Below are positions 1-30,194 of a stretch of 30,194 bases of DNA, in pieces (positions within the stretch are counted from its first letter, which is position 1; each line of letters begins with the position of its first letter). Both the position numbers and the translations under genes were made by a program. The notes below the pieces were generated by a model that was not told the origin of the DNA, ran no database searches, and saw only the letters and a program-made list of their open reading frames with translations. The DNA is taken from the IMG/VR virus record IMGVR_UViG_3300042981_000067, positions 1 to 30,194 of that record; one strand, 5' to 3'. This stretch comes from a virus.

Positions 1-251
1 CTCCTAACCGGTATGCTAGAGCATACGAGATTGTACAGGATTATATGCCGAAAGATGAAAAAGTCGCTCCATCCAGCAAGTTTGCGAGACCGAAGGATGA
101 AGCGAAGAAGATCGTGGAGAATGCCCAGAAACCGGGAAATCCCGCAACGATCGCTAAGGCAGCTAATGGTAGCAATTTAGACTACCTAAAGTCAATACAG
201 GGGAAACCGGAGTTCAGAGAGTATCGGAGGAAAATGCTAGCTGGGGGCTAA
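1..251 (+). CDS. 3' end of a protein encoded just before the capsid gene (partial)
   Basis: The frame is open from the left edge (first full codon at base 3), so the start lies outside the window; an internal ATG at 45 has no good ribosome binding site. The visible 83 residues are hydrophilic and charge-rich, with a helical lysine/glutamate segment in the middle and a basic end. The gene ends 16 bases before the capsid gene. In tailed phages this slot is usually taken by the scaffolding protein or the end of the portal/scaffold block, so a scaffold-type role is an inference from position. No motif was recognised. Confidence 0.6.
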   Translation, partial: PNRYARAYEIVQDYMPKDEKVAPSSKFARPKDEAKKIVENAQKPGNPATIAKAANGSNLDYLKSIQGKPEFREYRRKMLAGG

Positions 252-267
252 AAAAAGGAAGCCCTAA

Positions 268-1209
268 ATGGCAAACGGAATGACCACAACCACGCAAGTG
301 GATCCGGAAGTTCAAATTTATTTTGATAACGTTTTGCTCGATAGACATCAGCCTTACTTTGTGTACGGCTATTTCTCTCAACAAAGACGTATACCTCAAA
401 AGAACTCCAAGCAAGCGATCTTTAGACGCTTTGAGAACCTAGCTGATGCGCTCACACCGCTGTCAGAAGGTATTACCCCGAACCCTGAACAGGTTAATAA
501 GTTCGACGTAACAGCGGTCGTTTCCCAATACGGGAAGGTCGTAGAGCTTACAGACGACGTTATAATCACTGTGCAGGACGAAACGGCTAACGAAGTCGCC
601 GACATGTTAGCTCAGAACCAAGCATCTAGTTACGATAAAATAATTCGTAATATGCTTGTCGCTACAGCCAGCCAGATTTCTTGCCTAAACGGCCAGAACG
701 GGCAGGCGATAACGGAATTGACAGTTCCAGATATGGAATTGGCTACAGACTACCTGTTGGGTAACAACGGTCGTAGGATGGCTCCGAATATCGAAGGACG
801 CAACATGGAGGGTACAGCCCCAGTTTGGCAGGCCTTCTGGATGGTAGTTTCAACCGATCTCCGCACAAACGTTAAACAATTAAGCAACTTTATCCCTACC
901 GCAGGCTATCCAAGACAGCAATCTGTTCTTGAAGCAGAGCTTGGTGCATGTGATGAAATTCGCGTTGTTATGACTACTGAGGCATATAAGTCCACCGCAA
1001 ACCCTGCTGTGTACTCGAACTTGGTATTCGCAGCTAACGGCTATGGAACCATCGCCATCGACGATCAGTCTATGGAAATGATCATAAAGCCTCTAGGAGC
1101 CGGTCAGGATCCGTTGAACCAACGTTCAACTATGGGCTGGAAGGGCCGTCTTGGATGCACGATCCTCGACGACAGTTGGGTCATAAATCTCTTAAGTACA
1201 AGACCATAA
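268..1209 (+). CDS. Major capsid protein, N4-gp56 family
   Basis: This 313-residue protein has the features of the N4-gp56 family of HK97-fold capsid proteins. The N-terminus has aromatic-rich segments followed by a run reading FRRFENLADALTPLSEGITP, then a beta-rich region with VSQYGKVVELTDDV. The C-terminal half contains the DLRTNVKQL region and a domain ending in GWKGRLGCTILDDSWV. It would form the icosahedral shell. A purine-rich AAAAAAAGGAAG precedes the ATG. The next gene follows after 12 bases with a strong ribosome binding site. Family assignment rests on remembered sequence character, not on a search. Confidence 0.88.
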   Translation: MANGMTTTTQVDPEVQIYFDNVLLDRHQPYFVYGYFSQQRRIPQKNSKQAIFRRFENLADALTPLSEGITPNPEQVNKFDVTAVVSQYGKVVELTDDVIITVQDETANEVADMLAQNQASSYDKIIRNMLVATASQISCLNGQNGQAITELTVPDMELATDYLLGNNGRRMAPNIEGRNMEGTAPVWQAFWMVVSTDLRTNVKQLSNFIPTAGYPRQQSVLEAELGACDEIRVVMTTEAYKSTANPAVYSNLVFAANGYGTIAIDDQSMEMIIKPLGAGQDPLNQRSTMGWKGRLGCTILDDSWVINLLSTRP

Positions 1210-1221
1210 GGAGGAATTTAT

Positions 1222-1926
1222 ATGGCCGTAACTAATTTCGAAGACGCCAATATCGCGATCTTCAAATTCCAATCAGCCGGTGCAACACCATATGTAATCA
1301 CACTGCCTTTTGCAGCTGATTGCATTGAATGGTGGAACACCACTGCCTATGCGACAAACGCAAATAACCTACAAGGTATTTGGTTCGCAGATATGCCTAC
1401 AGCCTCAATCCAAGGGATTGAGATCACTAGAGGTACTACAGACCTTTCGTCTGCATTGTTAACGACTACTGGGGTTGATGAATTACCAGATGGTTCTGGA
1501 TTCGCCGCTACAAACGTTGTCCCTACAGCGATCAACCTGACTACTTCTGTGGTCACGGTCGCTGCTAACACCTTCACTGAAGGTCAGTTCGTTCGAGGCA
1601 CAAACTTCCGGGCTACTCCTGTTGCAGATGCTACAGGGTGCTATGGATTGAATAACAGAGTCTTCCAAATAGGCGCTGTTACTAGCACAACTTTCGAGTT
1701 GCTAGAGCCTTATACAACTGTCAAGGCAGACCTTACAGGTGAGACTGCATTCGTCAATAACGGCGTTGCGAGATTCAACCTTATCGGTCAATCGCTAGGT
1801 ACTCAAAACCCTGCACCTGTTTACCGATACACATTGGGAACAGCGATCACGGGTAATGACAACGACATCATCTTCATCCGAGCGATGAAGGCGAACCAAG
1901 TCACTAACCTCGGAGACGTGGCCTAA
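1222..1926 (+). CDS. Virion-associated protein with FCCH-like module
   Basis: This 234-residue protein starts after a strong AGGAGG site directly behind the capsid gene. Its N-terminal half (about 1-80) is a beta-rich domain with repeated aromatic residues. Its C-terminal half (about 105-205) has a module with the pattern GQFVRGTNFRATPVADATG, then NRVFQIGAVTSTTFEL, then RFNLIGQSLGTQNPAP. The module resembles the ubiquitin-activating-enzyme FCCH-like beta-barrel often seen in phage structural proteins. The same module is repeated in the next gene and three times in the 963-residue tail protein. A capsid decoration or head-tail connector role is inferred from position only. The stop overlaps the next start (TAATG). 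Confidence 0.6.
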   Translation: MAVTNFEDANIAIFKFQSAGATPYVITLPFAADCIEWWNTTAYATNANNLQGIWFADMPTASIQGIEITRGTTDLSSALLTTTGVDELPDGSGFAATNVVPTAINLTTSVVTVAANTFTEGQFVRGTNFRATPVADATGCYGLNNRVFQIGAVTSTTFELLEPYTTVKADLTGETAFVNNGVARFNLIGQSLGTQNPAPVYRYTLGTAITGNDNDIIFIRAMKANQVTNLGDVA

Positions 1927-2279
1927 TGACTAACACCGAGCTGGGATTCGCGATCACTCAATTAGCCTCACCTTCGGCGATCAGTCAGACTGTGCCGGTG
2001 GTGGTGACTATTGATGATCACGGTCTCCAGCGCGGACAAGTTGTGCGTGCAACGCGGTTTTACGCGTTGCCGCTTGCTGATGCGACAGGCATGGAACAAC
2101 TCACTAATCGAGCATTTGTTGTCGAGAACACAACTGAGAATACATTTGAACTCTTTGATCAATACGGTGAGCCGATTGATGGAACCAATTACACAGCCTA
2201 CATCCCTAGCGGATTAGGTCAATTTAACCTTACTGGGCCAGATCTATTCACCCAGAACTTGAATGTCATGGAGACATAA
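1926..2279 (+). CDS. Small virion-associated protein, paralogue of the preceding C-terminal module
   Basis: This 117-residue protein consists almost only of the FCCH-like module. GQVVRATRFYALPLADATG, NRAFVVENTTENTFELFDQYG and QFNLTGPDLFTQN align in order with the C-terminal half of the gene before it, so the pair probably arose by tandem duplication. Start and stop both lie in TAATG overlaps, indicating translational coupling with both neighbours. Its function is unknown; the setting between capsid and adaptor genes points to a virion component. Confidence 0.6.
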   Translation: MTNTELGFAITQLASPSAISQTVPVVVTIDDHGLQRGQVVRATRFYALPLADATGMEQLTNRAFVVENTTENTFELFDQYGEPIDGTNYTAYIPSGLGQFNLTGPDLFTQNLNVMET

Positions 2280-2740
2280 TGAAGAAAGAAACAAAAAAAG
2301 AAGACCCTAGCGTTTATGAAGCTTCGATGGCGGTTGCTGAACCTGCTTATAATCCTGAAGAAGAGCTTCCTACAAAGCTAGAGCATTTTCCTATCTATAA
2401 CAAGTGGGCTCGCAAGAATAAGATTCCTGTGAAGTGTCCTACTGAAGATTATTACCCTAAAATGAAGGTACGATTCCAGCGTTTCGAGCAACCTCAAAAC
2501 GTTCTGAAATGTCGTGTACGCAATAAAGATATCGACTGGTCAGGCCAGCTGATTCCGGGATGTGTTTATGACTTGTGCATGCCAGTAATTAAATGGCTTA
2601 CCGGATTGTCCGAGCCTATTTATGCCGAAGTTAAGATTCAAAATGATGCCGGCGGTGGTCGATATGTCGAAAAAACCGAAACAAAACAAGTAGGTGAGCG
2701 TGCTCGATTTAGCTGCCAGCCTATGAGCTTTGAAGTCTAG
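2279..2740 (+). CDS. Hypothetical structural-module protein
   Basis: This 153-residue protein is not recognised. Its N-terminus is charged (KKETKKEDPSVYEAS), followed by a Pro/Tyr-rich segment and a compact beta-type region with FQRFEQPQNVLKCRV and a CVYDLCMPVIKWL stretch that includes two cysteines. It overlaps the previous gene by one base and lies 9 bases before the adaptor-like gene. A head completion or small virion role is inferred from position only. Confidence 0.55.
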   Translation: MKKETKKEDPSVYEASMAVAEPAYNPEEELPTKLEHFPIYNKWARKNKIPVKCPTEDYYPKMKVRFQRFEQPQNVLKCRVRNKDIDWSGQLIPGCVYDLCMPVIKWLTGLSEPIYAEVKIQNDAGGGRYVEKTETKQVGERARFSCQPMSFEV

Positions 2741-2749
2741 GAGGGCATC

Positions 2750-3415
2750 ATGACTAAGTCAGCAAGAGACATCATCAATATAGTGAGACTAGCAACTGGT
2801 CGGATGGATTCTTCCGATCCTCTGTTTACCGATGAGATCATGCTTGGCTATGTCAATGACTATTACACACTGGAAATGGGTCAAGAGCTTCGCCTTAAGG
2901 AGAAGCGCACATGGTGGGAGTTTACTTACGGCCCTGCTAATCCTAACCCACTTCCAGTTAACTTACAGCAACCTTTTGGAGCTCCGACAACTCCTCAGAC
3001 TCAATTCACAACTATCGGGCCTTTCTGTACCGCGGATGGCTTCGAGGTTTTCTGGTACGAGGATCCAGCTCAATTCTATGCTATCTGGCCTGAGACTCAA
3101 ACATATCAGCCTCAACGTCCTACATATGTGTTGTATTACAACAACACTCTGACTTGGAGAGGGCCGCCTGATAAAAATTACTTCATGAAAATCAACGCCT
3201 ATCAGGTAGAGGTTCCGATGCTTTTGGATGATCCAATCCAGAACGACTACCTATGGCGATATATCGCATACGGAGCTGCTAGAGACCTTCTTAACGACTA
3301 TAGAGAATTCGATGTAGTGGCTCAAAACGCCCCTGCATTTAACGACTATCGAAGCAAGGTTTATGCACGCACCTATCAGCAACAACAAAACCAAAGATCA
3401 ACCCCGAGGTTCTAA
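2750..3415 (+). CDS. Head-to-tail adaptor-like protein
   Basis: This 221-residue protein is preceded by GGAGG. Its N-terminus is helical, with a gp11-like opening (ARDIINIVRLATGR and TDEIMLGYVNDYY). A Pro/aromatic-rich beta domain fills the middle. A C-terminal helix reads DYLWRYIAYGAARDLLNDY, and the end is Gln-rich. This order (helices, beta insert, a Y-I-A-Y-G-A-A-x-D helix) is the character of T7 gp11-type adaptors that dock the portal, of similar length. The gene lies upstream of the nozzle-like gene as in podoviruses. The call is inferential but well placed. Confidence 0.55.
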   Translation: MTKSARDIINIVRLATGRMDSSDPLFTDEIMLGYVNDYYTLEMGQELRLKEKRTWWEFTYGPANPNPLPVNLQQPFGAPTTPQTQFTTIGPFCTADGFEVFWYEDPAQFYAIWPETQTYQPQRPTYVLYYNNTLTWRGPPDKNYFMKINAYQVEVPMLLDDPIQNDYLWRYIAYGAARDLLNDYREFDVVAQNAPAFNDYRSKVYARTYQQQQNQRSTPRF

Positions 3416-4020
3416 TGACTTTTAGTATCGTAGTCCCTAATGCTTCACAGAGTCCGGGGCTTTTTCCAGCGCAAAATAACACGAACTTTCAGCGCTTGAA
3501 AGACATAATCAATAATGACCATAACTTTACGGATTCTTCCTCGTTATCTCAAGGTATCCATAAAAGGGTCACATTAATCAATCAGGACACGCCTGTCGGT
3601 CTTCCGGCTGGTAATGGGATCTTATATGCAAAAGCTGACTCAGGGGGAGCGTCTCAGCTCAATTGGTATAACGGCGCTGCAAATTACATTTTAACGCCTG
3701 TTGCACCGGCTCCTTTAAAAGTAGCGGGATCTGTTGTATTGGCTAATGGAACGAGTTCTGGAACGGTTTACGCTGTTCCTCCAAACACGTTCGGAACCAT
3801 TATGGTTAACTATATAAACCCCTCAGGGAACTTCTATAGGTATTATGGTTTCTTGAGATCAGCGAGTATTAACGTCCAGCTTATTTTAATCTTCCAGAGT
3901 CCTAACACCGGTCGCCCTGACGTTTCTGTTAGCGGTGGAACGAATCTTATAGTTGATAACGGATCAAGCGGGGTAGGAAACAAAACTTTGGGCTATTGGA
4001 TAGTCGCGGAGTCATTCTAA
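3415..4020 (+). CDS. Hypothetical virion protein, beta-rich
   Basis: This 201-residue protein was not assigned to a family. The N-terminal 60 residues look like an attachment segment (NNTNFQRLKDIINNDHNF). The rest is Gly/Ser/Asn-rich and beta-like with many aromatic residues, ending in GNKTLGYWIVAESF. It shares one base with both neighbours in TAATG junctions, so it is translated with the adaptor and nozzle genes. The composition suggests a short fibre or surface protein of the tail or neck; this is inference. Confidence 0.5.
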   Translation: MTFSIVVPNASQSPGLFPAQNNTNFQRLKDIINNDHNFTDSSSLSQGIHKRVTLINQDTPVGLPAGNGILYAKADSGGASQLNWYNGAANYILTPVAPAPLKVAGSVVLANGTSSGTVYAVPPNTFGTIMVNYINPSGNFYRYYGFLRSASINVQLILIFQSPNTGRPDVSVSGGTNLIVDNGSSGVGNKTLGYWIVAESF

Positions 4021-6911
4021 TGACTTATCAAGGCTACCTAATTGCTAACTTCGACACCGGCTTTGATAGGGAGAGACAGCCTTGGCTCTTACCTGATGAT
4101 GCTCAATTTGAGCTATTCGATGGCTTCGTCTATCGAGGTGTCTGGCAAAAGCGAGAAGGTTATAGTCAATTCGCTACAGGTCAAAGAGGTGGGGCTCCTT
4201 ATTGCGAATCAAGAATGATCCACACCGTGACAGGTTTTGCGACTGTAGGAGCTATAAATAGCAGTAACAGAGTCTTTACGGCAAGCTTGACAGTACCCGT
4301 AAACCAAGCTATTCGCAGAGGGTCTGTAACGGTTGTGGGTACAGTACCCGTTCAATCGTTTACCGATAATGGATTAGGATATTTTGTCCTTCCAGCGATC
4401 AACATCTCTACTATCACACAGGCGAATCCGGCTCAAGTCACTACCACTGTGAATCATGGATTCACCACTGGAGATCAAGTTTTCATATCAGGCGTTTCGG
4501 GAATGACCTCAGTTAATTCCCCTAATCCTTATACGATCACGGTTACCGGATTAAATACATTCACTTTAGATGGATTTGATTCTAGCTCCCTGCCGGCTTA
4601 TGTTTCTGGCGGTACTGTGATTAAATTGATTGGCACAGTGAACTATATGACCGGAGCTGTGTCAATAACCCTTCCAACAGCGCCTACCGCTGGAAGCGTT
4701 ACCGTGACCTATAGCTTGCATCAAGGCTTTCCGGTTATGGGAGTGATGAACTTCTATACCCAACAAAATACGCGCGAGTTGATCGTAGCGGATACCACTT
4801 ATGTTAACCGATATAATTCCGTCACTAATCGACTGGACGATATCTCTCCAGCCGTTCTTCTCTCTGGCGATAAAACAAATTTCATGTCATGGGTCAATTA
4901 CCCTACTCCTCAAAATTTACAAAGACTTCTCTTTGTCAACTTTAAAGATCCTGTTCAACAATATAGCGGCTCTACCGTCACTCCTTACCCGATTTATACA
5001 GCAAGCGTTCAGGTCACGGCAGCGGCTTTTGGAACAGGTGATGGTACACCGGGGCCATACAATTTCACCACACCTGCCAATACTGGAATAGTGCCGGGGA
5101 CGGTCACTATTACGGCAACCGCGCAAGTCGTCACAGATGACCAATTTGGAGTTCTTAAAGGAGATGGAACGGGTACAGTGAACTATCTCACTGGAGCTAT
5201 CTCAGTCACGTTTAACGCAAACGTAGCTGGTGCTAGCGCGATCACTATAACTTATAAGCAGTTAAACACTCCTATAAAGACAGCTCTTCATATCTTTCAA
5301 TTCAAAGATAGATTGGTTGTCGAATACACCATTGAAGGTGTTAGCGACACTCAGTTTGGTCATCGAATTCGTATTTCAGGTACGGGAGCATTCGGAGATG
5401 TTTTTACTCAAGATGCAATAGGTGCAGGGGTAATAGATATACCCGCCGATACCTTTATTTCTTCTTCAGACTTCAATAGAGACGATTTGTTGATCTTCCT
5501 GAAGCAAGAGACCTGGGTGATGAAATACACGCAAAATGACGTGGTTCCGTTCGTTTTAGACCGATTAGATGGAAGCCGTGGATCTGAGGCTCCTTATGGT
5601 ACGATCACATACCTCAATAGAACAAACGCTTTAAGCCCTCTAGGTTTGATTATCACAGACGGGTACTCTGTCGAGAGAGCCGACGATAAAATTCCTGATT
5701 ACTCTTTCAATGAAATAGACTCAGACAACTTCAATTTATGCTTTGCTGGTTCAGTCGATAAAGACCGCGACCATTATCTGATTCACCCTTCAATGGGAGA
5801 AACAAAATCCGACAGGATATTAATTACTAATTACGAAGAAGATAACTATTCGATATACAGAATACCACTTAGTTGCATGGGTAATTACATTGTATCTTTC
5901 GATGTCACTTGGAATGATCTTACTATTTATCAAACTTGGGATGAGATGGCTTCCGTTTATGGAAACTGGAATGCCTTTGCCTTCTCTAAGGGTGCGCCTA
6001 TCTCTATAGGGGGTGGTCATGAAGGTCAAATTGTAAGGCTTAATGATATCGAAACGGAAGATTATCCGGTTCTGATCCGAAATATTACGGTTGTCGATTC
6101 TGAAACCATTCAAGTAACTACCGACTTTCAAAATTTCGAAGTAGGAGACTTTATCGCTTTAGAAGCAATCAGCGGTATGGTCGAGGCTAATAATAAGCAA
6201 TATGAGTTAATTACAGTCGTCTCTCCTTACGTCATGAACCTTAAGGTAGCAGCCGGAGTAGACGCTACAGCGTTTTCAGCTTATATAAATAATGGCGTTG
6301 CCTCTAAGTGTATAGTGTTTGATTGCAAAACTAAGAAGTTTAATCCATTTGCAAATGCAGATAAGAAAGTTAGTTGCGGATGGCTTTACTTCTACGTTTC
6401 GACAGCCGGGACTGATCTGACCGTTAATGAACTTATTGAAGATGCTAGCCAAGCAGATCCTTGCGTATTGAATGTACCGGGACATGGATACACAACTGGG
6501 ACACAAGTATTTGTCAATGGTGTACAGGGGATGGTAGAGCTCAATGGAAACTTCTACTATATCACCGTAATCGACTCAGATAATTTCTCTTTAGATGGAG
6601 TCGATGCTACCGGCTTTACTGCATACAGTTCTGGTGGCTTCACGTCAACACCGCAAAACGCCATACTGCAAGTTAGGTGCATAAGTAATGACACCGAGCA
6701 ATCGACACAAGTTTATCCTTATAATCCAGCTCCTTATCAAGTCAATTTATCTAATCAAGAGAGCGAGAACGGCATAAAGAAATGGTATAAACTTTGGATC
6801 AATCAAACCGCAAGATTCGTGCAATTTCAAGTTATTAATAATCAATCAGGTGCAGTAGTTCAATTGCACGCTATGATGCCGGGATTTGCACCGGTTGGGA
6901 GGTTAATCTAA
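4020..6911 (+). CDS. Large tail protein, nozzle-like, with FCCH-like repeats
   Basis: The start chosen is the ATG at 4020, which overlaps the previous TAA and follows GGAG; an in-frame ATG 24 bases upstream lies inside the neighbour and lacks such a site. The product has 963 residues. The first two thirds hold repeated beta modules: two copies with a GTVNYxTGAxSxT signature and an FCCH-like copy with VNHGFTTGDQVFISGVSGM. The middle (about 430-640) looks like the beta-propeller of a T7 gp12-type nozzle, with FQFKDRLVVEY, FNRDDLLIFLKQETWVMKY and GTITYLNRTNALSPLG. Two more FCCH-like copies follow, one with VPGHGYTTGTQVFVNGVQGM. It probably forms the tail tube end through which DNA exits. Confidence 0.6.
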   Translation: MTYQGYLIANFDTGFDRERQPWLLPDDAQFELFDGFVYRGVWQKREGYSQFATGQRGGAPYCESRMIHTVTGFATVGAINSSNRVFTASLTVPVNQAIRRGSVTVVGTVPVQSFTDNGLGYFVLPAINISTITQANPAQVTTTVNHGFTTGDQVFISGVSGMTSVNSPNPYTITVTGLNTFTLDGFDSSSLPAYVSGGTVIKLIGTVNYMTGAVSITLPTAPTAGSVTVTYSLHQGFPVMGVMNFYTQQNTRELIVADTTYVNRYNSVTNRLDDISPAVLLSGDKTNFMSWVNYPTPQNLQRLLFVNFKDPVQQYSGSTVTPYPIYTASVQVTAAAFGTGDGTPGPYNFTTPANTGIVPGTVTITATAQVVTDDQFGVLKGDGTGTVNYLTGAISVTFNANVAGASAITITYKQLNTPIKTALHIFQFKDRLVVEYTIEGVSDTQFGHRIRISGTGAFGDVFTQDAIGAGVIDIPADTFISSSDFNRDDLLIFLKQETWVMKYTQNDVVPFVLDRLDGSRGSEAPYGTITYLNRTNALSPLGLIITDGYSVERADDKIPDYSFNEIDSDNFNLCFAGSVDKDRDHYLIHPSMGETKSDRILITNYEEDNYSIYRIPLSCMGNYIVSFDVTWNDLTIYQTWDEMASVYGNWNAFAFSKGAPISIGGGHEGQIVRLNDIETEDYPVLIRNITVVDSETIQVTTDFQNFEVGDFIALEAISGMVEANNKQYELITVVSPYVMNLKVAAGVDATAFSAYINNGVASKCIVFDCKTKKFNPFANADKKVSCGWLYFYVSTAGTDLTVNELIEDASQADPCVLNVPGHGYTTGTQVFVNGVQGMVELNGNFYYITVIDSDNFSLDGVDATGFTAYSSGGFTSTPQNAILQVRCISNDTEQSTQVYPYNPAPYQVNLSNQESENGIKKWYKLWINQTARFVQFQVINNQSGAVVQLHAMMPGFAPVGRLI

Positions 6912-7186
6912 TGCCTAACCAGCCACCAAGATTCAACTGGGGTACTGAAATAAAGAATATTAACCCAACGTTGTATAATCAACTTAACGACTCTTTCAGT
7001 TCCACTGCGCGCGTCCTGAACACAAAGACGAGCAAGTACCGAACTAATGTCAATCCACCAGCGGATAGTCAGACAAACACTCTCTTTGAAGAGGGAGACT
7101 TCTGGATTAACGAAGACACAGACACCGCATGGATTATGACTTCTAGGACGACGAATACAGCAGTAACATGGAAGCAAATAACTTAA
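6911..7186 (+). CDS. Small hypothetical virion protein
   Basis: This 91-residue protein is read directly after the nozzle-like gene by a TAATG overlap. It has a polar N-terminus (PPRFNWGTEIKNINPTLYNQ) and a C-terminal beta segment with EEGDFWINEDTDTAW and TAVTWKQIT, the type of sequence that often starts or ends tail fibre modules. No catalytic motif is seen. A minor tail component is the likeliest role from its position. Confidence 0.5.
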   Translation: MPNQPPRFNWGTEIKNINPTLYNQLNDSFSSTARVLNTKTSKYRTNVNPPADSQTNTLFEEGDFWINEDTDTAWIMTSRTTNTAVTWKQIT

Positions 7187-7196
7187 AGGATGAAAT

Positions 7197-7850
7197 ATGG
7201 GAAAGATAGATTTAGCAGGTGGAGCAGGTGGAGCAGCATCCGGAGCGGCAATAGGTAGCGCCTTTGGGCCTATCGGAACAGGCGTTGGCGCTGTCGCGGG
7301 TGGTTTGCTTGGACTGTTTGGCCGTAAAAAGAAAAAGCCTAAAAAGATATCTACATTAGATAAGACTCAGCAAGGAATATATAACCAATACGCTCAAGGC
7401 CTTCAAGGTAAAGGTCAATACGCAGACATGTTCAACTTCGATTCTGATGCAGCGCGAAACAACTTTAACAGTATGTACGCCCAACCTGCCTATCAGCAGT
7501 TCCAAGAGGAAGTGATCCCGGGTATTACTGGCCAGTTCCGTGGAGGTAACCTTCAGAACTCTTCCTACTTGGGGGGCGCTTTATCTAAGGCTGGGACTGA
7601 CGTTCAAAGGAATTTGGACGCCCAACTAGCAAACATGCTCTATCAGGGTCAAAACGACTCTGTTAACCGTCGAATTAATGGTATCAATAACCTTCTAAAT
7701 ATGCAAACTTTCGCGTATCAACAGCCACAGCAATCGGCTGGTGATCAGGTATTTGGATCCTTAATGGATATCGGAGGTAAGGCCGCTGGCGCTTACTTCA
7801 ATAATAAGTTTGCTACCCCAGCGGCCGCTCCTGCGGCAGGGGGGCCATAA
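7197..7850 (+). CDS. Probable ejection (internal virion) protein with glycine zipper
   Basis: This 217-residue protein has an N-terminal (residues about 5-42) Gly/Ala-rich hydrophobic stretch with glycine-zipper spacing, ending in a basic GRKKKKPKK cluster. The rest is Gln/Asn/Tyr-rich and helical, with an Ala/Pro-rich end. Glycine-zipper segments of this kind are typical of small podoviral ejection proteins that insert into the host envelope during DNA entry. It is first of three successive genes of increasing size (217, 330 and 1423 residues), the arrangement of gp14/gp15/gp16-like sets. The role is inferred. Confidence 0.55.
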   Translation: MGKIDLAGGAGGAASGAAIGSAFGPIGTGVGAVAGGLLGLFGRKKKKPKKISTLDKTQQGIYNQYAQGLQGKGQYADMFNFDSDAARNNFNSMYAQPAYQQFQEEVIPGITGQFRGGNLQNSSYLGGALSKAGTDVQRNLDAQLANMLYQGQNDSVNRRINGINNLLNMQTFAYQQPQQSAGDQVFGSLMDIGGKAAGAYFNNKFATPAAAPAAGGP

Positions 7851-8842
7851 TGCCTAGCGCTCAAGTAGTTAACTTCGGGGAAGATCCATACGCAAACGCG
7901 ATGGGAACTTTCGCTCGAAACTTTCTAGGCGAGATCAACGAGAAAGCTGGTCAGCGTAGAAACGAAAACATCTTTCAAACCATCAAAGATAAGTATGGGC
8001 CTGATGCTAAGCCAGAAGATATATTCAAAGATGTTTTAGAGCATGAAGGCTTAGATCAAGAATATAAGAGAAATAAGCTTAACGAGATTAAGGAGTATGC
8101 CGCTATTGCGACTAAGGGTAAGACCACTCCTTATCAAGATGCGATGCTGAAGATCCGAGAAGAAGAACTTAACCTTAAGAAGAATAAGGCTGAAAAGGGT
8201 GAAGATGAGAAGCAGATTACTCCTTACCAGCAGAAGGTTCTTAAGAACCAAGAAACCCGTTTAGCTTTAGAACGTCAACGCTTAGAGCAGGCAGCAAAGA
8301 CAAGCGATAAAAAGCTACCTGAGTATGTAGATAAATACACTACTAGCCTATTGAAGAACGCAGAAGAGAAGCTCCCAGCGCATGATAAGGCTGACCTTAA
8401 CGCTTTCGTTGAGCAGCTTATGACGGATGAAGAAAACCCTATGTCAGTAAACGACGCCTTCAATAGGGCATATGACTATATCCAAGCTCGTAGAGAGAAG
8501 ATCGACAATGTGAAGATAACACCTCGTCCATCTGCATGGTTTTCGGATAACCCTAAAGAGATAGCACAGAACCAAGAGAAGGCCTACCTAGAACTAAAAG
8601 CCTTGCATGATGAAGACGGTATAGACAATCAGAAAGAATTAAGGGCTATAGCAGAACGCGCTGGATGGAAACCTGAAGAGATCACTGAAATGTTAAAGGC
8701 TGTCTTTAAGGGAGCCGGTAAATCTTTAAGGGGAGCACCTAGAAAAGATTCAACTCCTGAGCAGGCAGCGCAGATTCCATTTTCAGAACAGGGCGAAGCA
8801 TCAGAGGTATCAGGCGTAGACGACATACTCTTTGGAGAATAG
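7850..8842 (+). CDS. Probable internal virion protein, coiled-coil
   Basis: This 330-residue, highly charged helical protein overlaps its upstream neighbour by TAATG. Residues about 85-170 are rich in Lys/Glu/Gln with heptad character (EEELNLKKNKAEKGEDEKQ, then ETRLALERQRLEQAAK). A second helical block lies at 190-290. The end is acidic (SGVDDILFGE). It occupies the middle position of the three probable ejection genes. No enzymatic motif is seen. Confidence 0.5.
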   Translation: MPSAQVVNFGEDPYANAMGTFARNFLGEINEKAGQRRNENIFQTIKDKYGPDAKPEDIFKDVLEHEGLDQEYKRNKLNEIKEYAAIATKGKTTPYQDAMLKIREEELNLKKNKAEKGEDEKQITPYQQKVLKNQETRLALERQRLEQAAKTSDKKLPEYVDKYTTSLLKNAEEKLPAHDKADLNAFVEQLMTDEENPMSVNDAFNRAYDYIQARREKIDNVKITPRPSAWFSDNPKEIAQNQEKAYLELKALHDEDGIDNQKELRAIAERAGWKPEEITEMLKAVFKGAGKSLRGAPRKDSTPEQAAQIPFSEQGEASEVSGVDDILFGE

Positions 8843-11800
8843 ATGACTTTATCACTTGAAAGAATAAATAAAGCGCGTGAAGCGGGATACGATGATGATA
8901 AAATAGTTGATTCTATTGAAAGGCGGGATCCTGAATTTGGTTCAAGAATCAAGAAAGCTAGAGAAGCTGGGTATGATTCTAAAACTATCATGCAGTCGAT
9001 AGAGAAGAAACTAAACACATCAGTAAACACTCCAGTACCGCAAGACAACACACCAGCAATACAGCAAAACGTCAACCCAGCAAGTAGTCCGGAAATTCCG
9101 GATAACTCCAACCAACCGGTAATTCCGGAAAGTTCAACTCCTAAAGAACCCACCAAAGATAAAGGTTTCTGGGATTGGGTAATGCAAGAGCCCGGGCCAG
9201 ATAAATACGAAGAGATGATTCGTCCTAGGGAAATACCTAGGGAAGACCTTAAGAAGATGTCGGCTCGCGAGCGCTATGAGTATGTACAAGAGCTAAAATT
9301 ACATCGCGAATACATGCAATCGAAAGGTACAACTAAAGGGATCATCTCAGGGATTACGTTTGGTTTATCCGAGAAGATACCGGCACTTAGACCGCAAGAG
9401 GGTGAGCACGGAGCTCTATTCGGTGAATTCCTTGGATCCATTCTGCCTATTGAAGGTTTGGCTAAAGTTATTTCATGGCCTCTTCTAAAGTTAGCTGGAT
9501 CATCTCCCATATACAAGAAAGGCTTAGAGGCCTTCGCTAGAATCACAGGCATGGGCGCAACTGGTGCGACATATGAAGGTATTAAGGAAGGCTTTAAAAC
9601 TGGAGAACTCCCAAGCGCAGAAGACTTAGCAAAACACGGCGCAGCATGGGCTGCATTAGAGACCGCATTACAGGGAGCTGGATACCTAGCTAGATTCATC
9701 TCCAAGATGCGCGAAGCTGGAGGTTCTACCGTTGAGAAAGTTAACGAGCTTGTCTCTAAGATCAACCTTGAAGAAACCAACCCTGAAGTCTTAAAACAGC
9801 AATTAGATAAGGGGCTAAAGGAAGTGTTTCCAGAAAGGAAACAGTTGAGCGCCGAGGAAGTTACCGCTGCAAAAGATAAGGTGTACGAAGAAATCGTACA
9901 ACTCCCTGAAGGGAATAAGAAAAAACTTGCTGAACGCGCTTTTGAAAAGCAACAGGTAAGAACTCCTGATCAGTTGAAAAACTTCCTTGAAGAGTATGAC
10001 ACTCTCTTTCCGGGTATCTCCGGCAAGACAATGAATGATCGAAATCGAAAGTTCATCAATAAGATATCGGAAAGCAATAAAGAGCCTAGGAAGTTTGATA
10101 TAAGAGAAGGGGGGGGAGAAAATGTCCCCACCCCTAAGATGACTGAATCTGAGAAGTTAAAGCGTTCACAATTAGAACTCCGTGAGGCAAAACGTGGATC
10201 CGATAAAGAGGCAATTAAGGAAGCTAAGAAGCAAGTCAAGCTTCAGAAATCCAAAGTCAATGCTGAGAACGCCAAAATCGAGCGTGAAAAGATTGCGCAA
10301 GAAAAACAAGCTGTCAAAGATCAGCAGAAGCTAGAGAAGGAACAGGTTAAAGAGTTTGAGGCTAAGGTTGAAAACAAAGAGGCCGACTCTATACAGAAGA
10401 AGATCGACGTCATAGAGGAGCGCATCAAGAAGGCAGAGACTAAAGGTAAGACTCAAACAGTCAAGGTGCTTCAGAAGAACCTTAGCATTCAAAAGAAACG
10501 CCTTCAAGATGCTAAAGCTGCACGCAAATACTCCGTGCCACAGAATGCCGCTGAGGTCAATACAACTAAGCCTACGTTGGTAGCTAAGAACCCAGAGAAG
10601 ATCACTAACGTTAATGTCGTTCAAGCTATCTCAGAGAAGCCAGCACAGACTCTCTCTCAAGGTGTCTATGTACCAACAAATCACCAGCCCGGATTTGCCC
10701 CAGTCACTAATGTAATTAAAGGCGCTAAGGCTAAGACACGCGCAGCAACTAAATGGGTATTCAAGAAAGGAGGGCAAGATGTACTTCGCGCTAACCCTGA
10801 ATCTGATCTCTATAAAAAAGGTTGGAGAGCTGTTGAGGACTATATGTCCACGAAGATGGGTCTCAAAGAGAGATTCTTCACTAGATGGCAAGATGCTATA
10901 GGAAAGAATAAGAGGATTTCCCGTCAGGATCGAGAAGACATGATCTTCTACCGAGAGAGAACCGGGAATCCATTTGTTAAAAACGATACCTTTGAAGCCT
11001 TAAGTAAGAGGATGTCGCCTGAATCCAAGGAAGTTGTCGATACGATAGTCGATCAACACATGAAGGAGTCGCTTCGTTTAATCAACGAATCGCCATTCAT
11101 GAGCGGAAAAGGTGTGACACCTCGTCAGGCTGTAGAAGATATCTATATCCGTCACTTCTATGCAGGAAAGATTTCGCCTCAGAAGGTAGACGCAATATTC
11201 GAATCAATGCAAAAACGCTTTGGAACCGATAATCCATTCAAAAACACAAGAACCTATCTAACGTTCGATCAGGCGCTTCGAGAGGCTGGACTAGTACCTA
11301 AGTACCGGGACATCACACAAAACCTCGCTGCGCAAGACGGAATGCTTACACGGGTGCTTTCTAATAACGAGCTGGTAAGCAATCTACACGATCTTGAAGT
11401 TGCAGCTGGTCAGAAGTTCATTGTTAGGTCTAACGATAAGAAGGCATATCAGAAAGCTAAAGAAGATGGTTGGATTCAATTCCAAGATCCTTACATGAGA
11501 TCTTATGTCGCTGGCACAAACAAAGCCGGTAAGAAGAACTGGGCAGTCACAGAAGCCCCGGCTTTAGTGCATCCAGATCTAGCCCCATCACTGCAAGGTG
11601 TTTTCTCAAGAGACGCTTATAAGCCAGATAATTCAGTTTTAAGGCTCTACGATAGAGTTAACTCGACGCTCAATAAGCTCCACGTTAGCGCCTCCCTCTT
11701 CCACTTTAACGCTCTAGGTGAGTCGTTTACTTCAGGGGGAGGATTTATCACATCCTTAGTCATGAGCCCTAAATGGTGGAAACAAGGATCTAGATTGTTA

Positions 11801-13114
11801 GAGAAGTCGTCTTTTGTTGAGGACGCAGTACGTCACGGCCTTAAGCTTAATAGACCAACAGACTTAGATTTAGAGCAGGCTAATACCTTCTATCAAAAGC
11901 TGATGACTAAGATGCAGGCTTCTAACAGTCTTCCTGCAAACCTAATAGGGAAGATTGGAGAGAACGCCAATGTCCTAAACAGGACGCATAAATTCTTGTT
12001 TGGAGAGTTCCAACCTAGAATGAAGATCATCACGTATGAAAACTACGTCAATCGCATGCTGAGATACTATGAAAAGAAAGGCATGTACCCTAACGAAGAA
12101 TTGCTTAGAGAGATCAAGAGACAGTCAGCTAAGGCGACAAACGACCAGTTTGGAGGTCAGGTCTGGGAGTTAATCCCATTCATGAACGACAAACAAAAAG
12201 GTATGCACCGAGTATTCAGCTTCCCAGACTGGGGCGTATCCGCGATCCGTGAGGTGACCGGCGCTGTAGCAGATAACAGTCCTATTCGACGCAAATTAGG
12301 TCAAAGATACCTTGCAGAATACTTAATGGGTCTATTCTTTGGAGGTCAGCTCTTAAGCTACGCTTCTACAGGGATGACCAATAAACCAGATGGATCTCTT
12401 ACATGGGACATCAATAAAGCTCACTCTACTTTCGAGAATGAGGATCCTAAGAGACGCAACCTATTCGACATTGAGATGCCCGATTTTTATATAACGATCG
12501 CAGGTGATAAGATCAATGTAGGTAGGGATGAGAATGGGCGTCAGTATTATATGCACGGCGGTAAAAAGATCCGAGAGATTGGAAGATACTTCACAGACCC
12601 GATAGCTAACTTATTTTCAAAAAGCTCTCCTCTGATTCAAGACGCGACAAAGTTTGCCCTTGATCATACTCCATCAGAGGGGGGGCTTTTTCCAGTAAGA
12701 GGCGCATACGTAGAAGGCGAATTCAAACCTTGGGACGGAACCAAAAAACACACAATTGATAGAGCAATAAGTTACGCAAAAGAGATTGCCGCAGGGACAC
12801 TTCCATATTCCCTACAAACAGCCGTTGGAGACTTGTTCGACTCAAAAGAACAATTCCTTCAGGCTATAGCTAGAACAGGATTTAAGTTTGTCTTTTCTGG
12901 TGGTGGCGGACTCTCTGTCAGTAAAGGGATGAGCCTTAGATCATCCGAGCCATACTGGGAAGAGGCTTATAACATTAAGAATCCTAAAGAAAGAGAAGAG
13001 TCTTTGAAGGCTTTAAGGGTAGTTCTTAAGGACTACGGCTACAAAGATAGACAGATCAAAACAATAGAATCAAAAATTAAGAGGCGCGTCGAAGGTAAAG
13101 CAGAGAAGCGCTAA
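8843..13114 (+). CDS. Very large internal/ejection or polyvalent-type virion protein
   Basis: This 1423-residue protein is the largest in the window. The N-terminus carries two copies of an A-R-E-A-G-Y-D helix repeat (residues about 10-50). A Pro/Asn-rich linker and a hydrophobic, Gly/Ala-rich segment (about 155-290) with GATGATYEGIKEGF follow. A long Lys/Glu coiled coil covers about 430-560. A large C-terminal part has an aromatic-rich domain around SLVMSPKWWKQGSRLLEK and FSFPDWGVSAIREVTGA. Hydrophobic plus coiled-coil organisation and third place in the ejection block suggest a gp16-like protein; the C-terminal part also recalls large polyvalent proteins. I see no lysozyme, transglycosylase or polymerase signature. 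A GGAG precedes the ATG. Confidence 0.55.
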   Translation: MTLSLERINKAREAGYDDDKIVDSIERRDPEFGSRIKKAREAGYDSKTIMQSIEKKLNTSVNTPVPQDNTPAIQQNVNPASSPEIPDNSNQPVIPESSTPKEPTKDKGFWDWVMQEPGPDKYEEMIRPREIPREDLKKMSARERYEYVQELKLHREYMQSKGTTKGIISGITFGLSEKIPALRPQEGEHGALFGEFLGSILPIEGLAKVISWPLLKLAGSSPIYKKGLEAFARITGMGATGATYEGIKEGFKTGELPSAEDLAKHGAAWAALETALQGAGYLARFISKMREAGGSTVEKVNELVSKINLEETNPEVLKQQLDKGLKEVFPERKQLSAEEVTAAKDKVYEEIVQLPEGNKKKLAERAFEKQQVRTPDQLKNFLEEYDTLFPGISGKTMNDRNRKFINKISESNKEPRKFDIREGGGENVPTPKMTESEKLKRSQLELREAKRGSDKEAIKEAKKQVKLQKSKVNAENAKIEREKIAQEKQAVKDQQKLEKEQVKEFEAKVENKEADSIQKKIDVIEERIKKAETKGKTQTVKVLQKNLSIQKKRLQDAKAARKYSVPQNAAEVNTTKPTLVAKNPEKITNVNVVQAISEKPAQTLSQGVYVPTNHQPGFAPVTNVIKGAKAKTRAATKWVFKKGGQDVLRANPESDLYKKGWRAVEDYMSTKMGLKERFFTRWQDAIGKNKRISRQDREDMIFYRERTGNPFVKNDTFEALSKRMSPESKEVVDTIVDQHMKESLRLINESPFMSGKGVTPRQAVEDIYIRHFYAGKISPQKVDAIFESMQKRFGTDNPFKNTRTYLTFDQALREAGLVPKYRDITQNLAAQDGMLTRVLSNNELVSNLHDLEVAAGQKFIVRSNDKKAYQKAKEDGWIQFQDPYMRSYVAGTNKAGKKNWAVTEAPALVHPDLAPSLQGVFSRDAYKPDNSVLRLYDRVNSTLNKLHVSASLFHFNALGESFTSGGGFITSLVMSPKWWKQGSRLLEKSSFVEDAVRHGLKLNRPTDLDLEQANTFYQKLMTKMQASNSLPANLIGKIGENANVLNRTHKFLFGEFQPRMKIITYENYVNRMLRYYEKKGMYPNEELLREIKRQSAKATNDQFGGQVWELIPFMNDKQKGMHRVFSFPDWGVSAIREVTGAVADNSPIRRKLGQRYLAEYLMGLFFGGQLLSYASTGMTNKPDGSLTWDINKAHSTFENEDPKRRNLFDIEMPDFYITIAGDKINVGRDENGRQYYMHGGKKIREIGRYFTDPIANLFSKSSPLIQDATKFALDHTPSEGGLFPVRGAYVEGEFKPWDGTKKHTIDRAISYAKEIAAGTLPYSLQTAVGDLFDSKEQFLQAIARTGFKFVFSGGGGLSVSKGMSLRSSEPYWEEAYNIKNPKEREESLKALRVVLKDYGYKDRQIKTIESKIKRRVEGKAEKR

Positions 13115-13144
13115 ACAACTCGGATCACGCAAAGACGAGTTTTA

Positions 13145-13432
13145 ATGCCAAGTCCTAATTTACAGAGAGATAACTATGATAACGTTATCCAAAAGACCTA
13201 TGGAGAACGAAAGTTTGAAGGAGAATACGACGGTAGTAACAATTTAATTTATGCAGGTTTCGCTCTTCCGGGCACATCAACAAGTGCGCCCAGCTGGCAG
13301 ATCCGTAAATTAACCTATTCGGGAACTAACCTAATTAGCGTTACGTGGCCTCAATTTCCATACGCAGGTGGAATAGCCTCAAGAGATTATAAATTTGTGT
13401 GGGCCGATAGGGCTTCATACACATACTCTTAA
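13145..13432 (+). CDS. Small hypothetical tail-region protein
   Basis: This 95-residue protein lies between the ejection and tailspike genes. It is beta-rich and aromatic, starting PSPNLQRDNYDNVIQKTYGE and ending DYKFVWADRASYTYS. It lacks a normal Shine-Dalgarno sequence; its leader instead contains ATCACGCAAAG, an 11-base word also found before the terminase-like gene at 29076. A tail fibre linker or chaperone-type role is possible but not shown. Confidence 0.5.
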   Translation: MPSPNLQRDNYDNVIQKTYGERKFEGEYDGSNNLIYAGFALPGTSTSAPSWQIRKLTYSGTNLISVTWPQFPYAGGIASRDYKFVWADRASYTYS

Positions 13433-13441
13433 GGAGCCACC

Positions 13442-14938
13442 ATGCAAATTGTATATAATACATTCACGGATGACTTCGATTATGTAGGTACAGGTGGTGG
13501 CCCTCCGGGGAATGATTACCACGTAGCTAGATTTATCGTAAGCGCCGGTGGTGCTTCTGATGGAGCCAACTACACAACCTTAGCCTTAGCTTATGCAGCT
13601 GCGGTTTCAGCAGGTGGTAGACAGACGATTTTCTTGCAGCCCGGTACTTATAATATTGGTACTCAAGCCTTATCACCTAACATCAATTTAGCGGCTTTTG
13701 ACTGTGATGCGCTCACACCTAACGTGACGATCAACGGCAAGATGACTGCAAACATAACAGGAACTTGCTCCTTTAGTGGAATCAACTTCACTAATGCGAC
13801 TGATAATATCTTATCCATAAGTGGATCTGGAACTTCTTTATTTAAGTTTTCAGAATGCGTTATCAATGTTGCCGGCAACGCTCCTGCGTTTCTAAATACA
13901 AACGCTAATGCTGGCGTGCAGGTTTTCTCCTGTAAAGGAGATATTTCTGGGACAGACACTTATTTCGATATGACTGGAGGGGGAGTATTAATACAAGACA
14001 CCTTCTTCTTTAATAATGCTTTAAGCACAACTCAGAACATATTTGATAACTGTTCGCTAGATTTAGAGTCCTCAACATTTGATGCTCCAGTCGTTTGCAC
14101 AGGAACAGGAGGGGACTTATCTGTAAAACATAGCACTATGATCGTGCTAGACACTCAGATAATTACCACAAGCGGTGGCCCTAATAGCGATCTGATTATT
14201 CTAAATAGTCACATCGACTCGAACAACGCTACGGCTATAGAGATAGGTACTGATTCGACTATGACGATTGCAAACTCGTCTGTCGGGTCTACAGCAGCGA
14301 ATGCGATCACGGGAGCAGGGGTGCTTTTATACACACCTATTTCCTTTACTAAATCCTCGAAAACAGTCTCTACAGCGACGCAAACCGCGTTGGCTATTGG
14401 GCCTGATATCCTACCAGCTAAGTCAGGTACGGCAGGAGAGGTTTGGACGTCGAACGGGGCTGGTGTTCCTCCAACTTTCCAAGCTCCTAGCACAGGCTCC
14501 CCAACAGCATTTAGAGCTCATTTGAATGCTAATACGGCAGCCAACATTACAGGGGACGGAACCTTTGTGACTGTTCCATTTGACACTGTGGATTACGATA
14601 TTGGCTCTGGATATAACTCAGGGACTTATATCTACACTGTTCCAGTTGGAAAAGGAGGTATTTATCAGATCAACTACACGGTGTTTACTTATCGAGTAGC
14701 TGGAACCAATAACGTTGAATTGCTGAACTTTGTGATCAATGGAGCAACCGTAGTCCGAAACTATGAAATGGATTTTGAGACTGTACAGACTTCAGGCGAG
14801 TTAACCCTGACTAGTGGTGCTCAGTATCAATTATCAGCTGGTGACACAGTGCAGATCACGTGCGCAGTGGGTGGAGCAGCAAAAAACATTGGATTCGCAG
14901 GAACTTACTGCGTGTTCAGCATGATCAAGGTTGGTTAA
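13442..14938 (+). CDS. Tailspike/receptor-binding protein: beta-helix plus C1q-like end
   Basis: This 498-residue protein is preceded by AAGGAG. Residues about 30-300 have the rhythm of a right-handed beta-helix: FIVSAGGASDGANYTTLALA, then FLQPGTYNI, then many short turns with Asn/Ser/Asp ladders (FKFSECVIN, IFDNCSLDLESSTF, LIILNSHIDSNN). The pattern is that of pectin-lyase-like tailspikes. Residues about 355-498 resemble a C1q/TNF-like trimeric domain, with FRAHLNANTAAN, VPVGKGGIYQINYTVFTYR and QLSAGDTVQITC. It is probably a trimeric host-surface binding protein, perhaps polysaccharide-directed. Active residues cannot be named. Its stop overlaps the stop of a convergent minus-strand gene. 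Confidence 0.65.
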   Translation: MQIVYNTFTDDFDYVGTGGGPPGNDYHVARFIVSAGGASDGANYTTLALAYAAAVSAGGRQTIFLQPGTYNIGTQALSPNINLAAFDCDALTPNVTINGKMTANITGTCSFSGINFTNATDNILSISGSGTSLFKFSECVINVAGNAPAFLNTNANAGVQVFSCKGDISGTDTYFDMTGGGVLIQDTFFFNNALSTTQNIFDNCSLDLESSTFDAPVVCTGTGGDLSVKHSTMIVLDTQIITTSGGPNSDLIILNSHIDSNNATAIEIGTDSTMTIANSSVGSTAANAITGAGVLLYTPISFTKSSKTVSTATQTALAIGPDILPAKSGTAGEVWTSNGAGVPPTFQAPSTGSPTAFRAHLNANTAANITGDGTFVTVPFDTVDYDIGSGYNSGTYIYTVPVGKGGIYQINYTVFTYRVAGTNNVELLNFVINGATVVRNYEMDFETVQTSGELTLTSGAQYQLSAGDTVQITCAVGGAAKNIGFAGTYCVFSMIKVG

Positions 14939-15204
14939 TGGAGTTCGTTTTGAGGGTCAAACGGTTCCAGATAACGAAGCTTGAAGTAGTAGAAAATATT
15001 TTTTGCATGGTGAGTATGAAAAATCATCAAACCTCGGTCGATTTCACTTAGGTTGTCCTGATTTTTCTCGAAGAGCTTAAAGAGCTCCTCAAAGTGCATA
15101 TCCATAGTCTTGATGAAGTTTTTATCATAATCGTATGGAGCGGCCTCTTCGCCAAAGCAAAATTGAGAAGAAACAAAAAGAAAAAGATAGAGCACGTATT
15201 TCAT
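14935..15204 (-). CDS. Exported small protein, moron-like, antisense within the tail cluster
   Basis: Read from the ATG at 15204, which follows AGAGG at good spacing, this gives 89 residues; a longer frame from upstream has no such site. The first 18 residues are a clear Sec signal peptide (MKYVLYLFLFVSSQFCFG) followed by EEAAPYDYD. The cysteine does not sit in a convincing lipobox, so the mature protein of about 71 residues is probably periplasmic or secreted. It is helical and charged with several His and Phe residues (IFHTHHAKNIFYYFKL). It is oriented against the late operon and overlaps the tailspike stop. The family is unknown; a host-envelope-modifying or superinfection-exclusion role is inference. 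Confidence 0.65.
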   Translation of the reverse strand: MKYVLYLFLFVSSQFCFGEEAAPYDYDKNFIKTMDMHFEELFKLFEKNQDNLSEIDRGLMIFHTHHAKNIFYYFKLRYLEPFDPQNELH

Positions 15205-15266
15205 ATAACCTCTGTCTGAAAAAATTTTAAGTTGCCACGAAGGCAATAAATATTCAAGGAGAAAAA

Positions 15267-16430
15267 ATGACAAGTCCTACAACCTATAAGTTAGGATTTC
15301 CTAAGCTGAAATACTCTGTTGTGCCTATGGCCTCAGGAGCACCTTTTCAGAGGGATCCAACAACTGCCGACCTATTCGACCCGAAAGTAGGTGGCTATTA
15401 CAATATCGGGACAATTTGGCCTAACGAAGCGACCGGCGGTGTCTGGATTTTAGCTTCGATTTCAGGTGGAAATACTGCTAACTGGCTCGGTATTACTGAC
15501 GCAGCTAGCGGAAACATGGATGGCCCTGCGAGCTCAACAGACAAAGCTATAGTGAGATTCAATGGAACCACTGGTAAGCTCGCTCAAAACAGCGTGGGTA
15601 TTCTTAGCGATGTAGGTATCCTTACAGGGGTACGCCCAACGCTTCCAGCAGGTACAGCTGTTGCAGGAACAGCGCCTATGAAGTTCACTTTAGGTGTTAA
15701 CCTAACGGTGGCTGAAGCTGGTGCGGTCGAATACGATGGCACGAGCTTATTTTATACTAACAACGCAGCTGCAAGACAGACGCTATTGCATGCTCCAACC
15801 TTAAGCTCTTCGGTAGATAATACGCTGCCTAAGTTTGATGGTACTTCTTGGGGTATTCAGGATAGCGGTATCGTGGTTTCAGACACGGACGTTATGTCTG
15901 CGTTTACTGCGGTTTTAAAGGCTGGAACTGCGGCCGCTGGTACAGCTCCATTAAAGTTCACCCTTGGAGTTAATTTAACCTCTCCAGAGGCCGGAGCTGT
16001 CGAGTATGATGGAACCCACCTATATTACACAAACAATGCTGCTGCAAGGCAAACTGTTGGTGTAGGGCCAACTTCTTCAACAGATAATCGTCTAGCTAGA
16101 ATGGATGGTGCTGCCGGTGCTTATCAAGAAGCTATCGGGACAACCCTTTCAGATGCAGATGTTATGACATTCCCGGCTCAGGGGGGTGTTGTATTAACAA
16201 GTGGGGGTGCAGGTGCTAGAAAAGGTAGCGTCGCCCTAATTGGTGGTACAGCAAACGTTCCGACAACTGCTGCGGTGACTGGATCCGTTATTGCCTACTC
16301 CATAGTGGCTCTAGGTACAGTAACAGACCCAATGCCGATGTTGATTACGATCAATACTGGCGTTAGTTTCGACATCACATCCGAAGACGCTACAGACACT
16401 TCGACAATCAATTGGGCTATCGTAGGTTAA
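15267..16430 (+). CDS. Tail fibre protein with internal repeats
   Basis: This 387-residue protein starts after AAGGAG. Residues 1-85 form an N-terminal virion-attachment type domain (YYNIGTIWPNEATGGVWIL). The shaft has two near-identical modules built on GTAPxKFTLGVNLT, EAGAVEYDGT and YTNNAAARQT, alternating with three copies of a module reading SSTDxxxxRFxGTxGxxxQ. Both module types are common in phage fibre shafts. The C-terminal about 90 residues are a beta-rich tip. It probably forms a trimeric fibre for host attachment. It is separated from the tailspike gene by the inserted antisense gene. Confidence 0.65.
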   Translation: MTSPTTYKLGFPKLKYSVVPMASGAPFQRDPTTADLFDPKVGGYYNIGTIWPNEATGGVWILASISGGNTANWLGITDAASGNMDGPASSTDKAIVRFNGTTGKLAQNSVGILSDVGILTGVRPTLPAGTAVAGTAPMKFTLGVNLTVAEAGAVEYDGTSLFYTNNAAARQTLLHAPTLSSSVDNTLPKFDGTSWGIQDSGIVVSDTDVMSAFTAVLKAGTAAAGTAPLKFTLGVNLTSPEAGAVEYDGTHLYYTNNAAARQTVGVGPTSSTDNRLARMDGAAGAYQEAIGTTLSDADVMTFPAQGGVVLTSGGAGARKGSVALIGGTANVPTTAAVTGSVIAYSIVALGTVTDPMPMLITINTGVSFDITSEDATDTSTINWAIVG

Positions 16431-16433
16431 TCT

Positions 16434-16568
16434 ATGCCTTTTAAATCAAAAGCACAGAGAGCCTACCTCTTCGCTAATGAGCCGCAAGTCGCAAAGGAAT
16501 TTGCGGCTCATACTCCGAAGGGACAAAAATTACCCAATAAGGTAAAAAAGAAGAAAGGTAAGAAATAA
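16434..16568 (+). CDS. Lys-rich mini-protein of the virion operon
   Basis: This 44-residue protein begins MPFKSKAQRAYLFANEPQVA and ends in a cluster of Lys and Gly (KKKKGKK). Short proteins with a PFKSKAQRxYLFAxxPxxA opening followed by TPKGxKLP are common in phage structural regions, with no known function. It starts 3 bases after the fibre stop and overlaps the next gene by TAATG. Its strong positive charge suggests DNA contact or packing, which is inference. Confidence 0.7.
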   Translation: MPFKSKAQRAYLFANEPQVAKEFAAHTPKGQKLPNKVKKKKGKK

Positions 16569-16762
16569 TGTTAAAATGGCTATATGCCCTCAAGGAAATT
16601 ATGAAAGCAAAATTAGGATCAGGCGCTCGTTTCAAAGCCGTCGAGAAAGCCGCTGTTAAGTCAGGAGCCGCGAACCCCGCAGCTGTTGCAGCCAAGGCAG
16701 GTATGAATAAATACGGTAAAGAAAAAATGGAAAAGATGGCGCAAGCCGGGAAGAAAAAATAA
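16568..16762 (+). CDS. Ala/Lys-rich small protein
   Basis: This 64-residue, basic protein has a short hydrophobic N-terminus (MLKWLYALKEIMKAKLG) and an Ala-rich helix with a NPAAVAAKAGMNKYGKEKM segment, ending AGKKK. It is coupled on both sides by TAATG junctions to two other Lys-rich mini-genes. It has the composition of a histone-like or DNA-condensing peptide. No family assignment. Confidence 0.6.
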   Translation: MLKWLYALKEIMKAKLGSGARFKAVEKAAVKSGAANPAAVAAKAGMNKYGKEKMEKMAQAGKKK

Positions 16763-16908
16763 TGAGAGTTAAAGAATCTCCTAAAGTAATGCCACCAAGA
16801 AAACCGAAAGGTAGCACTGGAAAGGACGCACTAGCATTAGTTGAAAGCTCAAAAGCTAGAAAGAAGATGCCGGCGAAACCTGTAAAAAAAGAGAAATACA
16901 AGAAGTAG
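16762..16908 (+). CDS. Lys/Pro-rich mini-protein, last gene of the late operon
   Basis: This 48-residue protein starts MRVKESPKVMPPRKPKGSTG and ends KKEKYKK. It is unstructured-looking and strongly basic. It overlaps the previous stop by one base, and its own TAG lies inside the left arm of the operon terminator, so it is clearly the last cistron. Its function is unknown; with the two genes before it, it makes a block of three basic peptides. Confidence 0.55.
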   Translation: MRVKESPKVMPPRKPKGSTGKDALALVESSKARKKMPAKPVKKEKYKK

Positions 16909-16930
16909 CGCAATGCTACTTCTTTTTCTT
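16900..16930. terminator. Bidirectional intrinsic terminator between convergent operons
   Basis: A perfect 10-bp stem (AAGAAGTAGC / GCTACTTCTT) with loop GCAAT is followed on the plus strand by TTTTCTT. On the minus strand the same hairpin is followed by a moderately T-rich stretch (TGTATTTCTCTTTTTT). It separates the rightward virion operon from the leftward recombination operon, whose last gene ends at 16929. Confidence 0.8.
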
Positions 16931-17102
16931 ATAGAGCCGGTTTTAGTGGGACGGTGATCGTCGGACTAACCGTTGGATCTGTACTCATATTCTCATCTAC
17001 CAGATCGGTAGCGCTTCCATGAGTATCAATATTTGAAAAGCTTAGTGTGCAGCTACTCAGAAGGAGTAACGGGAACACTAGTAATGTCAATAACTTTTTC
17101 AT
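16929..17102 (-). CDS. Small lipoprotein overlapping the recT 3' end
   Basis: A 57-residue frame reads MKKLLTLLVFPLLLLSSC followed by a mature part of about 40 residues (TLSFSNIDTHGSATDLVDEN onward, ending VPLKPAL). The signal peptide with its Leu-Leu-Ser-Ser-Cys end is a lipobox with the acylated Cys at residue 18. The ATG lies inside recT, in another frame, 48 bases before its stop, and follows AAGGAAGTTG inside the recT coding sequence. It is last in the leftward operon, running up to the terminator. Candidates are a superinfection-exclusion lipoprotein or an outer-membrane spanin; no inner-membrane spanin partner is evident nearby. Confidence 0.7.
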   Translation of the reverse strand: MKKLLTLLVFPLLLLSSCTLSFSNIDTHGSATDLVDENMSTDPTVSPTITVPLKPAL

Positions 17103-17907
17103 TCAACTTCCTTTTGTTTTTCCATTTGTTAAATTGATCAGAAGTAACTTTAATGTCGTTTAATAACTTCATTAATGTGTGTACTTTTAACTCTTTATAA
17201 TGAGCATTGATTTCATCAATAAATGTCATAATCAAGGAGTGGTCTGATGGATCGAATTGCTTAAGTAAATCCTGTAACATTTGAGAAATAGCATCTTCTG
17301 TTACTTCGGAATATTGCTTTGGCTCTTCATTAGAAGCCCTAGAATCGCTTATCTCACCTTCGATGTACCCTATGCCTATCACATCGCTAAAAAGCTGTCT
17401 GGCGAGCCGAGAAACGCATCTAGCATAAAGCATATCTTCGGGTGTTCTCTTCCATCCACCTTTCTCTTTTATCAGACCAGCTTTTTGAGCCATTTCGATA
17501 GTGAAAGTGACGGTATGCGTCTCTCCAGTATCAGCCCTCGTACCTTTGATTTTACAAATCTGATCTGTACTTTCTATAATCTGAAGAGTATGCTTAGCAC
17601 GCCGGATCAACGCTGACATCACACGAGCAGATAGTTCCACCTTTCCCTCGATGATATGGAGTCCTCCATTAAGCGCTTGCGCCGGCCCTATTCCATACTC
17701 TCTTGCCGCCAACATAATCATCATGACCGCAGATTCTTTGCCCACACCTCGATACATTTGGCTATCAACCGCGTTCTTTGCCCACGTTTGATAAACCATA
17801 AGCTCTTGAGCACTAGGCATACCAACAACCTGTGTTGCTGTATTTACGTCTTGATGTTTTAAAGCATATACTTCATGTTGTTTTACGGGTATTACCGCAT
17901 TATCCAT
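17053..17907 (-). CDS. recT: RecT-type single-strand annealing protein
   Basis: This 284-residue protein is recognisable by its central block: LAAREYGIGPAQALNGGLHI (about 67-86), then a beta strand with EGKVELSARVMSALIRRA, then GGWKRTPEDMLYARCVSRLA (about 150-169), the last corresponding to the conserved W-x-x-x-P-x-x-M-L-x-A-R region. It would anneal complementary single strands produced by the exonuclease encoded two genes upstream, for recombination or concatemer formation. The C-terminal 90 residues are variable. AAGGAGG precedes the ATG. It overlaps the lipoprotein gene at its 3' end. Confidence 0.85.
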   Translation of the reverse strand: MDNAVIPVKQHEVYALKHQDVNTATQVVGMPSAQELMVYQTWAKNAVDSQMYRGVGKESAVMMIMLAAREYGIGPAQALNGGLHIIEGKVELSARVMSALIRRAKHTLQIIESTDQICKIKGTRADTGETHTVTFTIEMAQKAGLIKEKGGWKRTPEDMLYARCVSRLARQLFSDVIGIGYIEGEISDSRASNEEPKQYSEVTEDAISQMLQDLLKQFDPSDHSLIMTFIDEINAHYKELKVHTLMKLLNDIKVTSDQFNKWKNKRKLNEKVIDITSVPVTPSE

Positions 17908-17916
17908 AAACCTCCT

Positions 17917-18111
17917 TTACCATTCGGTCATTAAACACCAGTTGCATCCTCGACCCCCTCCACACCTAGGGCAAGAATCATCATCATCAGGATCATGATC
18001 ATCGCTATAATCATAATCATAGTCGTCCTCCTCATGTTCGTAGGGAATTTCGCCCCTAAGCATTGCGAAATATTCAGGGTAATCCCAAGGAATTAGATTA
18101 GGATCCCGCAT
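17917..18111 (-). CDS. Acidic mini-protein with CxxC pairs
   Basis: The start is placed at the ATG at 18111, which overlaps the exonuclease TAA (TAATG) and follows GGAGG; a longer frame starting at 18147 has no ribosome binding site. The 64-residue product has a very acidic Asp/Glu/Tyr stretch (HEEDDYDYDYSDDHDPDDDD) followed by CPRCGGGRGCNWC, a zinc-knuckle-like arrangement of four cysteines. It lies between exonuclease and RecT genes, so a role as adaptor or modulator of that pair is possible but only inferred. Confidence 0.65.
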   Translation of the reverse strand: MRDPNLIPWDYPEYFAMLRGEIPYEHEEDDYDYDYSDDHDPDDDDSCPRCGGGRGCNWCLMTEW

Positions 18112-18620
18112 TACTTCCTCCAAAAGTGTTTGAAGATATCTAAACATTTTTTGAAAAGATCAAATTGATCGTCATAGACGTATAGATCCGGTTTCATCCC
18201 ATGCTTATTTAGGTGAAGAAAGTGGATCCCGCGTACGTCGTATCCGTTTTTCCTCGCCATATAAGCATAGGCTGACCCCTGAAGCGGCCAAGTCTTCGAT
18301 GGTTTCGCAGAAGTTTTAAGGTCTAGTATTATGGCTCCTTCTTCGCCTTCAATTATCATGTCAACTTGACCTGTAATCATCAGCTCGGAGCAGTAGAACC
18401 GTTGTTCTAAGGCTAGTACCTTTTTGCCTTCTTCCCACCATTGCTTGAAGCTATGGACGTAGCCGCGAGTTTCATCATCCACGCCCCATTCGCCTAACCC
18501 TTTAACAATACCTTCGCATATGTCATGCACTTTAGTGCCACGCCTAGCAGCGTTCGCTAATATGTCTTTCGGTACTTTGTCGAGTCCGGTGAACGGTGAC
18601 AGGACTTCTGTAACCCTCAT
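18111..18620 (-). CDS. PD-(D/E)XK exonuclease (Cas4/RecB-like) partner of RecT
   Basis: This 169-residue protein has the core of a PD-(D/E)XK nuclease: R27-G-T-K-V-H32 (the conserved His helix), E72 in LEQRF, G84-Q-V-D87, then ILDLKTS at 98-104 (Asp100 and Lys102 as metal and catalytic residues) and the Gln helix QGSAYAYM at 114-121. Such phage nucleases resect DNA 5' to 3' and feed RecT-type annealing proteins. It is short but complete in the core. No clear Shine-Dalgarno precedes its ATG. It is coupled to the CxxC gene by TAATG. Confidence 0.8.
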   Translation of the reverse strand: MRVTEVLSPFTGLDKVPKDILANAARRGTKVHDICEGIVKGLGEWGVDDETRGYVHSFKQWWEEGKKVLALEQRFYCSELMITGQVDMIIEGEEGAIILDLKTSAKPSKTWPLQGSAYAYMARKNGYDVRGIHFLHLNKHGMKPDLYVYDDQFDLFKKCLDIFKHFWRK

Positions 18621-18663
18621 ATAATCGGAATTATCTTGAATGTTTTCTGTATTCAGGTTAATT

Positions 18664-18759
18664 TTACCTCGTTAAAAGGTGTCCTAATGCAAAACCAAGA
18701 AGCAACCACATGAATATTTCAAAATCCGAACTCGGTGGCCTAAGCGCGACTACTTGCAT
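18664..18759 (-). CDS. Candidate mini membrane protein
   Basis: A 31-residue frame begins MQVVALRPPSSDFEIF and continues into the hydrophobic MWLLLGFALGHLL, ending TR. Its start overlaps the end of the preceding 40-residue membrane protein in another frame, and it lies just upstream of the exonuclease gene. The ribosome binding site is weak. It could be chance, but two successive overlapping frames with transmembrane character at the head of an operon are suggestive. Confidence 0.35.
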   Translation of the reverse strand: MQVVALRPPSSDFEIFMWLLLGFALGHLLTR

Positions 18760-18862
18760 TGCAGATACCCACTATGAAAAATATTAATAACAAAACAAAC
18801 CCAAGGAACATCCAGATGACATAATGGCATCCTTCAAAAATTTCTTTCCAAACTTCTCTCAT
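18740..18862 (-). CDS. Candidate 40-residue single-pass membrane protein
   Basis: The start at 18862 is chosen because AGAGGAA lies 6-7 bases upstream. The product reads MREVWKEIFEGCHYV then a strong transmembrane segment (IWMFLGFVLLLIFFIVGI) and a short tail. It would be the first gene of the leftward recombination operon. A promoter-like TTGTCT/TTTAAT pair and a CTGGAATTTCAG palindrome lie directly upstream. Function unknown. Confidence 0.5.
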   Translation of the reverse strand: MREVWKEIFEGCHYVIWMFLGFVLLLIFFIVGICNASSRA

Positions 18863-18871
18863 CAAATTCCT

Positions 18872-18922
18872 CTGGAATTTCAGTGAATGTTCCATTAAAT
18901 TTGAACATACATCATGAGACAA
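18872..18922 (-). promoter_or_regulatory. Leftward promoter with operator-like palindrome
   Basis: On the minus strand TTGTCT (18922-18917), a 17-base spacer and TTTAAT (18899-18894) make a plausible sigma-70 type promoter. The palindrome-like CTGGAATTTCAG at 18872-18883 falls near the expected transcription start. The same palindrome recurs at 26707, 28874 and 28897, so a shared repressor is likely. Confidence 0.45.
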
Positions 18923-18977
18923 ATTTGTGGAAACTTTATTTGGATAACCGACTGGATTTTGTGTATGGAGTTATATA

Positions 18978-19271
18978 ATGGATGTGCAAGTGATTGATTT
19001 TCAAGAGATTAAAAACAGCCCTTGCATAGGCTATGGATTAGTGCGATATGGAGACATGCTGTTTAACATCATGATAATGTATAGGAATAAGACTGGATTG
19101 TTCATTGAATTCCCGAAAGCACGTCGAAAAGATACTTGGGTGCATTGTTCTTGGTTTGGAGAAAAAGATAAGTACGCAGAATTTCAATTAACTGTTATAC
19201 GCCAATTGACTGACAAGTATCCGGATGCGCGCAGGATCATTGACTCAAAATTGAAAAAAGTAGTGCAATAA
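18978..19271 (+). CDS. Small protein, possibly SpoVG-like
   Basis: This 97-residue protein is the first of the rightward replication module. It has a beta strand pattern MLFNIMIMYRNKTGLFIEFP then ARRKDTWVHC and a C-terminal helix with FQLTVIRQLTDKYP. The hydrophobic strand, a G-L-F-I-E-F-P segment and the terminal helix resemble the SpoVG fold, which binds nucleic acid, but identity is uncertain. It is preceded by GGAG. No repeat of function-defining residues can be stated. Confidence 0.5.
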   Translation: MDVQVIDFQEIKNSPCIGYGLVRYGDMLFNIMIMYRNKTGLFIEFPKARRKDTWVHCSWFGEKDKYAEFQLTVIRQLTDKYPDARRIIDSKLKKVVQ

Positions 19272-19282
19272 ATTTTAGTAAG

Positions 19283-19470
19283 TATTATGAAGAAAGAAAC
19301 CCAGCACTAAGGCTGGGTCGCAGGACGTATGTTCTGTAGATGAGATGTAGTCTCAGAAGCAGTGCTCTTAACGATTACCAGTCGTTAGTAAGCAAAATGA
19401 TCACCAAGATCGCTTCTGACTATATCCCCCCTATGAATTTTACGTCCAGTTAAAAAATATATAACTGGAT
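19283..19470 (-). ncRNA. Hairpin-rich intergenic region, possible leftward small RNA
   Basis: No gene fits here. Stems seen: ACCCAGC/GCTGGGT (19299-19318), CAGGAC/GTTCTG (19321-19336), TGAGA/TCTCA (19341-19355), TAACGA/TCGTTA (19369-19387) enclosed by TCAGAAGC/GCTTCTGA (19353-19419), and TCCAGTT/AACTGGA (19445-19469) just before the next gene's ATG. The first hairpin is followed by a T-rich tail (TTCTTTCTT) only on the minus strand, which would suit the terminator of a leftward RNA. Equally, the plus strand could carry these as a structured leader for the gene at 19475. Strand and identity are uncertain. Confidence 0.35.
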
Positions 19471-19474
19471 CGTC

Positions 19475-19789
19475 ATGACCGCTGTTTGTTGTAATCAGTG
19501 CTTCCACACCATAGCCTCGAACGATGCACCAGCTGCTAAGCTGTGGCTTGATCTATGCGCTTATTTTGTTAAGTGGGAAGGTAATTTCAAACTCAGAGAA
19601 AATCGCGTCCCCGGAGTGATTAAACACTTCAGGAACCTTGAAAAGATGGGCTTTATCTCAACTGCGGATGGGCCTGATTCTGTCGTGGTACGCGTTAACG
19701 GTTATGACATTATTTTGGTAGAGGAACAGGAAATGTGCTTGGATACGTTTTGCCTTGATAGAGAGAAGCACCAAAGCGAGTGGCTATAA
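19475..19789 (+). CDS. Small Cys-rich protein, possibly DNA-binding
   Basis: This 104-residue protein begins MTAVCCNQCFHTIASNDAPA, with three cysteines in the first nine residues, then a helical region with LWLDLCAYFVKWEGNFKLRE and a helix-turn-helix-like stretch around PGVIKHFRNLEKMGFIST, followed by a beta hairpin. This order suggests a winged-helix type protein. It lies between two hairpin-rich non-coding stretches. The stem at 19445-19469 ends only 5 bases before the ATG and may affect its translation. No family recognised. Confidence 0.55.
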   Translation: MTAVCCNQCFHTIASNDAPAAKLWLDLCAYFVKWEGNFKLRENRVPGVIKHFRNLEKMGFISTADGPDSVVVRVNGYDIILVEEQEMCLDTFCLDREKHQSEWL

Positions 19790-19917
19790 AACACAACGGG
19801 CCACCATGAGGTGACCCGCTAAACTAACGAACTGTGATGGCGAATCGCTCGTAACACAGTTCACTAAGATAAACCTAGTCTACATAACGACGAATTATGT
19901 AGCAAGCTAAAGGACAT
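19785..19917 (-). ncRNA. Second hairpin-rich region, possible leftward small RNA
   Basis: Three stems are seen: CGGGCCACC/GGTGACCCG (19797-19818), GAACTGTG/CACAGTTC (19829-19862) and CTACATAA/TTATGTAG (19880-19902, 8 bp, loop CGACGAA). In the first stem one position is C-A on the plus strand but U-G on the minus strand, so it pairs fully only in leftward RNA, where it is followed by TTGTGTTTTA, a weak terminator tail. This parallels the region at 19283-19470. It may instead be a leader of the replication gene at 19919. Confidence 0.35.
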
Positions 19918-19918
19918 T

Positions 19919-20782
19919 ATGGACGCAAATTCTATTCGATGTGTGAGAGCTCCTAGAGATTCACAACACCCTTACTTCATGACAGCCCGCGCTGTTGCTC
20001 AAGATACTAACCTCAGTTTAGATGAACGCGGATTATTATGGTACATTTTAAGTCTTCCTGATGATTGGGTCGCTCATCCTATGCAGCTTGGAAAAGTTAA
20101 CGGCATCAAAAGTAAAACAAAGATTTACGGTGTTTTCAAGCGATTGATGCAAGCCGGGTATTGCGAAAGGAAGGATATACGCAAAGATGGAAGACATGAA
20201 ACCACTATCTACATGTTTTATGAAGATAAGCAACAGAGACTAATTGAGTTATACAAAGATAAACCTGAAGAAGAGCAGCTTCCTAAAAAACAGGAACCTG
20301 AATTACAGGATCCTAAAAAACAGGATCCTGAAAAACAGGACACTACAGATAATATATCTATACAGAAGAAGAAGAAGAAGAGGAACGCTTCGCTTCCTTC
20401 AATCGAATTCGATTATGAAACCAACGAGTTCGTCAACATCGACGAAGACGATGTTCTTTCTTGGATTGATCTTTATCCCGGCGTAGATATTAAGCGCGAA
20501 CTTCGCTTGATGCGTCAATGGCTCATGGATCCCAAAAATCCAGAGCGGGACGGCAATCGAACTTTCATCACAAACTGGCTGAATAAATCCTTCAAGGATG
20601 TAAAGAAATCCCCTAAGAAGCCAGTTACAGCCGGTTCAAACTCTGAAGCCGATGTTATTCCGTTCAACGCTGATATTGCACAAACCTACCGAGACGAGAG
20701 CGAAGAGGCCTATGTTGCATACCTTCAAAGAATTACCGACAAAAAACACTATCAAGAATATCTGAAATCTAAGGGACTGTAA
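19919..20782 (+). CDS. Phage replication initiator-like protein (lambda O type layout)
   Basis: This 287-residue protein starts after AAAGGA. Residues about 15-100 form a helix-turn-helix domain of replication initiator type (LSLDERGLLWYILSLPDDW, then KTKIYGVFKRLMQAGYCERK). A Lys/Glu/Gln linker with the repeat KKQEPELQDPKKQDPEKQD follows, then a basic cluster QKKKKKRN. The C-terminal domain (about 150-215) with LMRQWLMDPKNPERDGNRTF is the type that recruits a helicase. Downstream is the helicase, coupled by TAATG. The linker is encoded by four 15-bp iterons, so the gene may carry the replication origin. Confidence 0.65.
   Translation: MDANSIRCVRAPRDSQHPYFMTARAVAQDTNLSLDERGLLWYILSLPDDWVAHPMQLGKVNGIKSKTKIYGVFKRLMQAGYCERKDIRKDGRHETTIYMFYEDKQQRLIELYKDKPEEEQLPKKQEPELQDPKKQDPEKQDTTDNISIQKKKKKRNASLPSIEFDYETNEFVNIDEDDVLSWIDLYPGVDIKRELRLMRQWLMDPKNPERDGNRTFITNWLNKSFKDVKKSPKKPVTAGSNSEADVIPFNADIAQTYRDESEEAYVAYLQRITDKKHYQEYLKSKGL
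20280..20380 (+). repeat. Four 15-bp iterons plus AT-rich tract, candidate origin
   Basis: Four contiguous 15-base units occur at 20280-20294, 20295-20309, 20310-20324 and 20325-20339: TTCCTAAAAAACAGG, AACCTGAATTACAGG, ATCCTAAAAAACAGG, ATCCTGAAAAACAGG. The last has internal dyad symmetry (CCTG-AAAAA-CAGG). An AT-rich stretch (GATAATATATCTATA) and a purine-rich GAA repeat follow. Iterons inside the initiator gene followed by AT-rich DNA is the layout of the lambda origin. They also encode the Pro/Lys/Gln linker, so a purely protein-level repeat remains possible. Confidence 0.55.
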
Positions 20783-22233
20783 TGCAACACTTTACTAGAG
20801 AATCATTGGACGAAAATGGACGAGTTTTTTTATGTGATCGAGGTCTTAGTATTCCGGTCGCACAGCAGATGGGAGTCGCAAGTGCTAATGGAGCTATAAG
20901 CTTTCCTTACATTTTCAACGGCGAACTGGTGCGCGTGAAATACCGCAATATGGAAGATAAAAAGAAGATGTGGTTTAGCCAACTCAAGGAAGAAGAGAAG
21001 GGTAGTTTTAAGATGCCCTTCTGGAACCAACGTATTTGGCCTACAAGCGATTATCTTATCATAACCGAGGGTGAGTTCGATGCGATTGCGATAGCTCAAC
21101 TGGGAGCCCCGCAAGTGGTTTCCTTGCCAAACGGCGCAGCTAGTGTGGTGACTACCTTCAAGAATCACTACGATTACCTGCAAAGTTTCAGTGAAATCTT
21201 CATTGCTTTCGATATGGACGAGGCAGGGGAGAAGGCAGTCGAAGAGGCTAAGAAATTAATCTCTCCTAAGAAGTTTAGGCGCATCATGTTCCCGGCAAAG
21301 GATGCTAATGACTGGGTACGCGAGAATGCACACATCGAGAAAGCAGACCTTCAAGACTTAATGCGCAATGCAGCGCGTATTTGTGTTGATGAGATCGTTC
21401 ACTTCCGTGACTTGCCCGAAACGTATTACCATGCAAGGGACAAGGGAATTCCAACAGGATGGAAAGATCTTGATGACTTGATAGGCGGGATCCGACCCAA
21501 AGAGATGACGGTTATCTCAGCCGATACCGGTGCAGGTAAGACAACATTTTCAGTGAATCTTCTATGCAATTTGATCAAGAAACACAATTCAGGTTTTTGG
21601 ATCAATAGCTGGGAGATGGACTATGAAGTTATCATCCGAAAAGTCGCTAGTGTAGTGCTAGGTTCTAAGTTCAAGACGCAGGCCTTCACCAATGAGCAGA
21701 TCACGGCTTTCAAAGCATGGATGCAAAAGCACAATGCAATGATCAATCCTAAGCGCTCTAAGGCCGATATCCCGACGCTCCATAAGCAGATCGAGCTTGC
21801 TTCGAAGGTCTACGGCGTCAAGTACGTACTCTTGGATCACCTTGACTACATTAGCGCCACGTCGAAAGAGAAAGAAGGTCACGAAAAGATCAAGGATGCC
21901 GTCGTAGCTATTCACGATATGGCTATGGAGTTTGATGTTCATATCCTGTTGATAGCGCATCCTAAGCAGTTAGATGACGGATCAGGCAAGATGCACATGG
22001 GTCAGCTGAAGGGGAGTGCCGCTATCAAGCAATACGCCGATAACATCCTGTTATTGCAAAACATGGCTCAAGCAGATCTCGCTACGCCTGATAATCGCAT
22101 GAAGGTTCTTATCCCTAAGAACAGATTCTTCGGAACTAAAGGCGAAGTGACGCTCAGGTATATTCCTGAGAGCGATAGCTATATTGATAATTCACAAATA
22201 TTTTCACCAAGGAGAGGGTATGAAGAAGGTTAA
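20782..22233 (+). CDS. TOPRIM-DnaB type replicative helicase (Twinkle/T7 gp4-like)
   Basis: This 483-residue protein has a TOPRIM domain with ITEGEFDAIAIAQ (94-106) and FDMDEAGEKA (143-152), then a RecA-like helicase domain with Walker A ADTGAGKTT (247-255), Walker B-like YVLLDHLDYI (349-358) and the C-terminal region with AHPKQLDDG and LKGSAAIKQYADNILLL. The N-terminal zinc-binding domain of full primases is absent, so it may unwind without making primers, or primers may be made by another protein. It follows the initiator gene with TAATG coupling, consistent with helicase loading by its neighbour. Confidence 0.88.
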   Translation: MQHFTRESLDENGRVFLCDRGLSIPVAQQMGVASANGAISFPYIFNGELVRVKYRNMEDKKKMWFSQLKEEEKGSFKMPFWNQRIWPTSDYLIITEGEFDAIAIAQLGAPQVVSLPNGAASVVTTFKNHYDYLQSFSEIFIAFDMDEAGEKAVEEAKKLISPKKFRRIMFPAKDANDWVRENAHIEKADLQDLMRNAARICVDEIVHFRDLPETYYHARDKGIPTGWKDLDDLIGGIRPKEMTVISADTGAGKTTFSVNLLCNLIKKHNSGFWINSWEMDYEVIIRKVASVVLGSKFKTQAFTNEQITAFKAWMQKHNAMINPKRSKADIPTLHKQIELASKVYGVKYVLLDHLDYISATSKEKEGHEKIKDAVVAIHDMAMEFDVHILLIAHPKQLDDGSGKMHMGQLKGSAAIKQYADNILLLQNMAQADLATPDNRMKVLIPKNRFFGTKGEVTLRYIPESDSYIDNSQIFSPRRGYEEG

Positions 22234-22660
22234 GGGAGAACCGGGCTTTTACATCCCCTATGATGAAGTAGTTAAGAAACTCACCGCCCCCGCATACGGG
22301 GCTGGTGATTTGGTAGAGCTAGGGCTCTTCCATACTGAGCACTTCGTTAGGGATGCAATCGCCTGTGGAAAGATCAAGTTTCAAAAGGTCAATAAAAGGG
22401 CTGTGATCCTGTGTAGGGATGACATTCTGGAGTATTGGCATAAGTATAGGAACGAGCCTTATGAAGCGGCTAACAACACCCTTCCGGTGAAGTTAACGAT
22501 GTCAGAGGTTGAATACTTAAGCGATTTGGTTGTGAAGGCGAGAGCGAGGATAGATAGAGAGTTTGATTTTAGCGATCTATTTAGAAACATTATTAAACAT
22601 ATGAAGAAAAACAATACATCAGTTGATAGTCAACCTCAATTGTTTGTAAAAAATTATTAG
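22220..22660 (+). CDS. Excisionase-like helix-turn-helix protein
   Basis: The start at 22220 follows GGAGAGG; an upstream in-frame ATG at 22184 lies deeper in the helicase gene without a site. The 146-residue product overlaps the helicase by 14 bases. Residues about 30-75 read LGLFHTEHFVRDAIACGKIK then KVNKRAVILCRDDILEYWHKY. This is the layout of the excisionase/MerR-type helix-turn-helix with a wing and a terminal helix. The C-terminal part is helical and charged. It may bind origin or regulatory DNA; its exact role is unknown. Confidence 0.6.
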   Translation: MKKVKGEPGFYIPYDEVVKKLTAPAYGAGDLVELGLFHTEHFVRDAIACGKIKFQKVNKRAVILCRDDILEYWHKYRNEPYEAANNTLPVKLTMSEVEYLSDLVVKARARIDREFDFSDLFRNIIKHMKKNNTSVDSQPQLFVKNY

Positions 22661-22668
22661 GAGAAAAG

Positions 22669-22989
22669 ATGATAGATGTAATTAGCGTCAATCCAATTAA
22701 TAAAGGCGATATGCTAGCTAGCGTGTCTGTCCATATTAAGCCTTGGAAATTGAAGATCCATGAGATCACGGTCATGCAAAAAGGCCAGAATCGCTGGGTC
22801 AATCTGCCTCAACGGAAGTATGAATCTAACGGCGAAACTAAGTACGCCAAGCAACTAGAATTTGACGATGCAGGCGCAGAAAAACGCTTCCGTGATCAGA
22901 TTATGGCCGCAGTTGATGACTATATCATCCGTAACGGAGACCTAGTCCCTGAAGATATCGTGAAAGAAGAAGAACCATTCCCATTCTAG
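22669..22989 (+). CDS. SpoVG-like protein with SSB-like acidic tip
   Basis: This 106-residue protein starts after AGGAG. It has the SpoVG-type pattern: ASVSVHIKPWKLKIHEITVM, then a strand with RWVNLPQRKY and a region ending in KQLEFDDAGAEKRFRDQIMA with a terminal helix. SpoVG-family proteins bind nucleic acids. Its end, DIVKEEEPFPF, resembles the acidic Pro-Phe tip through which bacterial SSB recruits partners. No other SSB is seen in the replication module, so this could be the phage ssDNA-binding protein; this is inference. Confidence 0.6.
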   Translation: MIDVISVNPINKGDMLASVSVHIKPWKLKIHEITVMQKGQNRWVNLPQRKYESNGETKYAKQLEFDDAGAEKRFRDQIMAAVDDYIIRNGDLVPEDIVKEEEPFPF

Positions 22990-22996
22990 GAGAAAA

Positions 22997-23194
22997 ATGC
23001 AGATAACGTTTAGTGGATTACTATTTATTTTGTTTCTAGGCCTTAAACTGACTGGCTTCATTGCATGGTCATGGATTTGGGTCACTGCCCCTTTGTGGAT
23101 CCCGTTTGCTATCTTCATGTTCTTAATGAGCATAGCCGGTGTTTGTGCGTGTGTTGCATTAAGGGATAAGGGGTACAATGTCAAAAAAACCTAA
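22997..23194 (+). CDS. Small two-span membrane protein
   Basis: This 65-residue protein starts after AGGAGA. Two hydrophobic segments (ITFSGLLFILFLGLKLTGF and WIPFAIFMFLMSIAGVCACV) flank an aromatic stretch WSWIWVTAPLW, and a short basic tail (RDKGYNVKKT) follows. It has the size and topology of a small holin or other phage membrane peptide, but it sits in the replication operon, so a lysis role is not supported. It overlaps the next gene by 17 bases. Confidence 0.55.
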   Translation: MQITFSGLLFILFLGLKLTGFIAWSWIWVTAPLWIPFAIFMFLMSIAGVCACVALRDKGYNVKKT

Positions 23195-23375
23195 GACTCC
23201 ATATGAGGAGTTAAAAGACTATATTGATGACTACATTAAGCACCTAGAGAAGATTAATAAAGAACGCCTTAAATCAGCTGAGAGAGAATTAAAGTTCACT
23301 CAGATGGAGGCAATCGCTTTTAATCTTCTAAGACAAAACATAACCAATTTGGAGGCTACTAATGGAGTATCCTAA
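23178..23375 (+). CDS. Small coiled-coil protein
   Basis: This 65-residue hydrophilic helical protein has heptad-like runs (YEELKDYIDDYIKHLEKINK and SAERELKFTQMEAIAFNLL). It begins inside the membrane-protein gene and its stop lies 14 bases into the RNA ligase gene; the GGAGG for the ligase lies in its last codons. A coupling or accessory role is possible. No family recognised. Confidence 0.5.
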   Translation: MSKKPKTPYEELKDYIDDYIKHLEKINKERLKSAERELKFTQMEAIAFNLLRQNITNLEATNGVS

Positions 23376-24070
23376 AATCAATTCTCTTTGGAAACGTCAG
23401 GGATGGTACTTCGACGAAAAGGAGAAGAAGGAGTGTCTTTGACGCTTCACGCCAAAAGTTTAGACAGTCGTTCATCGAGGGGGACTATGCTTGCCCTGAG
23501 TTCGGTTCCATAAACCGATGGATGATCGACGAAAAAGTTGACGGTACTAACGTTCGGATTTTTTGGGAGCCAAACGACCAGTTTTCCCCTAATTACGGCG
23601 GCCGGACAGATAACGCGCAGATGCCAACCTCTTTGCTTCAACACCTCCAACATACTTTCACCCGCGAAAAGCTTCAAAAGCAGTTTCCCGATGCCCGGAA
23701 GGTCATTCTTTTCGGTGAAGGGTACGGCCCAAAGATCCAAGCTTGCGGTAGTAGGTATCGAAAAGATGTGTCCTTCATCCTCTTCGATGTCTGGATTGAC
23801 GGATGGTGGCTCGAAAAGGAAAGTGTATTGGAGATTGCCAGTGCACTTGATATTGAACACACCATTAATCAACGGATTATGACAACCGCTGAGGTTGTTG
23901 AATTCGTAAAATCTAAGCCCAAGAGCTATATCGCCGAAGATAGGGAGCTGGTCATGGAGGGAGTAATAGCGCGAAGCGTCCCGCTTATGCTCTTCCGTAA
24001 TCACAAGACTCCTATCATGTTCAAGTTAAAGGTTAGGGACTTCCCAGATATTAACGAGGATGCAGCTTAA
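23362..24070 (+). CDS. RNA ligase expressed through a +1 frameshift
   Basis: Frame 1 starts at ATG 23362 after GGAGG, reads MEYPKINSLWKRQGWYFDEK and ends at TGA 23440 after 26 codons. The continuation is in the +1 frame from 23441 (DASRQKFRQSFIEGDYACPE onward) to 24070, giving about 235 residues. It is a PF09414-type RNA ligase. Motif I is K58-V-D-G (lysine to be adenylylated), with FGEGYG near 117-122, ILFDVW near 139-144, EGVIAR near 199-204 and FKLKVRDF near 220-227. The +1-frame sequence has no ATG, GTG or TTG before motif I, and the N-terminal YPKI...L..R is typical of the family. The crossing point has the prfB programmed-frameshift geometry. It would seal RNA nicks, for example in cleaved host tRNA. 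Confidence 0.8.
23428..23443 (+). promoter_or_regulatory. prfB-like programmed +1 frameshift site
   Basis: Sequence AAGGAG-TGT-CTT-TGA-C: an SD-like hexamer (23428-23433), three bases, the slippery CTT codon (23437-23439) and TGA followed by C. Bacterial prfB uses AGGGGG-TAT-CTT-TGA-C with the same spacing to shift +1 when release factor 2 is scarce. Here the shift joins the two halves of the RNA ligase. Confidence 0.7.
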
Positions 24071-24534
24071 TGATCAAGTTAATACTTAGGGGAGATCCTG
24101 TAGCTCAAGCGAGGATCCGGGTATTTAAACGAGGTAATCGAGTAATGACATTCGACCCTCAAACAGTTCTCAAGCGAGAACTAAAGTTGCAGGTGCTCGA
24201 TCAAATCGAGCGCCTCACCTGAAAGTTTCCGGATTACCCTCGGGTGATGTTCTGGTTCTATATGCCTATCCCTAAGAGCATGTCAAAGCGCGACAGAGCA
24301 GATGCAATGAAGGGACACTTAAAGCATATTAAGAAGCCTGACGTGGACAACCTAGTCAAGTTATATCTTGACGTTCTATCAGGTACCGCCATCGCAGACG
24401 ATAACGCGGTTTCTATAGGGACAGCGATAAAAGTTTACTCCTCTCATCCTAGAGTTGAAATCTACATAGAGGAGACGGATAAAATTGTAACCATGAACGA
24501 AGTTTGGGAGGGAACATGGCCGACGCAAGATTAG
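24070..24534 (+). pseudogene. RusA-like Holliday junction resolvase with in-frame TGA
   Basis: The frame starts at 24070 (TAATG overlap with the ligase) and would give 154 residues, but codon 51 is TGA (24220-24222), in the same frame on both sides. Before it: MIKLILRGDPVAQARIRVFK. After it: MFWFYMPIPKSMSKRDRADA, then IKKPDVDNLVKLYLDVLSGT and ADDNAVSIGTAIKV, the RusA signature with the catalytic Asp residues in KPDxDN and DD. RusA-like enzymes resolve Holliday junctions or branched replication intermediates. The gene may be inactivated, read through at UGA, or carry a sequence error. A GTG at 24244 or ATG at 24247 could start the 3' part, but neither has a good ribosome binding site. Confidence 0.75.
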
Positions 24535-25106
24535 GTGCTGCCGAAGAGGTCATAAATCAGATAACTAATAGATTGTATGATAATCTATTAGGACAAGAAA
24601 AAGAAATCATAGAGTTTGTTAAAAACGCTTCTATAGTAACTAAAGAAAGATTAGTAAAAGACAATATATTGAAGAAAACAAATAAATTTATTGAGGCTTT
24701 GAATAATGAGTTCAAAGATGTTAAATTTATTTGTAAATGGTCTTTTGGTACTTCAATGTTAAATCATGAGATGCACCGATATGATTCAGATCTTTATAAT
24801 CAGGAGTATTTAGAAGAAGAGGATGATTTTTACTCTGACCCTGATATTGACTATTTTTATGAAACCGCCCTTACAGATCTTACTATTAAAATAGAATACT
24901 ACTGGGAAAGAATTTGTTCTTTAGGATGTAAACATAGAACTAAAAGATTTATGATTATGAATATCCCCAAACTTATTGATTTTATAGAGTATATTCATAT
25001 AGGAATGCCGGCACGAACTTTTGTTAAAGAGTTCATACCGGATTTCTTTTATGATCCTACGCAGCCCCCAAAGAAACGAGGCCGTCCAAAATCTTCTCGT
25101 AGTTAA
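24516..25106 (+). CDS. AT-rich gene for a protein with a C-terminal AT-hook
   Basis: The ATG at 24516 follows GGGAGG; an upstream TTG in the same frame is less likely. The 196-residue product is helical with an acidic middle (LEEEDDFYSDPDIDYFYETA) and ends PPKKRGRPKSSRS, matching the AT-hook core (R-G-R-P-K), which binds the minor groove of AT-rich DNA. Base composition is clearly more AT-rich than the neighbours, suggesting separate acquisition. Its last 50 bases overlap the convergent serine recombinase gene, and the AT-hook is encoded within that overlap. Function unknown. Confidence 0.55.
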   Translation: MADARLGAAEEVINQITNRLYDNLLGQEKEIIEFVKNASIVTKERLVKDNILKKTNKFIEALNNEFKDVKFICKWSFGTSMLNHEMHRYDSDLYNQEYLEEEDDFYSDPDIDYFYETALTDLTIKIEYYWERICSLGCKHRTKRFMIMNIPKLIDFIEYIHIGMPARTFVKEFIPDFFYDPTQPPKKRGRPKSSRS

Positions 25107-25779
25107 TATAGACTCTGGACGTAGCTCCGTGCGTCCAGATCCCTCCATCGCGATTTCGTAAGCCTTCATCATTAAGCTTGTCGGCAATGTCCCGAAAGCT
25201 TAAATCTTGGTGCATGCGATAGGTATACATCTTCTTGAGTATCTTGGCCTCATCTGGATGCGTTTCTAGCAAGCCATCGCCGTTTAAACGCTGACCATAT
25301 GGAATGCGTCCAACGCGCTCACCTCTCGCCTTCTTGCGCGATAGGGCTGCCTTTGTGCGCGTGGATATAACCAACGCTTCATAGTGGGCAAATAGATCCA
25401 TGATGCCCCTAAGTAAAACGTTATGCGGTTCGTCGCCCTCCATTTCACCTATTGCAGAAACAAGTTTCGCTTTTTTCTTTTCTATGATACGCTCAATCAT
25501 GCCCATAATATAAGTGTCTCGCGCAAGTCGTTCCCTCTTATGAACGATGAGCACATCGCCTTTTGTCAATAGGGAAAGAGCTTCTAGCAGTTTAGGACGC
25601 TCTTCTAGCTCTTTCCTTTTTCTATCTGTCCCGGTCACAATGTCAATAAACTCAGTGACTTCACCGCCTCCAAGTTTCTCGATCCATTGCATACAGGCAT
25701 GACGCTGAGCTTCTAGGCCTAATCCAGAGTCTTCTTGCTTATCTGTAGAGACCCTTAGATATATAAAATACCGCATCAT
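25057..25779 (-). CDS. Serine recombinase (resolvase/invertase family)
   Basis: This 240-residue protein has the catalytic domain of serine recombinases: YLRVSTDKQ (7-15) with nucleophile Ser11 and Arg9, and LIVHKRERLARD (77-88) with Arg84 and Arg87, followed by the long E helix region. The C-terminus (about 150-240) holds GRIPYGQRL, SFRDIADKLNDEG and NRDGGIWTHGATSRVYIN, which is part of the Recombinase DNA-binding domain. It is much shorter than large serine integrases. It could catalyse integration, inversion or resolution; no attachment site is visible. ATGA coupling links it to the upstream membrane protein. Confidence 0.85.
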   Translation of the reverse strand: MMRYFIYLRVSTDKQEDSGLGLEAQRHACMQWIEKLGGGEVTEFIDIVTGTDRKRKELEERPKLLEALSLLTKGDVLIVHKRERLARDTYIMGMIERIIEKKKAKLVSAIGEMEGDEPHNVLLRGIMDLFAHYEALVISTRTKAALSRKKARGERVGRIPYGQRLNGDGLLETHPDEAKILKKMYTYRMHQDLSFRDIADKLNDEGLRNRDGGIWTHGATSRVYINYEKILDGLVSLGAA

Positions 25780-26009
25780 TCAGCCTTCTTTAACTGGCTA
25801 GAGTCGTTAATCATGCAACATTCTTTCATTCTTAATACTGTTTTAACTTCTACCATATCGGTTTCTAATCTTGTCATTCTATCCTCCATCTTCTCAATCC
25901 TCTTAGATAGATTACTCCATATAAAACCTAATACAGCAGTGATAAAAGCCGTTTGTAGGCCTATCAGCCACATGATTGTTTGGGCAAATCTCCACGTGTT
26001 TTCGTCCAT
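25776..26009 (-). CDS. Holin-like or XhlA-like membrane/coiled-coil protein
   Basis: This 77-residue protein has an N-terminal transmembrane segment (FAQTIMWLIGLQTAFITAVL) followed by a coiled coil (LSKRIEKMEDRMTRLETDMV) and a Cys pair (KECCM). The hydrophobic helix plus heptad tail resembles haemolysin XhlA-type holin-associated proteins, though the order and neighbours (serine recombinase) do not prove a lysis role. AAGGA precedes the ATG. Its stop is TGA in an ATGA overlap with the recombinase start. Confidence 0.55.
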   Translation of the reverse strand: MDENTWRFAQTIMWLIGLQTAFITAVLGFIWSNLSKRIEKMEDRMTRLETDMVEVKTVLRMKECCMINDSSQLKKAE

Positions 26010-26042
26010 AAACTTTTTCCTTTGATTTAATGTGTTGCTTCT

Positions 26043-26348
26043 CTATTGTTCATCTTGTATTTGTTTAACAGCTTGCCGGCATTTAGCTAACATGCGTTCG
26101 CCTACTTCCTCCGCATTGATAACGGCGCGCTGGTCCATAAACCTAAGAAGGTCTGATATGGCTACTATAGAACGCCCTAACTGGTATCGAATAGTCTCGA
26201 CTAGTTCGCGTTCTTCACCTTCTAGGAATTCACAATCTAAGGCCTTAGATTGTAGTTCATGCGCTGATTTTATGGACGCTGAAAAAGCCCCAAGCGCGAA
26301 AATATATTCTTCAAGCTTCTGGACACTCTGTATATCAATAAGATTCAT
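26043..26348 (-). CDS. Helical hypothetical protein
   Basis: This 101-residue, mostly helical and acidic protein (EYIFALGAFSASIKSAHELQ, then EEREL and GRSIVAISDLLRFMDQRA) ends QAVKQIQDEQ. It overlaps the gene before it by ATGA and is followed, after 33 bases, by the membrane-protein gene. No family recognised; possibly a small regulator. Confidence 0.5.
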   Translation of the reverse strand: MNLIDIQSVQKLEEYIFALGAFSASIKSAHELQSKALDCEFLEGEERELVETIRYQLGRSIVAISDLLRFMDQRAVINAEEVGERMLAKCRQAVKQIQDEQ

Positions 26349-26626
26349 CTACAGGCCTCCGGTAGTTCCACTCTTCTTACTTCAACTTCTACCACAAACC
26401 CCATTGCCCGCATATGATCTATTTCTATTTTCGTAAAGGTTTTGCGCCTCATTAGGATCGCTAGGCCATACGCGAATTTGTTAACAGGGTAAAATAAAGG
26501 TCGCGTTAAAACGTCGGCATATGATACTTTGACCGTCGGTATTCCGGCACTGTCATAATCCAGCGTCATGCCCTCCCATATCTTCTTGTAATCTTCTTTT
26601 GCTTTCTCTAATTCTTGCTTGTTCAT
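26345..26626 (-). CDS. Hypothetical protein, first of a leftward accessory operon
   Basis: This 93-residue protein has a helical N-terminus (MNKQELEKAKEDYKKIWEGM) then a mixed alpha/beta part with PTVKVSYADVLTRPLFYPVN and TFTKIEIDHMRAMGFVVEVE. GAGGGG precedes the ATG. Upstream at 26704-26722 is the palindrome-bearing TTGATT promoter element. It is followed by an ATGA overlap with the next gene. Function unknown. Confidence 0.5.
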   Translation of the reverse strand: MNKQELEKAKEDYKKIWEGMTLDYDSAGIPTVKVSYADVLTRPLFYPVNKFAYGLAILMRRKTFTKIEIDHMRAMGFVVEVEVRRVELPEACR

Positions 26627-26703
26627 ACAATCCCCTCAGTGTTTTGTTTGTTAAGCCAACAAGATATCACACACGCGCTTTATCTTGTTAGCTAAATGAT
26701 TAC

Positions 26704-26722
26704 TTACTGGAAATTCAATCAA
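26704..26722 (-). promoter_or_regulatory. Operator/promoter element of the 26626-25057 operon
   Basis: The minus strand reads TTGATTGAATTTCCAGTAA, differing at only two positions from TTGACTGAATTTCCAGTCA at 28871-28889. TTGATT can serve as a -35; the -10 at the expected distance is weak. It lies about 80 bases upstream of the operon's first ATG. It is probably bound by the same repressor as the other sites. Confidence 0.4.
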
Positions 26723-26733
26723 ATTCCAGCGGT

Positions 26734-27267
26734 TCAATGATTGAAAAATACGTGCATGCCGTCATTGAGCTCTATAGTGAATATATCACCATTTAACTCC
26801 ATATCACGCCCCATCCCATCCCAGTCAATATAATGCTGAAAATACTTAGGGATTTCGTGTCCACATTCTTCTGTTATATATTCGGCATATTCCCCAACGT
26901 CTTTATGAGTTCCTTGATAATTATTCTCAAGAAATTCTTTTGCAACTTCAATGGTTGTTCCTGATCCTAAATGTGCGAGTAGTTCAAGGATTAATTCGCC
27001 GTTTTCTTCATGCTCGATCAAGTTAGCTATCTCGCATAACTCCTCTAAATTACTCCATTCTTCGACGCGATAAGAGCCGAAACCTTCAGCATCATGTATT
27101 GCCCATTCTTCAGCTATTTCGCCGTATTCTTTAGTAACCGGCGATTCTTTTAACATTGCGTCGATCTCTGCCCTAAAATCGTCATAATCTTGCGCTGCAT
27201 CAATCCACTTGCCATGTAACCAACCGTTATTGTATGCTGCCAAACAAGCAACGTATACGCGTGCCAT
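26734..27267 (-). CDS. ardA: ArdA antirestriction protein
   Basis: This 177-residue protein has the family's opening RVYVACLAAYNNGWLHGKWI, a middle with EEWAIHDAEGFGSYRVEEW and the characteristic end with WDGMGRDMELNGDIFTIELN then MHVFFNH. It is strongly acidic, as expected for a DNA mimic that blocks type I restriction-modification complexes. It ends with TGA, at the usual end of the family, showing that TGA is a genuine stop here. A large inverted repeat in its leader suggests regulation. Confidence 0.92.
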   Translation of the reverse strand: MARVYVACLAAYNNGWLHGKWIDAAQDYDDFRAEIDAMLKESPVTKEYGEIAEEWAIHDAEGFGSYRVEEWSNLEELCEIANLIEHEENGELILELLAHLGSGTTIEVAKEFLENNYQGTHKDVGEYAEYITEECGHEIPKYFQHYIDWDGMGRDMELNGDIFTIELNDGMHVFFNH

Positions 27268-27273
27268 AATAAT

Positions 27274-27338
27274 ACCTTAGTTTAATAGTTTAGTTTTGTG
27301 TCTTGCTTAATCGCAAGTCACTAAGCCTTAAACTAAGG
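27274..27338 (-). promoter_or_regulatory. Inverted-repeat leader between ardA and the XRE gene
   Basis: The 11-base inverted repeats CCTTAGTTTAA (27274-27284) and TTAAACTAAGG (27328-27338) enclose about 43 bases, with an inner hairpin CTTGC/GCAAG. Together they could form a long stem upstream of ardA in the leftward transcript, or an operator with two distant half-sites. The right half is itself part of GCCTTA-AAC-TAAGGC. Confidence 0.4.
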
Positions 27339-27353
27339 CACAGAGATTTGAGA

Positions 27354-27581
27354 TTAAGGAGGCATTAAGTCCTTTGGTGACACTCCTAACGCTCTAGCTA
27401 TGCTTATTATCTTTTCTAGTCCTACGCTTCTTTTTCCTCTCTCTACTGAACTGATATAAGTCGGGTGTAAATGTGCTTTCTCAGCTAATTGCTCTTGCGA
27501 CATATCAGCTTGATAACGCAACATCCGAACCGTTAATCCAAATGTTTTCTTGATAGAATGTTTATTTTTAGGTATCGTCAT
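27354..27581 (-). CDS. XRE (Cro/CI type) helix-turn-helix repressor
   Basis: This 75-residue single-domain protein has VRMLRYQADMSQEQLAEKAH followed by PTYISSVERGKRSVGLEKII and ARALGVSPKDLM, the classical five-helix XRE DNA-binding domain. It is the obvious candidate for control of the early operons. The word GTATCGTC occurs at its own start codon and twice nearby, as possible autoregulatory sites. No dimerisation domain is present, so it acts as a short Cro-like or C-protein-like regulator. Confidence 0.85.
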   Translation of the reverse strand: MTIPKNKHSIKKTFGLTVRMLRYQADMSQEQLAEKAHLHPTYISSVERGKRSVGLEKIISIARALGVSPKDLMPP

Positions 27582-27636
27582 ATGATTTAATCTATCTACG
27601 ACGATAGAATTAAAACATAGACGATACGCTATGAAA

Positions 27637-27795
27637 TTAGTCGATAATCTCTATCGCTTCTTCTTTAGCCTCAATACATTCGTCGCATACAGTATCGTCA
27701 TATTCCCAGTATCCTTGACGGTATGCCTCTATACTTTCAGCGGTAACGCGATAGACTACTAAGCACGTTTGAATTTCGGTTATTTCTATCAGCAT
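27637..27795 (-). CDS. 52-residue protein with a CxxC motif
   Basis: The frame from ATG 27795 reads MLIEITEIQTCLVVYRVTAE and later YDDTVCDECIEAKEEAIEII, ending with TAA. It overlaps the preceding gene (stop TGA at 27789) by 7 bases, typical for the coupled genes in this run. One CxxC pair plus a further Cys is compatible with a small metal-binding peptide. Function unknown. Confidence 0.6.
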   Translation of the reverse strand: MLIEITEIQTCLVVYRVTAESIEAYRQGYWEYDDTVCDECIEAKEEAIEIID

Positions 27796-27992
27796 GTTAA
27801 ATCTCCTTTTTGTGCGTTCTTTCGCTCTATGGCCTTAAGATCAGCTATAACGCCTCCCAGCTTGCACCATTGACCGAAAAAGTAAGATTCATTCTCTTGA
27901 CGGCCGGCGCGCTTTTCTTCAAGGTATCTACCCTCTAGGGCGACAAGCTCCTTTCGGTATTGCTTAATCAACATTCTTATATCTTCTTTCAT
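27789..27992 (-). CDS. Small helical protein
   Basis: This 67-residue helical, charged protein (MKEDIRMLIKQYRKELVALE then GRYLEEKRAGRQENESY) has the composition of a small coiled-coil DNA mimic or regulator, though no family is recognised. Its start overlaps the stop of the gene before it (ATGA), and its stop overlaps the gene after it. Confidence 0.55.
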   Translation of the reverse strand: MKEDIRMLIKQYRKELVALEGRYLEEKRAGRQENESYFFGQWCKLGGVIADLKAIERKNAQKGDLTC

Positions 27993-28117
27993 AGTGAATA
28001 TATCCTTAAGTATGTGTAGTTTCGGTTATATTCACTCGTAAACTCGAAAGCCTCCCGCCACCCTTTAAAGGTGTAGCGGGATATTTGATTGCCTAGGGTG
28101 TATTCAACTATACACAT
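27989..28117 (-). CDS. 42-residue mini-gene in the overlapping run
   Basis: The frame from ATG 28117 reads MCIVEYTLGNQISRYTFKGW then REAFEFTSEYNRNYTYLRIY and ends with TGA sharing an ATGA with the next gene. It overlaps the end of the 116-residue gene by 14 bases, and the coupling at both ends supports translation. It is rich in Tyr and Arg. No function can be given. Confidence 0.5.
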   Translation of the reverse strand: MCIVEYTLGNQISRYTFKGWREAFEFTSEYNRNYTYLRIYSL

Positions 28118-28454
28118 AATTCCACCCCCTAGAATGCTCCCGGTCAAAGGCCTCTATGCCGGCAATCTCTAGGACTCCGAATAAGCGTTTAGATATGCCG
28201 GGGAAACGCGCTATAGTGCCGTTAGGATTGATTCTAAAACTTCCATACTTCTTTATAGGCCTAGTCTGTAAATAGTCCTTATCGGTAAACCAACCGCCGG
28301 TAAACATGTAAACCGTGCCGGTTATGGCGCCGTCGTTATTCTCTTTGCCTATTTCAATAAAATACTTGTAGTTAGGCGATTTAGAGTCGAACTCCTCAAG
28401 GAATTCGACTTGATCTAATACGTAGTTAGCGCGTGCGCTGCAAGAGTATCCCAT
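28104..28454 (-). CDS. Hypothetical protein of the overlapping accessory operon
   Basis: This 116-residue protein (MGYSCSARANYVLDQVEFLE, then YKYFIEIGKENNDGAITGTV and GGWFTDKDYLQTRPIKKYGS) looks like a compact alpha/beta fold. Its ATG overlaps the upstream TAA (TAATG). Genes in such runs next to ardA are often anti-defence or early host-takeover proteins, but there is no motif to support that here. Confidence 0.55.
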   Translation of the reverse strand: MGYSCSARANYVLDQVEFLEEFDSKSPNYKYFIEIGKENNDGAITGTVYMFTGGWFTDKDYLQTRPIKKYGSFRINPNGTIARFPGISKRLFGVLEIAGIEAFDREHSRGWNYVYS

Positions 28455-28726
28455 TATTCGCCCCCTTCAATCAAAACTAGATCATAAAGAGGCTGAAAGG
28501 TTTTCTTATCGCATATTCTGATAGTTGTATCGCTTATTTCCTCAACATCTACGCGCTTTCTAGCGCTAGGGTATAGAAACCCTTCCTCGACCATTAAGCG
28601 TGCGATATCTGATCTTTCGGCGCCATAACCTATTTCAATTTGGCCGGCCTTAAACCACATATTGCAATCCCATAGGCCTTTTTCCTCGCCCGCCCATGCG
28701 TCAATTGATAAAACTTGATACTTCAT
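28454..28726 (-). CDS. Hypothetical protein, first of the overlapping operon
   Basis: This 90-residue protein is mixed alpha/beta: MKYQVLSIDAWAGEEKGLWD, then GYGAERSDIARLMVEEGFLY and YPSARKRVDVEEISD, ending EGGE. It is the first cistron of a leftward run of five overlapping genes (28726 to 27637). The promoter and operators lie at 28824-28908. Function unknown. Confidence 0.55.
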   Translation of the reverse strand: MKYQVLSIDAWAGEEKGLWDCNMWFKAGQIEIGYGAERSDIARLMVEEGFLYPSARKRVDVEEISDTTIRICDKKTFQPLYDLVLIEGGE

Positions 28727-28859
28727 ATATTCACCTAGTTAGTTAGTTTATGTTGTGTATTCAATCGCCTCTAACGTACTTGCGTTTCTCTCTAGGTCAT
28801 TGCGTATTCGCTCGCTAGGATTATTCAGCTTTCCAGTCAATTGCGCTTGAATGTTGATT

Positions 28860-28908
28860 AACATATCACATGACTGGAAATTCAGTCAATGGTTTTCTGA
28901 AAATTCAG
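28860..28908 (-). promoter_or_regulatory. Leftward promoter with two operator palindromes
   Basis: On the minus strand TTGACT (28889-28884), 18 bases and TATGTT (28865-28860) form a promoter-like pair. The -35 lies inside the palindrome TGACTG-GAAATT-CAGTCA (28871-28888). A second palindrome, CTGAA-AA-TTCAG, lies at 28897-28908, 23 bases from the first centre to centre. Half-sites TTCAG and CCAGTCA recur at 28824-28839. The array resembles a phage operator region between divergent operons. Confidence 0.55.
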
Positions 28909-28949
28909 TGAAAATTGTGTATTCTCTCTAGGGAAACGCGCAAGTTTTA

Positions 28950-29075
28950 AAATAAATGATCGAATATGTTAAGATAAGGGTATAATCAAGCTTGACTAAT
29001 GGCAATCCCCGCGCCTAGCGGGCAAGCCTAATAGCTAATAAGTAAACAAGTGAATCACGCAAAGCAAGTAACTCA
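28950..29075 (+). promoter_or_regulatory. Rightward leader of the terminase-like gene
   Basis: A TATAAT at 28981-28986 could be the -10 of a rightward promoter; no good -35 is seen. The transcript would contain a CCCGC/GCGGG hairpin near 29008-29022 and the word ATCACGCAAAG (29054-29064) instead of a clear Shine-Dalgarno sequence before the ATG at 29076. Confidence 0.35.
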
Positions 29076-29489
29076 ATGGCGTTTCCGAAAGGTGAAAAGA
29101 GAAAAGCACTAGACTATGCCCGCAAGCCTCAAGGAGGCGTTAAGATTGATTCTAGCCTAATCATAGAGGCTATTCGAAAGGCACGCGGTAATATATCTCG
29201 CGCTGCTGATAAGATAGGCATGAGCCGTCAGCACTTACACTCACGAATAAACGCGGAAGAAGAGCTTAAAACAGTTCTAGAAGAGTGTAGAGAGCGCTTT
29301 CTCGACGAAACAGAAGATGTCTTTCAAGCTAAAGTCCTCTCTGGAGATACTGTCAGCATGTTATTCGCGCTCAAAACAATAGGTCGAAAGCGTGGATACG
29401 ATCAAGATCGCGATGTTATCGCTGAGAGCGCAACGAGAGGAGCGTTAGACTTCATATTCAACCGCTCTAAGAATCCAGCCGAATCCTAG
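29076..29489 (+). CDS. Terminase small subunit-like DNA-binding protein
   Basis: This 137-residue protein has a basic N-terminus, a helix-turn-helix at about 38-60 (NISRAADKIGMSRQHLHSRI) and a C-terminal part with LEECRERFLDETEDVFQAKV then GDTVSMLFALKTIGRKRGYD (about 90-109). This arrangement, with A-x-F-x-L-K-T-x-G-x-x-R-G-Y, is typical of small terminase subunits that mark DNA for packaging. No large subunit follows inside the window, and the next 336 bases are non-coding. A regulatory HTH protein is the alternative. Confidence 0.6.
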   Translation: MAFPKGEKRKALDYARKPQGGVKIDSSLIIEAIRKARGNISRAADKIGMSRQHLHSRINAEEELKTVLEECRERFLDETEDVFQAKVLSGDTVSMLFALKTIGRKRGYDQDRDVIAESATRGALDFIFNRSKNPAES

Positions 29490-29825
29490 CATATACTACA
29501 ACAACATATCATCCCTCACAATAGCTTGAGAGTGGCATAGCTCTTGCGCTTTGCTATGCTATAGCGCGAACGGTTAACATTCGGTAGCGTTCAAACATAC
29601 CTTAATCAAAGATATCATACTACGCGCGCGAGCGGGCGCGGGACTCTACCCGAACAAGGCAGGCCCGTGCCTCCTTAATCGAACCGGTACTATATCTATT
29701 TCATCCCAGATCACTTTCAAACATTTTTACCATCACAATATTCAGAATCCTATTTTGTATCTCTGAAACGAACTATACGATATAATCGTACACTTGAATG
29801 TAAATTTTTTTTTAAGGGGTGGATT
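29490..29825. other. Non-coding stretch with GC-rich tract and nested stems, possible packaging region
   Basis: No convincing gene is found. There is a stem GCATAGC/GCTATGC (29535-29559) whose loop base GCGCT can pair with AGCGC (29563-29567) as a pseudoknot. A GC-rich alternating tract (CGCGCGCGAGCGGGCGCG) lies near 29623-29640, and AGGCA/TGCCT forms a short stem near 29658. A perfect palindrome TACGAT-ATA-ATCGTA (29776-29790) overlaps a TATAAT-like box before the next gene. Position next to a terminase-like gene suggests a pac or cos region; this is inference. Confidence 0.35.
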
Positions 29826-30056
29826 ATGAAATGGATAAGCGTAGAAGATAAGTTACCGCCGCAGGTGTGTAGAGTGTTGGTGGCTAAATGGGATGGGCGC
29901 AAGGGTGTGAATATGCACTTTATTTTTATTGCTTCTCGACTGGATAGTGGTTGGGTGGATGACTTAGATGGTGAGTTAATAGCCAGTAAATATGGTACGG
30001 TGACACACTGGATGCCATTACCTGATGTGCCTGCGGTTATGGAGAAAGTTATCTAA
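29826..30056 (+). CDS. DUF551-domain protein
   Basis: This 76-residue protein starts after AAGGGG. It has the DUF551 hallmarks: opening MKWISVEDKLPPQ, then RVLVAKWDG, and the end VTHWMPLPDVP. Such small proteins are frequent in phage early regions; their function is unknown. A palindrome overlapping a TATAAT-like box lies about 40 bases upstream and may be its operator. Confidence 0.8.
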   Translation: MKWISVEDKLPPQVCRVLVAKWDGRKGVNMHFIFIASRLDSGWVDDLDGELIASKYGTVTHWMPLPDVPAVMEKVI

Positions 30057-30098
30057 GTGATATAATGGGTAATGGATCGCGCATCACCTAGGAGGAGC

Positions 30099-30194
30099 AT
30101 GTCATTAGATAAAGCTATCAAATCGGGTAAAGAGTGGAGGAAAGAGAAGCGAAGGGGATGTGGTTATCATTGTTCGTGGTGTTTATCCAATCGG
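30099..30194 (+). CDS. Small Cys-containing phage protein (partial, cut by window end)
   Basis: The frame starts after AGGAGGA at 30099 and is open to the edge: MSLDKAIKSGKEWRKEKRRG then CGYHCSWCLSNR. Short phage proteins with MSLDKAIxxGKExRK followed by a C-x-x-C tail are common and probably bind zinc. Function unknown. Confidence 0.65.
   Translation, partial: MSLDKAIKSGKEWRKEKRRGCGYHCSWCLSNR

Follow-up and report, generated by a model that had tools for sequence, protein, structure and literature searches.

The replication initiator gene of an uncultivated phage very probably harbours the phage's origin of replication. In the window, by which we mean the whole stretch of 30,194 nucleotides that was analysed, four contiguous 15-bp repeats (20281-20340) lie inside this gene (19919-20782, + strand) and are adjoined by an AT-rich stretch. 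Array and stretch together most plausibly constitute a theta-type origin, with the near-palindromic repeats serving as iterons for the winged-helix domain of the initiator itself. In the mechanism that we envisage, this domain would bind the four near-palindromes located just downstream of it, the adjoining AT-rich stretch would open once initiator molecules occupy the array, and the C-terminal domain would recruit the primase-helicase that the following gene encodes. An origin within an initiator gene is in itself a known layout, with precedents in phage lambda and in certain plasmids; what may be new is the fixation of the repeat pitch within initiator families and the conserved AT-rich elements that accompany the arrays. 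Sequence data alone could in this way point to a likely replication origin in a phage that has not been cultivated, with comparative tests that go beyond mere resemblance.

The array was found as given in a preliminary description of this DNA, which had reported four contiguous 15-bp units, and it is the sole array of this kind in the 30 kb. All four iterons were read on the + strand: iterons 1 (20281-20295) and 3 (20311-20325) share the sequence TCCTAAAAAACAGGA, iteron 2 (20296-20310) reads ACCTGAATTACAGGA and iteron 4 (20326-20340) reads TCCTGAAAAACAGGA. Dyad symmetry had been attributed to the last unit, and it is indeed perfect only there; however, every unit is a near-dyad of the form TCCTG-N5-CAGGA, with 4, 4, 4 and 5 of the 5 arm pairs formed in iterons 1 to 4, respectively. 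Tandem Repeats Finder returned it as the top array in the window (period 15, 4.0 copies, score 85). In a self-match over 45 bases the array scored 36/45, compared to values that always stayed below 33/45 elsewhere in the 30 kb and to a maximum of 30 in dinucleotide shuffles of the window, so that it exceeded 100 of 100 shuffles. The dyads were scored with a scan fitted to the observed spacer, and hence post hoc, after a general scan with a preset arm geometry had failed to detect them in the window. Downstream of the iterons, both of the previously described features are present, AT-rich DNA (20341-20363, + strand) and a purine tract of the form (AGA)n (20364-20385, + strand), which is lysine-rich in the protein. 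The AT-richness, however, is only moderate, amounting to 70% over 20341-20380 versus 59% for the gene and ranking in the top 9% of the gene. We presume the AT-rich stretch to be an unwinding element, as suggested by its composition, its position next to the iterons and a degenerate match to the CACTACTAAGTACTAATAA element of related genes. GC skew, which had been proposed as a check around 20.3 kb, follows gene direction and thus carries no information on the origin.

The gene encodes a protein of 287 residues, and its earlier assignment as the likely initiator is borne out by profile matches, by its modelled fold and by the primase-helicase gene directly downstream. The protein matches the PHROG replication initiation families 4707, 428 and 270; over the N-terminal domain and the linker, the matches to 4707 (E 4e-13) and 428 (E 1.7e-9) place it among replication initiation proteins. 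An AlphaFold2 model, built from an alignment of two sequences, predicts an N-terminal winged-helix DNA-binding domain (residues 1-111; 19919-20251, + strand; with block pLDDT values mostly between 67 and 84 for residues 21-100), followed by a linker whose residues 123-158 have pLDDT values below 50, as expected for disorder, and by a C-terminal helical domain (about residues 162-230; 20402-20608, + strand; helices at 176-230), which presumably recruits the helicase. The repeats fall into the linker between these two domains, in agreement with the initial proposal, and the origin would code for a disordered segment that can tolerate a sequence set by DNA function. A Foldseek search with the model gave no match at E<=0.001, but winged-helix replication proteins, namely RctB domain 1 and the DnaB primosome N-terminal domain, appeared near the top (best E 4.7e-3), and the winged-helix assignment is supported by the model together with these weak matches. 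By profile search, the protein is a member of neither the lambda O nor the RepA_N family: among Pfam families up to E 0.1 none of the O type matched the window initiator, none of its 11 PHROG hits was O-like, and the RepA_N Pfam domain was absent up to E 0.1 in the window and up to E 1 in its relatives L002 and L003. The best Pfam match, HTH_36, remained below the curated cut-off (14.4 versus 25 bits; 17.9 bits for L002), and the L002 and L003 initiators match phrog_678, annotated as O-like, at 1e-4 and 1e-6, respectively. The array lies upstream of the helicase gene, as had been stated, with the primase-helicase (20782-22233, + strand) starting in overlap with the initiator stop. This partner combines a TOPRIM primase with a DnaB-type helicase in one polypeptide (Pfam DnaB_C 6e-27, Toprim_2 1e-12; phrog_239 6e-98), as in the T7 gp4-like primase-helicases. 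Despite the T7 gp4-like helicase, a DNA polymerase of family A was found neither in the window nor in the L002 and L003 contigs, records that may be incomplete.

Several characterised systems share this gene organisation. In lambda and the Stx phages, the central part of the initiator gene contains iterons, four in the former and six in the latter, together with an AT-rich tract (PMC7466680). The original comparison with the lambda origin holds for this layout, since the window likewise carries putative iterons and moderately AT-rich DNA within its initiator gene, but it does not extend to the proteins: lambda uses O, the loader P and host DnaB, whereas the gene next to the window initiator encodes the fused TOPRIM-DnaB primase-helicase, the initiator has no O or RepA_N profile match, and no P-like loader was identified. 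The SPP1 initiator, encoded by gene 38, binds direct repeats within its own gene at oriL, which has an AT-rich unwinding element (PMC6316719); it differs from the window in having a separate loader (gp39) and a separate helicase (gp40), as well as oriR as a second origin. The replisome organisers of the lactococcal phages Tuc2009 (Rep2009) and TP901-1 (ORF13) bind direct-repeat-rich regions in their cognate genes, which constitute the origin (PMC8965321), a likeness to the window that concerns layout only, and in the RepA_N plasmid pSK41 the Rep boxes are central in rep and code for a linker (PMC5703833). It is by analogy with lambda and Stx O, SPP1, Tuc2009 and TP901-1, and pSK41 that we infer binding, melting, helicase recruitment and origin activity for the window.

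Alternatively, the repeats bound by the initiator could represent an autoregulatory operator or a copy-number or incompatibility site, with the origin located elsewhere. Operators, too, typically include near-palindromic arrays. In addition, SPP1 provides a case of a second origin outside the initiator gene (PMC6316719). However, the array is situated about 360 bp inside the gene, away from a promoter position, an AT-rich stretch lies on its 3' side, at the place of the AT-rich element conserved among related genes, and characterised in-gene arrays with such a layout are origins (PMC7466680, PMC8965321, PMC5703833). We therefore regard an operator with a remote origin as quite unlikely. As end repeats are absent from the record and its relatives measure about 40 kb, parts of the genome may be missing, and a second origin, as in SPP1, is possible in addition to the one proposed here.

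For the proposed origin, the window alone is ambiguous as to whether the repeats matter as DNA or as protein, because 15 bp correspond to five codons. The repeats encode Q-x-P-x-K pentapeptides, and it is conceivable that these form a flexible charged linker that was expanded by slippage, with the DNA playing no role; both the five-codon period and the modelled disorder of the linker are in line with this explanation. Codon shuffles that keep the protein argue against it when codons are drawn from the gene-wide pool (p=0.005 for the tandem repeat, p=0.003 for the dyads), but fail to reject it for the window alone when they are drawn from the linker-only pool, which is filled by the repeat itself (p=0.095 and p=0.26, respectively). 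Taken alone, the window thus makes a suggestive case for the DNA level, and it is the relatives that decide. The viral scans yielded only three contigs as relatives, representing two lineages, namely L002 and the pair L003/L004 with an identical gene. We searched these for protein repeats that are conserved while the DNA repeats have diverged, and found the opposite in L002 and L003. The L002 initiator is 61% identical to that of the window, and 83% in the DNA-binding domain; at the DNA level, the two match through domain and iterons and are more diverged behind them. In the region of dyad 1, 22 of 25 bases are identical (AGCAGCTTCC...AAAACAGGAACC), yet the codon phase differs (1 in the window versus 0 in L002), with the DNA reading EQLPKKQEP in the former and SSFPENRNQ in the latter, where the out-of-frame dyad is flanked by compensating indels. 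Dyad 4 is kept in frame, iteron 4 having one mismatch to L002 positions 6402-6416, and the two middle dyads are not kept; L002 hence retains two of the four dyads, and it lacks the pentapeptide repeat. This out-of-frame conservation, the codon shuffles and the occurrence of periods that are no multiples of three (22 bp in L003 and its family, 14 or 16 bp in other relatives) indicate that selection probably acts on the DNA, not on the encoded linker. The same observations have largely refuted an expanded protein repeat, which we consider very unlikely. The overlap of coding and origin functions that had been proposed for this gene is supported by the DNA-level conservation, the origin function being assigned by analogy.

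The comparison with L003 bears on the origin from another side. The L003 helicase is 90% identical to that of the window and the C-terminal initiator domain 74%, but the N-terminal domain of its initiator is unrelated (phrog_11233, E 2e-25). Behind this domain follow TCCCGAAATCGGGA, TCCCTAAACCGGGA and again TCCCGAAATCGGGA at 22-bp spacing, comprising three TCCCG-like dyads, two of which are perfect (codon-shuffle p about 0.003-0.005); the 22-bp period, being no multiple of three, yields no protein repeat. The confidence of an AlphaFold2 model of the single L003 initiator sequence was too low for it to be used (mean pLDDT 41). The DNA of window and L003 aligns over 18900-19833 (78%) and again from 20364 (82%), the first base of the purine tract, with no alignment in between; the unaligned window segment (19833-20364) consists of the leader, the DNA-binding domain, the iterons and the AT-rich stretch. 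As the alignment breaks only between these two points, domain and iterons appear to have been replaced as one segment, whose boundaries are given as alignment ends and may differ slightly from the real breakpoints in either direction. The comparison shows a putative recognition site and its recogniser exchanged together as one cassette between close relatives. The closest parallel is the hybrid plasmid pPR9, in which a block of ~500 bp with the N-terminal domain and the origin has given way to one that is similar to a phage protein (HTH_36-type), the C-terminal domain being retained (PMC5703833). Window and L003 follow the same logic, but pSK41 and pPR9 are plasmids with a C-terminal domain that contacts DnaG primase, and they differ from the window in their RepA_N affiliation. 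Within the C-terminal domain and the helicase, at window positions 20580-20780, homology to L002 weakens, whereas L003 stays close to the window, marking a second mosaic junction. Overall, the window looks like a mosaic of segments with different relatives.

We surveyed the pitch of such arrays in initiator genes that encode one of the two domain types, taken from phages and plasmids in GenBank and from IMG/VR. The best 80 matches per scan, with a closer subset of sequences used for the profile scan of the window-type family, were reduced to 126 non-redundant genes, 65 of the window type (family 1) and 61 of the L003 type (family 2), and the 180 nt after the DNA-binding domain were scanned in each. 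The best linker period in family 1 was 15 in 44/65 genes and 14-16, 30 or 32 in 60/65; in family 2 it was 22 in 39/61 and 21 in a further 5/61 (21-22 in 44/61). These counts are descriptive, as other repeats in the AT-rich linkers contribute to the best period, sampling was limited to the top 80 matches of each scan, and related genes are not independent. Conservation of synonymous positions in relatives had been suggested as a check; in the codon-shuffle test, which is conservative where the period divides by three, p<=0.05 was reached by 26/65 family 1 and 37/61 family 2 linkers, compared to 0/65 and 0/61 for control regions inside the domains of the same genes. While the repeat sequences vary widely between phages, the pitch is maintained, and over many phages and plasmids that are unrelated to each other it goes with the family of the DNA-binding domain of the initiator itself. 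Flavobacterium phage elemoE resembles the window in that its initiator gene directly precedes that of a TOPRIM primase/helicase; its in-gene array has a 22-bp pitch, and the DNA-binding domain is that of L003-type initiators rather than of the window type. That another factor binds the array, for instance a recombination protein or a repressor from host or phage, is most improbable given this coupling of pitch to the initiator domain and the joint replacement of domain and array in L003, even though the window encodes a Cro/CI-type regulator (27354-27581, - strand) and recombination genes.

The arrays of both families, which we interpret as iterons of in-gene origins, are followed on their 3' side by a conserved AT-rich element. 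In family 1, CACTACTAAGTACTAATAA-like DNA lies 3' of the 15-bp arrays, with CTACTAA present in 42/65 genes, and in family 2, CCTATACCAGATA lies 3' of the 22-bp arrays, with TATACCA in 42/61. Within 12.8 kb of linkers there are 27 occurrences of the string ACTAAGTACT, and 0 in 239 kb elsewhere; for CCTATACCAGAT there are 23 in 12.2 kb of linkers and one in 201 kb elsewhere. Where the peptide is kept, codon choice is nearly invariant: leucine is encoded by CTA in 36/37 cases in the AT-rich element, compared to 17% elsewhere in the same genes, and isoleucine by ATA in 30/30 cases in the CCTATACCAGATA element, compared to 38% elsewhere. The reading frame of the element is mostly constant and a protein role is possible, but the codon fixation points to a role as DNA. 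In the window, the family 1 element is present only in a degenerate form, CACTACAGATAATA. Elements of the CCTATACCAGATA type were seen in L041-L120 and L035-L040, and those of the CACTACTAAGTACTAATAA type in L121-L200 and in GenBank relatives. The reverse complement of the CACTACTAAGTACTAATAA element contains TAGTAG, which, as we assume, recalls DnaA-trio motifs. The element strings were found in no paper of the open literature library, providing weak evidence of novelty.

Based on these results, we tentatively suggest, with confidence falling a little short of even, that winged-helix initiators carry a transferable cassette. It would comprise the domain, iterons at a family-fixed pitch (15 or 22 bp) and the AT-rich element of the family (CACTACTAAGTACTAATAA or CCTATACCAGATA), conserved as DNA across phages of unrelated hosts, with the element acting as a strand-opening or single-strand loading signal and a swap of the cassette changing origin specificity. 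Such a swap would account for the way in which compatibility with relatives could arise in phages or plasmids. For other phages with initiators of this kind, a simple rule follows for placing origins, according to which repeats with a pitch of 15 or 22 bp are to be sought directly behind the winged-helix domain, and the AT-rich element beyond them. If this element is truly the strand-opening signal, melting of such origins becomes directly testable.

Concerning the biology of the phage, scans of genome contigs for the helicase and the DNA-binding domain gave no relatives, and accordingly no prophage host was found. An integrase-type serine recombinase (25057-25779, - strand; phrog_95) and the Cro/CI-type regulator are suggestive of a temperate phage. 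Beside the replication genes, a recombination module with a RecT-like annealing protein and an exonuclease is encoded on the opposite strand (17053-17907 and 18111-18620, both - strand). Downstream of the primase-helicase, a 182-residue protein (23522-24070, + strand) is conserved in L002 and L003 and begins with DEKVDGTNVRIF, which we take to resemble the nucleotidyltransferase motif of RNA and DNA ligases.

Follow-up and report, generated by a model that had tools for sequence, protein, structure and literature searches.

Is an RNA ligase split over two reading frames made as one protein by a programmed +1 frameshift of the type found in prfB, and what does the UGA at the frame junction contribute? 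The question is raised by a 30,194-base IMG/VR virus record, IMGVR_UViG_3300042981_000067, which was analysed as a whole and is termed the window (record G000) hereafter.

Organization of the two-frame ligase gene

Conceptual translation with one base skipped at the junction gives a single 235-aa protein ending at position 24070 (Table 1). A profile search revealed that residues 52-221 of this product match PF09414 RNA_ligase with an E of 6.7e-15 and 56.1 bits (cut-off 27); the product also matches phrog_548, and motif I, KxDG, is present as KVDG in the ligase alignment. Search against the PDB sequences gave no match at E 0.001.

Table 1. Features of the ligase and RusA genes in the window, and of the tRNAs in related records
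Feature	Position	Strand	Remarks
Shine-Dalgarno (SD) sequence GGAGG of the ligase	23351-23355	+	Direct reading
Frame-0 segment of 26 codons, MEYPKINSLWKRQGWYFDEKEKKECL, the conserved N-terminus of the ligase family	23362-23439	+	Starts with ATG 23362
AAGGAG, putative internal SD-like stimulator, followed by TGT, 3 nt before CTT	23428-23433	+	
Slip site CTT TGA C	23437-23443	+	CTT 23437-23439, TGA 23440-23442, C 23443; slip itself putative
19-nt run AAGAAGGAGTGTCTTTGAC, invariant in four phages	23425-23443	+	Longest invariant run of the gene
+1-frame RNA ligase segment	23441-24070	+	Motif I KVDGTN from 23534; stop TAA
Internal ATG (M54)	23522-23524	+	Without SD; possible but unlikely alternative start
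RusA-like Holliday junction resolvase, in-frame TGA inside	24070-24534	+	PF05866, E 1.4e-21 across the TGA; phrog_140
In-frame TGA, RusA codon 51	24220-24222	+	TGG (Trp) in G028
Aberrant tRNA-Trp(CCA), 4-nt connector	L027 6846-6916; L029 16685-16757; L112 1459-1531		Missed by default ARAGORN and Rfam

A preliminary description of this DNA had placed the ligase start behind GGAGG in frame 0 and the rest of the gene in the +1 frame, and both the sequence and the PF09414 match of the 235-aa product bear this out. Its reading of AAGGAG-TGT-CTT-TGA-C in prfB geometry at the junction is likewise upheld by direct reading, with a single occurrence in the window. The N-terminus in frame 0, described as typical of the family, carries the residues Y3, K5 and R12, which are invariant in the 25 aligned homologues, as are E43 and W50 (L005 numbering). 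Its claim that motif I has no start codon ahead of it had to be corrected, as the ATG at 23522 sits four codons before the motif I lysine. A start at this ATG would cost 53 residues, family-conserved positions among them, and is preceded by no SD-like sequence.

The site resembles that of prfB in its SD-like purine run, ending 3 nt upstream of CTT-TGA-C, and in the short frame-0 ORF with the remainder in the +1 frame, taking as reference the cassette geometry in the accessible part of PMC12421855. It differs from prfB in the stimulator, which is AAGGAG in the ligase of the window and AGGGGG in the prfB consensus.

Occurrence of the slip motif

The exact motif RGGRGNNNCTTTGAC has one copy on the two strands of the window, located at the frame junction, compared to 0.02 expected (two of 100 shuffles had one). 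With two mismatches allowed, eight matches were found against 6.07 expected, which is no excess. A chance origin of the exact motif, which the preliminary description had considered unlikely for a random indel, was rejected on the basis of the 0.02 expected copies together with the agreement of three relatives.

A scan for the exact 16-mer yielded 12 stretches, three of which belong to related ligases and two to release-factor-like genes in viral records; the other seven, judged by eye, show no two-frame protein. The two release-factor-like genes share the 16-mer and the two-frame layout and served as a positive control. These genes match PF00472 and PF03462 and have the identical AAGGAGTGTCTTTGAC at L014 1893-1908 and L022 5114-5129 (minus), so the prfB cassette is also present in phage-borne release-factor genes.

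The degenerate motif AARRARGARTGYCTTTGAC was met in 42 stretches, including three ligases. Among the 39 others, 27 carry it within one unshifted capsid-like frame, so that the letters of the motif alone prove nothing; the remaining 12, inspected by eye, have no ligase or two-frame protein. These 27 contigs of L238-L276, about 4-8 kb in size and with the motif inside the unshifted frame PKKNVFDLTHDVKLSA, are regarded as coincidence and as a negative control. The small contigs in this set are presumably Microviridae-like. A regular-expression search for other prfB-type sites in 16 assembled records gave looser matches in G002, G004, G006, G012, G013, G015 and G028, which were set aside on the ten-residue flanks only.

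Ligase relatives, selection and predicted structure

A scan of viral contigs recovered nine ligase relatives, with the three closest, L002, L003 and L004 (records G001, G002 and G003), at 93, 88 and 85% aa identity. These three come from three different metagenomes and have the same two-frame layout with AAGAAGGAGTGTCTTTGAC unchanged. The other six have neither the layout nor the run, and L005 (G004) and L006 (G005) among them possess one in-frame TGA each. An alignment of phage ligases, suggested in the preliminary description as a check, thus finds the motif and the two frames in the three nearest relatives and no motif in more distant ligases. A profile scan extended the family to at least 218 relatives, of which the best 80 were retained, 76 of them new. 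One new relative, L035 (G010), has four in-frame TGA codons, and L075 has one TGA near the aligned start, in a stretch resembling the sequence that precedes its real start; in the other 74, the matched stretch is free of stops and of a second frame, a few of the matches beginning after the N-terminus. The frameshift layout is limited to four phages, and the next relatives, G004, G005 and G010, are without a frameshift.

Among the window, G001, G002 and G003, dN/dS is 0.00-0.07 in the frame-0 part, which is short (about 12 synonymous sites), and 0.05-0.09 in the +1 part, at a dS of about 0.4-1.6, with saturation in two of the N-terminal comparisons. Purifying selection is strong in both parts, and therefore an indel artefact or a pseudogene is very unlikely. 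Over the ligase gene, 46% of the third positions are invariant in the four phages. The 19-nt invariant run was rejected as a stand-alone proof, since codon shuffling gives a P of 0.47 for a run of such length at any place in the gene; for six fully invariant codons at one given place, it gives a P of about 0.006.

In an AlphaFold model of the homologue L005, the pLDDT is 91 at residues 1-10, 61, 52 and 77 in the next three tens, and 84-97 beyond. The shift site falls in a low-confidence linker of this model, between a confident N-terminal stretch and the core. Structural similarity search using Foldseek gave T4 RNA ligase 2 (Rnl2) as the top match of the homologue, with an E of 1.8e-9; the two share about 15% identity, and L005 has 224 residues compared to 319 in the PDB entry.

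Proposed mechanism and comparison with known frameshifts

Judging from sequence, a programmed +1 frameshift as in prfB likely gives rise to the ligase, and the frameshift is very probably real and required for an intact enzyme. Against this reading stand the small number of phages that carry the site and the departure of its stimulator from the prfB consensus. Translation would initiate at 23362, and 26 codons would be read before the ribosome stalls at UGA C. AAGGAG, three bases upstream of CUU, would pair with the anti-SD of the ribosome, and the peptidyl-tRNA-Leu would slip from CUU to UUU, so that GAC enters the A site and reading continues in the +1 frame. The resulting product would unite the N-terminus of the family with the nucleotidyltransferase core, and its yield should rise with slow UGA decoding, i.e., when RF2 is limiting, as at prfB. 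Anatomy, conservation and selection in both frames are observations, and the slip, its efficiency and its sensitivity to RF2 are inferences.

A regulatory link to RF2 or to UGA decoding, through which, as the preliminary description proposed, an RNA repair enzyme would be tied to termination capacity during infection, is plausible but less likely than not. The gene encodes an RNA ligase, not RF2, so there is no autoregulatory loop at this site, and an RF-1 domain was found in none of the seven records G001-G005, G010 and G028. The ligase cassette provides a natural test of the prfB cassette as a portable sensor of RF2 activity. In the available text of PMC12421855, cassettes of this type shift at 52.7% in B. 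subtilis and at 6.6% in M. smegmatis, so that slippage in the host of the window may be high or low.

Every +1 site with CUU before the stop in RECODE is prfB, as stated in the accessible portion of PMC10885494, and the GeneTack clusters of known frameshifts comprise 11 of transposases and one of prfB (PMC3711429, in part). The +1 frameshifts of phage genes in the available sections of PMC5009743 also shift in the same direction, but they use proline-codon slip sites in structural genes, whereas the site of the window ligase is CUU UGA and the shift is required for an intact enzyme. The preliminary description knew of no such site in a phage RNA ligase, and the titles and abstract openings listed in searches of an open-licence library agree, giving no prfB-type site outside release-factor genes. 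A cassette catalogued so far in prfB is present here within an unrelated enzyme.

An in-frame UGA in the adjacent RusA gene

A TGA at RusA codon 51, or at the equivalent position, is present in all seven records that hold the region (G000-G005 and G010), and the residues flanking it vary across the seven. The ligase must also pass a UGA in each of these records, by a frameshift in four and at an in-frame UGA in three. A RusA relative free of a stop is present in 19 of 40 further records. The nearest relative lacking the TGA, in G028 (L139; 55% identity), has TGG at this place, and the other 18 (37-46%) are gapped or carry a different residue there. The TGG of G028, a single relative, makes it probable that the RusA UGA codes for Trp. 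The variable neighbours had suggested that the UGA is a stop-specific gate, a proposal rejected on the Trp codon of G028.

In the five records G000-G004, the RusA TGA is the only TGA-for-Trp seen besides codon 10 of the G004 ligase. These five phages retain the TGA in RusA and otherwise use TGG.

UGA usage in the phage group

Read-through of UGA is a process seen in Q-beta, and stop-codon recoding in phages was reportedly the subject of a study by Borges et al. in 2022. A residue tally at TGA over all open frames proved to be noise and was replaced by a codon tally at the Trp positions of G001 genes, with RusA excluded because it holds the TGA. The TGG/TGA counts are 99/0 in the window, 126/0 in G002, 25/0 in G003 and 91/0 in G004, compared to 61/22 in G005, 60/32 in G010, 20/9 in the short contig L136 and 25/9 in the short contig L137. 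TGA is aligned with Trp at 22 of 23 sites in G005, 32 of 38 in G010, 9 of 11 in L136 and 9 of 10 in L137. TGA as Trp is thus seen across the genes of these four and not in the window. The capsid scan comprised 78 contigs, 70 of them once the four recoded contigs and the four repeating G001, G002, G004 and G028 are set aside; neither these 70 nor G028 has a TGA at any Trp position compared. Single TGA codons at non-Trp residues occur in G004, L133 and L195.

The group spans 88-98% capsid identity and holds phages with UGA as Trp together with phages without it. The capsid of G001 shares 93% identity with that of G005 and 90% with that of G010, hence the difference in code use is recent. In a tree of seven structural proteins from nine records (without G003, and with G055 and G062 as distant relatives), G028 branches first and G004 next, followed by G005, G010 and the frameshift group (G001, (G000, G002)) in unclear order. 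In their use of TGA for Trp the sister species G005 and G010 are like table-4 phages (UGA = Trp), unlike the window, which uses TGG in the genes compared.

At plus-strand gene ends comparable with G001, TGA is the stop at 0 of 116 across the seven records of the window clade and at 47 of 489 across 65 records of the wider family. The pooled Fisher P of this deficit is 5e-5 over records that are related to one another, and the deficit is weak for single genomes (P of 0.10 for G001 and of 0.15 for the window, both against a slightly larger family tally). On the minus strand, 10 of 47 genes in the clade end in TGA. An early-region gene (window 26345-26626, minus) does so in all six members in which it was detected, UGA-recoded members included; the TGA is 9 codons past the aligned end in G003 and 13 codons past it in G005. 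The five TGA-ended genes of the window all lie within the minus-strand block 25057-28726, with none on the plus strand, and a TAA or TAG lies 0-24 codons beyond each of their TGA ends. Back-up stops are given as a feature of phages compatible with two codes in the accessible part of PMC10746230, and TGA ends with such stops would suit a phage meeting both kinds of decoding. The block itself appears as a lysogeny or early region with a serine recombinase, an ArdA antirestriction gene and an HTH repressor.

A candidate UGA-reading tRNA

ARAGORN at its default setting found no Trp or UCA tRNA in the window, which is short by about 10 kb, or in its relatives, and Rfam on seven sources added none. 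With a lowered threshold, at which ARAGORN made 238 tRNA calls in 12 sequences, most of them surely false, a tRNA-Trp(CCA) emerged in G004, G005 and G010 (Table 1). A sequence pattern recovered the same three, in addition to another CCA tRNA-like stretch in the outgroup G009. Across the three tRNAs, 11 of 21 pairs are changed on both sides, and 98.4% of the cells pair, above all 500 shuffles, in a MAFFT alignment with a structure drawn from the same three sequences; slid versions of the structure are 38-45% paired.

A covariance model of the three detected, in the other sources of the genus (an informal term here), only other tRNAs and a weak UCA-like stretch of G004. With filters off in G001, G002 and G003, only the tRNA-Ile of G001 scored above 12 bits, and in 45 wider sources nothing exceeded 27.2 bits. 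The tRNA-Trp(CCA) was not found in G001, whose 97-base terminal repeat marks it as complete, in G002 or G003, or in the incomplete record of the window. No candidate for a UCA suppressor tRNA was accepted in the group. The weak stretch of G004 (L027 5953-6020) is tRNA-like, with UCA as its anticodon and hardly any D arm, at 20 bits.

UGA can be read by variants of tRNA-Trp(CCA) in which the D-stem or the anticodon stem is altered, according to the available portions of PMC13092985 and PMC11805395. The candidates share with the UGA-reading variants (Hirsh G24A; a 4-bp anticodon stem) the CCA anticodon and an altered connector or D-arm region, and in that of G010 the top pair of the anticodon stem is mismatched; the candidates differ from the Hirsh-type variants in being phage-encoded. 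Altogether, the structurally odd tRNA-Trp(CCA) may be a UGA reader and is a concrete candidate decoder. Most predicted TGA-recoding phages have no obvious suppressor tRNA, and a Sup-TCA tRNA is reported for 11 of 73 predicted table-4 phages (PMC11210395, accessible part).

Alternative explanations

The site might be a correction of an accident, a net 4-base insertion that disrupted the frame within a variable linker and after which only variants that by chance formed a good slip site kept the ligase, with no regulatory role; the site would then be conserved because the gene needs it. We consider this a serious possibility, somewhat short of an even chance. It agrees with the location of the site in a variable stretch of the protein where relatives without it are shorter, with the low confidence of the linker in the L005 model, and with the recognition of frameshifting as a correction of 'savior' indels as a class (PMC5009743, in the portion available). 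Against it, the complete prfB cassette is unchanged over a dS near 1, though a small indel could restore the frame, and it accounts for the ligase alone, leaving aside both the UGA kept in all seven RusA genes and the passage of a UGA by all seven ligases, four with and three without a frameshift. That the record is metagenomic invites the suspicion of a sequencing or assembly error or of a dying pseudogene, but four records agree at the junction, at a dS of about 0.4 to saturation and a dN/dS of at most 0.09, and the probability of such an origin is negligible. Internal initiation at the existing ATG four codons ahead of motif I, giving a shorter functional ligase with the upstream frame as a leader, is highly improbable: the start has no SD, the invariant residues Y3, K5, R12, E43 and W50 would be lost, and purifying selection acts on the protein encoded by the frame-0 part.

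UGA could instead be a sense codon for Trp in the host or during infection, in which case RusA is simply translated, the ligase slips at a slow UGA-Trp independently of RF2, and the RF2 logic would not apply. The sister genomes and short contigs with TGA at Trp sites, the absence of TGA from the plus-strand ends of the clade and the Trp of G028 at the position of the RusA UGA argue for it. The exclusive use of TGG in the window, G002 and G004 argues against it, as do the TGA ends of the minus-strand genes in the window and the weakness of the stop deficit in single genomes; moreover, the UGA of the window ligase, when read as Trp, meets a TAG stop seven codons later. We judge this explanation unlikely.

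UGA as a possible switch between two repair genes

Returning to the prfB-type frameshift, the choice of repair enzymes produced in these phages may be set by how UGA is read. A more specific proposal, which we hold to be doubtful, is that UGA acts as a translational switch between two adjacent repair genes, with the ligase made when UGA is slow and the ribosome slips, and RusA when UGA is read as Trp. Such a switch would explain both the RusA UGA and the passage of a UGA by the ligase in the seven records. If true, the ligase and RusA would report on UGA decoding by the cell or, where present, by the odd tRNA-Trp(CCA) of the phage, and in the window clade the prfB-type slip site would replace a lost UGA-reading tRNA. 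The group would then display a stop-codon reassignment in progress or in retreat, affecting the gated genes first (or last) and, in the sister species, the whole genome with TGA as Trp. With its intermediate states in two genes, the group bears on how and why phages change the meaning of a stop codon.

Capsid and terminase relatives

Search with the capsid profile found no relative among genome contigs, and in named phages identities stay below 30% among the 20 of 34 capsid matches listed. A terminase relative (46% identical) is encoded by L237, a contig of 45.7 kb from a metagenome bin assigned to Hyphomicrobiales, which gives a weak hint of the host; naming the host from this match was rejected, the identity being too weak. 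In L193, L201, L203, L206 and L207, the capsid match exceeds the DNA needed (1258 bases for 312 aa in L193), which points to an insertion, an intron or an intein.
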